A DNA stretch of 51,352 bases, taken from assembly GCA_005879805.1 (NCBI GenBank), contig VBKL01000057.1:1-51352 (forward strand), written 5' to 3'. A program made the translations under genes and the position numbers. This document shows, in pieces, positions 1 to 51,352 of the stretch (positions within the stretch are counted from its first letter, which is position 1; the number at the start of each line of letters is the position of its first letter). Below the pieces are notes generated by a model. It did no database searches. It was not told the origin of the DNA and was given only the letters and a program-made list of their open reading frames with translations. The stretch is from Deltaproteobacteria bacterium. Its GTDB lineage: Bacteria > Myxococcota > Myxococcia > Myxococcales > 40CM-4-68-19.

Positions 1-234
1 CTCGTTCTGCGCCAGCTCGGGACGGCCGCCGCTGCGGAACTGTCCGGCGGAGTCCCGGCGCTGCTTGATGAGCGTCTGCGCCACCTGCACCACCTCGGCG
101 TCCGACAGCTCCTTGTTTATCTCGATCTCGCGGTACTTGAGCGCGCTCTTCAGCATGCGCAGGGTGCCGAGCCGGTGCTTGTCGCGCGCCCGCGCGGCGT
201 CCTTCAATTCGCCCTCGATCCGCTCGATCAGCAT
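1..234 (-). CDS. GatB/YqeY domain protein, 5' part only (cut by window edge)
   Basis: I read this directly from the minus strand. It starts at ATG 234 and stays open through position 1, giving 78 residues that begin MLIERIEGELKDAARARDK and include LRMLKSALKYREIEINKEL. This matches the N-terminal helical region of YqeY proteins (normally about 148 aa), which resemble the tRNA-binding tail domain of the GatB amidotransferase subunit; their exact function is unclear. It lies 83 bp downstream of rpsU on the same strand. The order rpsU-yqeY, often followed by dnaG and rpoD, is common in bacteria and supports the call. The C-terminal half is outside the window. Confidence 0.85.
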   Translation of the reverse strand, partial: MLIERIEGELKDAARARDKHRLGTLRMLKSALKYREIEINKELSDAEVVQVAQTLIKQRRDSAGQFRSGGRPELAQNE

Positions 235-317
235 TCCGGAAGCCGCTGCTCCTTCCCAACAAAGGGCCCCGCCTCGGGGCGAGGCAGGGCCGGAGCGTAT
301 CCTCGAGCGTTACAGAG

Positions 318-515
318 CTACATCATGCCCTTGCGCGCCTTCTTGAGAGCGCGCTTCTTCGCCGCGAGCGCCTTCTTCTTGCGCTTCACCGACGGCTTCT
401 CGTAGTGCTCGCGCTTGCGGATCTCGCTCAGGATCCCCGCCTTCTCGCACTGCTTCTTGAAACGCTTCATGGCGTTTTCGAACGACTCGCCTTCCTTCAC
501 GCGCACGCCCGGCAT
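318..515 (-). CDS. rpsU: 30S ribosomal protein S21
   Basis: 65-residue basic protein starting [20 protein letters not shown] and ending in a Lys/Arg-rich helix ([16 protein letters not shown] and onward). This is the full length and pattern of bacterial S21, a late-assembling small-subunit protein near the mRNA exit channel. I chose ATG 515 because the family begins with the short MPGV-type strand. The open frame runs 13 codons further upstream, but those codons do not look like S21. A strong sigma-70 type promoter lies 58-85 bp upstream, and yqeY follows downstream, probably on the same transcript. Confidence 0.95.
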
Positions 516-572
516 TGCGTTGAACCCACCGCCTTCCTTCGAATCGGGACCCACCCGTACCGCGAACGGCGC

Positions 573-600
573 AGTATATGGTCAGGCGGAGGCCTGTCAA
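573..600 (-). promoter_or_regulatory. Sigma-70 type promoter for rpsU
   Basis: Read on the minus strand, TTGACA (600-595), a 16-bp spacer and TATACT (578-573) make a near-consensus housekeeping promoter. Transcription would start near 566, giving an rpsU leader of about 50 nt. The -35 box overlaps the stop codon of the upstream DUF1704 gene (597-599). A match this good is rare by chance in DNA this rich in GC. Confidence 0.75.
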
Positions 601-1844
601 CGCGACGCCGCGCTGCGGTGCCTCTCGGCGTAGAACTCCTTCACTCCCATCATCGAGAAGCGGTTGAGGGTGACCGAATGGGTCATCTGCGCGAGCAGCG
701 GATCGCGCCTGCGCCACCACTCGGGGACGAACTTGGGCCGCGCGACGATTCCCTCGTGCATCAGGGCGCGGATGGTAGGCGCGTCGTCCACGCTCATCTT
801 GCCGGCGAAGAAGGCGAGGACCAGATCCTCGTCGCTGCGGTCGAGCGCTGCCCGCAAGAAGTTGTATACGCGGCAATATCCCCGCTGGTAGACGGCGTCC
901 TTGGTGAACGGGGCACCGCCCGTCAGGACGCCTCCCCGGAACACCCGCTCGGCGAGGTGGCACGCCTTCTCTTCGCCCCAGCGCGAGGCGAGATCGCGCC
1001 AGACGTCGAGGTAATCGGCGCCGCGAGCGGCCCGGTCGATGGCCAGCGTACGCTCGGCAAGCTCGATGAACCGGTCGTTGGTGACGTTTCCCGTCAGGTA
1101 TTCGCTGACGATTCCGCCGCCTTCCTGGCTCTCGGTATAACCGCGAAGGCCGGAGGAGAGGACGCTGAGGATGGGCTGGGCCGCGCCGTTGCGGGCAGTG
1201 AGGACGTGCCAGAGCCCCTCGTGGTGGGCGAGCGCGCGGGCTTGCCGCGGCGTGAATTTCGCGTCGGCCCGGACGGCGATGCTCCTCGGGCCGGCGGCGG
1301 CAAAGGCCGCGAGTCCGCTCGACAGCTTGACCTCGCAGCTCTCGCCGAGAATCGGCCGGACGATCGCGCGGATCCGGGCGGCGCACTGCTCGGCGTCGAG
1401 CGTCGCCCGCTCCTTGCGCGCGCGAGGCCTGCTCGCCCAGTACCGCGCGATCTCGAGGTTCTCCAGGTCCTCGTTGGAAGACTCGGCGAATTCGTCGCGA
1501 GGGTGGCCGAACAGCTCGACCGAATGCCGGTAGAAGTCCTTGGTGCCCCGCGAGGCGAGGAGCCGGACGGCCGCCATGGTCTGGTCGCAGACGCCGCGGA
1601 GCAGGCCCTCGGCGCCGTTCTCGCCGCGGATGCGCTTCCGGAGATCCTTGAGCTCGCGAAGAGTCTTGGCCGGATCGAAGCCGAGAGGTGGATAGGATGG
1701 CTGCGGTAGCTCGGTGCCGCGCTTGAGGAGGAACCGCTCGTGTACGGAGCGGTCCCACGCCAGCGACCGGATGATGCGGATGGGCCTCTGGACGCGGCAG
1801 AGCGCGTCGCAGAGGGAGCGGAGCGATTCGTGAGCGCGCGTCAC
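597..1844 (-). CDS. DUF1704 / flavohemoglobin-expression-modulating QEGLA-motif family metallopeptidase
   Basis: 415-residue soluble protein. Near residues 207-213 it has HEGLWH, an HExxxH zinc-binding motif. About 25 residues later comes YTESQEGGGIVSEYLTGN, the counterpart of the QEGLA segment that names the family. These two motifs, the length and the Arg-rich start match DUF1704 (KIAA0895-like). Eukaryotic members include the MATCAP tubulin tyrosine carboxypeptidases; bacterial members have no settled substrate. The usual QEGLA reads QEGGG here, but the glutamate expected to act with the HExxxH motif is kept. The gene is flanked by an IHF/HU gene upstream and rpsU downstream on the same strand; no functional link is evident. 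ATG 1844 is used as the start and the exact start is not certain. Confidence 0.8.
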   Translation of the reverse strand: MTRAHESLRSLCDALCRVQRPIRIIRSLAWDRSVHERFLLKRGTELPQPSYPPLGFDPAKTLRELKDLRKRIRGENGAEGLLRGVCDQTMAAVRLLASRGTKDFYRHSVELFGHPRDEFAESSNEDLENLEIARYWASRPRARKERATLDAEQCAARIRAIVRPILGESCEVKLSSGLAAFAAAGPRSIAVRADAKFTPRQARALAHHEGLWHVLTARNGAAQPILSVLSSGLRGYTESQEGGGIVSEYLTGNVTNDRFIELAERTLAIDRAARGADYLDVWRDLASRWGEEKACHLAERVFRGGVLTGGAPFTKDAVYQRGYCRVYNFLRAALDRSDEDLVLAFFAGKMSVDDAPTIRALMHEGIVARPKFVPEWWRRRDPLLAQMTHSVTLNRFSMMGVKEFYAERHRSAASR

Positions 1845-1881
1845 GAGGATGCTGATCTGGGCATCCCCGCGCTTTAAGGCT

Positions 1882-2226
1882 CTACGCCGTGCCCGTCTCG
1901 GACTTGGCGGGGACCGGCAGAGGCTTGACCGCCTCGTTCGCCGCCTGGCCAGCGCGGTTGACGCGGTCGCGAAGCTCCTTGCCCGTTCGGAAGAGGATTC
2001 CGCGCTTCGGGCGGACCGGAATCACCTCTCCGGTCTTGGGGTTGCGGCCGTTGTAGCCCTGGTAGTTCTTCACGTGGAAGGCGCCGAGGCCACGGATTTC
2101 GATGTTGTCTCCCCTGCAGAGAGCCTGCTTCATCGAGTCGAAGATCGTCTCGATGGTCATCTCGGCCTGCTTCTGGGTGAGCTGGCGCTTGGCCACAAGG
2201 ATGGCGATAAGGTCGCTCTTCAGCAT
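1882..2226 (-). CDS. IHF/HU family DNA-binding protein (IHF-beta-like)
   Basis: 114-residue protein starting MLKSDLIAILVAKRQLTQ. It carries the family arm signature IEIRGLGAFHVKNYQGYNGR followed by NPKTGEVIPVRPKRGILFRTG. The GRNPKTGE arm and the KELRDRVN end are typical of HU/IHF dimers that bend DNA; the IEIRGLG segment favours an IHF-beta-like member. ATG 2226 is chosen because family members start with MTKSELI-like residues, although the frame is open 11 codons further upstream. About 25 residues at the C-terminus (RAGQAANEAVKPLPVPAK) extend beyond the standard fold. In myxobacteria IHF-like proteins assist sigma-54 promoters, which are prominent in this window. Confidence 0.9.
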   Translation of the reverse strand: MLKSDLIAILVAKRQLTQKQAEMTIETIFDSMKQALCRGDNIEIRGLGAFHVKNYQGYNGRNPKTGEVIPVRPKRGILFRTGKELRDRVNRAGQAANEAVKPLPVPAKSETGTA

Positions 2227-2302
2227 GGGTGAATCGACTCCGCGGCGTGTGATCGCCAAAAAGGCGTCACGGATAGGAACGTTACCCGAGGGTGGGGGGA
2301 GC

Positions 2303-2317
2303 GGGCAAGCGTTGCCC
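2303..2317. repeat. Short inverted repeat between the YihY and IHF-like genes
   Basis: GGGCAA (2303-2308) and TTGCCC (2312-2317) form a perfect 6-bp dyad with a 3-base loop in the 128-bp gap between the two minus-strand genes. There is no T-run after it on the minus strand, so it is not a standard intrinsic terminator. It could be an operator or a weak hairpin. I see no consensus promoter for the IHF-like gene in this gap. Confidence 0.3.
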
Positions 2318-2354
2318 CCTCCGGGGTGCGAAGGTCCGGGTGGCGGCCTGTCCG

Positions 2355-3695
2355 CTAGGGCTTAATTCTTGAAATCACAGGGGAAATAGCCGGAGGTGTG
2401 TCCTTCTGCTCCAGCACACCCAGGGGTGCAGGTTTCTCGACGCGCCGCAAAAAGGCCTCCACGGACTCATCCAAGGCCCCCTCGGCGGCCTGTTCGGCCG
2501 TTGCAAAAACCCGGGACAAGGCCTCTCCGGTGGCATCCGGATCTTGTTGCGGGAACCCCAGCGAGCGCCGCCCCGCGGCGCGGAGCTCGGCGATGCTCAC
2601 GCGCGAGGCTTCGCGGGCCGGAACGAACCCGCCCCTCTTCGCCTCCACCACGATCTCGGCCGCCTCCAGCGCGCGGAGCGCCTCGAGGACGAGCCGTCTC
2701 GGAACTTCGAGATGTCGCGCGATCGGGCCTGCTCGCACGGGAGAGGAGCGCCTCATCTTCACCAGCGCCAGGAAGACGCGAGCGACGAAAACCTCGCGGG
2801 CTTCCGCCGCGATGAGAAGCGGGGATCGTAGCTCCGACTTTCGGGAAGCATCGAGCGCGTACGCGAAGCGGCAGCCCGACAGGCAGATGAGCCACGAGAT
2901 GTAGATCCAGGAAAGGACGATGGGTAGCACCGCCACCGACCCGTAGATCTTGTGCACCTGTACGAGCCGGGTGGACAGCGCGGCGAAGACGAACTTGGCG
3001 AGCTCCCAGGCGGTTCCGGCGACGAACGCGGCGCTCAGCGCCGAGCGGATCCGCACGCGCGCGCTGGGAAGCACCTTGTAGAGGAAGCCGAACCCCGCAT
3101 ACGTGATGGCTACTGACGAGAGCGCCGCGAGAACGTGGAGGATCTCGCTGTGGCCCGCGTGCCCATGCCCGTGCGCCTCCTGCATCTGCCCGATCTTCCA
3201 GGTGACCCAGATCGAGGTGCTGAGCAGCACCGGCCCGAGCGTCAAGAAGGCCCAGTACTTGAGCAAGCGCTGCACCGGGGAGCGCGCCTGCTTCACTGCG
3301 TAGATGTGGTTGAAGGCGCTCTCGATGTTCCAGAGCAGGGAGAGCGAAGAGAAGAGCAGGACCGCGAACCCGATCGCGCCCAGGGTCTTGACCGTCGCCT
3401 TGCTGGTGAACTCGGTGAGCGTCACCGAGATCGCCGCGCCGGCGCCGATGCCGAGCTGATCGTTCACGTACTTCTGCACGCCCTCGTGGAAGGGGGCGTG
3501 GCCGGATACGAGATCTATGACGCTGTAGATGACGGCGAGGAGCGGCACCAGCGACAAGAGCGTGAGGTAGGTAAGGGCCGAGGCGCGCAGCGCGATGATC
3601 TCGCCGCGGAACCCGCCGAGCCAGAGCATCGCGGCCCGGTAGACGCGCCGCGCCCCGGGCACCGCCAGGACGCGCTCGCGCACTTCCCGAAGCAT
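2355..3695 (-). CDS. YihY/BrkB (UPF0761) family inner-membrane protein with C-terminal winged-helix-like region
   Basis: 446 residues. The first ~285 carry about six membrane helices with YihY/virulence-factor-BrkB features: FRGEIIALRASALTYLTLLS, an SSLSLLWNIESAFNHIY segment and IYGSVAVLPIVLSWIYISWL. A cytoplasmic region follows that resembles a DNA-binding-like domain (PIARHLEVPRRLVLEALRAL), common in deltaproteobacterial members. The start at ATG 3695 fits the family. The longer open frame upstream runs antiparallel through the RNase gene and is not coding. The family was once labelled RNase BN by mistake; its real function is unknown. The gene begins 2 bp after the RNase E/G stop, so it is almost certainly co-transcribed with it. 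Confidence 0.88.
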   Translation of the reverse strand: MLREVRERVLAVPGARRVYRAAMLWLGGFRGEIIALRASALTYLTLLSLVPLLAVIYSVIDLVSGHAPFHEGVQKYVNDQLGIGAGAAISVTLTEFTSKATVKTLGAIGFAVLLFSSLSLLWNIESAFNHIYAVKQARSPVQRLLKYWAFLTLGPVLLSTSIWVTWKIGQMQEAHGHGHAGHSEILHVLAALSSVAITYAGFGFLYKVLPSARVRIRSALSAAFVAGTAWELAKFVFAALSTRLVQVHKIYGSVAVLPIVLSWIYISWLICLSGCRFAYALDASRKSELRSPLLIAAEAREVFVARVFLALVKMRRSSPVRAGPIARHLEVPRRLVLEALRALEAAEIVVEAKRGGFVPAREASRVSIAELRAAGRRSLGFPQQDPDATGEALSRVFATAEQAAEGALDESVEAFLRRVEKPAPLGVLEQKDTPPAISPVISRIKP

Positions 3696-3697
3696 CC

Positions 3698-5956
3698 CTA
3701 TTCCGCCTTCTCCACCGCCTCGGGCGCCTCGGCCGCGGGCTCTGCCGGCTTGAGAGCGGGATCGGTGTCGCGCCGTTCGCCGCGCCCGCCGCGATCGCGG
3801 CCGCCCTTCTGCCCGCCGGGACGCGGCGTCATTCCGCGCTGCGTCTGCTGGAGGTCGGGCCGGGACCACTTCGCGTAGAGGTCGAACTGCTCGAGGTGGT
3901 ACTGCGGCTGCGGGCGCACGGTGAAGCTCTTGTTGAGCTTCATCATCAGGAGCCGCATCGCCTCGCGCTCCGGCCCCTGCAAGAGCTTCGCGACCTCGGG
4001 GTGGCAGCTCACGATGATCTGGTCCTCGCGCTGCTTGCGCGCGGCGCGCTGCACCTCGCGCATGATCTCGTAGGCCATGGTCGTCTTGCTGCGCACGTGC
4101 CCGCGGCCGTCGCAGGTCGGGCACATCTCGGTGGTGAGCCGGGTGACGCTCTCGCGCACCCGCTTGCGGGTCATCTCGACCAGGCCGATGTCGCTGATCT
4201 TGAGGACGTTGGTCTTGGCGCGGTCGGCGCCCAGGGCCTCCTGGAGGGTCTTGAAGACCTTCTCCCGGTTGGACCCTTTGTCCATGTCGATGAAGTCGAT
4301 GATGATGATGCCGCCGATGTTGCGCAGCCTGAGCTGGTAGACGATCTCCTTCGCCGCCTCGCAGTTGATCTTGGTGATGGTGTCTTCGAGCGAGGCGCCG
4401 GCGCCCTTCTTTCCCACGTAGCGGCCGGAGTTCACGTCGATGGCGACGAGGGCCTCGGTCTGGTCGATGATGATGTAGCCGCCCGACTTGAGCCAGACCT
4501 TGCGGTTCTGCGCCTTCTGCAGCTCCTGCTCGATGCCGAACTCGTCGAAGATCGGCTCGTCGCCGGTGTAGAGCTCGACCGCGTCGCGTAGCTCCGGCGC
4601 GACGTCGGCGACGAAGGTGCGCACCCGCTCGAACTCGGCGCGGTCGTCGATGACCAGCTTGGAGACATCGTCGGAGAAGAGATCGCGCACCGAGCGCAGG
4701 ACGAGGTCGAGGTCCGGGTGCACGAGCGCGGGCGCGCGCAGGTTCTCGCGCTTCTTGCCCACCTCGTTCCAGAGGCCGAGGAGGAACTTGTGGCAGGTGA
4801 TGCGCGCGCCCTTGCTGCCGATGGGATCCTTCACCACCTGCACGAGGACCTCGTCGCCCTCCTTGAGGAGGTCCTGGATCTGGGCGCGGCGGCCGTGGTT
4901 GTGCCCGTTGCCCTGGCGTTTGGAATCGTTCTGCCTGTCGCGCGCCTGCTGCTTCTGCTGCTCCGGCTTCGGGCGCTCCTCGGCAGGTTTCGCCGGCGCT
5001 CCTCGCCTTCGTCCCCTACCGCCGCGGCGGCGACCACGGCGCTCCCGGAGCGACGGACGCTGTTCGGGAGGAACGCCGATCTTTCCTTCCTTCGCGCCGG
5101 ACGGCGCCGCGCCCGTGGAAGCGATTCCACCGGCCTCCGTCGATGCGCTCGCGGCAGTCGCCGGACCCTCCGAGGAACCCTCCGCGGCGATGGCGGCCTC
5201 GGCGGCAGCGTGGGCGGCGTCACCTTCGTCCTCGTCTTCGTCCTCGTCGTCGCCTTCGCCTTCGCCTTCGTCCTCGCCTTCGTCGAGCGCCTCTTCGGGG
5301 CTCAGGTCGAGGATCGGCTCGTCTTGATGCGGTTCCGTTTGCTCCCCGGCAGGCGACTCCGCGGCTCCTTTGTGGATCGCGGAAGCCTCGGCCGCCGCGC
5401 CATTGGCCAGGGCGGATTCGGGAAGGATGTTGGGCTCGCCCACCGCGGGTACGGCCTTTTCCGGCGACCCGGTGCCGGCGGGCTCCGACGACTGTGCAGC
5501 TTCGGCAGGCGGTGGCGGCGGAGAGGCGTCGCCGAAGGGTGCGGGCTCGACCGGTGGAACGCTTTGCGGCGTCAGCGTGGCCGAGGCGGCCTCGAGGGCC
5601 GCGGACCCGACCGGAGGCGTGGGAGTGCCGTTCTCGGCAGGCTCCGCGATGTCCTCGATGTCGAGGGGATCGCCCTCGGTCGCGCCGGCCTGGATCTCGA
5701 TCTCTTCGCTGAACCCGGGGAAATTCGGGTCGGCGACGATGTCGGCTACGTAGAGAAAGGCGGCCTTGTCGAGGCCGATGTCCACGAACGCCGCCTGCAT
5801 TCCCGGGAGGACCCGGACCACCTTGCCTTTGTAGACGTTACCGACGATTCCTTTCTCGTTCTTACGCTCCAGGTAGTACTCGGAAATGGTCCCTTGCTCG
5901 ATCAGCGCGACCCGGGTCTCCTGCCCCGAGGCGTTGATCACCAAGATGTTCGACAT
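3698..5956 (-). CDS. rng: Ribonuclease E/G family protein with a long low-complexity insert in the S1 domain
   Basis: 752 residues. It starts MSNILVINASGQETRVALIE and holds the first half of an S1 fold (NVYKGKVVRVLPGMQAAFVD). About 280 residues of low complexity follow (roughly 75-355): Ala/Pro/Ser-rich, then a Glu/Asp run, then an Arg/Gly run. The S1 fold then resumes (DLLKEGDEVLVQVVKDP). Downstream are the RNase H-like/DNase I-like catalytic elements (EALVAIDVNSGRYVG, GGIIIIDFIDM) and the CPTCDGRG zinc-link. RNase E/G enzymes cut single-stranded AU-rich RNA in rRNA maturation and mRNA decay. ATG 5956 has an AAGG element about 10 bp upstream. The radical SAM gene lies upstream on the same strand, a common pairing. 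The Arg/Gly and acidic tracts could be RNA- or partner-binding. Confidence 0.93.
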   Translation of the reverse strand: MSNILVINASGQETRVALIEQGTISEYYLERKNEKGIVGNVYKGKVVRVLPGMQAAFVDIGLDKAAFLYVADIVADPNFPGFSEEIEIQAGATEGDPLDIEDIAEPAENGTPTPPVGSAALEAASATLTPQSVPPVEPAPFGDASPPPPPAEAAQSSEPAGTGSPEKAVPAVGEPNILPESALANGAAAEASAIHKGAAESPAGEQTEPHQDEPILDLSPEEALDEGEDEGEGEGDDEDEDEDEGDAAHAAAEAAIAAEGSSEGPATAASASTEAGGIASTGAAPSGAKEGKIGVPPEQRPSLRERRGRRRGGRGRRRGAPAKPAEERPKPEQQKQQARDRQNDSKRQGNGHNHGRRAQIQDLLKEGDEVLVQVVKDPIGSKGARITCHKFLLGLWNEVGKKRENLRAPALVHPDLDLVLRSVRDLFSDDVSKLVIDDRAEFERVRTFVADVAPELRDAVELYTGDEPIFDEFGIEQELQKAQNRKVWLKSGGYIIIDQTEALVAIDVNSGRYVGKKGAGASLEDTITKINCEAAKEIVYQLRLRNIGGIIIIDFIDMDKGSNREKVFKTLQEALGADRAKTNVLKISDIGLVEMTRKRVRESVTRLTTEMCPTCDGRGHVRSKTTMAYEIMREVQRAARKQREDQIIVSCHPEVAKLLQGPEREAMRLLMMKLNKSFTVRPQPQYHLEQFDLYAKWSRPDLQQTQRGMTPRPGGQKGGRDRGGRGERRDTDPALKPAEPAAEAPEAVEKAE

Positions 5957-6278
5957 CGAAGGATCCTTGTGCGGGGCCCGCGGGCGCGCATGCGCCATAC
6001 GCGAGCGGATGCGCCAGAGCCAGGCTGCGCTCGGACGCCAAAACGGTCTGAGAAGCGTGGACGGCCACCAGTTTCTTGCCTCCGAGCGCCTAGCGCGGCC
6101 GCGCGCCTGGCGCACGGCCCCCGCGGGGCGCTGGTGTGCTCCCCGATCCGACCTCACCCGCGGTTCCGCGGGCACAAGAAGGAATTGCCGGGACGGTACC
6201 ATCGGGGATCCTCCCCAGCAAGCCGATCGTCCGGATGTGATCGAAAACGAACGGCAGCGCCTACCGGCTGCTTGCTCG
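5957..6278. other. 322-bp non-coding gap between the radical SAM gene and RNase E/G
   Basis: No convincing coding sequence on either strand. It holds a perfect 7-bp dyad, CCCGCGG-TT-CCGCGGG (6157-6172), and several GC-rich palindromic words (such as 6090-6105). No TTGACA/TATAAT pair and no T-run terminator are visible. It is probably the leader and promoter region of the RNase gene. In Escherichia coli the rne 5' leader is structured and autoregulatory, so a structured leader would be reasonable here; that is inference. Confidence 0.4.
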
Positions 6279-8849
6279 CTAACTCCGATCGAACAGGGCG
6301 TTCTCGCGAACGATGCGCGTCATGCCCGCCTTCACCCATTCGCTACCGAACAGGGCTTCCAAGAGCTCGTACGGGCGAGCAGTCGCCTGGGTCTCGCCGG
6401 CCCGCAGGGTGAACCGCAGCGAGCTCCGCCCCTCGGCGCGGATGGCCTGCACCGCCGCCTTGAGATCGATCCGCAGCGGGTGCTTGCCTTCGCGCTCGCG
6501 AACCACGCTCGCGTCAGGGCGCGCCGCGAAAACGGCGAGTCGATCGACCGCGTCTGGGGCGCCTTCGGGCAGTTCGACCAGGTACTCGATGCCGCGGATT
6601 GCACGGCTTAGCGAGTCGGCCTTGTTGTCGATCGGCTCGACGGAAAGGATCCGGAATCCCTCAGGCAGCTCCGCCGCGATGCGGGCGGCGATCTGCGCAG
6701 GATCGGGAGAACCGTAGAGCTCGAGATCGAGGTACTCGGCGCGGCTCTCGGTGCCGACCGGACAGGCGGGCCCGAAACCCACCCGCGGCTTCGGATTGAA
6801 GCCCCGCGTATGGGGAATGGGAATCTCGGCGCGCCGGAAGGTCCGGAGCAGCGCGGACATCGTCTCGAGATGGCTCAGCGCAACGGCGATGCCCTCCTTG
6901 GCGTAGCGCAGCCGCAGCGTGCTCCTCTCGACTGGAGGCGCCGGCGCGGGCGGACGCTTCTGCGGCCGGTAGTCTTCCGGGTGGTAGATGATGGTGTCGA
7001 CCACCTCGTAGTCGCAGGAGCCGCAAGCGGTGCACCGCTCCTCGCCGTAAGCGCAGTCCTCGGTCTTGCCTTCCGCGTGGGCGGCCATCCGCTCCTTCCA
7101 CAGGTACGGCTTCGTCACCTCGCAGTCGATGTGCTCGAAGGGAAGGATCTCGTCCTTGCCCTTCTCGCGGTGGGCGAAGAAGGCGAGCCCGACTCCGTGC
7201 TCGGCCTCGCAGCGCGCGAAAGCCTCCTCCCACACCTCGAGATGGAACCGCTCGGTCCATCCGTCGAGCCGCTGCCCCTTCCGGAACGCGTGCAGGACCG
7301 CGGTGGCGAGGCGGCGATCTCCCAGGGCGAGCGCGCCTTCGAGAGCTCCCTGGCGCGCGTCGTGGGGCTTCACGTGCAGATCGCGATAGCCGCGGCCGAG
7401 CTTGCGGAGCTCGTCCTTGAGGATCCCGTGTTTCCGCTGCGTCTCGGCGAGCGGGATCATCGGATCCCACTGGAAAGGCGTGAAGGGCTTCGGGCAGAAG
7501 GTGGAGATGCCGACGTTGATCTCGGCCTTGGGCGTCGCCCGCCGGCCCCGCTTGAGCGCCTCGGCGCAGACACGGATGATCTCGCGCACATCCTCGTCGC
7601 GCTCGGTGGGCAGGCCGATCATGAAGTAGAACTTCACCAGCTCCCAGCCGGCCTGGAAGATCGTCTCCACGGCGTGCTGGAGGTCCTTCTCGGCGTTCCC
7701 CTTGTTGATGACCCGCCGGAGCCGTTCGCTTCCCGCTTCGGGCGCCACCGTGAAGCCGCTCTTGCGCACGCGGGCGATCTGTTCCGCCAGGCGCGCGTTC
7801 ATGGTCTCGGTGCGCAAGGAGGGCAGCGAGATGGCGACGTTCTCCGCTCCGAACTCGTCGAAGAAGTCCTCGAGGACGCCGTTGATGCAGGAGTAGTCGC
7901 CGGCGCTCAGGCTGAGGAAACCGACCTCCTCGTAGCCGGTGGTCTTGAGCCCTTCCTCGGCGATGCGCCGGACCTGGTTGGGATCGCGCTGCCGCGTGGG
8001 CCGCGTGATCATTCCTACCTGGCAGAAGCGGCAGCCCCGCGTGCAACCGCGCTGGATCTCGAGCGGCAGGCGATCGTGGACGGTCTGCAGGAAAGGCACG
8101 ATCGGACGCTGCGCCTGCGGAACGAGATTGAGGTCAGGAATCACGCGACGGACGACGGTCTCGTAACCGGGCTTGAGCGGCTCGATCGCACGGATGGTGT
8201 GATCCGCGCCGTAGTGGAACCGGAAGAGGGAAGGAACGTAGACGCCGGGAATCTCGGCAAGGTGCCAGAGCAGGTCCTCGCGGGGCGCGCCGCTTCGCTT
8301 CCAGCCGGCGACCACGTCGCTGATCTCGTGGATCGCCTCCTCCCCTTCGCCGACCACCAATGCGTCGAAGAAGTCGGCCACCGGCTCCGGATTGTAGGCG
8401 CACGGTCCGCCGCCCAGGATGAGCGGATCCTCGCGCCGGCGGTCCTTGGCGAAGAGCGGAATGCCGGCGAGATCGAGCATCGCCAGCACCGTCGTGTAGC
8501 AAAGCTCGAATTGCAGGGTGAAACCGATCACGTCGAAGGCGGAAAGGGGCGCGCGGCTCTCGATGGAGAAGATTGGCAGCCCTTCCGCTTTCAGTGCCGA
8601 TTCGAGATCGGCCCAGGGCATGAAGACCCGCTCGCAGGCGACATCGGGGCGCTCGTTGAGGGCGTGGTAGAGCAGCCGGAATCCGACGTTGCTCATCCCC
8701 ACTTCGTAGGTGTCGGGAAAGGCAAGCGCCCAGGTCACCGTAGCTTGGCGGAGGTCCTTCTTGACCGCGTTCCACTCGCCACCGACGTAGCGGGAAGGCT
8801 TCTGCGCCGAAAGGATGAGGCGGTCGAGGACGGGCAGCGCGTAAGCCAT
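6279..8849 (-). CDS. TIGR03960-type B12-binding radical SAM protein fused to a C-terminal DUF2344 domain
   Basis: 856 residues. The N-terminal part resembles a cobalamin-binding-like region (WALAFPDTYEVGMSNVGFRL, EDPLILGGGPCAYNPEP). A radical SAM core follows with the cluster motif CTRGCRFCQVG near residues 265-275 and VAPEAGSERLRRVINKGN further on. A cysteine-rich segment (CAYGEERCTACGSCDY) precedes the last ~230 residues, which match the TIGR03936/DUF2344 domain (SHLETMSALLRTFRRAEIP, HTRGFNPKPRVGFGPACPVG). This fusion is often encoded next to RNase E/G and rplU. Its substrate is unknown to me; a tRNA or rRNA modification role is only suggested by the neighbourhood. Start ATG 8849 fits the family (MAYALPVLDRLIL). 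Confidence 0.92.
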   Translation of the reverse strand: MAYALPVLDRLILSAQKPSRYVGGEWNAVKKDLRQATVTWALAFPDTYEVGMSNVGFRLLYHALNERPDVACERVFMPWADLESALKAEGLPIFSIESRAPLSAFDVIGFTLQFELCYTTVLAMLDLAGIPLFAKDRRREDPLILGGGPCAYNPEPVADFFDALVVGEGEEAIHEISDVVAGWKRSGAPREDLLWHLAEIPGVYVPSLFRFHYGADHTIRAIEPLKPGYETVVRRVIPDLNLVPQAQRPIVPFLQTVHDRLPLEIQRGCTRGCRFCQVGMITRPTRQRDPNQVRRIAEEGLKTTGYEEVGFLSLSAGDYSCINGVLEDFFDEFGAENVAISLPSLRTETMNARLAEQIARVRKSGFTVAPEAGSERLRRVINKGNAEKDLQHAVETIFQAGWELVKFYFMIGLPTERDEDVREIIRVCAEALKRGRRATPKAEINVGISTFCPKPFTPFQWDPMIPLAETQRKHGILKDELRKLGRGYRDLHVKPHDARQGALEGALALGDRRLATAVLHAFRKGQRLDGWTERFHLEVWEEAFARCEAEHGVGLAFFAHREKGKDEILPFEHIDCEVTKPYLWKERMAAHAEGKTEDCAYGEERCTACGSCDYEVVDTIIYHPEDYRPQKRPPAPAPPVERSTLRLRYAKEGIAVALSHLETMSALLRTFRRAEIPIPHTRGFNPKPRVGFGPACPVGTESRAEYLDLELYGSPDPAQIAARIAAELPEGFRILSVEPIDNKADSLSRAIRGIEYLVELPEGAPDAVDRLAVFAARPDASVVREREGKHPLRIDLKAAVQAIRAEGRSSLRFTLRAGETQATARPYELLEALFGSEWVKAGMTRIVRENALFDRS

Positions 8850-8888
8850 CGCGACCGGTCTAGCAGCGCGGGCAGGCGGGTCAAGCGC

Positions 8889-11164
<2,276 letters not shown>

Positions 11165-11225
11165 CTAGCAGCGGGGGCCGACGCCGCGGCGAAGACCACG
11201 TGCGTACACTCCACTACGGAATCGT

Positions 11226-11254
11226 TTGACAGAAGCGCTTGCACTTTCTAGATT
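11226..11254 (+). promoter_or_regulatory. Sigma-70 type promoter for rho
   Basis: TTGACA (11226-11231), a 17-bp spacer and TAGATT (11249-11254) form a near-consensus promoter. Transcription would begin near 11261, leaving a leader of about 100 nt before the rho start codon. The spacer contains the palindrome AAGCGCTT (11233-11240). The promoter argues against starting Rho at the upstream TTG 11226, which would lie inside the -35 box. Confidence 0.75.
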
Positions 11255-11360
11255 CGCCCCGCTTCCGGGATCCCTCACCTCTTCGCGCCGCCCCGTCGCG
11301 GGCGTGCAGCGAACCGCGCAAAGACCCCTCGCCCTCCCTCGAGGGCGCCCAAGGCCCTCG

Positions 11361-12605
11361 ATGAACCTGACAGAGCTCAAGGAGATGAAGATCCTCCAGC
11401 TAGCCAAGCTGGCAAAGGACCTGAACATCGAGGCGCCCGGCGCGCTTCGCAAGCAGGACCTCATCTTCCACATCCTCCAGGCGCAGAAGTCCGACGCGCC
11501 CATCGAGGCGGAAGGCGTCATCGAGGTCCTGCCCGACGGGTTCGGCTTCTTGCGCAGCCCGGACTTCAGCTTCACCCCCGGTCCCGACGACGTCTACGTC
11601 TCGCCCTCGCAGATCCGGCGCTACAACCTGCGCACCGGCGACATGTTGGAAGGGCAGATCCGCCAGCCCAAGGACAGCGAGCGCTACTTCGCGCTCCTCA
11701 ATGTCGACGAGATCAATTTCGCGGAGCCGGCCGAGGGGTCGCAGAAGATCCTCTTCGACAACCTCACCGCGCTCTATCCCACCAAGCGGATCAAGCTCGA
11801 ATACAACAAGGAGAACATGTCGACCCGGATCATCGATCTGCTCACGCCGATCGGATTCGGGCAGCGCTGCCTCATCGTCGCGCCGCCGCGGGCGGGCAAG
11901 ACCGTCCTCCTCCAGGACATCGCCCACGCCGTCACCGCCAACCATCCGGACGCCTTCCTCATCGTGCTCCTCATCGACGAGCGGCCCGAGGAGGTCACCG
12001 ACATGCAGCGCACGGTGAAGGGCCAGGTGGTGTCGTCCACCTTCGACGAGCCCGCCACCCGCCACGTGCAGGTCGCCGAGATGGTCATCGAGCAGGCCAA
12101 GCGGCTGGTGGAGACGGGCCGCGACGTGGTGATCCTCCTCGACTCGATCACCCGCCTCGCGCGCGCCTACAACGCCACCGTGCCTCCCTCGGGCAAGATC
12201 CTCTCCGGCGGTGTCGATTCCAACGCGCTGCACAAGCCGAAGCGGTTCTTCGGCGCGGCCCGCAACTGCGAGGAAGGCGGCTCGCTCACCATCGTCGGCA
12301 CCGCCCTGGTCGACACCGGATCGCGCATGGACGAAGTGATCTTCGAGGAGTTCAAGGGAACGGGAAATTCCGAGATCCTCCTCGACCGCAAGCTGATGGA
12401 GAAGCGCATCTTCCCCTGCCTCGACATCAACCGCTCCGGAACCCGCAAGGAAGAGCTGCTCATGGACGACAAGCAGCTCAACCGCGTCTGGATCCTGCGG
12501 CAGCTGCTCCATCCCTTGAACGTCATCGACTCGATGGAGTTCCTGCTCTCCAAGCTGCGGGGGACGAAGAGCAACAAGGAATTCCTCGACTCGATGAGCC
12601 GCTGA
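11361..12605 (+). CDS. rho: Transcription termination factor Rho
   Basis: 414 residues, the standard Rho size. The N-terminal domain begins [20 protein letters not shown]. The RNA-binding cold-shock-like fold has [15 protein letters not shown]. The RecA-like motor has Walker A APPRAGKT (about residues 173-180), [16 protein letters not shown] as the Walker B region, and the Q/R-loop segment ([20 protein letters not shown]). Rho is a hexameric RNA helicase that ends transcription of untranslated RNA. ATG 11361 is chosen from the conserved MNLTELK start and the promoter position. The ~100-nt leader could allow attenuation by Rho itself, as known in enterobacteria. A converging deacetylase gene ends 6 bp downstream. 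Confidence 0.97.
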
Positions 12606-12611
12606 TCTCCG

Positions 12612-13331
12612 TCAGCGAGCGATCTCTCGCAGGACCTCGTCCGGCGTCGTCCGGGCGTAGACTCCCCTGCGGAAAAGCTCGTAGCGATCGGCCCCACCGT
12701 GCACGGAGCCCGAAACCGCGGCCCGATAGCCGGCCTCCCGCACCGCCGAGCGCAGGCGGCCACGGCTTGCGTTGTACGGGTAGGCGAAGACCTCGACCGG
12801 CCGGTTCAGGTGCGCCTCGATTTCCAGCCGCGACTTCTGCGCCTCCTCGTGGACCTTCTCGTCGGGAAGGTCGGGAAGCCGCAAGTGCCCCTCTCCGTGG
12901 GAGCCGATCTCCATCCCGGCCGCGCTCATCGCCGCTACCTCGGGCCATACGAGATGGCGGAAGGTCATGCCGTCCTCCTCGCGAACCACGCGATGGGCCG
13001 CGTCCGCTCCGATCCAACTCGGGACGAGGAAGAACGTCGCCGTCATGCCCCGCGCGCGGAGCGCGGGTAACGCCGTCGAGTACGCATCTTCGTATCCGTC
13101 GTCGAAGGTGAGGATCACCGGGTGAGCCGGAAGAGGCTTGCCGTCGAGCCAGTCGTGGAAGGAGACGGTCCGGAAGCCGGCTCGCGCGAGCGCATCCAGC
13201 TCGGCCTCGAACCTCTCGGGCGAGACGGCGAACTCGTCGGCGCCGCGCGAAATGGAGTGATGGGTGAGGATGGGAACCTGCGGCCGCTCGCTGCAGGCGC
13301 AGAGGACGACGGCGAGGGCCACCCATCTCAT
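12612..13331 (-). CDS. Polysaccharide deacetylase (NodB-like), probable lipoprotein
   Basis: 239 residues. A short signal-like start (MRWVALAVVLCACSERP) contains a possible lipobox, LCAC, suggesting lipid attachment. The NodB homology domain follows, with motif 1 VILTFDDGYEDAY (the Asp pair for catalysis and metal) and motif 2 IGSHGEGH (two zinc histidines), then FAYPYNASRGRLRSAVREAG. Such enzymes remove acetyl groups from N-acetylglucosamine polymers in peptidoglycan or envelope polysaccharide. Its start overlaps the stop of the upstream LptF/G gene (ATGA at 13331-13328), so the two are translationally coupled. That points to a role in envelope glycan or lipopolysaccharide metabolism. Confidence 0.85.
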   Translation of the reverse strand: MRWVALAVVLCACSERPQVPILTHHSISRGADEFAVSPERFEAELDALARAGFRTVSFHDWLDGKPLPAHPVILTFDDGYEDAYSTALPALRARGMTATFFLVPSWIGADAAHRVVREEDGMTFRHLVWPEVAAMSAAGMEIGSHGEGHLRLPDLPDEKVHEEAQKSRLEIEAHLNRPVEVFAYPYNASRGRLRSAVREAGYRAAVSGSVHGGADRYELFRRGVYARTTPDEVLREIAR

Positions 13332-14443
13332 CCGCGTACCAGAGACACGCCGCGGCGGGCGAGACGCAGCGAAAGCACGATCCCGATGGCGAGGACCAGC
13401 AGATTGGGCAGGAAGGCGGCGAGGAGCGCCGGGAGGTGCTTTTCCGCCAGCGCGACCGCGATCCGGCCAGCGACGTAGTAGGCCGTGAAGGAAAAGAGCG
13501 TGACGAGGTACGCGAAGCCGCGCGCGCCTCCGCCGGCGACCGCGAGCGGTACCCCGAGGAGCGCGAAGCAGGCGCAGGCGATGGGTACCGCCCAGCGACG
13601 CCAGCGCTCGAGCCTCACCCGCGCGGCCTCGGTGAGGTTTCCTTGCTTCGCAAGGGTCCGCGCCCGTTCGACCAGCTCCCGGTACGGAAGCGCGCCTTCC
13701 GCGCCCGCGAGGCGATTCTTGCGGTTCACCGACTCCTGTACGCCGACCGCGAACGTCCCCGAGCGGAAGCGGAGGACCGTCTCGCCGTCCTGCTCGTTCC
13801 GGTGCAGCTCCCCTCGCTCGAGCTGCAAGGTGAGCGCGTCGCCGCCGGCGTCGGTGATCGTTCCCTCCTCGGCCAGGGCGAGGATGGGCGCCCCGTCGCC
13901 GAGCTGATCGTCGATGAGCACGCCCCGCCAGCCGCCGTTGGGCGCGACGTCCGCCACGTAGACCGTGAACCTGGGGAGTCCTTCGTTGAAGACGCCCGGC
14001 AAGAGCCCCGTCTGCAGATTGCGCTTGATGACCTCGTTGAGGACGCGAGTGACTTCTCGCAGGCCCCACGGTTCCGCCCAGGCCGCGAGTGCCGCGACGG
14101 CGAATCCAAGCGCCACGGCGACCACGACGGGAACGCGGTAGAGCCGCCGGAGCGGAGTCCCCGCGGCGGTCAAGGCGATGATTTCGCGATCGATCGCCAT
14201 CCGGCCGAGAGCGAGCTGCAGCCCGAGCATGTACGCGAGCGGGATCGCGAGCACGAGGAAATGGGGCAAGAGCGCGGCGGTGAGCCTCCCCAGCTCGTTC
14301 AGGGTGACGGCGCTGGAGAAGACCACTTCGTTGAGCTGGAGCAACTGCGCGACCACGAGCAGCTGGAGGATGGCGAACAGCCCCACGCCGAGGGGCAGCG
14401 CCAGTTCCCGGGCGATCATGCGGTCGAGCAAAGTCGGACCCAC
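13328..14443 (-). CDS. LptF/LptG family lipopolysaccharide export permease
   Basis: 371 residues with the family layout: membrane helices near the N-terminus (ELALPLGVGLFAILQLLVV, PHFLVLAIPLAYMLGLQLAL, VVAVALGFAVAALAAWAEPW), a ~150-residue periplasmic beta-jellyroll-like region, then C-terminal helices. The segment MAIDREIIALTAAGTPLRRL is the conserved cytoplasmic coupling loop that contacts the LptB ATPase. LptF and LptG form the permease moving LPS from the inner membrane to the Lpt bridge. I cannot tell F from G. GTG 14443 (VGPTLLDRMIARELAL) is the probable start; ATG 14419 is an alternative. It is divergent from an O-antigen ligase-like gene with only 20 bp between. Confidence 0.86.
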   Translation of the reverse strand: MGPTLLDRMIARELALPLGVGLFAILQLLVVAQLLQLNEVVFSSAVTLNELGRLTAALLPHFLVLAIPLAYMLGLQLALGRMAIDREIIALTAAGTPLRRLYRVPVVVAVALGFAVAALAAWAEPWGLREVTRVLNEVIKRNLQTGLLPGVFNEGLPRFTVYVADVAPNGGWRGVLIDDQLGDGAPILALAEEGTITDAGGDALTLQLERGELHRNEQDGETVLRFRSGTFAVGVQESVNRKNRLAGAEGALPYRELVERARTLAKQGNLTEAARVRLERWRRWAVPIACACFALLGVPLAVAGGGARGFAYLVTLFSFTAYYVAGRIAVALAEKHLPALLAAFLPNLLVLAIGIVLSLRLARRGVSLVRG

Positions 14444-14463
14444 GCGGCTACTGTAGCAAGCGG

Positions 14464-15741
14464 ATGGCGGAGATCTCGCAAGCAACCGGCGCGGAGCTTC
14501 TGACGGTGCGCAGAACGGGCGCTCTTCGCATCGCCCGCGCTCTGACGTTCGCCGGGCTGCTCGCCCACGCGGGCTTCTGTCCCATCTCGATCGCCGGGAC
14601 ACAGATCGGGCTAGGCATCGCCGCGGCGGGGATCGCCGCAGGGATCGTGGCGGGCTTCCGCCCCGCCCGCACTACTCTCGACCTCCCGCTCCTCGCGCTC
14701 GTCGCCATTTGCATTGCTTCCGATCTGCTCTCGCCCTACGGCCCTCCCGAGCTCGCCTCGGCGACCCTGTGGCGGAGCATCCTCGGCTTCTGGGTCGTCC
14801 AACAGTCCGTCTCGCTTCTCGGCGAGCGGCGCTACCGGAACGCGGCGCTCGCCGCCGCGGCAGCCGGACTATGCCTCTCTGCCGTCGTCGGGCTCGTCCA
14901 GTTCCGCACCGGGATCGATCTCGTCCATCTCCTTCGACTGCGCGAGGAGGCGCGCTGGGTCGAGGCTCCGGGGCTACCCGGGAGGTTTGGAGCGATGGGC
15001 TTCTTCATCTCCCGCCTCACGTTCGGTCACAACGCGACCCTGCTGGTGGCGCTCCTCGGTGGCTCCCTCGCGGCGGGCGCGCTCCACCGGCGAACCGCCG
15101 TGCTCGCGGGCTGCGCCATCGCGCTCGGAATCGCCGCCGTCGCCGCGACATTCGATCGCGGCGCATGGCTCGCGCTCGCCGTCGCCGCTCTCGTGGTCGT
15201 CTGGTTCTCGAAGCGCGGCAGGGCCGTCGCGCTCGCCTCTGGGGTGGCGCTCCTCGGCGCCGTGCTCCTTCCCGGCGTGCGCTCCCGGCTTGCGACGACG
15301 TTCGACTTCCGGGCCAACGCCGACCGCCTCTTCCTCTGGGCCCGCGCGAGAGAGATCATCCGGGACCACCCGGTCCACGGTGTCGGCTTCGCCAACTATC
15401 CCCGGATTTGCAGCGCCTATTACGACCGGGTCGACCCGGCCTTCTTGATGCGGACATGGGCGCACAACGCCGCCCTGTCGCTCCTCGCGGAGACGGGTCC
15501 CTTGGGCCTGGCCGCGCTCGTCTGGGCCGCCTTCCGGATGGTTCGCGCTCTCCTCGGCAGCCTCCGGTCCGGCGAACCGATCGCCCTCGGAGCCCTCGCC
15601 GCGACGGCCGCCCTCGCCGTCATCGCCCAGGCGCACGACGTTTTCTACGACACGAAGGTGATGTACGCCCTCTGGCTCGGCATCGGCCTCGCCCTGCCGG
15701 GGAGAGGACGGTTCCTCGGGAGCCCCCGCCCGGCCGTTTGA
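14464..15741 (+). CDS. O-antigen ligase / polymerase-like membrane protein (Wzy_C family)
   Basis: 425 residues, very hydrophobic, with about ten membrane helices. The Wzy_C signature region is visible: a buried AVAATFDRGAWLALAVAALV segment, then HPVHGVGFANYPRI followed by TWAHNAALSLLAETGPLGL. The His-Asn pair and the AETGPLGL stretch are typical of WaaL/RfaL and related O-antigen polymerases, which join undecaprenyl-linked glycans to lipid A-core or to each other in the periplasm. It is divergent from the LPS permease, consistent with an envelope role. No adjacent glycosyltransferases are present, so ligase or polymerase activity cannot be decided from this window. Confidence 0.82.
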   Translation: MAEISQATGAELLTVRRTGALRIARALTFAGLLAHAGFCPISIAGTQIGLGIAAAGIAAGIVAGFRPARTTLDLPLLALVAICIASDLLSPYGPPELASATLWRSILGFWVVQQSVSLLGERRYRNAALAAAAAGLCLSAVVGLVQFRTGIDLVHLLRLREEARWVEAPGLPGRFGAMGFFISRLTFGHNATLLVALLGGSLAAGALHRRTAVLAGCAIALGIAAVAATFDRGAWLALAVAALVVVWFSKRGRAVALASGVALLGAVLLPGVRSRLATTFDFRANADRLFLWARAREIIRDHPVHGVGFANYPRICSAYYDRVDPAFLMRTWAHNAALSLLAETGPLGLAALVWAAFRMVRALLGSLRSGEPIALGALAATAALAVIAQAHDVFYDTKVMYALWLGIGLALPGRGRFLGSPRPAV

Positions 15742-15766
15742 CTCCGGGGCTCCCCTCGGCTATCCA
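15738..15766 (+). promoter_or_regulatory. Possible sigma-70 promoter for rpmE
   Basis: TTGACT (15738-15743), a 17-bp spacer and TATCCA (15761-15766) lie just at the stop codon of the O-antigen ligase gene and 75 bp before rpmE. The -35 box is good and the -10 box is weak (TAT kept only), so this is a moderate prediction. Confidence 0.45.
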
Positions 15767-15840
15767 CTGCGCCCCTTCGACGCTGCCGGACCCCACCCGC
15801 AAGGCGGGCGAGCAAGGCAGCCTTTCGAAACGAGACGACG

Positions 15841-16224
15841 ATGCGCGAGAACATCCACCCGGCCTATCCCACCGCCAAGGTCCACTGCGCCTGCGGCGCC
15901 ACCTGGGAGACGCGGTCGACCGGCGGCGACCTTCACCTCGACATCTGCTCCAACTGCCATCCGTTCTTCACGGGCAAGCAGAAGCTGATGGATACGCAGG
16001 GCCGCATCGACCGCTTCAACAAGAAGTACGCGAACGCCCCCAAGGCGCCGGTGAAGCCGAAGGTTGCGCCCGCGGAGACGAAGAAGGCGGACAAGGCCAA
16101 GGGCGAGAAGACCGCGAAGCCGAAGGCAGAGAAGGCCGCGAAGGCTGCCAAGGCGGAGAAGGTGGTCAAGGCCGAGCAGGCCGCCGGCACCGAGAAGGCC
16201 GCGCCGGAAGCCGAGCAGAAATAA
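15841..16224 (+). CDS. rpmE: 50S ribosomal protein L31 (zinc-binding type) with Lys/Ala-rich tail
   Basis: 127 residues. The first ~68 are a normal L31: [20 protein letters not shown], then [20 protein letters not shown] and [10 protein letters not shown]. Cys16, Cys18, Cys36 and Cys39 form the zinc ribbon, so this is the C+ paralog class. The remaining ~59 residues are a low-complexity Lys/Ala/Glu tail (repeats such as [13 protein letters not shown]) that is absent from the standard ~70-residue protein. Similar tails occur on ribosomal proteins of other high-GC bacteria. The gene converges on the Crp/Fnr-like gene, with a terminator for the opposite strand between. Confidence 0.95.
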
Positions 16225-16299
16225 CCGCCAGCTTCACTCCGCGAGCGCGTTCTCCCATCGGAGCCCGGCGAATCGCGCGAAGCCTACGACGCAGGACGC

Positions 16300-16364
16300 A
16301 AAAAAGCGGCAGCGCAGCCGGTGCAGGTGGGGGGAGGACCCGCACTCGAGCCTTGCGCTGCCGC
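16300..16364 (-). terminator. Intrinsic terminator of the Crp/Fnr-like gene
   Basis: On the minus strand a perfect 10-bp stem GCGGCAGCGC/GCGCTGCCGC (16364-16355 with 16315-16306) encloses a 39-base loop and is followed at once by six T (A-run at 16300-16305). The loop itself can fold further (GTGC...GCAC). It lies 25 bp after the stop of the Crp/Fnr-like gene. Confidence 0.8.
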
Positions 16365-16388
16365 AGGGAAAGCCCTCGGGCTTATCCC

Positions 16389-16899
16389 TCACTTCTCGCG
16401 CGCGGCTACCCGGTTCAGGCCCTCTTCGTCCTTGAGGACGAGCAGGCGGCCCTGGTTCGCCAGGAGCGCATCGCGCTTCATCTTGTTGATCAAGGTGGAC
16501 ACGAACGAGCGGGATGCACCGACCAGGTCGGCGAGATCCTGCTGCGTGATGCCGTGCAGGCAAAGCTCGTTTCCGGGAGCGATCCGCTCGCCGTGTGCCT
16601 GGGCGAGCGTGATGAGCATCTCGGCGAGGCGGGCGGGGACATCCTTGCGGGTCAAGCCGAGGACCCGCTGCCGCATCTGGCGAACGCGATCGTTGAGAGC
16701 GCGAATGACGTCGACGGCGAGCGCCGGCCGGGCCTCGAGCAGCGCGCGGAAGTCGCGGCCCTCGATGCTCCACACCTCGCACTTGCCGGAGCTGATGGCG
16801 AGCTCCTCCATGAGGGAGCCTTCGCGCCGGCAGGCTCGGTGAAGCGAGCGGGGTCTGGAACTGGTAGCGCGTATCGACGTTCTGCTGGCGAGGAATCAT
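16389..16899 (-). pseudogene. MrpC-like Crp/Fnr family regulator, cyclic-nucleotide domain missing and frame broken
   Basis: The minus strand encodes an intact Crp/Fnr C-terminal half: the dimer helix (IEGRDFRALLEARPALAVDV) and helix-turn-helix GITQQDLADLVGASRSFVST followed by LINKMKRDALL. Only about 15 residues fit upstream of this in frame (ATG 16811 is the first start), so the ~120-residue sensor barrel is absent. A better translation start, ATG 16899 with CTGGAG upstream (MIPRQQNVDTRYQFQTPLAS), is in a different frame. The simplest reading is an internal out-of-frame deletion of about 300 bases joining the real N-terminus to the C-terminal half; a 6-bp inverted repeat (16816-16837) lies near the junction. 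The order kinase, sigma-54 regulator, Crp protein matches Myxococcus mrpA-mrpB-mrpC. A 140-residue HTH-only product from ATG 16811 remains possible. Confidence 0.7.
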
Positions 16900-16905
16900 G
16901 AAGGG

Positions 16906-17005
16906 GCTCCAGTTGGTGCGTAGGGGTCGCCCCTTTGCCAGAGCACCAGGCATGCCAACTAACGAACGCGAGAAACTGCCGGACAATCAAGCAGTTGACT
17001 GGAGC
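16906..17005. other. 100-bp region of nested inverted repeats upstream of the Crp/Fnr-like gene
   Basis: Several perfect complementary pairs nest here: GCTCCAGT (16906-16913) with ACTGGAGC (16998-17005); AACTGC (16974-16979) with GCAGTT (16991-16996); AGGGG (16922-16926) with CCCCT (16930-16934); and the word AGTTGGTGC (16911-16919), which can pair with either GCACCA (16943-16948) or CCAACT (16955-16960). The sigma-54 promoter lies within it, so on the minus strand only the part after ~16931 would be transcribed. The outer pairs therefore act more likely as protein-binding dyads than as one folded RNA. Confidence 0.45.
16943..16957 (-). promoter_or_regulatory. Sigma-54 (-24/-12) promoter of the Crp/Fnr-like gene
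   Basis: On the minus strand TGGCATG-CCTG-GTGC has the invariant GG and GC at exactly the -24/-12 spacing (consensus TGGCACG-N4-TTGC). Transcription would start near 16931, 32 bp before ATG 16899. In Myxococcus xanthus mrpC is transcribed from a sigma-54 promoter activated by the NtrC-type protein MrpB. The adjacent regulator here is of that class, which supports the call. Confidence 0.65.
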
Positions 17006-17029
17006 ACCTGCAGCCGTGAATGCGCTGCT

Positions 17030-17088
17030 TTGAACGGAACGTAGATATTACAGCCGCAAAACGTCGAATCGTTGAACGTTTCGTTCAA
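17030..17088. promoter_or_regulatory. Candidate upstream activator sites for the Crp/Fnr-like promoter
   Basis: The 7-mer TTGAACG occurs at 17030-17036 and again at 17072-17078, 42 bp apart (four helical turns). The second copy is part of a perfect dyad, TTGAACG-TTT-CGTTCAA (17072-17088), which overlaps the stop codon of the sigma-54 regulator gene. Relative to the predicted start at 16931 these lie at about -100 and -150, the usual place for enhancer sites of NtrC-type activators. Binding by the adjacent regulator is inferred. Confidence 0.5.
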
Positions 17089-18232
17089 TCCTCGCCGGCG
17101 GGGGCAAGCCTGTATTTCCGCAGCTTTCGCTCCAGCGTGGGCCGGGAGATGCCGAGGATCTGACACGCGCGACCCTTGTGACCCTTGGTCATGGTGAAGA
17201 CGCGTTCGATATGCGCCTTTTCGAGCTCGTCGAGGGTTGGCACGCGGTCAGAAACGACGGGGGCCGCGGCCGCCTTGGCCTTGGCCGGCTCGCCGTTCTG
17301 CACGAGGTGCTCCTCGAGCAGCAGGTCGCCCTGGGAAAGGACAGCCGCGCGCGTCAGGAGATTTTCCAGCTCGCGCACGTTCCCCGGCCACTCCCGGGCC
17401 ATCAGCTTCTCCAAGGTCTCGCGAGGAACGCGCCGCAGGTTCTTGTGCAGGCGCTGGTTGATCTTCACGAGCAGATGCTCGACGAGCAGCGGGATGTCGT
17501 CCCTCCGCTCCCGCAGCGGGGGGAGGGACAGGGTCACCACCTTGAGCCGCTGGTAGAGGTCCTCGCGGAAGCGCCCCGCGGAGACTTCCGAGGCGAGGTC
17601 GCGGTTCGTGGCGGCGAGGATGCGCGCCCGCACCGGTATCCGCTTCACACCGCCCACCCGCTCGAACTCGCGCTCCTGCAGGACCCGGAGGAGCTTCGCC
17701 TGCAGGTTCTGGGAAAGCTCGCCGATCTCATCGAGGAAGAGGCTGCCGTCGTCCGCCAGCTCGAACTTGCCCACCTTCGTGGCCACGGCACCGGTGAAGG
17801 AGCCCTTCTCGTGCCCGAACAGCTCGCTCTCGAGGAGCGTGTCGACGATGGCCGAGCAGTTGATGGCGATGAAGGGCCGCGACGCCGAGCTGTAGCTGTG
17901 GATGACCCGGGCGATGAGCTCCTTGCCGGTTCCGCTCTCGCCCTGGATGAGCACGGTGGCATGGCTCGCCGCGACGCGTCCCAGGTCCTTGAAGAGCTGC
18001 TGCATGGCCGGGGAAGTCCCGACCAGATCGTCCATGCGGAACGGCCGCTGCGACTCGACGGAGACGACGTCCGAGCCCCGGGAGATGCGGCGGACTTCCA
18101 GCGCGCGGTCGAGGGCGACGTCGAAAGCCTCGATGTCGAGGCAACGGCTACCTCATAGCCGCGCTCCTCGAGATGCATCGAGAGAAGCTCGCGGATCGAG
18201 CGGTCGTCGTCGACGATGAGGATGCGTTCCAC
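17085..18232 (-). pseudogene. MrpB-like sigma-54 response regulator, receiver domain internally deleted and frameshifted
   Basis: Translation from GTG 18232 gives a good receiver start (MERILIVDDDRSIRELLSMH, then [12 protein letters not shown]). The frame is then lost at about 18140. In another frame the protein resumes with [20 protein letters not shown], which looks like the last receiver helix and linker. It continues into an intact AAA+ domain (GESGTGKE Walker [11 protein letters not shown] as the GAFTGA loop, [12 protein letters not shown] Walker B) and a Fis-type helix-turn-helix ([20 protein letters not shown]). About 75 receiver residues, including the phosphoacceptor Asp, are absent. 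The junction is a perfect dyad GCCTCGA-TG-TCGAGGC (18127-18142). A 316-residue receiver-less activator could still be made from ATG 18035. The gene follows a histidine kinase on the same strand. Confidence 0.8.
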
Positions 18233-18288
18233 GGCTTTTGTGGGCGGCGGAAGTCGCAGCCGCTTCCCCCGACCTTTGTTTTAACGGA

Positions 18289-19320
18289 TCATGCAGCAAA
18301 CGTCACCGAGATGACGTTCCCCTCGCCTGTATCGAGGAATTTCGCCTCGCCGCGGTGCTCCCGGGCGATGCGCGCGACGACCGCCAGACCGAGACCGGTG
18401 CCGCGCGCGCGGTGCGGCGTGAAGGGGACGAACGCCTTGGTGCGCTGCTCGCGCGGGAGCGGGCGGCCCGGGTCCTTCACCGTCAGCTCCCAGCCTCCGT
18501 CGCGCGTTTCTACCGCGACGTCGACGAAGCCGCCTCCGACCTCCTCCGCGGCGACCGCCGCCTGCCGGCAGAGAATCTTCACGGCGGTGCGCACGCGCAC
18601 CGGATCGATGGCGACGGGCGGCATCCTCTCGGGGACGGTGCAGCGGAAGACCACGCCGCGCGTCTGCCACTCGGCCTCGACGCCTTCCACCGCATCGCGC
18701 ACGGGCGTCGACGGATCGCCCGGGATCAAGGTCACGGACGGAGGCCGCGCGAACTCGAGCACCTCGTTGAGGAGCAACTCGATGTTGAGCACTTCGCGCA
18801 GGGCAATGCTGGTCCTGCGCAGGTCGTTGGTCGCGAGCGTCCCGTGCCGCTCGAGCGTCTGCAGCGCAATCTTCACCGCCGAGAGCGGATTGCGGACTTC
18901 GTGCGCGACGAGGGAGGCGAAACGGGCCAGGTCGTCCGCGCGCAGCGCCGCGTCCACCACGCCGCGGCTCGCCTCTAGATCGCGGACTACCGCCACCACC
19001 CCGCCAGGCGCGCTCGAGAGGAGAATCTGGGCGGGAAACGGCTGGCCGCCTCGAAGCAGCGTTCGGTGCTCCTCGATGGGACCTCTCGCGGCCGCCTGGG
19101 CGAGATCGCGCGCGGCGCGCTCGCCGCCGGTGAACAGCGTTCCCGCGGGCGACCCTTCGATCGAATCCGCGCTGGCGTTGAACACGCGATCGACCGCCCC
19201 GCGCGCGGCGGCGATGGTGGGAGACTGGCCGGAATCCCACGCGAGCGCGCAGGTGTCGTGCGCGGCGCCGAGGAAGCGGCCGAGATCCTCGCAGAGCTGG
19301 ACGAGAGCCTTCGACGCCAC
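18289..19320 (-). CDS. Soluble sensor histidine kinase (MrpA-like position), atypical ATP-binding boxes
   Basis: 343 residues with no membrane helix. A PAS-like N-terminal region leads to the dimerisation box ARFASLVAHEVRNPLSAVKI with His140. The C-terminal ATPase fold ends with a clear G2 box, GTGLGLAVVARIAREHRG. The N-box, usually NLLxNA, reads KILCRQAA (249-255) with Gln in place of the Mg-binding Asn, and the G1 box is DPGRP rather than DxGxG. Both changes suggest weak kinase activity, perhaps a bias to phosphatase. GTG 19320 is the start. The gene lies 56 bp upstream of the sigma-54 regulator, as mrpA does before mrpB in Myxococcus; equivalence is inferred from order and domain type. Confidence 0.85.
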   Translation of the reverse strand: MASKALVQLCEDLGRFLGAAHDTCALAWDSGQSPTIAAARGAVDRVFNASADSIEGSPAGTLFTGGERAARDLAQAAARGPIEEHRTLLRGGQPFPAQILLSSAPGGVVAVVRDLEASRGVVDAALRADDLARFASLVAHEVRNPLSAVKIALQTLERHGTLATNDLRRTSIALREVLNIELLLNEVLEFARPPSVTLIPGDPSTPVRDAVEGVEAEWQTRGVVFRCTVPERMPPVAIDPVRVRTAVKILCRQAAVAAEEVGGGFVDVAVETRDGGWELTVKDPGRPLPREQRTKAFVPFTPHRARGTGLGLAVVARIAREHRGEAKFLDTGEGNVISVTFAA

Positions 19321-19444
19321 GCCGCCATTGTAAAGGCTGGCCGGAACCGGCGTCGGTCAGGCGACCGATGGGAGCGCCCGCTTCGCTCGCGTACGGTCCT
19401 TCCTGCGTCGGGAGCCATCGCCTCCTCGCGAAAGGGAGCCTTCC

Positions 19445-19684
19445 ATGCTGCGCCGGCTGCGGAAGCTGTTTCGATCGGAAAGTGGGCAGGGGATGTCGGA
19501 GTACCTCATCATCGTCGCGCTGATTGCCGTCGCCGCCATCGGCGTCGTCACGGTGTTCGGAAAGGACATCCGGGAACTGTTCGCGGCCTCCACGGGGTCG
19601 CTCGCCGGGGAGCAAGGCGCCAACAACGCCAAGAAGGCGAAGGTGACCGACAAGACGATGAAGACGTTCAGCGAGAAAGAGTGA
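19445..19684 (+). CDS. Flp/TadE-like class of small prepilin protein
   Basis: 79 residues. A basic leader (MLRRLRKLFRSESGQ) is followed by GMSEYLIIVALIAVAAIGVV, the hydrophobic helix with the Glu-Tyr pair seen in Flp (type IVb) pilins, whose leader is removed by a prepilin peptidase. A short Lys-rich, probably disordered tail ends the protein. An AGGGAG ribosome site lies just upstream of ATG 19445. No tad/flp assembly genes are in this window, so it is an orphan locally. It may be assembled by a Tad system elsewhere or serve as a pseudopilin. Confidence 0.72.
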   Translation: MLRRLRKLFRSESGQGMSEYLIIVALIAVAAIGVVTVFGKDIRELFAASTGSLAGEQGANNAKKAKVTDKTMKTFSEKE

Positions 19685-19757
19685 CAGTAAATGTCGCACT
19701 GCGGCATACCGTTCTAGCGGGCGCGCAGCGTCCGACCGCGTGTTAAATCAGGGGGCC

Positions 19758-20582
19758 ATGGCTCGCGACAGGGACCGGACTGTCCGCTCCGACGAGCACA
19801 ACTCCCGCGGGATCGAGCTCGCCGATCGCGGTTGGCTCGACGAGGCCATCAAGGAGTTCAAGAAGGCCATCGAGCTCGATCCCGAGTCGGCGCACGCTCA
19901 CGACAACCTCGCCACCGTCTACTCGGAGAAGAAGCTCTACCGGGAGGCCCTCAAGGAGTACCTGACGGCCCTCGAGCTCGAGCCGGAGAGCGCCACCGCC
20001 CACTACAACCTGGCCTGCTTCCTCGCCACCCATGGGTCGGACATGGCCGTGGACGAGTACAAGGAGGCCATCGAGCTCGACCCGGACTACCCCGACGCCC
20101 ACCTCAATCTCGGCATGACGTACGCCGACCAGGACCGCCGCGAGGAGGCGAAGGAGGAGTTCCGGGCCGCCATCGAGCTCGACTCCGAGGACCCTGTCGC
20201 CCGGCACGAGCTCGCAGCGCTGCTCATGGACGAAGCCGACTACCGCGGCGCCATCACCCAGCTGAACGAGGCGGTGCGGCTAGAGCCCGACAATTACGAG
20301 GCCCATCTCGACCTGGGCATCTGCTTCGCCCAGAAGGGCTTCTACCAGGAGGCGGAGCGCTGCTACGCGAAGGCCCGCGAGCTGAGCCCGGATGACGTGC
20401 TCCTCAACTACAACGTTGCCGCCCTGTACTCGCTCTGGGACCGTCATCCGGAAGCGCTCGACGCGCTCAAGAAGGCCCTGGAGAAGGACCCGCTGAAGGT
20501 ACGCAGCTGGATCGCCTCCGATCCGATGTTCGACGCTCTCAAGGGAAACGCACAGTTCGAGCAGATGCTTGCGGTTCAGTAA
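19758..20582 (+). CDS. Tetratricopeptide (TPR) repeat protein
   Basis: 274 residues made of about seven TPR units. Each has the spacing of A/G at position 8, Y/F at 11 and A at 20, and many end with the same ELDPES/ELDPDY/ELDSED motif (for example EAIKEFKKAIELDPESAHAH). The repeats are close copies of each other even in DNA, with IELDP-type words recurring. TPR arrays bind peptide segments of partner proteins; no enzyme domain is present and the partner is unknown. There is no signal peptide, so it is probably cytoplasmic. ATG 19758 has AGGGGG eight bases upstream. A candidate sigma-54 sRNA unit follows on the same strand. Confidence 0.88.
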   Translation: MARDRDRTVRSDEHNSRGIELADRGWLDEAIKEFKKAIELDPESAHAHDNLATVYSEKKLYREALKEYLTALELEPESATAHYNLACFLATHGSDMAVDEYKEAIELDPDYPDAHLNLGMTYADQDRREEAKEEFRAAIELDSEDPVARHELAALLMDEADYRGAITQLNEAVRLEPDNYEAHLDLGICFAQKGFYQEAERCYAKARELSPDDVLLNYNVAALYSLWDRHPEALDALKKALEKDPLKVRSWIASDPMFDALKGNAQFEQMLAVQ

Positions 20583-20595
20583 GACAAGGTAGGTG

Positions 20596-20632
20596 CTTTC
20601 AACGGTGCAAGGCTTTGTTGCAGAAATGAAAG
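20596..20632 (+). promoter_or_regulatory. 37-bp dyad, candidate activator (enhancer) site for the sRNA promoter
   Basis: CTTTCA (20596-20601), TGCAA (20606-20610), TTGCA (20618-20622) and TGAAAG (20627-20632) are arranged as one symmetric dyad centred on 20614. The centre lies about 109 bp before the predicted sRNA start, the usual distance for NtrC-type activators of sigma-54 promoters. It follows the TPR stop by 13 bp, but has no T-run, so I judge an operator more likely than a terminator. Confidence 0.6.
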
Positions 20633-20695
20633 GGATCCGGACCGGGACGGTGTAGGCACCCGCTCCAAACCCCCGATCAGAGGCATTTCGAGCTC

Positions 20696-20711
20696 TGGCA
20701 CGCCGTCTGCA
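20696..20711 (+). promoter_or_regulatory. Sigma-54 (-24/-12) promoter of the candidate sRNA
   Basis: TGGCACG-CCGT-CTGCA differs from the sigma-54 consensus TGGCACG-N4-TTGCA at one base only, with GG and GC correctly spaced. It lies in a 306-bp gap without any reasonable ORF. The predicted start of transcription is near 20722. Confidence 0.8.
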
Positions 20712-20721
20712 CAGTAGGGGG

Positions 20722-20832
20722 ACGAGGCGCAAGACGCCTGTCGGAGAGTGGTACCCCCCCCCCGCCGCCCCGACTGCTAAGGCGCTTCACTTCCTCAAGC
20801 CCCCGGGCAATGACGCCCGGGGGCTTTTTTTT
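20722..20832 (+). ncRNA. Candidate sigma-54-dependent small RNA (Pxr-like architecture)
   Basis: About 110 nt lie between a near-perfect -24/-12 promoter and a strong intrinsic terminator, with no plausible start codon plus ribosome site. The 5' part folds into a hairpin, GAC-g-AGGCG-caaga-CGCCT-GTC (20721-20742). A middle part has GTCGG (20740-20744) able to pair with CCGAC (20769-20773) around a ten-C run (20754-20763). The 3' end is the terminator hairpin. Myxococcus xanthus Pxr, a small RNA that blocks development when nutrients are present, has the same plan: a sigma-54 promoter and about three stem-loops with a terminator. I cannot compare sequences here, so homology is unproven. Confidence 0.65.
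20798..20832 (+). terminator. Strong intrinsic terminator of the candidate sRNA
   Basis: A perfect 11-bp stem AGCCCCCGGGC/GCCCGGGGGCT (20798-20808 with 20815-20825) with a 6-base loop AATGAC, followed by eight T (20825-20832). It is the best intrinsic terminator I see in the window. It separates the sRNA from the PLP-enzyme gene that starts 56 bp later. Confidence 0.92.
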
Positions 20833-20888
20833 GCCTCGCGGCCGGCTGCCCCTCACCGGAACCTGAGCGATTCGGTACAAGGGCGGTC

Positions 20889-22052
20889 ATGGCGCAACGA
20901 CCGCAGGGACTCGCGACCATTGCCGTGCACGCTGGCGTCCCCGAAGGCGGGAACTCGCCGCTCACCACGCCCATCGTGCAGTCGACCACCTACCGTTTCG
21001 AGAGCGCCGCGCAGGTACAGGCATACCAGCGGGGCGAGGGCGGCCTCTTCATGTACTCGCGCGACGAGAACCCCACCGTCCGCGCGGCGGAGGAGGCGGT
21101 CGCGCGCATCGAGGGAGCGGAGGCGGCGGTCCTCTTCGCGAGCGGCATGGGGGCGATGACGACGGCGCTTCTCGGGCTGGTGTCCGCGGGCGACGAGGTC
21201 ATCGCCGCGAGCGCGCTCTACGGCGGCACCTACAAGCTCTTGCGCGACGTGCTGAGCCGCTTCGCGGTGCGGCTGCGGCCGGTCGCGCCCGAAGATCTGG
21301 CGAAGGAGGTCGTGGAGCGCCCGGCGAAGCTGTGTGTCTTCGAATCGCCGACGAACCCCACCTTGCGCATCGTCGACGTCGCCCGCGTGGCCGAGGCGTG
21401 CCGCAAGGCGCGCGCCGTCAGCGTCATCGACTCGACCTTCGGACCGCCCGTCTTGCAACACCCGCTGGAGTCCGGCGTGGACGTCGTGATGCACAGCGCG
21501 ACCAAGTACTTGAATGGCCACTCCGATCACCTCCTCGGCGTCCTGCTCGGGGCGCGCGAGCGGATCGAGCCGCTGCGGCTCTTGTCGCGCAGGCTGGGCG
21601 CGGCGGTCGATCCGCAGGCGGCATACGACCTGCTCCGCAGCCTCAAGACGCTTCCCATCCGCATGGAACGCCATTGCTCGAACGCGCTCCGGATCGCGAC
21701 CTGGCTCGAGGCGCAGCCCGCCGTGCGGCGCGTCTACTATCCGGGTCTCGAGAGCCATCCCGACTACACGCTGGCGCGAAAGCAGATGTCGGCCTTCGGC
21801 GGGATGGTGACCTTCTCGCTCGGCGACAAGGAACGCGCTTTCCGCTTCTGGGACCGGCAAAAGCTCATCGCCCGCGCCGCCAGCCTCGGAGGAACGGAGT
21901 CGATCTCCTCGCTTCCCATCCTCTTCAGCCACACCGGCTACTCGCGCGAGGAGCTCGCCCGGGCCGGTGTCGACGAGGGAATGGTCCGGCTCTCCGTCGG
22001 GCTGGAAGATCCCGAAGACCTCATCGCCGACCTCTCGCAGGCGCTCGGCTAG
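20889..22052 (+). CDS. Cys/Met-metabolism PLP-dependent enzyme (cystathionine gamma-synthase/lyase or methionine gamma-lyase type)
   Basis: 387 residues of the trans-sulfuration family, fold type I. The landmarks are AVHAGVPEGGNSPLTTPIVQ at the N-terminus, the YSRDENPTVRAAEEAVARIE block, FASGMGAMTTALLGLVSAGD (cofactor phosphate site), CVFESPTNPTLRIVD and VVMHSATKYLNGHSD, whose lysine forms the Schiff base with PLP. The closing SVGLEDPEDLIADLSQAL is also typical. The exact reaction (gamma-replacement or gamma-/beta-elimination on homoserine esters, cystathionine or methionine) cannot be fixed from sequence alone. Its stop is 3 bp before a small downstream gene, so they form an operon. Confidence 0.9.
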   Translation: MAQRPQGLATIAVHAGVPEGGNSPLTTPIVQSTTYRFESAAQVQAYQRGEGGLFMYSRDENPTVRAAEEAVARIEGAEAAVLFASGMGAMTTALLGLVSAGDEVIAASALYGGTYKLLRDVLSRFAVRLRPVAPEDLAKEVVERPAKLCVFESPTNPTLRIVDVARVAEACRKARAVSVIDSTFGPPVLQHPLESGVDVVMHSATKYLNGHSDHLLGVLLGARERIEPLRLLSRRLGAAVDPQAAYDLLRSLKTLPIRMERHCSNALRIATWLEAQPAVRRVYYPGLESHPDYTLARKQMSAFGGMVTFSLGDKERAFRFWDRQKLIARAASLGGTESISSLPILFSHTGYSREELARAGVDEGMVRLSVGLEDPEDLIADLSQALG

Positions 22053-22055
22053 AAC

Positions 22056-22388
22056 GTGGCGGCGTACCTCTTCTCCCGGGGCGTGGTGAAGCAGGGACAG
22101 CTGCACGAGTTCGTGCGCGGCGTGAAGAAGATCATCGAGCACCGGCGCAAGCGCGCGTACTGCGTGCCGGAGGTGCTCTATGGGCTGAGCGGGCCGATGA
22201 ACACCGTGCTCTTGCGCTTCGCCTTCGCCGACCTCGGCAAGCTCGAGCAGGAGGAGCGCGAGCTGGAGGCCGATCCGGAGTTCGCGCGCATGAACGCCGC
22301 CCTCCCCTACGTCGAGGGATCGATCACCTACGAGATCTACCTGGACGACCGGTTCGGGAAGCCGGAGCTCGATCCCGACGTGGTTTGA
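22056..22388 (+). CDS. Small uncharacterised protein
   Basis: 110 residues starting at GTG 22056, 3 bp after the PLP enzyme, so very likely co-translated. I do not recognise the family. The sequence is moderately charged with no signal peptide (AAYLFSRGVVKQGQLHEFVR, then a basic helix KKIIEHRRKRAYC, and YVEGSITYEIYLDDRFGKPE at the end). The alternation of helix and strand could fit a ferredoxin-like dimeric alpha/beta-barrel, but that is a guess. Confidence 0.6.
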   Translation: MAAYLFSRGVVKQGQLHEFVRGVKKIIEHRRKRAYCVPEVLYGLSGPMNTVLLRFAFADLGKLEQEERELEADPEFARMNAALPYVEGSITYEIYLDDRFGKPELDPDVV

Positions 22389-22401
22389 GCCTTGGTCTCC
22401 G

Positions 22402-23073
22402 ATGCTCCAGCGTGATGGCCTCCGCGACTGGCGACGCCGGCAAAGCCGGCTCCTCCGTCCGCTCCCGCGATCGTTCTACGACCGCAATGCGCGCCAGGTC
22501 GCGCCCGACCTCGTCGGCTGCCTTCTCGTCCGCCGCGAAGGAAAGAAGACGCGAGTCGGTCGCATCGTGGAGACCGAGGCCTACATCGGCGAGCACGACC
22601 TCGCCTGCCACGCCCGGGCGGGCCGGACCGCCCGTACCGAGGTGATGTACGGCGAGCCCGGCCACGCCTACGTCTATCTGATCTACGGTGTGCACCCGAT
22701 GCTGAATGCGGTGTGCGGTCCGGGCAGCGCCGCGAACGCGGTGCTCATCCGCGCGGCGGAGCCGGTCCCCGGAGAGCTTCCGCTGCTCCATTCCGCGACC
22801 GGGCCCGGGAATCTGTGCAAGGCGTTCGACATCGGGCTGGCGATGAATCGCGACGATCTATGCGACCCCGGTGCCGCGCTGTTCATCGCTCCGCGCCCGG
22901 CGGAAGGGCGCAAGCCGCGGCTGTGGCGCGGGCCGCGGGTGGGCGTGGACTACAGCGGCGAGTGGGCGTCGCGGAAGCTGCGCTTCCTCGATCGTGACAG
23001 CGCGCACGTCTCCCGCCCGCGCCCGCCGCAGAGCCGGATGTCGGAGGGCCGCGGTAGCGTTCCGAGGCGATGA
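22402..23073 (+). CDS. DNA-3-methyladenine glycosylase (MPG/AAG family)
   Basis: 223 residues. The AAG fold is clear from LPRSFYDRNARQVAPDLVG, the catalytic segment VGRIVETEAYIGEHDLACHA (Glu of ETEAY), RTEVMYGEPGHAYVYLIYGV and ATGPGNLCKAFDI. It removes alkylated purines such as 3-methyladenine, starting base-excision repair. The first ~20 residues do not fit the family and are partly encoded by a 34-bp repeat (22417-22450) also found in gspJ. No other start codon lies in frame between the repeat and the conserved LPRSFYD, so ATG 22402 is used. Confidence 0.88.
   Translation: MLQRDGLRDWRRRQSRLLRPLPRSFYDRNARQVAPDLVGCLLVRREGKKTRVGRIVETEAYIGEHDLACHARAGRTARTEVMYGEPGHAYVYLIYGVHPMLNAVCGPGSAANAVLIRAAEPVPGELPLLHSATGPGNLCKAFDIGLAMNRDDLCDPGAALFIAPRPAEGRKPRLWRGPRVGVDYSGEWASRKLRFLDRDSAHVSRPRPPQSRMSEGRGSVPRR
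22417..22450 (+). repeat. 34-bp dispersed repeat, copy 1 (inside the glycosylase 5' end)
   Basis: These 34 bases are identical to 39683-39716; the copies then differ by one base and match for three more. The 3' half is palindromic: GCCGGC-AAA-GCCGGC. Here it is read as GLRDWRRRQSR within the poorly conserved N-terminus of the DNA glycosylase. Confidence 0.85.
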
Positions 23074-23167
23074 AAACCGATCCTGTCTTCCGCCAACGCA
23101 CCCCATTTTTTGCCGCGCAAGACAAGCCTTGTAGGCGATTCGCGATTCGTGGATCTTCCCGCGGCAG

Positions 23168-26100
23168 ATGAAAATCCGGCGCCTCGAGATCTCCGGCTTC
23201 AAATCGTTTGCCGACCGGGTGGTCTTCTCCTTCGACGACGGCGTCACGGGCGTCGTCGGGCCCAACGGCTGCGGCAAGTCGAACGTGGTCGACGCCATCC
23301 GCTGGGCTATGGGCGAGCAGAGCGCGAAACACCTGCGCGGCCGCTCGATGGAGGACGTCATCTTCAGCGGCAGCGAGTCGCGGCCTCCCACCGGAATGGC
23401 CGAGGTCTCGCTCACCTTCCAGAACGACGGCCGCCTCGTGCCGCCGCAGTACGCCTCCTTCGGGGAGATCACCGTCACCCGCCGCCTCTTCCGCTCGGGC
23501 GAGAGCAGCTACGAGATCAACAAGGCCGCCTGCCGCCTGCTCGACATCACCGAGCTTTTCCTCGGCACCGGCGTCGGCACGCGCGCGTACTCGATCATCG
23601 AGCAGGGCCGCATCGGCCTCATCGTCAGCGCGAGGCCCGAGGACCGACGCAGCATCCTCGAGGAGGCCGCCGGGGTCACGAAGTACAAGGCCCGGCGCAA
23701 GCAGGCCGAGCGCAAGCTCGAATCCACCGAGCAGAACCTGCTCCGCCTTTCCGACGTGGTCGGAGAGGTGCAGCGGCGGCTCGCATCGCTCGAGCGGGCG
23801 GCGAAGAAGGCCGAGAAGTTCCGCGACCTGCGCGCCGAGCTGAAATCGCTCGAGCTGCTCGCGAACGTGCGGCGCTTCCTTGCCGCCGACGAGCAGGCGC
23901 GGACGGCGTCGGGGGAGCTCGAGACGACGCTCGAGCAGGAGAAGGTCGCCCAGGCGCACGTCGCACGCCTCGAGTCGGGTCTCTCCGCGGAGCGTCTGCG
24001 GCTCCTCGAGGACGAGCGGAATGTGCAGGCCCTCGCCGAGCGGAGCCATGCCATCGACAAGGACCTCCGGCTGGCCGAGCAGGAGATCGAGTTCGCCGGC
24101 CGCGAGCGGGAGGCGATCGCCCAGCGGCGGGCGCAGCACCAGGAGGAATCGAGCCTGCTCGGCGTCCGCCTCGAGCTCCTCGCCCGCGAAGAGGAAGGCC
24201 ATCACGAGGACCTGCGCAAGCTCTCCGACGCCGGGGCGGAAGACGAGGCCCGTCGCGGGATGCTCGAGCGCGACCTGGCCGTCGCCCTGGAGCGGATCCA
24301 CGCTGCCCAGCGTGCGGTGGAGGAGGAGAGGCATTCCGCCGTCTCGGTGCTCACCAGGCTCGCCAATCACCGGTCGAATCTCGTCAACCTCGAGCGGCAG
24401 AGGCAGGACCTGACGGCCCGGCGGGAGAAGCTCGCCGGCGAGGCCGGACAGCTCGAGGCGCGGGGGATCGAGATCTCGCGCCAGCGCGACGACCTTCTCG
24501 AAGGACTCGCGCGCTCGCAAGCGGCCCGCAAGTCGCTCCATGATCGGCGGGGCGCGCAGGAAGAGGAGCTGCAGCGCGGAACCAGCGAGAGGCGCGAGAC
24601 GGAGGCGCTGCTCATCCGCCTGCGCGAGGAGCTGGCCGACCGCCGCAGCCGGCTGACGTCGCTGCTCGAGCTACAGAAGAACTTCGAGGGCTATGGACGC
24701 GGCGTGAAGGCGATCCTGCTGCGCGATGAAGACGAGCGCAGGCGCGACGGCGTGTATGGGCTCGTCGCCGAGGTCCTGCGGACCGATCCGGCCCACGAGC
24801 GCGCCATCGAGGCGGTCCTCGGCGAACGCCTGCAACTGGTGCTGGTGGAGAGCCATGCCGCCGGCCTGCGCGCCGTGGAATACCTGCAGAAGGCCTCGCA
24901 GGGGCGGGCGTCTTTCGTGCCGCTCACCGAGATGGAGCAGCTCCCCCTCGTCGCCGAGGCAACCGACCTGCCCGCGCCCGAAGGGACCGTCCGCGCCATC
25001 GACGTCGTCGAATGCGCGCCGGAGCACGAGCGGCTCAAGCGGTTCCTCCTCGCCGACGTCTTCCTCTGCGACACGCTCGCTGCCGCGCTCTCCCTCTGGG
25101 CCAACAATCCCGGCGAGCGTACCTTCGTCTCAGCCGACGGCGAGGTGGTCGACCGCGAGGGAATCGTCTCCGGCGGGTCGCTCGCCGGCGTGGCCGATGG
25201 GCTCCTCCACAAGCGGCGCGAACTGCAAGAATTGGCCGGAACGGTGCAAGAGCTGGAGGCGCGGGTCGCTCTCTCGACCACCCGGGCCCATGAGCTCGAA
25301 ACGCGTCAGGCGGCGCTCGAACTGGCGGTGAAACGGCTCGCCCAGGAGGAGCGGGAGGAGGAGCTATCCGAGCTGCGCCTCGAGCGCGACGTGGCGAGGT
25401 TGCAGGAGGACCTCACCCGGATCGCGCAACGCAACGAAGTCCTGCGCCACGAGCAAGCGCAGCTGGATGCCGCCACCTCCGAGGTGGAGCGCGAGGAGAA
25501 GACCCTGCGCAGCGCCGTCCAGGGCGGTGAAAACGAGCAGCATGAGCGCGAGGCGAAGCTTCGGGCGCTGCAAGCAGAGCTCCTCTCCGAGCGGGAGAAG
25601 GCGGAAATCGTGCAATCGGAAGTGACGCGGGCCAAGGTGAACGCGGCGGCGGTAGCCGAGCGCCGCGAAGGAGTGGCCCGCGCCCTGGCCCGACTCGCCG
25701 AGCAGCGCGCGGAGATCGAGGAGCGGCGCGAGAAGCTCTCGGCGGAGCTGTCCGCCGCCGAGGAGCGGGCAGCGGCGCTCGATGCCAAGCTCGAAGTCAC
25801 CCGGGGCGAGCTGGGCAGGCTCCTGACCGCCGGCGAAGAGATCCGGGGCGAGCTCGGACGGGCCCGCGCCCTCTACGACGCCGCACAGGAAAGGCTGCGC
25901 GGCGGCGACGAAGAGGTCCGGCAGGCTCGAGCGGTCCTGGAGACCGTTTCGCGCGCGAGGGCCGAAATCGAGCTCCGGCTACAGGAGATCCGCCTTACGC
26001 TGTCGCACCTCGAGGACGGCGTACGCGAGCGCCATCTGGTCGAGCTTGCCGAGGTGGCCGCCGCCAAGCGGGAGGAAGCCCTCACCCTCGATGCGGAGGG

Positions 26101-26767
26101 GGCCGATGCCCGCATGCAGGAGCTGCGCGCGGCCATCGAAGCGCTCGGCGAGGTGAGCCTCACCGCCATCGACGAGGCGCGCGAAGTCGGAGCGCGGCAC
26201 GCCTTCCTCTCGGCGCAGAAGCAGGACCTCGAAGAATCGATCGCGCGACTGCGGGCGGCGATCGCTCGCATCGAGCGCGCCAGCAAGGAGCGGTTCCGCG
26301 AGACGTTCGCCCTCGTCAACGAGAAGTTCCAGCAGGTCTTTCCGCGGCTCTTCCGCGGCGGCCGCGCCGAGCTGCAGCTCGTCCACGACCCGCAGAACCC
26401 CGACGGGGAGCCGGGCGTCGAGATCGTCGCCCAGCCGCCGGGGAAGAAGCTCGTCAGCGTCAACCTGCTCTCGGGTGGCGAGAAGGCCCTCACCGCCGTC
26501 TCGCTCATCTTCGCCATCTTCCTCATCAAGCCGACGCCCTTCTGCCTCCTCGACGAGGTGGACGCCCCGCTCGATGACGCCAACGTCGGTCGCTACAACG
26601 AGATGGTCCGCGAGATGAGCCGGACCTCTCAGTTCATCGTCATCACCCACAACAAGCGCACCATGGAGGTGGCCGACGCGCTCTACGGCGTCACCATGGA
26701 GGAGCCGGGAATCTCCAAGACCGTGAGCGTCAAGCTGTCGCAGAACGGCACCACCGCGGCCGCTTGA
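23168..26767 (+). CDS. smc: Chromosome segregation protein SMC
   Basis: 1199 residues with the full SMC layout. The N-terminal head MKIRRLEISGFKSFADRVVF has Walker A GPNGCGKSNV (31-40). Two long coiled coils flank a hinge at about 510-660 (YGLVAEVLRTDPAHERAIEA). The C-terminal head has the ABC signature VNLLSGGEKALTAVSLIFAI near 1097 and Walker B PFCLLDEVDAPLDDANV near 1125. SMC dimers with ScpA/ScpB extrude DNA loops and organise chromosomes; scpA/B are not in the window. ATG 23168 gives the canonical start. The 94 bp upstream include a T-run (23106-23111) but no clear promoter boxes. Confidence 0.97.
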   Translation: MKIRRLEISGFKSFADRVVFSFDDGVTGVVGPNGCGKSNVVDAIRWAMGEQSAKHLRGRSMEDVIFSGSESRPPTGMAEVSLTFQNDGRLVPPQYASFGEITVTRRLFRSGESSYEINKAACRLLDITELFLGTGVGTRAYSIIEQGRIGLIVSARPEDRRSILEEAAGVTKYKARRKQAERKLESTEQNLLRLSDVVGEVQRRLASLERAAKKAEKFRDLRAELKSLELLANVRRFLAADEQARTASGELETTLEQEKVAQAHVARLESGLSAERLRLLEDERNVQALAERSHAIDKDLRLAEQEIEFAGREREAIAQRRAQHQEESSLLGVRLELLAREEEGHHEDLRKLSDAGAEDEARRGMLERDLAVALERIHAAQRAVEEERHSAVSVLTRLANHRSNLVNLERQRQDLTARREKLAGEAGQLEARGIEISRQRDDLLEGLARSQAARKSLHDRRGAQEEELQRGTSERRETEALLIRLREELADRRSRLTSLLELQKNFEGYGRGVKAILLRDEDERRRDGVYGLVAEVLRTDPAHERAIEAVLGERLQLVLVESHAAGLRAVEYLQKASQGRASFVPLTEMEQLPLVAEATDLPAPEGTVRAIDVVECAPEHERLKRFLLADVFLCDTLAAALSLWANNPGERTFVSADGEVVDREGIVSGGSLAGVADGLLHKRRELQELAGTVQELEARVALSTTRAHELETRQAALELAVKRLAQEEREEELSELRLERDVARLQEDLTRIAQRNEVLRHEQAQLDAATSEVEREEKTLRSAVQGGENEQHEREAKLRALQAELLSEREKAEIVQSEVTRAKVNAAAVAERREGVARALARLAEQRAEIEERREKLSAELSAAEERAAALDAKLEVTRGELGRLLTAGEEIRGELGRARALYDAAQERLRGGDEEVRQARAVLETVSRARAEIELRLQEIRLTLSHLEDGVRERHLVELAEVAAAKREEALTLDAEGADARMQELRAAIEALGEVSLTAIDEAREVGARHAFLSAQKQDLEESIARLRAAIARIERASKERFRETFALVNEKFQQVFPRLFRGGRAELQLVHDPQNPDGEPGVEIVAQPPGKKLVSVNLLSGGEKALTAVSLIFAIFLIKPTPFCLLDEVDAPLDDANVGRYNEMVREMSRTSQFIVITHNKRTMEVADALYGVTMEEPGISKTVSVKLSQNGTTAAA

Positions 26768-26826
26768 ACGTCATCTCGGTCAACTGACCACTACCCGCTC
26801 CGCCGGGGCCTTGGCAGAATCGGCCG

Positions 26827-27963
26827 ATGCGATTCGCGCTCGTGGTCGTCTGCCTCTCGTTGCCGGGCTTCCGGGCGCTTGCCGACGATGTCCGCCCCCC
26901 TGCGATTTCCGAGGTGAGTGCGTCGCGGAAGGGCCACAAGGTGGAGGTGCGCGCCCTCATCACCGACGAGACGGGCGTCCTCTCGGCCACCTGCCATCAC
27001 CGCGACAAAGGCGGCTCGTGGGAGGCGGCCTCGATGCGCAAGGGGTCGATGGACGACGTCTTCCGCGCCTCGTTCAACGGGGGGACGGAGACGGAGTACT
27101 GGATCGAGGCGATCGATCTGCTGGGCAACGGGCCGGCGACGTGGGGCACCGTCTCTACGCCGATGGCGGTGGGCGGCGGCGCGAAGGCCGACGCTGGAAG
27201 CGACGCCTCGTCGCATTCCGCGGCGCGGAAGAACGCGCGGCCGTCCGGACCCGTGGTGCAGTACCGCAAGCCCGCGGGGGAGGCGCTCGCGGGCCAGGAA
27301 TTCGCCGTCCGCGCCCGCATCCGCGGAGACTCGCCGATCAGCAGCGCCGGCCTCCACGTGAGGGAGGCCGGACAGCAGCGCGACGCGACCGTGCCGATGC
27401 GACGCGTCGAAGGAGACACCTACGAGGCCAGGATCCCGGCCGACCGCGCCCACGGGACCCTCGAGTACCGCATTGCGGCCCGCGACAAGCGCGGAGGGCA
27501 GACCGTGCACGGCGAGGCGCGAGACAAGTGGTTCAGCGTCACCTTCAAGCCGGCCGGCCCGGTCGAGCCGCCCTTCTCGTTCGTCATCAACCCGCCGCCG
27601 CGGGTACTGCCCGGAGCGCCCATCCCGGTTCGTTCCCAGATCACCGGACCCCTTACCACTGACGATGTGGTGGTGCCCGATCGGGCGCGCGTCCTCTACC
27701 GCGGCCCGGATGGCCGCGATGAAGTCCTCGACATGAAGCCGGACCCGAGCGGCGGCCTGGGAGGCTTCAAGATCGAGATTCCCGGACGCCCCGCGGGCCC
27801 GGTGTACTTCCAGGTTCTCGCCTGCGATGCCCTGGAGAGCAGGTGCGCGCTCGATACCGGCGACAAGCGGACCTGGCACGCCGTTTCCGTCGCCAAGACG
27901 CCGGTCCCGCCGCCTCCCGCTCTCGACGCGGTGAGCAGCAAGCTGCCCTCGACCATGCCGTAG
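26827..27963 (+). CDS. Secreted protein with three Ig-like (beta-sandwich) modules, unknown function
   Basis: 378 residues. A signal peptide (MRFALVVVCLSLPGFRALA) is followed by three similar beta-rich modules of ~90 residues. Each opens with a Pro-rich strand and ends in a Tyr/Glu strand pattern: TETEYWIEAIDLLGNGPATW, HGTLEYRIAARDKRGGQTVH and AGPVYFQVLACDALESR. This resembles periplasmic Ig/fibronectin-like domains of myxobacterial proteins. No enzyme motif or anchor is visible. It lies between smc and ftsY in the same direction with 59- and 86-bp gaps. I do not recognise a named family. Confidence 0.7.
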   Translation: MRFALVVVCLSLPGFRALADDVRPPAISEVSASRKGHKVEVRALITDETGVLSATCHHRDKGGSWEAASMRKGSMDDVFRASFNGGTETEYWIEAIDLLGNGPATWGTVSTPMAVGGGAKADAGSDASSHSAARKNARPSGPVVQYRKPAGEALAGQEFAVRARIRGDSPISSAGLHVREAGQQRDATVPMRRVEGDTYEARIPADRAHGTLEYRIAARDKRGGQTVHGEARDKWFSVTFKPAGPVEPPFSFVINPPPRVLPGAPIPVRSQITGPLTTDDVVVPDRARVLYRGPDGRDEVLDMKPDPSGGLGGFKIEIPGRPAGPVYFQVLACDALESRCALDTGDKRTWHAVSVAKTPVPPPPALDAVSSKLPSTMP

Positions 27964-28049
27964 AGCGCAATCTCAGGACCTCGGTTCTTGACGGGCGCGG
28001 CCCGGCACGTCACGGTGCGCGCCTTCCGAGCACGAGGTACCGCAAAGCC

Positions 28050-29531
28050 GTGCCGATCGCCCTGGCCGTATCGACCCTCCTGGCTGTCGCTTTCGATTAC
28101 CGGGCTCTCGCCATCGCGGTAGCCATCCTGATCGCGCTCGCGATCGTGGTCGCGTTCGTCATTCGCGCGAGGGTCCGACGCAAGGCGCCGCCCGAGCTTC
28201 CGCCCAGCGAGGCCCGTCCCGGAGCGCGCATCGAAGAGTTGCCGCCGGTCGAGGTCGTGCTCCCGGCCGAGCGACTCGCACGCAGGGACCGCGCGAAGGA
28301 CGACGTCGCGGCCGCGCAGGCCGCCCTCGAGGCGGCCGAAGCCAGGGCTGCCGGCACCCCGCAAGCGCGGGCGGACGTCGAACGGCGGCGCCGCGATCTC
28401 GCCGATGCCCAGAGGCGCCTCGACTACGAGGCGCGCAAGGTCAGCGAGGCGGAGGAGAAGGCCCGGCGCGAGGCGCAGGCGCAAGCCCTCGCCCGCAGGG
28501 AACAGGCGGAACGAGAAGCGCGCCAGGCGGAGGAGGCGCGTGCGCGGACCGCCCAGGAAGCGCAGCGAACGAAGCTCGCGGAAGCGGAAGCTGGACGGAC
28601 CCTTGCCGAGGGACTTGCCAAGACCCGCGGCGGATTCGTCGCCCGGCTCAACGCGCTTCTCGGGACCAGCAAAGCCCTCGACGACTCCATGCTCGCCGAG
28701 CTCGAAGAGATCCTCTTCTCCGCGGACGTGGGCGTGCACACGGCGACGCACCTCCTCGAGTCGGTCCGCGAGCGGCTCGCCCGGCGCGAGCTCACCGACC
28801 CTTCCAAGGTGAAGGCCGCGCTGCGCGAGGAGATCGAGAGGATCCTCTCCCTCGGAACGGGCGGACCCGCGAGCGAAGCGGGCCACGGAGGGCTGCCGGA
28901 TCTGCCGCCGGGCGCCGCCCCGCCCCAGGTGGTCATGGTGGTCGGCGTGAACGGCACCGGCAAGACCACCACCGTCGGCAAGCTCGCGGCGCGGCTCGGG
29001 CAGGCGGGAAAGTCGGTGCTCCTCGGCGCGGGCGACACCTTCCGCGCGGCGGCCGGCGAACAGCTCGACGTCTGGGCGGACCGCGCGCATGTGCCCATCG
29101 TGCGCGGCAAGGACGGGAGCGATCCTGGAGCCGTCCTTTTCGACGCCGTCGCGCGGGCCAAGGTGGAGCAGATCGGCGCGGTGCTCTGCGATACGGCGGG
29201 ACGGCTCCATACCAAGGCCGGCTTGATGGACGAGCTCAAGCGCATCGAGCGCACGCTGGAGAAGGCACACGGCGGAGCGCCACACGAGGTCCTCCTCGTC
29301 GTAGACGCCACCACCGGGCAGAACGCCATCGCCCAGGCGCGGCAGTTCAACGACGCGCTGGGCGTGACCGGGATCGTCCTCACCAAGCTCGACGGCACGG
29401 CCAAGGGCGGAGTCATCATCGGCATCTGCGACGAGCTCAAGATCCCCATCCGCTACGTAGGTATTGGTGAGAAAATCTCCGACCTGAAGCCGTTCGATCC
29501 CCACGAGTTCGTCGAGGCGCTCTTCAGCTAG
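28050..29531 (+). CDS. ftsY: Signal recognition particle receptor FtsY with N-terminal membrane anchor and coiled coil
   Basis: 493 residues from GTG 28050. A hydrophobic segment (RALAIAVAILIALAIVVAFV) anchors it in the inner membrane. Residues ~80-190 form a highly charged Ala/Arg/Glu coiled coil. The NG domain follows: N-domain helices (FVARLNALLGTSKALDDSML), G1 VVGVNGTGKTTTVGKLAARL near 300, DTAGRLHTKAGLMDELKRIE, TKLDGTAKGG and the closing IGEKISDLKPFDPHEFV. It docks SRP-ribosome complexes at the membrane. The open frame extends upstream to 27843, but that part is low quality and overlaps the preceding gene, so GTG 28050, with a GAGG ~10 bp before it, is preferred. Confidence 0.93.
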   Translation: MPIALAVSTLLAVAFDYRALAIAVAILIALAIVVAFVIRARVRRKAPPELPPSEARPGARIEELPPVEVVLPAERLARRDRAKDDVAAAQAALEAAEARAAGTPQARADVERRRRDLADAQRRLDYEARKVSEAEEKARREAQAQALARREQAEREARQAEEARARTAQEAQRTKLAEAEAGRTLAEGLAKTRGGFVARLNALLGTSKALDDSMLAELEEILFSADVGVHTATHLLESVRERLARRELTDPSKVKAALREEIERILSLGTGGPASEAGHGGLPDLPPGAAPPQVVMVVGVNGTGKTTTVGKLAARLGQAGKSVLLGAGDTFRAAAGEQLDVWADRAHVPIVRGKDGSDPGAVLFDAVARAKVEQIGAVLCDTAGRLHTKAGLMDELKRIERTLEKAHGGAPHEVLLVVDATTGQNAIAQARQFNDALGVTGIVLTKLDGTAKGGVIIGICDELKIPIRYVGIGEKISDLKPFDPHEFVEALFS

Positions 29532-29538
29532 ATCACGC

Positions 29539-29567
29539 GCCGGGGCGGCATGGCCCGGCCTTTGTTA
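29539..29567 (+). terminator. Weak hairpin after ftsY
   Basis: GCCGGG (29539-29544) pairs with CCCGGC (29554-29559), followed by CTTTGTTA. The U-rich stretch is short and interrupted, so this is at best a weak terminator. Confidence 0.35.
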
Positions 29568-29581
29568 CAGTCGCGTAGAGA

Positions 29582-30976
<1,395 letters not shown>

Positions 30977-31006
30977 ACCTCCCGGACGACCTTCGGCGGG
31001 GCGAAC

Positions 31007-31017
31007 GACAATTTGTC
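31007..31017. promoter_or_regulatory. Short dyad upstream of gspC, possible activator site
   Basis: GACAA-T-TTGTC is a perfect 11-bp dyad about 116 bp before the sigma-54 start predicted for gspC. Further half-sites TTGTC and GACAA occur at about 31045 and 31084. An activator site fits the position, but the motif is short. Confidence 0.35.
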
Positions 31018-31101
31018 AAAACCGACGGGCGCGGCACTGCCAGCTTGTCGTCGGCTGGCCCGCAACCTCGCTTTTGCGCCCTCGACAAGGGCACACCCTG
31101 G

Positions 31102-31117
31102 TGGCATGGGCCTTGCT
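31102..31117 (+). promoter_or_regulatory. Possible sigma-54 (-24/-12) promoter in front of gspC
   Basis: TGGCATG-GGCC-TTGCT matches the sigma-54 consensus at all but one position and has exact GG/GC spacing. Its predicted start (~31128) lies only about 4 bases before the gspC ATG and after the AGGAGG ribosome site (31122-31127), so an mRNA from it would lack that site. Either the RNA is nearly leaderless or the match is fortuitous. Confidence 0.45.
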
Positions 31118-31131
31118 CGTCAGGAGGGCGT

Positions 31132-32034
31132 ATGGAGATCTGGCTCCAGCGATATCCGTGGGTCCTGACTGCCCTCGCGGCGCTGATCGGCGCGTATCTC
31201 TGCGCACGCATCGTGAACACGCTCACGGCCGCGGCAATCGCGCCGAAGCCCGCGCTGCTGCAGCAGTCCATCGGAGCGACGCCGGCGACGACGCCGGTCG
31301 CCGCGCGGTTCGAATTGAACGCGAACCGGCTCTCGCGGGTGTTCGACGTTCCGCTGCCGCCGCCTCCGGAAGCGACCGCCGCTCCCACCACCCCGCAGAA
31401 GGCGGACTGGCAGGCGAACCCGACCAAGTCCTCGCTGCACGCGGTGCTGATCGGGACGGCGGTCACCGTGCCGTCGCGCTACTCGCTCTGCCAGCTCACC
31501 AATTCCGACACCAACGAGTCGTTCGTCTACTCCGTCGGCGACAAGTTCATGGGCACCCGGATCTACGGCATCGAGAAGGACCGCGTCCTCATCGACAACG
31601 ACGGCAAGAACGAATACATCGACACGGGCGTCGCTCAGCCGTCGTTCCAGAACCTCGGCGTCACGCCGATTCCGGCGCAGCCCGCCGCCGCGAGCGACGT
31701 GAAGCAGCTTTCCGAGAACCAGTACGTGGTCTCGAAAGCGACCATCAACGAGAACCTCTCGGACCTTTCCAAGCTCGCCACCCAGGCGCGCATCGTGCCC
31801 TCGTTCAAGAACGGCGTGGCGAACGGGTTCAAGCTCTTCAGCATCGTGCCCGACTCGCTCTACGCGAAGATCGGCGTGCAGAACGGCGACGTCATCCGGC
31901 GCATCAACGGCTATGAGATGAACAGCCCGGACAAGGCGCTCGAGATCTACAGCAAGCTCCGCGACGCGAACCGCATCGAGATCGAGATCGAACGTCGCGG
32001 CGAGACGCTCCGTAAATCCTACTCGATCGAGTGA
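31132..32034 (+). CDS. gspC: Type II secretion system protein GspC
   Basis: 300 residues. A short cytoplasmic start and a membrane helix (RYPWVLTALAALIGAYLCAR) lead to a Pro/Thr-rich periplasmic linker. The homology region follows (LHAVLIGTAVTVPSRYSLCQ, DKFMGTRIYGIEKDRVLID), then a C-terminal PDZ domain (KLFSIVPDSLYAKIGVQNGD, VIRRINGYEMNSPDKALEI). GspC links the inner-membrane platform to the outer-membrane secretin and helps select substrates. AGGAGG stands 4 bp before ATG 31132. This is the first gene of a tight C-to-N operon running to 44457. Confidence 0.93.
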   Translation: MEIWLQRYPWVLTALAALIGAYLCARIVNTLTAAAIAPKPALLQQSIGATPATTPVAARFELNANRLSRVFDVPLPPPPEATAAPTTPQKADWQANPTKSSLHAVLIGTAVTVPSRYSLCQLTNSDTNESFVYSVGDKFMGTRIYGIEKDRVLIDNDGKNEYIDTGVAQPSFQNLGVTPIPAQPAAASDVKQLSENQYVVSKATINENLSDLSKLATQARIVPSFKNGVANGFKLFSIVPDSLYAKIGVQNGDVIRRINGYEMNSPDKALEIYSKLRDANRIEIEIERRGETLRKSYSIE

Positions 32035-32047
32035 GGGCCGGCCCGGC

Positions 32048-34762
32048 ATGAGAACGACGACCGCCTTGCTCCTTGTCTGCGCGCTGATCATTCCCGTCGC
32101 GGCGCTCGCGCAAGAGACGCAGAACGACCAGGAGACCCAGCAACAGGGTCCCCCCGCGCGCCGGCGACGGCAGCGCGTGAATCCGACGGCGCGGCCCCAA
32201 CGTCCGCAAAAGCAGGACGAGCCGCAGCCCGCGCAACCGACGCGCTCTCCGCCCGATCCGAACCGGCCGGCCATCGCGCCGCAGACGTCGCTCGTGGAGG
32301 CGTCCCCCACCCGGCCCAGCACCAGCCGCCGGCCGCCGGCGACCACCTCCACTCCGCCCAAGGAAGCGGCGAAGCGGGCCAACGCGATCCAGCTCAACTT
32401 CGACAAGAAGGACCTGACCGAGATCATCCAGTTCGTCAGCCAGGTCACGGGCCGCAACTTCATCCTTCCCGAGCGAGTCTCGGGGAAGATCACCTTGCTC
32501 TCCAACACGCCGATTCCGCCCGACGAGGTGTGGAACGTCTTCCTCGCCGCCCTCGACGCCAACAACTGGGCGGTCTACCCGGTCGGGCACTACTGGAAGC
32601 TTTCCGAGAAGAAGCAGTCGGCGCGCGCGAACATCCCCACCTTCCTCGAGCAGGGGCAGGACGCTCCGCCCACCGAGCAGATGGTCACCAAGCTCTTCAA
32701 GCTTCGCTACGTCGAAGCGGACCAGATGCGCAATACCATCAACCAGTTCACCAGCCGCGACTCGGACTTCCAGATCTTCCCGCCCGACACGCTCATCATC
32801 TCCGACCTGGGCCTCAACATGCGCCGCCTCGAGCGGCTCATCGTCTCGCTCGATCAGCCGGGCGGCTCGGAAGAGATCCACATCGTGCAGGTGCAGTACG
32901 CGAGCGCGCAAACCTTGCAGCAGAAGCTGCAGGAGATCTTCACTTCGCAGGCCGGCGGCAGGCCCGGGACCCGCTCCTTCGGCATCTCCGACGCGCAGCC
33001 GGGAACGCCGGCGCCGGGCGTCGGGCAGCCCGCGGTCGGCGCGCCGGGCGCAGTCGGTGCCGGCGGACCGGTGCAGATCAGCAAGATCATCGCCGAGGAG
33101 CGGACCAACAAGCTCATCGTCATCGCCGGGGCGCGCTCCTTCGCCCGGGTGGTCGAGCTGATCCACCAGCTGGACGTGCCGACGGGCGGCGGCGGCGTGC
33201 AGGTCTATTTCCTGCAGAACGCGAAAGCCGAGGACATCGCCGCGACGCTGCAGGCGCTCGCGCAGGGCGTCACGCGGCGGACGGGCGGCGGCCCGGGAGC
33301 GCCTCCGGTACCCATACCGGTGGTGGGCGGCGCCGGGGGTGCCGGCGGAGGCGGGGCCGCGACCGCCGACCTGTTCAGCGGAGAGGTGAAGATCACCGCC
33401 GACAAGACCACCAATTCGCTGGTGGTGATCGCCAGCGCCTCCGACTACCGCAACCTCGTCAAGGTGATCGAGAAGCTCGACATCCCGCGCCGCGAGGTGC
33501 TCGTCGAGGCGGTCATCATGGAGGTGAACCTCGACAACGAGCTCGACCTCGGGGTCTCCGCGCACGGCGGAACGGTCATCAACGACGTCAGCTTCCAGGG
33601 CGCGAAGGGCCAGGCTCCGCTGGTGGTGGGAAGCGAGCTCGGCGGCCTCAACTCGCTCGGCGGCGTCGCCTCGCTCGGATCTCTCGGCGGATTCCTCGCC
33701 GGGCTGCAGGGTCCTCCCATCACCGTGCCCGGCCTCAACATCTCGCTGCCCTCCTTCGCCATCCTCCTCAACGCGCTGCAGAGCTCGAGCGACGTGAACG
33801 TCATCTCCACGCCGCACGTCACCATGGTGGACAACACCGAGGGCGAGATCACCGTCGGCCAGAATGTGCCGTTTCAATCCGGATTCGCGCCGCAGCTGAG
33901 CGGCCTGGTCGGGGCCCAGACCACCGGCACCAACACGGCCACCGGCGCGGCCGTCGGCAGCACGCTCGGCCTGGGCGGTCTCGGCTCGCTCTTCGCCCCC
34001 ATCCAGCGGCAGAACGTCGAGCTGAGGTTGCGCATCAAGCCGCAGATCAGCGCCAGCGATCAGGTGCGCCTCGAGGTGGACGAGCAGACCGAGGAAATCG
34101 CCTCGGTCGATAAGCAGCTCGGCCCCACGACCAGCAAGCGGACGGCCAAGACGACGGTGGTGGTGAAGGACCAGGAGACGGTGGTCCTCGGTGGCCTCAT
34201 CCAGGAGCGTACGCTCAAGGACGTGAAGAAGATTCCGCTCCTCGGATCGATGCCCATCATCGGGTGGCTGTTCCGCAACGAGACCACCCGCAAGACCAAG
34301 ACCAACCTATTGTTGTTCCTCACCCCCTACATCATCCGGGACCAGAGCGATTACCGGCGGATCTTCGAGCGGAAGATGGCGGAGCGGGCCGAATTCGTAC
34401 GTCGTTTTTATGGCGAGGAGTCAGGGTACGTCGCCAACATAGACTACGAACGCAAGGCGGGACCGCTCACACGCATGAAGCGTGGGATCGACAACGAGCG
34501 GGCTCGCTTCGAGAACGGCGGGCCGGGAGCCAGCGACGAGCGCGTGATTTCCCCCGGAGGACGGGGCAACGAGCCGCCGGGCGCCCACTCGGCGGGTTCG
34601 CGGACGTCGCCGCCCTCTCCCGCTCCCCAGCGGCCTTCGGAGAAGGTCGCTCCGGCACCGGGCACGCAGGAGCCCGCCGCCAAGCCGGACAAGAAGCCGA
34701 AGGGGCGCAAGCCCCGGAAGAAGGCGCCTACATCGGAACAAGGGGCGTCTCCCAAAGGTTGA
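32048..34762 (+). CDS. gspD: Type II secretion system secretin GspD
   Basis: 904 residues, longer than the usual ~650-750. A signal peptide (MRTTTALLLVCALIIPVAAL, cut before QE) is followed by ~90 Pro/Gln/Arg-rich residues and then N0 (IQLNFDKKDLTEIIQFVSQV, from ~115). N1-N3 repeats carry Gly-rich loops between them. The secretin barrel starts near 480 (EVLVEAVIMEVNLDNELDLG) and includes VGQNVPFQSGF and VVVKDQETVVLGGLIQERTL. The last ~115 residues form a charged, disordered tail ending in a Lys/Pro-rich stretch, unusual for a secretin. It forms the outer-membrane channel; no pilotin gene is visible here. Confidence 0.95.
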   Translation: MRTTTALLLVCALIIPVAALAQETQNDQETQQQGPPARRRRQRVNPTARPQRPQKQDEPQPAQPTRSPPDPNRPAIAPQTSLVEASPTRPSTSRRPPATTSTPPKEAAKRANAIQLNFDKKDLTEIIQFVSQVTGRNFILPERVSGKITLLSNTPIPPDEVWNVFLAALDANNWAVYPVGHYWKLSEKKQSARANIPTFLEQGQDAPPTEQMVTKLFKLRYVEADQMRNTINQFTSRDSDFQIFPPDTLIISDLGLNMRRLERLIVSLDQPGGSEEIHIVQVQYASAQTLQQKLQEIFTSQAGGRPGTRSFGISDAQPGTPAPGVGQPAVGAPGAVGAGGPVQISKIIAEERTNKLIVIAGARSFARVVELIHQLDVPTGGGGVQVYFLQNAKAEDIAATLQALAQGVTRRTGGGPGAPPVPIPVVGGAGGAGGGGAATADLFSGEVKITADKTTNSLVVIASASDYRNLVKVIEKLDIPRREVLVEAVIMEVNLDNELDLGVSAHGGTVINDVSFQGAKGQAPLVVGSELGGLNSLGGVASLGSLGGFLAGLQGPPITVPGLNISLPSFAILLNALQSSSDVNVISTPHVTMVDNTEGEITVGQNVPFQSGFAPQLSGLVGAQTTGTNTATGAAVGSTLGLGGLGSLFAPIQRQNVELRLRIKPQISASDQVRLEVDEQTEEIASVDKQLGPTTSKRTAKTTVVVKDQETVVLGGLIQERTLKDVKKIPLLGSMPIIGWLFRNETTRKTKTNLLLFLTPYIIRDQSDYRRIFERKMAERAEFVRRFYGEESGYVANIDYERKAGPLTRMKRGIDNERARFENGGPGASDERVISPGGRGNEPPGAHSAGSRTSPPSPAPQRPSEKVAPAPGTQEPAAKPDKKPKGRKPRKKAPTSEQGASPKG

Positions 34763-34769
34763 GTGTCGG

Positions 34770-36545
34770 ATGGACTCACGCGTCGTCACAACCAAGCTCC
34801 GCCTTCCCAAGCCGGTCGTCGATCTCGCCGGTCGCGCCGTGGGCGAGATTCTCGTCGCTCAGGGCGTCGTCACTCGCGAGAAGATCGACGAGGCTCTCGC
34901 CGCCCAGGCCGAGCGCGGCGGTCGCCTCGGCGAGGTGCTCGTCTCGCTGAAGGCGTGCAGCGAGGAGCAGATCCTCAAGGCGCTCGCGGCCCAGCTCGAG
35001 CTGCCGTACCAGATGCGGCTGAGCCCGGACGAAGTGTCGCAGGAGCTCGTCAAGCTGGTCCCGATCAACTTCGCCAAGCAGGCGCGGCTTCTGCCCCTGC
35101 GCATCGAGACCGACGGCGATCGCCAGGCGGTGGTGGCGCTGGCCGATCCGCTCGACACCGGCACGCTGGACAGCGTCCGGCTGCTCCTCGACGCGCCCAT
35201 CGCGCCGATCCTCGTTCCTTCGCAGGCGATCCTCGACTGCATCAATCTCGTCTACGACCGCGCCTCCAACGAGGCCGAGCAGCTGGTCGGCGACATGGAG
35301 GCGGGCGACCTCGACACCGTCGCCCACGAACTGGAAGAGCCGCAGGACCTGCTCGACTCGAGCGACGAGGCGCCCATCATCCGCCTCGTCAACTCGCTGC
35401 TCTTCCGCGCCGCCAAGGAGCGGGCGAGCGACATCCACATCGAGCCGCAGGAGAAGGACATCTGCGTCCGCTTCCGCGTGGACGGCGTGCTGCAGGAGGT
35501 GATCCGGCCTCCCAAGCGCTTCCAGAACTCGATCATCTCCCGCGTGAAGATCATGGGCGGCCTCAACATCGCCGAGAAGCGCCTCCCCCAGGACGGCCGC
35601 ATCCGGGTCAAGCTCGCCGGCCGCGATATCGACATCCGTCTCTCCACCACGCCCATCGTCTACGGCGAGCGCATCGTCATGCGTCTGCTCGACAAGAGCG
35701 CGGTGCTCCTCGACCTCGCCGAGATCGGCATGGACGCCGATCAGCTCGCCAAGATGGAGAGCCTCATCCACAAGTCGCACGGCATCGTGCTCGTCACCGG
35801 CCCCACCGGCTCGGGCAAGACCACCACGCTCTACGCCGCGCTCTCCAAGATCAACCGGCCCGACCTCAACATCATGACCATCGAGGATCCGGTCGAGTAC
35901 CAGCTCCAGGGCATCTCGCAGACGCCGGTCAATCCCAAGATCGAGCTCACCTTCGCGAACGGGCTGCGCAGCTTCCTCCGCCAGGATCCGGACGTGATCA
36001 TGGTCGGCGAAATCCGCGATCTGGAAACGGCGGAGATCGCCATCCAGGCCTCCCTCACCGGCCACCTCGTCTTCTCCACCGTCCACACCAACGACGCCGC
36101 CGGCGCCATCACCCGCCTCGTCGACATGGGCGTCGAGCCGTTCCTCGTCGCCTCCTCGCTGGTCGGCGTCCTGGCGCAGCGCCTGGTGCGCGTCCTCTGC
36201 AAGGACTGCCGGGAGCCGTACTTCCCCACCGCCGAGGAGCTGCGCGAGATCAACCTCACCACCGAGCAGGTGCGCAAGGCTTCCGGCGGCAAGCTCTACC
36301 GTCCGGTGGGCTGCGATCACTGCAACGGGACCGGCTACCGCGGCCGCGCCGGCATCTACGAGATCATGCTGCTCGACGACGACATCCGGCAGCTGATCCT
36401 GAAGAACGTCGACAGCGGCACCATCAAGAAGACGGCGGCGCACAAGGGAATGCGCTCCCTGATGGACGACGGCGCCAACAAGGTACTGCGCGGGGTGACG
36501 AGCGTCGCCGAGGTGCTCTCGGTCACGCAGGAAGACATGGCCTAG
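34770..36545 (+). CDS. gspE: Type II secretion system ATPase GspE
   Basis: 591 residues. An N1E/MshEN-type domain (GRAVGEILVAQGVVTREKID) precedes the motor domain (ASDIHIEPQEKDICVRFRVD). Walker A GPTGSGKTTTLYAAL lies near 345, and the Asp box IMTIEDPVEYQLQGISQTPV, Walker B (RQDPDVIMVGEIRDLETAEI) and the His box (TGHLVFSTVHTNDAAGAITR) follow. A four-cysteine zinc module (CKDCREPY ... CDHCNGTG, ~477-516) is intact. It powers pseudopilus assembly from the cytoplasmic side. ATG 34770 is 7 bp after gspD. Confidence 0.96.
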   Translation: MDSRVVTTKLRLPKPVVDLAGRAVGEILVAQGVVTREKIDEALAAQAERGGRLGEVLVSLKACSEEQILKALAAQLELPYQMRLSPDEVSQELVKLVPINFAKQARLLPLRIETDGDRQAVVALADPLDTGTLDSVRLLLDAPIAPILVPSQAILDCINLVYDRASNEAEQLVGDMEAGDLDTVAHELEEPQDLLDSSDEAPIIRLVNSLLFRAAKERASDIHIEPQEKDICVRFRVDGVLQEVIRPPKRFQNSIISRVKIMGGLNIAEKRLPQDGRIRVKLAGRDIDIRLSTTPIVYGERIVMRLLDKSAVLLDLAEIGMDADQLAKMESLIHKSHGIVLVTGPTGSGKTTTLYAALSKINRPDLNIMTIEDPVEYQLQGISQTPVNPKIELTFANGLRSFLRQDPDVIMVGEIRDLETAEIAIQASLTGHLVFSTVHTNDAAGAITRLVDMGVEPFLVASSLVGVLAQRLVRVLCKDCREPYFPTAEELREINLTTEQVRKASGGKLYRPVGCDHCNGTGYRGRAGIYEIMLLDDDIRQLILKNVDSGTIKKTAAHKGMRSLMDDGANKVLRGVTSVAEVLSVTQEDMA

Positions 36546-36551
36546 CCCGTC

Positions 36552-37847
36552 ATGCCCGTCTTCGAGTACAGCGGCCTGACCGAGGCGGGAAAGAACGTTC
36601 GCGGGGTCAAGGACGCCGAGAACCGCAAGGTCCTGCGCTCGATCTTGCGCAAGGACGGCATCTTCCTCACCGACGTCCGGGCGGCCGACGCCCTCGGCGC
36701 CGCGGCGGTCGCCGCCGGCACTAGCACCGGCACCGGGAAGACCGGCAAGATCGAGCTCAGCGGCCAGGGTCTCTCCCGCGAGGTCGATCTCCGCCAGGTC
36801 TTCGGCTCGCGCGTATCCGGCCAGGACCTGGCCATTGCCACCCGGCAGCTCGCCACCCTCATCGGCGCGGGCATCACCCTGGTCGATTCGCTCACCGCGC
36901 TGGTCGAGCAGGTCGAGCACCCGCGCCTCAAGCGCATCCTCGGCATCGTGCGGCAGAAGGTGAACGAGGGATCGTCGCTCGCCGACGCGCTCGCCGAGCA
37001 CCCCAAGGTCTTCACCACGCTCTACGTCAACATGATCCGGGCGGGCGAGTCGTCGGGCGCGCTCGACGTGGTGCTCGTCCGCCTCGCCGACTTCACCGAA
37101 GGCCAGGCCGCGCTGCGTAACAAGATCCTCGGCGCCATGCTCTATCCGGCGATCATGGTGCTGGTCGGCCTCTCCATCGTCGCCATCCTCTTCGTCGTCG
37201 TCATCCCCAAGGTCACCAAGATCTTCGACGACATGAACGTGAGCTTGCCGTGGACCACCCGGATCCTCATCGGGACCTCCACCTTCGCGCGCGACTACTG
37301 GTACCTGATCCTCGGCGCCATCCCGCTCTTCATCTGGGCCGTCCGCCGGTACGTGCGAACCGAGGGCGGGCGGGCCTGGTGGGACCGGACCAAGCTGCGC
37401 GCGCCGATCTTCGGCCCGGTGGTGCGCATGCTCGCGCTCGCGCGCTTCGCCAAGACGCTCGCTACCCTGCTCTCCTCCGGCGTGCCGCTCCTCACCGCGC
37501 TCGATATCGTCAAGAACATCGTCAACAACTCCATCCTCGCCAAGGTCATCGAGGACGCGCGCGACGCCATCCGCGAGGGCGAAAGCATCGCCGCCCCGCT
37601 CAAGCGCAGCGGGCAGTTCCCGCCGCTCGTGCACCACATGATCGCCATCGGCGAGAAGAGCGGCCAGCTGGAGCAGATGCTGGGCAACATCGCCCGCAGC
37701 TACGACTCGCAGGTGGAGATCCGCGTCTCCGCGATGACCAGCCTGCTCGAACCGGTCATGATCGTGATGATGGGCGGGGGCGTCGCCTTCATCGTCTTCT
37801 CCATCCTGATGCCCATCATGCAGCTCAACACTTTCGTGCCCCAGTAG
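36552..37847 (+). CDS. gspF: Type II secretion system inner-membrane platform protein GspF
   Basis: 431 residues starting MPVFEYSGLTEAGKNVRGVK, the standard GspF opening. Two T2SSF domains each carry the QLATLIGAGITLVDSLTALV / LATLLSSGVPLLTALDIVKN motif. Three membrane helices are visible (ILGAMLYPAIMVLVGLSIVA, then one near residue 245, and PVMIVMMGGGVAFIVFSILM at the end). It connects the GspE motor to the pseudopilins. The start is 6 bp after gspE. Confidence 0.95.
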   Translation: MPVFEYSGLTEAGKNVRGVKDAENRKVLRSILRKDGIFLTDVRAADALGAAAVAAGTSTGTGKTGKIELSGQGLSREVDLRQVFGSRVSGQDLAIATRQLATLIGAGITLVDSLTALVEQVEHPRLKRILGIVRQKVNEGSSLADALAEHPKVFTTLYVNMIRAGESSGALDVVLVRLADFTEGQAALRNKILGAMLYPAIMVLVGLSIVAILFVVVIPKVTKIFDDMNVSLPWTTRILIGTSTFARDYWYLILGAIPLFIWAVRRYVRTEGGRAWWDRTKLRAPIFGPVVRMLALARFAKTLATLLSSGVPLLTALDIVKNIVNNSILAKVIEDARDAIREGESIAAPLKRSGQFPPLVHHMIAIGEKSGQLEQMLGNIARSYDSQVEIRVSAMTSLLEPVMIVMMGGGVAFIVFSILMPIMQLNTFVPQ

Positions 37848-37855
37848 AGGACCCC

Positions 37856-38275
37856 ATGCAGAACCGCATCGAAAGACTGCGCCGACTCCGCCGCTCTCGC
37901 GGCATGACGCTCATCGAAATCATGGTCGTGCTCGTCATCCTCGGCCTCATCGCGGGCGCCATCGGCTACAACGTCTTCGGCCAGCTTCAGCAAGCGCAGA
38001 TCAAGACCGCCAAGCTCGACCTGCAGGCGATCTCGAACGGCGTCGACCTCTATCACGTCGAGACGGGCAACTGGCCAGACAACCTGCAGCAGCTGGTGCC
38101 CAAGTTCGTGCGCGAGATCCACAAGGATCCCTGGGGCACCGACTACGCGTTCGTCCGCGCCGGCGAGGGATACGACGTCTATTCGTACGGTCCGGACAAG
38201 GCGCAGGGCGGCGCCGACGACATCACCATCCACGGCGGTGAAGCGTCGGGGAGCGCCACCGCCCAGCAGAAATGA
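37856..38275 (+). CDS. gspG: Major pseudopilin GspG
   Basis: 139 residues. A basic leader ends in RSRG, then comes MTLIEIMVVLVILGLIAGAI, with Glu at +5 of the mature protein. Prepilin peptidase would cut after the Gly; the mature protein starts with Met rather than Phe. The C-terminal half keeps the GspG core: DLYHVETGNWPDNLQQLV, KDPWGTDYAFVRAG and YSYGPDKAQGGADDI, with the calcium-site Asp residues. It polymerises into the pseudopilus. ATG 37856 is chosen by leader length. Confidence 0.95.
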   Translation: MQNRIERLRRLRRSRGMTLIEIMVVLVILGLIAGAIGYNVFGQLQQAQIKTAKLDLQAISNGVDLYHVETGNWPDNLQQLVPKFVREIHKDPWGTDYAFVRAGEGYDVYSYGPDKAQGGADDITIHGGEASGSATAQQK

Positions 38276-38279
38276 TCCG

Positions 38280-38915
38280 ATGCGCGCGCGCGGCATGACG
38301 TTGATCGAGATCGGCATCGCCATGGCGATCGCCGCGGGCCTGCTCGCCATGGCGATCCCGGCCATCTCGAATGTCACGCGCGTGCAGCTGCGGCAGAAGA
38401 GCGGCCAGCTCGGAAGCGGGGTGCGCTCCCTCTACGGCGCGACCGCGCTCGCCGGCCACAGCTGCCGGCTGGTGCTCGATCTCGACAAGCAGGCGTACTG
38501 GTCGGAGTGTGCCGAGGGCGCCGTCCGCCTCGATCGCGCGGGCGAGCAATCGGCGGGCGGATCGCGCCGCGACAGCCGTGAGGAGGAGCTCCTCGCGAGC
38601 ATCCGCCCCGAGACGGCCAACGAAGAGGAGCAGGTGAAGCTCGCGCTCGCCCAGAAGAGCGCTTTCAAGGCCTCCGGCGACATCCCCAAGACCGACCTGG
38701 GCGGCTCGGTGCGCTTCCTCGACGTCTGGGTCCAGCACCAGTCGGAGCGGTACACCACCGGGAAGGCCTTCCTCTACTTCTGGCCGAGCGGCCTCACCGA
38801 GGTCGCCGCCATCCATCTCGGGCAGGGCGACGACGTGAACACCTTGCTCATCTCTCCCCTCTCCGGCCGCGTGCGCATCGTCTCCGGCCGGGTCGACGCG
38901 GAGGGGCAGCGGTGA
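38280..38915 (+). CDS. gspH: Minor pseudopilin GspH
   Basis: 211 residues. A very short leader (MRARG) is followed by MTLIEIGIAMAIAAGLLAMA, again with Glu+5 and a Met at the cleavage point. The rest is a beta-rich globular part with a charged insert (SRRDSREEELLASIRPETAN). The position after gspG and the N-methylation motif identify it as GspH. ATG 38280 gives the leader; the frame is open 14 codons upstream. Its stop overlaps the GTG start of gspI. Confidence 0.85.
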   Translation: MRARGMTLIEIGIAMAIAAGLLAMAIPAISNVTRVQLRQKSGQLGSGVRSLYGATALAGHSCRLVLDLDKQAYWSECAEGAVRLDRAGEQSAGGSRRDSREEELLASIRPETANEEEQVKLALAQKSAFKASGDIPKTDLGGSVRFLDVWVQHQSERYTTGKAFLYFWPSGLTEVAAIHLGQGDDVNTLLISPLSGRVRIVSGRVDAEGQR

Positions 38916-39655
38916 GGAACGCGGGGTTCACCCTCCTCGAGGTGATGATCAGCCTCGCCGTCCTGGCGGTGGCCCTGGTCGCGCTTTCCGGTCTCAACGG
39001 GGGCGCCGTGGCCATGCAGGCGTATGCCCGGCGAGCGACGCAGGCGACGCTGCTCTTGCGCAGCAAGATGTCGGACGTCGAGGAACAGCTCCAGAAGGAC
39101 GGATTCTCCGACTTCAACGACGACAAGCACGGCAACTTCGAGGACGACGAGGGTGGAGCGGGCTACGAATGGCGGGCGGAGATCCTCAAGCCCGACGTCC
39201 AGATGGACGCCGCGCAACTGCTCGGCCTGTTCGGGATCGGATCGCAGGGCGGAGCGTCCGGATCATCGGGCGGAACGTCCGGAACGGGCGCCCCGCCCAG
39301 TTCGCTCACCGCGGGGCTCGCCGGTGCGGCGCAGATGCTCGGCGGGGCCCAGGGCGGGGCCTCGGCGCTCTCGGCGCCGGGCTCGCCGGTCGCGGGCATG
39401 CTGCAGGCCCAGGCCACGGGCTTCCTCGAGACGCTCAAGAAGAGCGTGCGCGAGGTGCGCGTCACGGTGAGCTGGAAGGATGGCACGCAGGAGCGGAGCA
39501 TCTCCGCCTCGCAACACCTCGTCATTCTTCCCGAGATGGTCGGGAAGGCTGGCCAGACGCCGGTCGCGGCACCGACGCCGCCCACGCCCAATGTGGGGCT
39601 TCCGACCATCCGCCCCGCGCCTGCTGCCGGAAACCCCCTTGGAGCCGGACGATGA
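38912..39655 (+). CDS. gspI: Minor pseudopilin GspI
   Basis: 247 residues, about twice the usual GspI. GTG 38912 gives MRNAG then FTLLEVMISLAVLAVALVAL, the canonical prepilin helix with Glu+5. The body has a Gly/Ala/Ser-rich insertion (residues ~110-165: GGASGSSGGTSGTGAPPSS and onward) and a Pro-rich C-terminus (TPVAAPTPPTPNVGLPTI). Both look like disordered linkers. Start and stop overlap neighbouring genes by four bases, so translation is coupled. Confidence 0.85.
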   Translation: MRNAGFTLLEVMISLAVLAVALVALSGLNGGAVAMQAYARRATQATLLLRSKMSDVEEQLQKDGFSDFNDDKHGNFEDDEGGAGYEWRAEILKPDVQMDAAQLLGLFGIGSQGGASGSSGGTSGTGAPPSSLTAGLAGAAQMLGGAQGGASALSAPGSPVAGMLQAQATGFLETLKKSVREVRVTVSWKDGTQERSISASQHLVILPEMVGKAGQTPVAAPTPPTPNVGLPTIRPAPAAGNPLGAGR

Positions 39656-40380
39656 TCCGGCCTCCGTATGCGTCGCCCTTCAGGCCTCCGCGACTGGCGA
39701 CGCCGGCAAAGCCGGCCCCTGCGGCCGGATTCTCGCTGCTCGAGGTGATGATCGCGGTCGCGGTCCTCGGCCTCATCGGTGGCCTGACCTGGAAGAGCTT
39801 CGATGCCGCGTCCGATCTGAAGAGCCGGACCGAGCGCGCCGAGGAGCGCGATCAGACGGTGCGCGGGGCGATGAATCGCATCGCGCGCGAAGTCTCGATG
39901 ACTTTTCTCAGCGAGCACTACGATCACAAGAGGTTCCGCGAGCGGCCCACCCGCTTCGTGCTCAAGGACGGCCGCCGGGAGGCGGATCTCACCTTCACTT
40001 CCTTCGCCAACGAGCGGCTCGCCGTCGACGCCAAGGAGAGCGATCAGGCGCTCTTCGAATACAAGCTCGCCACCGATCCGGACGTGAGCGGGCGGCGCAA
40101 TCTCTACCGCCGGGTGAAGCCGATTCTCGACGAGGATCCCGACCGCGGCGGGCAGACGGGCGTGCTCGCCGAGGACGTGGTTGCCTTCTCGGTCGAGGCC
40201 TGGGACGCGCGCGACCGCGCCTGGCGGCCCGAGTGGGACACCAATTCGCCCCAGCAGAACGGCCAGATCCTCCTCCCCACCCGGGTGAAGATTTCACTGA
40301 CCGTGAAGGACGAGCAGGGCAAGGACAAGGCCTACACCACGCAGACCGACGTCATGCTGCTGCAGACGCTGGACTTCTGA
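39652..40380 (+). CDS. gspJ: Minor pseudopilin GspJ
   Basis: 242 residues. After an unusually long leader (MIRPPYASPFRPPRLATPAK, PAPAAG) comes FSLLEVMIAVAVLGLIGGLT with Glu+5. The body fits GspJ (RTERAEERDQTVRGAMNRIA, and FSVEAWDARDRAWRPEWDT near the C-terminus). Part of the leader (RPPRLATPAKPA) is encoded by the 34-bp repeat shared with the DNA glycosylase gene. The leader is ~26 residues, longer than those of its siblings. ATG 39652 overlaps the gspI stop; no alternative start lies closer to the cleavage site. Confidence 0.87.
   Translation: MIRPPYASPFRPPRLATPAKPAPAAGFSLLEVMIAVAVLGLIGGLTWKSFDAASDLKSRTERAEERDQTVRGAMNRIAREVSMTFLSEHYDHKRFRERPTRFVLKDGRREADLTFTSFANERLAVDAKESDQALFEYKLATDPDVSGRRNLYRRVKPILDEDPDRGGQTGVLAEDVVAFSVEAWDARDRAWRPEWDTNSPQQNGQILLPTRVKISLTVKDEQGKDKAYTTQTDVMLLQTLDF
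39683..39716 (+). repeat. 34-bp dispersed repeat, copy 2 (inside the gspJ leader)
   Basis: Identical over 34 bases to 22417-22450. It is read here in a different frame from copy 1 (RPPRLATPAKPA). The GCCGGC-AAA-GCCGGC palindrome at its 3' end could form a hairpin at the start of the gspJ message. Confidence 0.85.
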
Positions 40381-41515
40381 TGACGATGCGAAGGAGACAG
40401 GGCAAGGGTGTCGAGACACGCGGGGTGGCGCTCATCCTCGTGCTCACCACCATTGCCATCCTCACTTCCATCGGCGTCGACTTCAGCTACGGGTCGCGAG
40501 TGAGCCTGCGGCTCGCCGAGAACTCGCGGGACGAGCTTCGCGCCTATTACCTCGCCAAGTCGGCGGTGAACCTCTCGCGCCTGCTCCTCTACTTCCAGCG
40601 GCAGATAGACCTCACCTGGGTGCCGATCGGCCGGAGCCGGGTCAGCCCCGTGAGAACGCTCCGATGCGGCCGCTGGAAGGCGGGCCGGTCCATTCTTTTG
40701 GCACCTTCGAGGGCTCCTTCAAGGCCAAGATCGAGGACGAGAACAGCCGCATCAACGTCCGCGCTCTCGACAATCTGGGCGACAAGCCGCTCGCCATCTA
40801 CACGCAGCTCAGCGCAATGATGGGCGACCCGAAGTACGATTTCATCTTCAACGAGGCCGACGCGCAGAACGACAAGGTACGCCGCGAGGACGTGATGGTG
40901 GCGATGAAGGACTGGATCGACATCGACGAGAACGGATCGGCCATCGACCTGAACAGCGGCAGAAACCCTTTCGTGAACGCGTTCGGCGACGAGAATTCCG
41001 CCTACGATCGCTACGAGCCGCGCTACAAGGCGAAGAACGCTGCCTTCGACAGCCTGGACGAGCTGTTCATGGTCCGCGGCGTCAACGACCGCTTCATGGC
41101 CGCGTTCGGCGACCGCCTGACGGTGTGGCTGGACTTGAACGCGAAGCTCAACATCAACACCGACGATGCGCAGCAGATGATGACCAACATCCTCGCGGCG
41201 GCGAGCAACCCGGCCGATCCGAAGCTGCGCAACCCGCGGCTCCTGGAGACCATCGTGCAGGAGATCAAGGTGAAGAAGATGTTCTCCTTCTTCGGCCTCT
41301 CGGTCACCGATTTCATCGAGATCCTGAAGGCGAACGGGGTGGCGGTGAACCCGATCCTGCTCAGTCCGACCAACCCGGGCAACTTCCTCGGCGCGACCAG
41401 CGACACCTTCCGCATCGTCGCGACTGGACACGTGGGCCGCACCGACAAGCGCGTCACGGCCGTGGTGCGCTACGACGACCAGCTCGGCAAGCTCCTGTAC
41501 TGGAAGGAAGACTGA
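40380..41515 (+). pseudogene. gspK: Minor pseudopilin GspK, frame disrupted after the N-terminal helix
   Basis: From ATG 40380 the first frame gives a leader ending TRG, then VALILVLTTIAILTSIGVDF (GspK lacks Glu+5, as normal) and RAYYLAKSAVNLSRLLLYFQ. The frame is lost at about 40610-40660, and the rest of GspK continues in the second frame: PLEGGPVHSFGTFEGSFKAK, EDENSRINVRALDNLGD and on to the end at 41515, with VNDRFMAAFGDRLTVWLDL. Either a small frameshift or a short deletion in a Gly/Pro-rich linker explains this. GspK caps the pseudopilus tip and is needed for secretion, and all other gsp genes are intact. I therefore suspect a sequencing or assembly error as much as a true pseudogene. 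Confidence 0.85.
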
Positions 41516-42972
41516 TGCACCGGATCGTGGGCCTCGACGTAGCGGCGAACGAGCTGCGCATGGTCGCGCTGCAGAGCGGCTTCCGCGGTTTCGCGGTCGC
41601 CGACGTCCGTCGCGTACCGCTGCCGGAGGCTCCTTCGCTCGCCGAGCGCCTCTCGGCCGCCGTCTCGCAGCTTCCGCCGATGGGCGACGACGCCATCGCG
41701 GTCGCGCTGCCCGCCGCGCAGGTGGCGAGCTTCGTCTTCACGCTCCCCTTCGTCGATTCGCGGCGCGTCGAGCAGGTGCTCCCCGCCGAGGTGGAAGGGG
41801 CGATCCCCTTCGACCTCGAGGATGTGGTCTGGGACCACGCGGTCCTCTCGCAAGGAGACGGCAAGACCGAGGTGCTGGTCGCGGTGGTGAAGAAGACCGC
41901 GCTGCAGGGCATCCTCGGCAGCCTCGCCGAGGCGGGAATCGATCCCCGCATGGTGACCTTCGCTCCCCTCGCCCTGGGTGCTCTCGCCGAGCGCAAGCTC
42001 CTCGCCGACGGTGGCGAAGGCACCACCGCCCTCATCGAGGCCGGCCCGGATCGCGCCGCCCTCTGCCTCCTGTACGGGGACAAGCTTCTCCTCGCGCGAG
42101 CGCTGGCCACCTCGGGCCCGATCCTCTGGCAAGCCGCCCAGCGCGACGCCAAGGCGCGGGAGAAGATCCTCGGGCCGCTCCTGCGCGACATCAAGATCTC
42201 GCTTCGCGCCCGCGCCTCCGGTGAATTGCAGCGCGTCATCCTTGCCGGCGACCTCGCTGCCTTCCCCGAGATCGGCCATCGGTTCGAGATGGAGCTCAAC
42301 GCGCCCGCGGGCCCCCTTTCGCTCGCGCCTCCGCACGATGGAGCGAACGGCGCGGAGGCTCCGGAAATGTCGCTCGCGCTAGCGCTCGCGCTTCGCGCCC
42401 AGCAGCCCCGCGGCCGACTCGACTTCCGCAAGGGCGAATTCGCCTTCACCCGCAACCTGTCGCAGGTTCGCGGAACGCTCCTGCAGCTCGCCACGGCGGC
42501 ACTGCTTCTCTTGCTCCTCGCCATCGGCCTCGGCACCGCCCGGGTGGCTTCGCTCTCGCGGCAGGCCAGCGACTACGACGAGGCGCTCTGCGCGGCGACC
42601 AAGAAAACCCTGGGCACCTGCATGACGGACTACCGCCAGGCGGTCGGCGCGCTCTCCGGCGGCCGCTCCCGGGCAGCGGGGATTCCTCGTGTATCGGCGG
42701 CGGACATCCTCGCCCAGGTGGTGGCGCGACTGCCCGACACCTCGATGCCGGTGATCGAGGACATCGATCTCAACACCAGCACCGTCCGCATGCGCGGCAC
42801 CGTCGAGTCCTTCGGCAAGGTGGATGACATCGTCTCCGCCCTGCGCAAGGACCGCTGTTTCGGCGACGTGAAGCAGCCGTCCTCGCAGAAGGCGCGCGAC
42901 GGCAGCAACAAAGTCAGCTTCTCGCTCGAGTTCTCCTACACCTGCTCGGGTGAATTGCCGGGAGGCGCCTGA
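41515..42972 (+). CDS. gspL: Type II secretion system protein GspL
   Basis: 485 residues. The cytoplasmic actin-like domain (RIVGLDVAANELRMVALQSG, PAEVEGAIPFDLEDVVWDHA, TTALIEAGPDRAALCLLYGD) is the PilM/GspL fold. A membrane helix (LATAALLLLLLAIGLG, ~322-340) leads to a periplasmic ferredoxin-like domain (SMPVIEDIDLNTSTVRMRGT). GspL anchors GspE to the membrane and pairs with GspM. ATG 41515 overlaps the gspK stop, and its stop overlaps the gspM start. Confidence 0.92.
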   Translation: MHRIVGLDVAANELRMVALQSGFRGFAVADVRRVPLPEAPSLAERLSAAVSQLPPMGDDAIAVALPAAQVASFVFTLPFVDSRRVEQVLPAEVEGAIPFDLEDVVWDHAVLSQGDGKTEVLVAVVKKTALQGILGSLAEAGIDPRMVTFAPLALGALAERKLLADGGEGTTALIEAGPDRAALCLLYGDKLLLARALATSGPILWQAAQRDAKAREKILGPLLRDIKISLRARASGELQRVILAGDLAAFPEIGHRFEMELNAPAGPLSLAPPHDGANGAEAPEMSLALALALRAQQPRGRLDFRKGEFAFTRNLSQVRGTLLQLATAALLLLLLAIGLGTARVASLSRQASDYDEALCAATKKTLGTCMTDYRQAVGALSGGRSRAAGIPRVSAADILAQVVARLPDTSMPVIEDIDLNTSTVRMRGTVESFGKVDDIVSALRKDRCFGDVKQPSSQKARDGSNKVSFSLEFSYTCSGELPGGA

Positions 42973-43532
42973 TGGAAAAGCTGCGCGCCCTCTTCGCCGA
43001 TGCCCAGCAGTACCTCGCCGCCGCCTCGCCTCGCGAGCGCCGCCTCATCGGCTTCGCGGCGGCCGGCGTGACCTTCTTCTTCCTCCTCATCATCTGGCTC
43101 GGCTTCGGCAGCTCGATCCGCAAGCACGAGGACGCGCTCGAGGAGAAGCGGAGCTCCTTCGAGAGGGTACAGAAGCTCGCCGCCGGATTCGGCCGCGAGG
43201 AGCAAGAACGGCAGCTGCTCGAGGCCAAGCTGCGCCAGAGCCCGCCCGCGCTGATGGGATTCGTCGACGGCATCGCCCGCCAGGAGGGAGTCGAGATCGG
43301 CGGAATGTCCGATCGCGGAATCCGCGCCGTCGGTCAGGACGGCCGCCTGCGCGAGAGCAGCGTCGAGGCCAATCTCGGCAAGGTGCCGCTCGACAAGCTC
43401 ATGCGCCTCTTGCAGGACATCGAGCGGAGCCCCGGCGTGGTCCGGGTCCGCCGCCTGCACCTGCGCAAGTCGAGCGACAACAAGGAGACGCTCGACGTCA
43501 CCATGACGGTCAGCGCCTGGCAGGGAGCGTGA
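42972..43532 (+). CDS. gspM: Type II secretion system protein GspM
   Basis: 186 residues: a short cytoplasmic start, one membrane helix (RLIGFAAAGVTFFFLLIIWL), a coiled-coil stretch (KHEDALEEKRSSFERVQKLA) and a small ferredoxin-like periplasmic domain (KVPLDKLMRLLQDIERSPGV, VRVRRLHLRKS). The order after gspL, the length and the layout are those of GspM. It is translationally coupled to gspL and is followed 1 bp later by gspN. Confidence 0.9.
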   Translation: MEKLRALFADAQQYLAAASPRERRLIGFAAAGVTFFFLLIIWLGFGSSIRKHEDALEEKRSSFERVQKLAAGFGREEQERQLLEAKLRQSPPALMGFVDGIARQEGVEIGGMSDRGIRAVGQDGRLRESSVEANLGKVPLDKLMRLLQDIERSPGVVRVRRLHLRKSSDNKETLDVTMTVSAWQGA

Positions 43533-43533
43533 G

Positions 43534-44457
43534 ATGGCAGAGGCCGCTTCCGCACCCACAGCCACGACGCCGCTCCAGAAGCTGCGCGCCTTCGCGCTGC
43601 CGGTCGGCACGGTCCTCGCCTTCCTCGTCTTCCTGCTCGCCACCTTCCCCTTCGATACGCTCGCGCGCCGCATCGAGATCGAGGTGCAGCGCGCCGGCGG
43701 GGACATCACCATCGGCAGCATGGGACCCGCCTTCCTCGGATTCCGGGCCCGCGACGTGCGGCTGCGCCCGCCTTCCAGCTCGGGGCCGGCCCCGGAATTC
43801 CGTTTCGATTCGGTCACCATCCGTCCCGACCTCCTCGCCCTGCTCGGACGCCGCACTTCGTTCTCGTTCGCGGCCTCGGCGTTCAGCGGCACCGCCAAGG
43901 GGCACGCGGCCCTGTCGAACGATCCGCGCACGTCCGGTTCCCTGCAGTCGCTCACGCTGGAGATGGCCGACCTCGATCTGCGCTCGCTGCCCTTGAAGGA
44001 GGCATTCGGAGTCGAGCTTCTCGGCCGCGTCTCGGGCAAGACCGACCTGCCCACTCTGGTTCCGACGGAAACCACCACCGGAACGATCACGCTGTCCATC
44101 AAGGGCCTCGCGCTCGCCAACGCCACCGTCCAGGGTCTCACGCTGCCTCGGACGGTCCTCGGCGATCTCGATGCCAGCATCGTCATCGACAAGGGAACCG
44201 CCCGCGTGGAGCGGACCCAAACGAAGGGTGGCGACATCGATCTCGATCTCGAGGGCACCATCCGGATGCGGCCGCTGTTCTCGCTCTCGCAGGCTGATCT
44301 GCGCCTGAAGCTCCGTCCCGCGGAGCGGTGGCTCTCCACCAATCAATCGATGCGCGGACTGCTCGGGCTTCTCCAGAGGCAGCCGGACGGCGGCTATCTG
44401 GTGCCGCTCAACGGACCGCTGTCGCGGCTGCAGCCGCCGGTCAACGTCCGCTTCTAG
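43534..44457 (+). CDS. gspN: Type II secretion system protein GspN
   Basis: 307 residues. An N-terminal membrane helix ([20 protein letters not shown]) is followed by a beta-rich periplasmic domain with AsmA-like repeats ([30 protein letters not shown]-type strands, and [20 protein letters not shown]). This is the deltaproteobacterial type of GspN. It is the last gene of the operon. Its stop shares the bases CTAG with the stop of the converging pyrF gene, and no terminator is visible between them. Confidence 0.85.
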
Positions 44458-45152
44458 GTTTCCATTTCCCGGGCAAGCGCGTCGGCAGCGGCCACGGGGT
44501 CGGCGGCTTCGCGCAGCGGACGGCCAACGACCACCAGCGAGGCGCCGGCGTGCACCGCATCCCGCGCCGACCCCGTCCGCTGTTGATCGTGGGTCGCCGC
44601 GCCGGTGGGCCGGATCCCGGGAACCACGAGCAGCGGTCCGGGTCCGAGCTCGCGCCGGAGCAGCCCTACCTCGGCCGGCGAACAAACGACGCCGTCCGCT
44701 CCGGCGTGGAGGGCGAGCCGTGCGAGGCGAAGGGCCGCGTCGGCAGGCGATCCGGAAATGCCCACTGCGTCGAGGTCGTCCTGCGCGAGCGAAGTGAGGA
44801 CGGTGACCGCGAGCAGCCGCGTACCGCTCGCTCCCGCCCCTAGCCCCCGGCGCGCCGCCCGGATCATCGCCGCGCCCCCCGAAGCGTGAACCGTGAGCAG
44901 CGCGGCGCCGAGGCCTGCCGCTCCCCGCGCCGCGGCCTCGACGGTATTGGGGATGTCGTGCAGCTTGAGATCGAGGAACACGGGCAGTGAAACCGACTTC
45001 ACAGCGTCTACCGCCGCCCTGCCGTGCGCCACGAACAGCTCGAGGCCGATCTTGAGCATCCCGACGTGGCCATCGAGCTTGCGGGCGAGCGCGGCCGCCG
45101 CCGCCGGGTCGGGCACGTCCAGGGCCGCCACGATTCGCTCGCGACCGGTCAC
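44454..45152 (-). CDS. pyrF: Orotidine 5'-phosphate decarboxylase
   Basis: 232 residues. GTG 45152 begins [20 protein letters not shown], with the first active-site Asp in ALDVP. The catalytic motif [20 protein letters not shown] holds the Asp/Lys/Asp network. The phosphate site appears as [20 protein letters not shown]. It makes UMP, the last step of pyrimidine synthesis. The start overlaps the proS stop (GTGA), indicating coupling with the tRNA synthetase gene. Motifs and length are complete. Confidence 0.95.
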
Positions 45153-46885
45153 CGCCAGAGCCGGCCGCCGCCCGAGAGCACCGCCTGGCGGGCCTTCTCC
45201 ACCACTTCCCCGATCGGTACCAGCTCGACCTCTTTGCTCTCGCGAGGCTTCCACTCCACCTTTCCTTCCGCGAGACCCTTCTTGCCGATGGCCACGCGCA
45301 AGGGAAGCCCGATCAGGTCGGCGTCCTTGAACTTCACTCCCGCCCGCTCGTCGCGGTCGTCCAGCAGCGCTTCGATGCCTTCCTCGCGCATCTGCTGGTA
45401 CAGCCGCTCCGCGGTCTCGCGCACCGGGGCGTCCTGGATCTGAAGGGGGAGGAGGGCGAGATGCAGCGGCGCGATGCTCATCGGCCACTGGATCCCGTCG
45501 CCGTCGTGGTGCAGCTCGACCGCACCCGCGAGGATGCGCTCGATGCCGATGCCGTAGCTACCCATGACGATGGGGACCTCCTTGCCCGACTCGTCCAGGA
45601 TCCGGGCACCCATCGACTCCGAGTAGCGGGTACCGAGCTTGAAGATGTGGCCCACCTCGAGCGCCTTGCCGACTTCGAGCGGTGAGCCGCAGCGCGGACA
45701 TCCTTCGCCAGCCGCCGCGGTGCGCAGATCGGCGGGGGTGGCGTGGGCCAGGTCCCGTGGCACCGAGACGTTGCGCAGGTGGAAGCCGTCCTTGTTGGCG
45801 CCGGTGACGAGGCCGCTCAGCCCGGCGAGCCGGTTGTCGAGGAAGACGCGGGCGGTCTTCACGCCGAGCCCACCGAGCGATCCCGGCTTGGCGCCCATCC
45901 ACTTCTGGATCTCCTCTGGATGGGCGGGCCGCAGGATGGAAGCGCCGGAGGCGGTCTGCAGCTTGGCCTCGTTGAGCTGATCGTCGCCGCGCACGATGGC
46001 CACGAGCGGCTTGTCGTCGCCCACGTAGACGAGGGTCTTGAGCTGCTGCTCGGCCGGGACCCCGTACGGCTTCTGCGCGAGCGCCTCGATGGTGACGACG
46101 CCCGGAGTCGCGAACTCCTCCGGGTCAGGGCTCGCTCCCGGGGGAGCGAATCTGTTCGGCGTCTCGACCTTGGACTCCGCCTTCTCGGTATTCGCCGCGT
46201 ACCCGCAATTCTTGCAGGAGGCGATGAGGTCCTCGCCCGCGTCGGTCATCACCATGAACTCGATCGAGCCGCTCCCGCCCATCGCGCCCGAGTGCGCTTC
46301 CACCTGGACCGTGGCGAGGCCGCAGCGCTGGAAGATCCGCGCGTACGCGAGGCGGTGCGCCTCGAACGACTTGTCGAGCCCGCCCTTGTCGACGTCGAAG
46401 GAGTAGCTGTCCTTCATGGTGAACTGCCGCACGCGGAGCAGGCCGCTCTTCGGCCGCGGCTCGTCGCGGAACTTGGTCTGGATCTGGTACCAGGTCTGGG
46501 GAAGCTGCCGGTAGCTGCGCACCTCGGCGCGGGCGAGGACGGTGAAGATCTCCTCGTGGGTCATGGCCAGGCACATGTCCGCGCCCTTGCGATCCTTGAA
46601 GCGGAACATGTTCTCGCCCATCACCGTCCAGCGGCCGCTCTCTTCCCAGACCTCGCGCGGATTGAGGGCAGGCAGGTAGAACTCCTGCCCGCCGATCCCG
46701 TCCATCTCCTCGCGCACCACCCGGGTGATCTCGTGGATCGCTCTCTGGCCCAGCGGAAGGATGCTGTAGATGCCGGCGGCGAGCTGGCGCATGAATCCGG
46801 CGCGCACCAGCAGCTGGTGGCTCGCCACCGTCGCGTCAGCGGGGTTCTCTTTTAGAGTTGGGACGAACGACTTCGACATCCGCAT
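45149..46885 (-). CDS. proS: Prolyl-tRNA synthetase (bacterial type with editing domain)
   Basis: 578 residues. Class II aminoacyl-tRNA synthetase: the start [20 protein letters not shown] and [20 protein letters not shown] are the ProS N-terminus. Motif 2 is [20 protein letters not shown]. The INS editing domain lies between ([20 protein letters not shown] onward), and motif 3 is [20 protein letters not shown]. The C-terminal anticodon-binding domain ends near the stop. It charges tRNA-Pro and clears Ala-tRNA-Pro. I use ATG 46885 (MRMSKSF), which has a GAGG element ~10 bp upstream; ATG 46879 is possible. It starts 11 bp after the DsbA-like gene. Confidence 0.96.
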
Positions 46886-46896
46886 GCAAGAACACC

Positions 46897-47961
46897 TCAG
46901 CCCTTGCCCTTGAGCTCGCGGTCCACCGCCTCCTTGAACTGCTCGTACGGCACGGCGCCGTTGATGAAGATGCCGTTGATGAAGAAGGCGGGCGTGCCGC
47001 TCACGCCGGCCGACTCGCCGTCCTTCTCGTCCGCGCTCACCATCGCTGCCTTTTCGCCGCTGTCGAGGCACTTGTCGAACTTGCCCTGGTCGAGGCCGAT
47101 GTCCTTGGCGAACGTCTTGAGATCTTCGACCGCCAGCTTCTGCTGGTTGCTGAACATCTTGTCGTGCATCTGCCAGAACTTGCCCTGGTCCTGGGCGCAA
47201 GCCGCCGCCTCCGCCGCCTTCTCCGCGTTGGGATGGAAGGAGAGCGGGAAGTGGCGGAAGACCAGCCGCACCTTGCCGTCATAGTCCTTCATCAGCTTCT
47301 CGACGGTGGGAAAGACGCGGCCGCAGAACGGGCACTGGAAGTCGCTGAACTCGACGATGGTCACGGCGGCGTTGTCCGGGCCGCGCGAGGGGCCCTTGGC
47401 GGCGACCTCGACACGGGGAAGATTCGGCGGCGCAAGCGTGATCTGCACGCCGTGCTTCTGCTTCAGCTGGTCCAGGTAAGCGGTCAGCTGTTCCCGGCTT
47501 TTCTGCTGCTTCATGAACTGCACGAGCCGGTCGTGGACCTGCTCGTAGGACTGTCCGCCCACTTCGCCCTTGTGCTGCTCGTAGAGCTGCTTGAGCTCCG
47601 TCTCGGAAGGCGCGGGGAGCGACTGGAGGAAGTCTGTCTGGTACCACTGGTCGACCGTCTTCCCCTTGGTCTTCGCCTCCTCCTCCAGCAGCCGCTTGGT
47701 GATCATCTCGTCGATGGCGCCGCGGCGCGCGTCGTAGAGATCGGTGAGCGCCTTGACCTCGGCCTGCTTGAGCTTTCCGCCCGACTGCTTGTCCACCTCG
47801 GCATAGGTGATCGACTGCCCGTCGATGGTAGCCACCTTTTCGGTCGGCTCGACGCTGATGGGGTTCTTGTCCGACGCGTTCCGCGAGGACCCGGTCTTGC
47901 AGGCCGCGACTCCGAGAACGCAGAGGAGGGCGACCCATCTGAACGACCCGGACTTCTCCAT
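46897..47961 (-). CDS. DsbA-family thioredoxin-fold lipoprotein with N-terminal SurA/PrsA-like helical region
   Basis: 354 residues. The signal peptide ([15 protein letters not shown]) ends in a VAAC lipobox. Residues ~40-165 ([40 protein letters not shown]) resemble the helical N-domain of SurA-type foldases. The rest is a DsbA/DsbG-like thioredoxin fold with [20 protein letters not shown] (CPFC active site), [20 protein letters not shown] and the cis-Pro segment [17 protein letters not shown]. It likely acts as a periplasmic oxidoreductase or isomerase for disulfides, anchored by lipid. It is the first gene of a run with proS and pyrF; no functional link is obvious. Confidence 0.88.
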
Positions 47962-48163
47962 GACAATGCTCCCTTCGGCGGACCGCGCACCCTAGGCGCG
48001 CGCCATACCGCCGTCAACGGAAGGAGGGTGTAACCGCTCCGCGGGCGCGGATCCCGTTTTGGGAGGCGGAATCGCGCGATATCTTCCCGAGAGAAGCCGC
48101 CGGGGGAGCGCTCCCAAGCCCCGCTGGACAGGGCTGCCGGGCCCGCGTAGCGTTTTTGGAACC

Positions 48164-48832
48164 GTGACCAATGCCGCTCGGGGAATCGTCCGCGCCGGAT
48201 ACCTCTGCGGCGCGGCATTCGTGGTGGTCTCGGCGATCCAGGGCTGCGTCCACGGCGAGGATTGGAAGGCGGACGCGCTCTGGAGCCTGGTCTTCGGAGG
48301 CAGCGCCCTTCTCCTGCTCTGGGCCGTGGGAACGGCGGGAATCCGGGTGCTGCTCCGGTCGCGTCTGCCCGGAGAGATCGCGCGGGACAACGTCGCCGCC
48401 GGCGTCGCGGCCGGCGCTCACTTCGCGGCGACCGGCCTCATCATCGCGAAGTGCTTCTACGGCGACGACGTGGCGACCCTCGGGATCTCGGTCGTCTTCT
48501 TCGTCATCGGCCAGGCCACGCTGCACCTCTTCGTCGTGCTGTTCCGGCTGCTCACCCTCTATGCCGAAGAGCAGGAGATCGAGGGCGAGAACGTGGCCGC
48601 CGCCGTCAGCTATGCCGGCGCGATGATCGCCATCGCCCTCATCGTGGGACACGCGACCGAGGGCGACTTCGCGGGCTGGGGCATCTCTCTCCGCGCCTAT
48701 GGGGTCGCGCTCGTTTCCGCCCTCGTGCTCTATCCGGTCCGGCAACTCGGCGTGCAGACCCTGCTGCTCCGCAAGCGCTTTCGAGGGCAGGCCGCGATTC
48801 CGTTCCGAGCCCGTGGTGGTCGGCGCGGATGA
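48164..48832 (+). CDS. DUF350 (UPF0719) family membrane protein
   Basis: 222 residues from GTG 48164 with about seven membrane helices in two similar halves, the double DUF350 layout: VRAGYLCGAAFVVVSAIQGC, LVFGGSALLLLWAVGTAGIR, then AAGVAAGAHFAATGLIIAKC, SVVFFVIGQATLHLFVVLFR, EGENVAAAVSYAGAMIAIAL and LRAYGVALVSALVLYPVRQL. DUF350 genes are regularly found beside glutathionylspermidine-synthase-like genes, as here; the function is unknown. The open frame reaches back to 48059, but the extra N-terminus is not membrane-like. Its end overlaps the next gene. Confidence 0.75.
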   Translation: MTNAARGIVRAGYLCGAAFVVVSAIQGCVHGEDWKADALWSLVFGGSALLLLWAVGTAGIRVLLRSRLPGEIARDNVAAGVAAGAHFAATGLIIAKCFYGDDVATLGISVVFFVIGQATLHLFVVLFRLLTLYAEEQEIEGENVAAAVSYAGAMIAIALIVGHATEGDFAGWGISLRAYGVALVSALVLYPVRQLGVQTLLLRKRFRGQAAIPFRARGGRRG

Positions 48833-49967
48833 GCAGGCGTCGCTCTACCGCGCCGCCGAGGAAATGGCGGCAGCCTGGAATGAGCTTTGCCTCCTCTGCG
48901 CCGAACGGCCCGAACTGGTCAGCGGGTTCCTCGGCCTCAGCGAAGTACAGCAGGCGCTGTGGTGGTCGTCCGCGCCCCACTGGCACGGAATCGCGCGTGC
49001 CGACGTCTTCCTCACGGGCGGAGGCCCGCGGATCTGCGAGCTGAACTGCGACACCCCGAGCGGCGAGGCCGAGGCGGTGCTGCTCAACCGCGCCGCGGCA
49101 AGGCGCGGCCTCTCCGACCCGAACGCGGCGCTCGAAGATCGGTTCTGCGCGATGATCGAACACCTGGGCCGCTCGGTCCGCGCGGGAACGCCGGGGCCTC
49201 TCTCCATCGGCATCGTCTATCCGACTGAAATCGCGGAGGACCTCTCCATGGTCCTCCTCTATCGGCGATGGTTCGAGAAGCGCGGCTTCCGCGTCACGCT
49301 CGGATCGCCGTTCAACCTCTGCGCGCTTCCCGGCCGCCGCGCCGGGTTGTTCGGCACCCCATGCGACGTGTTCGTGCGCCACTACAAGACGGACTGGTGG
49401 TCCGAGCGCAGCCCGGCCTGGGCGGACGCGCCCGCGGTCCCGGATCCCGAGCCGCTCTCCGAACAGCTCGGCATCATCCTCGGAAGCGTGCTCCGAGGGA
49501 CGAGCGCGGTGGTGAACCCGTTCGGCGCGGTCGTCCCACAGAACAAGCGTGCGATGGCGCTCTTCTGGGAACGGCTCGATCTCTTCTCCGGATACAGTCG
49601 CGCGGCCATCCGCCAGTACCTACCCGAGACGGTACGGCTCGAGTCGTTGTCGCAGGAGCGTCTTCTCGCCGAGCGCGAAGACTGGGTGCTCAAATCGGAC
49701 TACGGCTGCGAAGGCGACGAGGTGGTCATCGGCAAAGGCACCGAGCCCGACGATTGGAAGGATTGCCTGAACGCGGCGGTGCCCGGCCGCTGGGTCGCGC
49801 AGCGGTACTTCCGCGCCGCTCCCGGTCCGGACGGCACCGTAGCGAACCACGGCGTTTTCCTGGTCGCGGGGCGGGCCTGTGGCCTCTACACGCGGATCTC
49901 GGAAGGTCCCACCGACCGGTACGCCCTTTCCGCTCCGGTGCTCGTACGCCCCGGTGACTCGCCGTGA
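48813..49967 (+). CDS. Glutathionylspermidine synthase-like ATP-grasp ligase
   Basis: 384 residues if GTG 48813 is used; the frame is open back to 48699 inside the DUF350 gene. The ATP-grasp ligase half of GspS is recognisable: PRICELNCDTPSGEAEAVLL, SAVVNPFGAVVPQNKRAMAL, FWERLDLFSGYSR, REDWVLKSDYGCEGDEVVIG and GRWVAQRYFRAAPG. No amidase domain is present, as in YgiC/YjfC homologues, whose substrate is unproven and need not be glutathione and spermidine. It is coupled with DUF350 upstream and, through GTGA, with the unknown Tat-like gene downstream. Confidence 0.82.
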   Translation: MVVGADEQASLYRAAEEMAAAWNELCLLCAERPELVSGFLGLSEVQQALWWSSAPHWHGIARADVFLTGGGPRICELNCDTPSGEAEAVLLNRAAARRGLSDPNAALEDRFCAMIEHLGRSVRAGTPGPLSIGIVYPTEIAEDLSMVLLYRRWFEKRGFRVTLGSPFNLCALPGRRAGLFGTPCDVFVRHYKTDWWSERSPAWADAPAVPDPEPLSEQLGIILGSVLRGTSAVVNPFGAVVPQNKRAMALFWERLDLFSGYSRAAIRQYLPETVRLESLSQERLLAEREDWVLKSDYGCEGDEVVIGKGTEPDDWKDCLNAAVPGRWVAQRYFRAAPGPDGTVANHGVFLVAGRACGLYTRISEGPTDRYALSAPVLVRPGDSP

Positions 49968-51340
49968 CCGTGCCAGAGGCGCGACGGCCGTTCTCGCGAA
50001 AGGCGTTCCTCGACGACGACGAGGTCGTCGGGGCCCGCTGGTGGCAGGAGTCGGTCCGCCTGTCCGCGACCCCCGTGAGCCGCCGCCGTGCGCTGCAGGC
50101 GCTTGCGGTCCTCGGCGGATCGGCGGTGGTGTTCGGGATCGTCGCCGCCTTCACGGATGCAGACAGACATGTCGACATCAGCATGGATTCCCTCGAGCTG
50201 CAGAAGCGCGAGGGATGGAACGTCGGACAGGAAGGCGCCGCCCTGCGCTTTCCCGGCTCGTCCGGAGTGGACGCCGACGGGAACGCAGACTGGGAACAGA
50301 CGCTGCCGCTGCTCGCGAGCGACCTGTCCCCCGCGCAGGCGGCGCTCAAGCCGTATTACGTGCCCACGCTCTTCCAGGCGCTCGAATCGCCCTCGGGCGC
50401 GACGTTGCGCGGGGAGCTGAAGCCGTTACTCCCGCCAGACGGTCGGGAAGACACGCTCCGGGGCGAGGCCATTCTCTCGCTCTTCCGTGCCGTGGACATG
50501 CCGAAGGACACTGCCCTGATCCTCGATCTCGAGGGTCCCACCTCGATCGCCGTCGCGGCCACGCTCGCATCGGGATTCGAGCCGGTCTTCACGTTCGACA
50601 ACTGGCCTCATCCGCTCGGAGTCGTTCCTTCCCACCTCACGCTGGCGTCGGCGGTGTTCTACCGGCCGGTGTTCCTGAAAGCCCGCGGCCAGCGCCCGGC
50701 GAACGCGCCCGCCGTTTTTGTCCTCGATCGCAACCGTCTCGCCCACTACACCGACGAGGACGGCCAGTTCGACAATCGCTACGTCGCGAAGCTCCCGACG
50801 GCGGAGAACCTGCGCTCGCTCGGGATCCGCCATCTCCTCTACGTGACGCCGGGAAAGAACGACCTGCGCGAGCTCGACGATCTCAACGACGACTTCGTCG
50901 AGTTCGCCAAGCGATCGATCGACGTGAAGGTGCTTCCACTTTCCGATCTCGATGCGCCCGCGACCCCTTCCCGGGCCGCCCCAGCGACGGGCTACTACTA
51001 TGGGGGGCATCCACACACGCATCTCTGGTTCTGGAGCAATTACGGCTGGTACACGCCGCGTCCTTACGCCCGCGTGCCGTCGGGTCCGGCGGCGCCCGCG
51101 CTTCCGCCGCCCTCGCCTCCCGCGCAGATATCGCGCGGCGCCTCCTACCGCCCCGTGGAGCGGCCGACCATCTTCTCCTCGCGGTCCCTGGGCGTGGGAA
51201 GCGGGGTCGGTAAGCAGAGGCCTTCCGGCTTCGGCCGCGTGTCGGTCCGCGCCTCCGCCTCGACCGGCCGGATCAGCAGCGTCCGTCCCGGCCGCAGCGG
51301 CTCCTTCGGCCGCGCCGGCGGCGGAAGGTCGAGCGGTTAG
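49964..51340 (+). CDS. Uncharacterised protein with Tat-like signal and His/Tyr/Gly-rich C-terminus
   Basis: 458 residues from GTG 49964, overlapping the preceding stop. A twin-arginine-like segment with a hydrophobic stretch (VSRRRALQALAVLGGSAVVF, ~38-60) suggests Tat export or an anchor. The middle (~150-330) is globular with TALILDLEGPTSIAVAATLA and APAVFVLDRNRLAHYTDEDG; I do not recognise a family. The last ~120 residues are low complexity: YYYGGHPHTHLWFWSNYGWY, then Pro-, Ser-, Arg- and Gly-rich stretches. Gene order implies a role with DUF350 and the ATP-grasp ligase. Another ATG begins at 51349, where the window ends. Confidence 0.65.
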   Translation: MTVPEARRPFSRKAFLDDDEVVGARWWQESVRLSATPVSRRRALQALAVLGGSAVVFGIVAAFTDADRHVDISMDSLELQKREGWNVGQEGAALRFPGSSGVDADGNADWEQTLPLLASDLSPAQAALKPYYVPTLFQALESPSGATLRGELKPLLPPDGREDTLRGEAILSLFRAVDMPKDTALILDLEGPTSIAVAATLASGFEPVFTFDNWPHPLGVVPSHLTLASAVFYRPVFLKARGQRPANAPAVFVLDRNRLAHYTDEDGQFDNRYVAKLPTAENLRSLGIRHLLYVTPGKNDLRELDDLNDDFVEFAKRSIDVKVLPLSDLDAPATPSRAAPATGYYYGGHPHTHLWFWSNYGWYTPRPYARVPSGPAAPALPPPSPPAQISRGASYRPVERPTIFSSRSLGVGSGVGKQRPSGFGRVSVRASASTGRISSVRPGRSGSFGRAGGGRSSG

Positions 51341-51352
51341 AGAAAACCATGT

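Follow-up and report, generated by a model that had tools for sequence, protein, structure and literature searches.

A predicted sigma-54-dependent small RNA gene related to Pxr and unlinked to pxrR in the uncultured family 40CM-4-68-19

Introduction

Pxr is a small RNA that stops the building of fruiting bodies by Myxococcus while food lasts. Its known traits include the processing of Pxr-L to Pxr-S and the block of fruiting-body development. A 2014 survey of the origin of pxr is said to have found copies at the pxrR-NADH dehydrogenase locus and homologues only in the Cystobacterineae. Trans-acting sRNAs transcribed from a sigma-54 promoter under an NtrC-type regulator include Qrr of Vibrio (LuxO) and CrcZ of Pseudomonas (CbrB); these share the regulatory plan with the sRNA studied here, and no relation in sequence or structure is claimed.

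At the level of its evolution, Pxr has been portrayed as a recently evolved gatekeeper of multicellular development, and every pxr copy examined in that study is bordered by pxrR on one side and by an NADH dehydrogenase gene on the other (PMC5568312). In M. xanthus, Pxr no longer functions when its SL1 loop is lost or carries a single C-to-A substitution (PMC5684412). Here we describe a Pxr-related sRNA gene predicted in a stretch of 51,352 bases (hereafter the window) from a genome of family 40CM-4-68-19, and compare it with Pxr and with its homologues in other families.

Results

A complete predicted transcription unit between the TPR and PLP-enzyme genes

An initial annotation of the window had read the gap between a TPR-repeat protein gene and a PLP-enzyme gene as a sigma-54 sRNA unit comprising an enhancer, a -24/-12 promoter, an RNA and a terminator. 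The four parts are present in this gap and form a complete predicted transcription unit, in the expected order (Table 1). The enhancer is indeed palindromic; however, it is not the single 37-bp dyad of the annotation but consists of two 14-bp palindromes in tandem, the centres of which are 21 bp apart. These sites can be read as one dyad because their outer halves, and their inner halves, are also mutually complementary. Their common motif, TTKCANNNNTGMAA (TTKCA-N4-TGMAA), is found in the window in these two copies only (0.04 expected), and two activator motifs occurred in none of 100 shuffles of the window. The promoter TGGCACGCCGTCTGCA was found as annotated and is the sole copy of TGGCAC-N6-TGCW in the window (0.08 expected). 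In the whole 5.0-Mb genome, the combination of the activator motif with the promoter at 45-75 bp occurs once, at the sRNA locus.

The RNA start was derived by taking the GC at 20709-20710 as positions -13/-12, which places it close to 20722 instead of 20715 as first proposed. The predicted transcript folds with an energy of -56.4 kcal/mol (z = -5.2), and none of 200 shuffles was equally stable. Two hairpins had been anticipated: the RNA does fold, but into one long interrupted hairpin, the tip of which is GGUACCCCCCCCCCGCC, followed by the terminator. The latter (GCCCCCGGGC...GCCCGGGGGC) has the strong stem and the eight T noticed previously; the stem has 12 pairs.

Table 1. Positions in the window of the predicted sRNA unit and of its flanking genes.
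Feature	Position	Strand	Basis or remark
TPR-repeat protein gene	19740..20582	+	Upstream context; Pfam; start codon not settled
Activator (enhancer) site 1, TTTCAACGGTGCAA, putative	20597..20610	+	TTKCA-N4-TGMAA
Activator (enhancer) site 2, TTGCAGAAATGAAA, putative	20618..20631	+	TTKCA-N4-TGMAA
Sigma-54 promoter TGGCACGCCGTCTGCA, TGGCACG-CCGT-CTGCA (-24/-12)	20696..20711	+	Sequence match
Predicted sRNA, ~111 nt, Pxr-related	20722..20832	+	Start placed by promoter geometry, end by T run; fold; matches to covariance models R1 and R2
Long imperfect hairpin, conserved foot GAGGCGC/GCGCUUC	20724..20788	+	Fold, covariation
Apical C-rich loop GGTACCCCCCCCCCGCC, putative seed	20750..20766	+	Forms the conserved core in alignments A5 and A6; counterpart of the Pxr SL1 loop GGTTCCCCCCCACC
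Intrinsic terminator	20797..20832	+	12-pair stem 20797-20826, T8 at 20825-20832
Cys/Met-metabolism PLP-enzyme gene	20889..22052	+	Downstream context; Pfam PF01053

As the unit lies between the TPR and PLP genes, on the same strand, and the PLP enzyme is one of Cys/Met metabolism, the gap might contain no independent sRNA but the terminator of the TPR gene together with an attenuator or riboswitch in the 5' leader of the PLP-enzyme gene. We regard this as very improbable: the unit has a predicted sigma-54 promoter and activator sites of its own, its homologues in at least six other families sit elsewhere in the genome, several of them adjoining pxrR, and no Rfam riboswitch scored up to its cut-off.

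The unit is conserved in family 40CM-4-68-19

Family 40CM-4-68-19 is uncultured, and its named members are MAGs from soil and other environments. The same gap was recovered in relatives by DNA search, and a covariance model (R1) was built from four of them. With this model, the sRNA was found 3' of the TPR orthologue in 11 of the 12 genomes of the family; in the twelfth (G005), the TPR-PLP gap is only ~44 bp. The unit is therefore kept in relatives with conserved flanks, the comparison that had been suggested at the outset, and the claim stands. One DNA match (L005, in G007) lies outside the TPR-PLP gap and is due to chance. Among the R1 matches, L053, in family f3, is genuine, and L052, which has no promoter or loop of the sRNA type, was discarded.

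In the family alignment, 94% of the cells are paired, both partners have changed in 13 of the 27 pairs, and neither shuffling nor sliding the register gave pairing as good; this alignment was fitted to the covariance model, and the fit favours structure. Across the family, the terminator stem shows compensatory changes at 7 of 11 pairs. The promoter form TGGCAY-N5-CTGC is retained in the family members checked, and promoter and loop are retained even in members with altered stems.

The window sRNA is related to Pxr through intermediate families

Two oligonucleotides published in PMC5568312, AGGCTGAAGGTGGTTCCCCCC and the overlapping CCCCCCACCCCTTCAGCACTTCCGGT, give the first stem-loop of Pxr. 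A 20-base Pxr pattern with 3 mismatches, which finds many chance matches in GC-rich DNA, was used only to reach the Myxococcaceae loci; their identity as Pxr rests on the presence of the oligonucleotide sequences (PMC5568312) and on pxrR/nuoN synteny. These loci are flanked by a PxrR orthologue and nuoN, and carry paired TTKCA-N4-TGMAA sites upstream, as does the window sRNA. Homologues of the sRNA were found across nine families of the order. Tandem activator sites 18-22 bp apart are present upstream of many of them, and of Pxr, and the motif with its paired spacing is common to the f1, f3, f4, f6 and f7 loci.

A second covariance model, R2, was constructed from sequences of f3, f6 and f9 only, none coming from 40CM-4-68-19 or Myxococcaceae, and its alignment contains 8 pairs with double changes. 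R2 matched the window at 20721-20792 with 29.3 bits and the ten other family loci with 17 to 52 bits (its E-values are rough, the calibration being short). It also matched the Pxr loci of Myxococcaceae. In a control on 345 kb of TPR neighbourhoods from 80 genomes, the matches above 16 bits were the 40CM-4-68-19 loci only; under strict whole-genome filters, R2 missed several genomes of the family.

Intermediate forms (GAAGTGCAAAGCAGCCTGTTGAAGTAGGTCCCCCCCCGCCACTTCAGCTGCGCTTTGCACTTC) are located directly behind pxrR in Anaeromyxobacteraceae and f9. Their single hairpin has both the foot seen in the window sRNA (GAAGYGC) and the head seen in Pxr (TGAAG..GG.CCCCCCC.CC.CTTCAG). In these pxrR-linked loci (L087-L095, L097, L098), the promoter is as at the window sRNA, activator sites are present in most, and the hairpin GAAGYGC...GGUCCCCCCCCGCCA...GCRCUUC is like that of the window sRNA; however, the hairpin ends in T and acts as terminator itself, and the gene stands behind pxrR.

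Like Pxr of M. xanthus and relatives (PMC5684412, PMC5568312), the window sRNA has a sigma-54 promoter and paired upstream activator sites. The two RNAs are of similar length (108 nt for Pxr, about 111 nt predicted here), both have a GAAG foot, a strong 3' terminator hairpin and a C-rich apical loop in the first hairpin (GGUUCCCCCCCACC in Pxr, GGUACCCCCCCCCCGCC in the window sRNA), and a PxrR/PxrK-like pair is encoded in the source genome, as with Pxr. In contrast, the window sRNA has two hairpins only, without the short SL2; its first hairpin is longer, and its terminator is unrelated in sequence to Pxr SL3 and holds no conserved GC-rich SL3 segment. Its gene lies between the TPR and PLP genes, whereas pxr lies between pxrR (nla19) and the NADH dehydrogenase gene. 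The Cystobacter paralogues Cb.1 and Cb.3 also have two long stem-loops and no SL2, but are tandem copies at the pxrR locus; they do not block M. xanthus development (PMC5568312).

The initial suggestion, that this is a sigma-54 sRNA and perhaps a distant Pxr, is supported by covariation, by an independent covariance model and by the shared sites, promoter and loop. It holds for a relative but not for Pxr in the strict sense, as SL2, the SL3 sequence of Pxr and the pxrR-nuo location are missing; without SL2 and SL3, the window sRNA is a Pxr-type variant rather than Pxr proper. Taken together, the sequence comparisons support the conclusion that it is a distant relative of Pxr, linked through intermediate families.

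This homology rests in part on a low-complexity C run, and the resemblance might have arisen in an independently evolved sigma-54 sRNA. Sigma-54 promoters of such type are common, C-rich loop hairpins arise repeatedly because of their pairing with ribosome-binding sites, SL2/SL3 and location differ from Pxr, and a second C-loop hairpin in the window scores nearly as well, with neither conservation nor promoter. The alphaproteobacterial families ar14 and suhB also gave weak Rfam scores, far below their cut-offs. Convergence would nevertheless have to account at once for the pairing of TTKCA-N4-TGMAA sites, for the distance from promoter to hairpin, and for both foot (GAAGYGC) and loop, and the intermediates of f6 and f9 adjoin pxrR; we therefore judge an independent origin improbable.

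The Rfam search, made on 14-28 kb of the window, returned no family above threshold: ar14 (24.3 bits, gathering threshold 58.8) and suhB (mmgR; 23.3 bits, gathering threshold 41) were rejected. The second C-loop hairpin (16302-16367, minus strand) is a terminator-like structure downstream of a CRP-family gene (GCGGCAGCGC...GCGCUGCCGCUUUUUU, loop GGGUCCUCCCCCCACCUG). It scored 29.2 bits with R2, yet it was rejected as a Pxr-type RNA since it was not found in relatives and lacks a sigma-54 promoter.

Other loci with Pxr-like features

A second locus type was observed in f6 (L193, L194, L196, L198), away from pxrR. Its loop is GGGGACCCCCCCGCACCUCUC, and it carries activator sites together with a promoter-like TGGC...TTGC; these loci possibly represent a paralogous sRNA family. 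In two genomes of 2.1-2.7 Mb of the Myxococcaceae family (L200 in G135, L201 in G030), a Pxr-like RNA is kept, but its promoter is altered to TGGCGCATAAT(A/G)TGC and activator sites could not be recognised. Two candidates lie outside the order. L187 (G188:C85:6767-6842), from an AT-rich genome, combines a Pxr-type hairpin with a pair of TTTCATATATGAAA sites and the sigma-54 promoter TGGCATTATATTTGC, and is a candidate for a very distant relative of the Pxr-type sRNA. L188 (G147:C309:7363-7431) is a weak match, with a C-run, GGTTCCCCCCCCGCC, in a hairpin loop, a second C-run, GGTTTCCCCCCCACC, just downstream, and a sigma-54-like TGGCATGAAATCTGC upstream.

pxrR is retained at a separate locus

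PxrR orthologues are distinct, with 60-76% identity compared to ~53% or less for most paralogues. The orthologue of the source genome (62% identity) is encoded on another contig (C95:1588-2865, G000). In family 40CM-4-68-19, pxrR has mostly a histidine-kinase gene upstream, and nuoN within ~0.7 to 1.1 kb where contigs reach; no similar promoter, activator sites or loop was found beside pxrR in this family, including on C95. As pxrR is on another contig without the sRNA, unlike published pxr, the RNA gene was apparently relocated: from these gene neighbourhoods, it appears to have left the ancestral pxrR-nuo locus in 40CM-4-68-19 and to stand now behind the TPR gene.

In the PxrR tree, 40CM-4-68-19 forms one clade (100/100), placed among families with a pxrR-linked sRNA (f6, f7, f9, f4) or an unlinked one (f2, f3). 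On account of this placement, linkage to pxrR is the likelier ancestral state, the root of the tree being unsure. At three Anaeromyxobacteraceae loci (L120 in G047, L128 in G016, L130 in G049), pxrR and nuoN are close and no sRNA was found between them; these are apparent losses of the sRNA at the pxrR locus. G016 has an sRNA candidate elsewhere (L194).

The recognition helix of PxrR, TTLWRKMKRL, is the same in the source genome, in most of 40CM-4-68-19 and in the Myxococcaceae orthologues. As this helix is the same and the activator sites match those of pxrR-linked genes, regulation by PxrR in trans is the natural inference. Among 60 genomes, 48 have both sRNA and PxrR, 2 PxrR only, 4 the sRNA only and 6 neither (Fisher p = 1e-4, n = 60, shared ancestry not corrected for). 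G003, which is 100% complete, has the sRNA, and no PxrR orthologue was found in it; another activator may therefore act there.

For the window, such an activator could be the two-component system encoded beside the TPR gene (histidine kinase, 18289-19320; sigma-54 AAA+ regulator, 17085-18035), in place of PxrR. This system adjoins the locus in G001, G003 and G009, and G003 is the sRNA-bearing genome where PxrR was not detected. However, the activator sites are of the same type as at the pxrR-linked loci of other families, the recognition helix of the neighbour regulator differs from that of PxrR, the source-genome copy seems to be without most of its receiver domain, and the 10 kb surrounding the G004 locus, which has the sRNA, yielded no such regulator. 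We thus consider the neighbouring system unlikely to be the activator. In the window, this NtrC-type regulator (17085-18232, minus strand) appears broken, with the receiver-domain start and the AAA+ domain in different frames, and the gap between the histidine kinase and AAA+ genes is ~250 bp compared to 420-520 bp in G001, G003 and G009, which reflects either a deletion or an assembly error.

Discussion

We consider it probable that the gap between the TPR and PLP-enzyme genes holds a sigma-54-dependent, Pxr-type sRNA gene that stands alone, is activated in trans by PxrR, acts through a C-loop seed and was relocated from the pxrR-nuo locus. In the mechanism that we propose, phosphorylated PxrR, an NtrC-type response regulator, would bind the two TTKCA-N4-TGMAA sites and activate sigma-54 polymerase in trans, leading to transcription from ~20722 of an sRNA that would end at 20825-20832. 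The CCCCCC loop would serve as the seed and pair with G-rich ribosome-binding sites of trans-encoded mRNAs, which a C6-C10 seed would suit, and the target mRNAs would be repressed while nutrients signal via PxrK/PxrR. As a change in the SL1 loop, or its loss, abolishes Pxr function, the functional part of the window sRNA is probably its corresponding loop. No claim of a developmental role can be made for the sRNA of 40CM-4-68-19.

Several features go beyond what has been published on pxr: the gene is not linked to pxrR, its RNA has two hairpins and another terminator, homologues span nine families, and candidates occur outside the order. None of the open papers searched brings Anaeromyxobacter, pxr and sRNA together. 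An old family of sigma-54, C-loop sRNAs, spanning the Myxococcota and older than the control of fruiting bodies, could include Pxr as one of its derived members. The ancestor would have been a single self-terminating hairpin beside pxrR, which moved in 40CM-4-68-19, f2, f3 and f8, and to which SL2/SL3 and the developmental use were added in others; we hold the chances of this scenario to be evenly poised.

With an unlinked relative in an uncultured family, and with the intermediates in Anaeromyxobacter and other families, the origin of Pxr becomes open to testing, and two TTKCA-N4-TGMAA sites ~20 bp apart provide a compact rule for finding the PxrR regulon. Anaeromyxobacter is not, to our knowledge, a fruiting genus. 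These observations suggest that the regulator and the C-rich seed came first, the control of development being a later addition.
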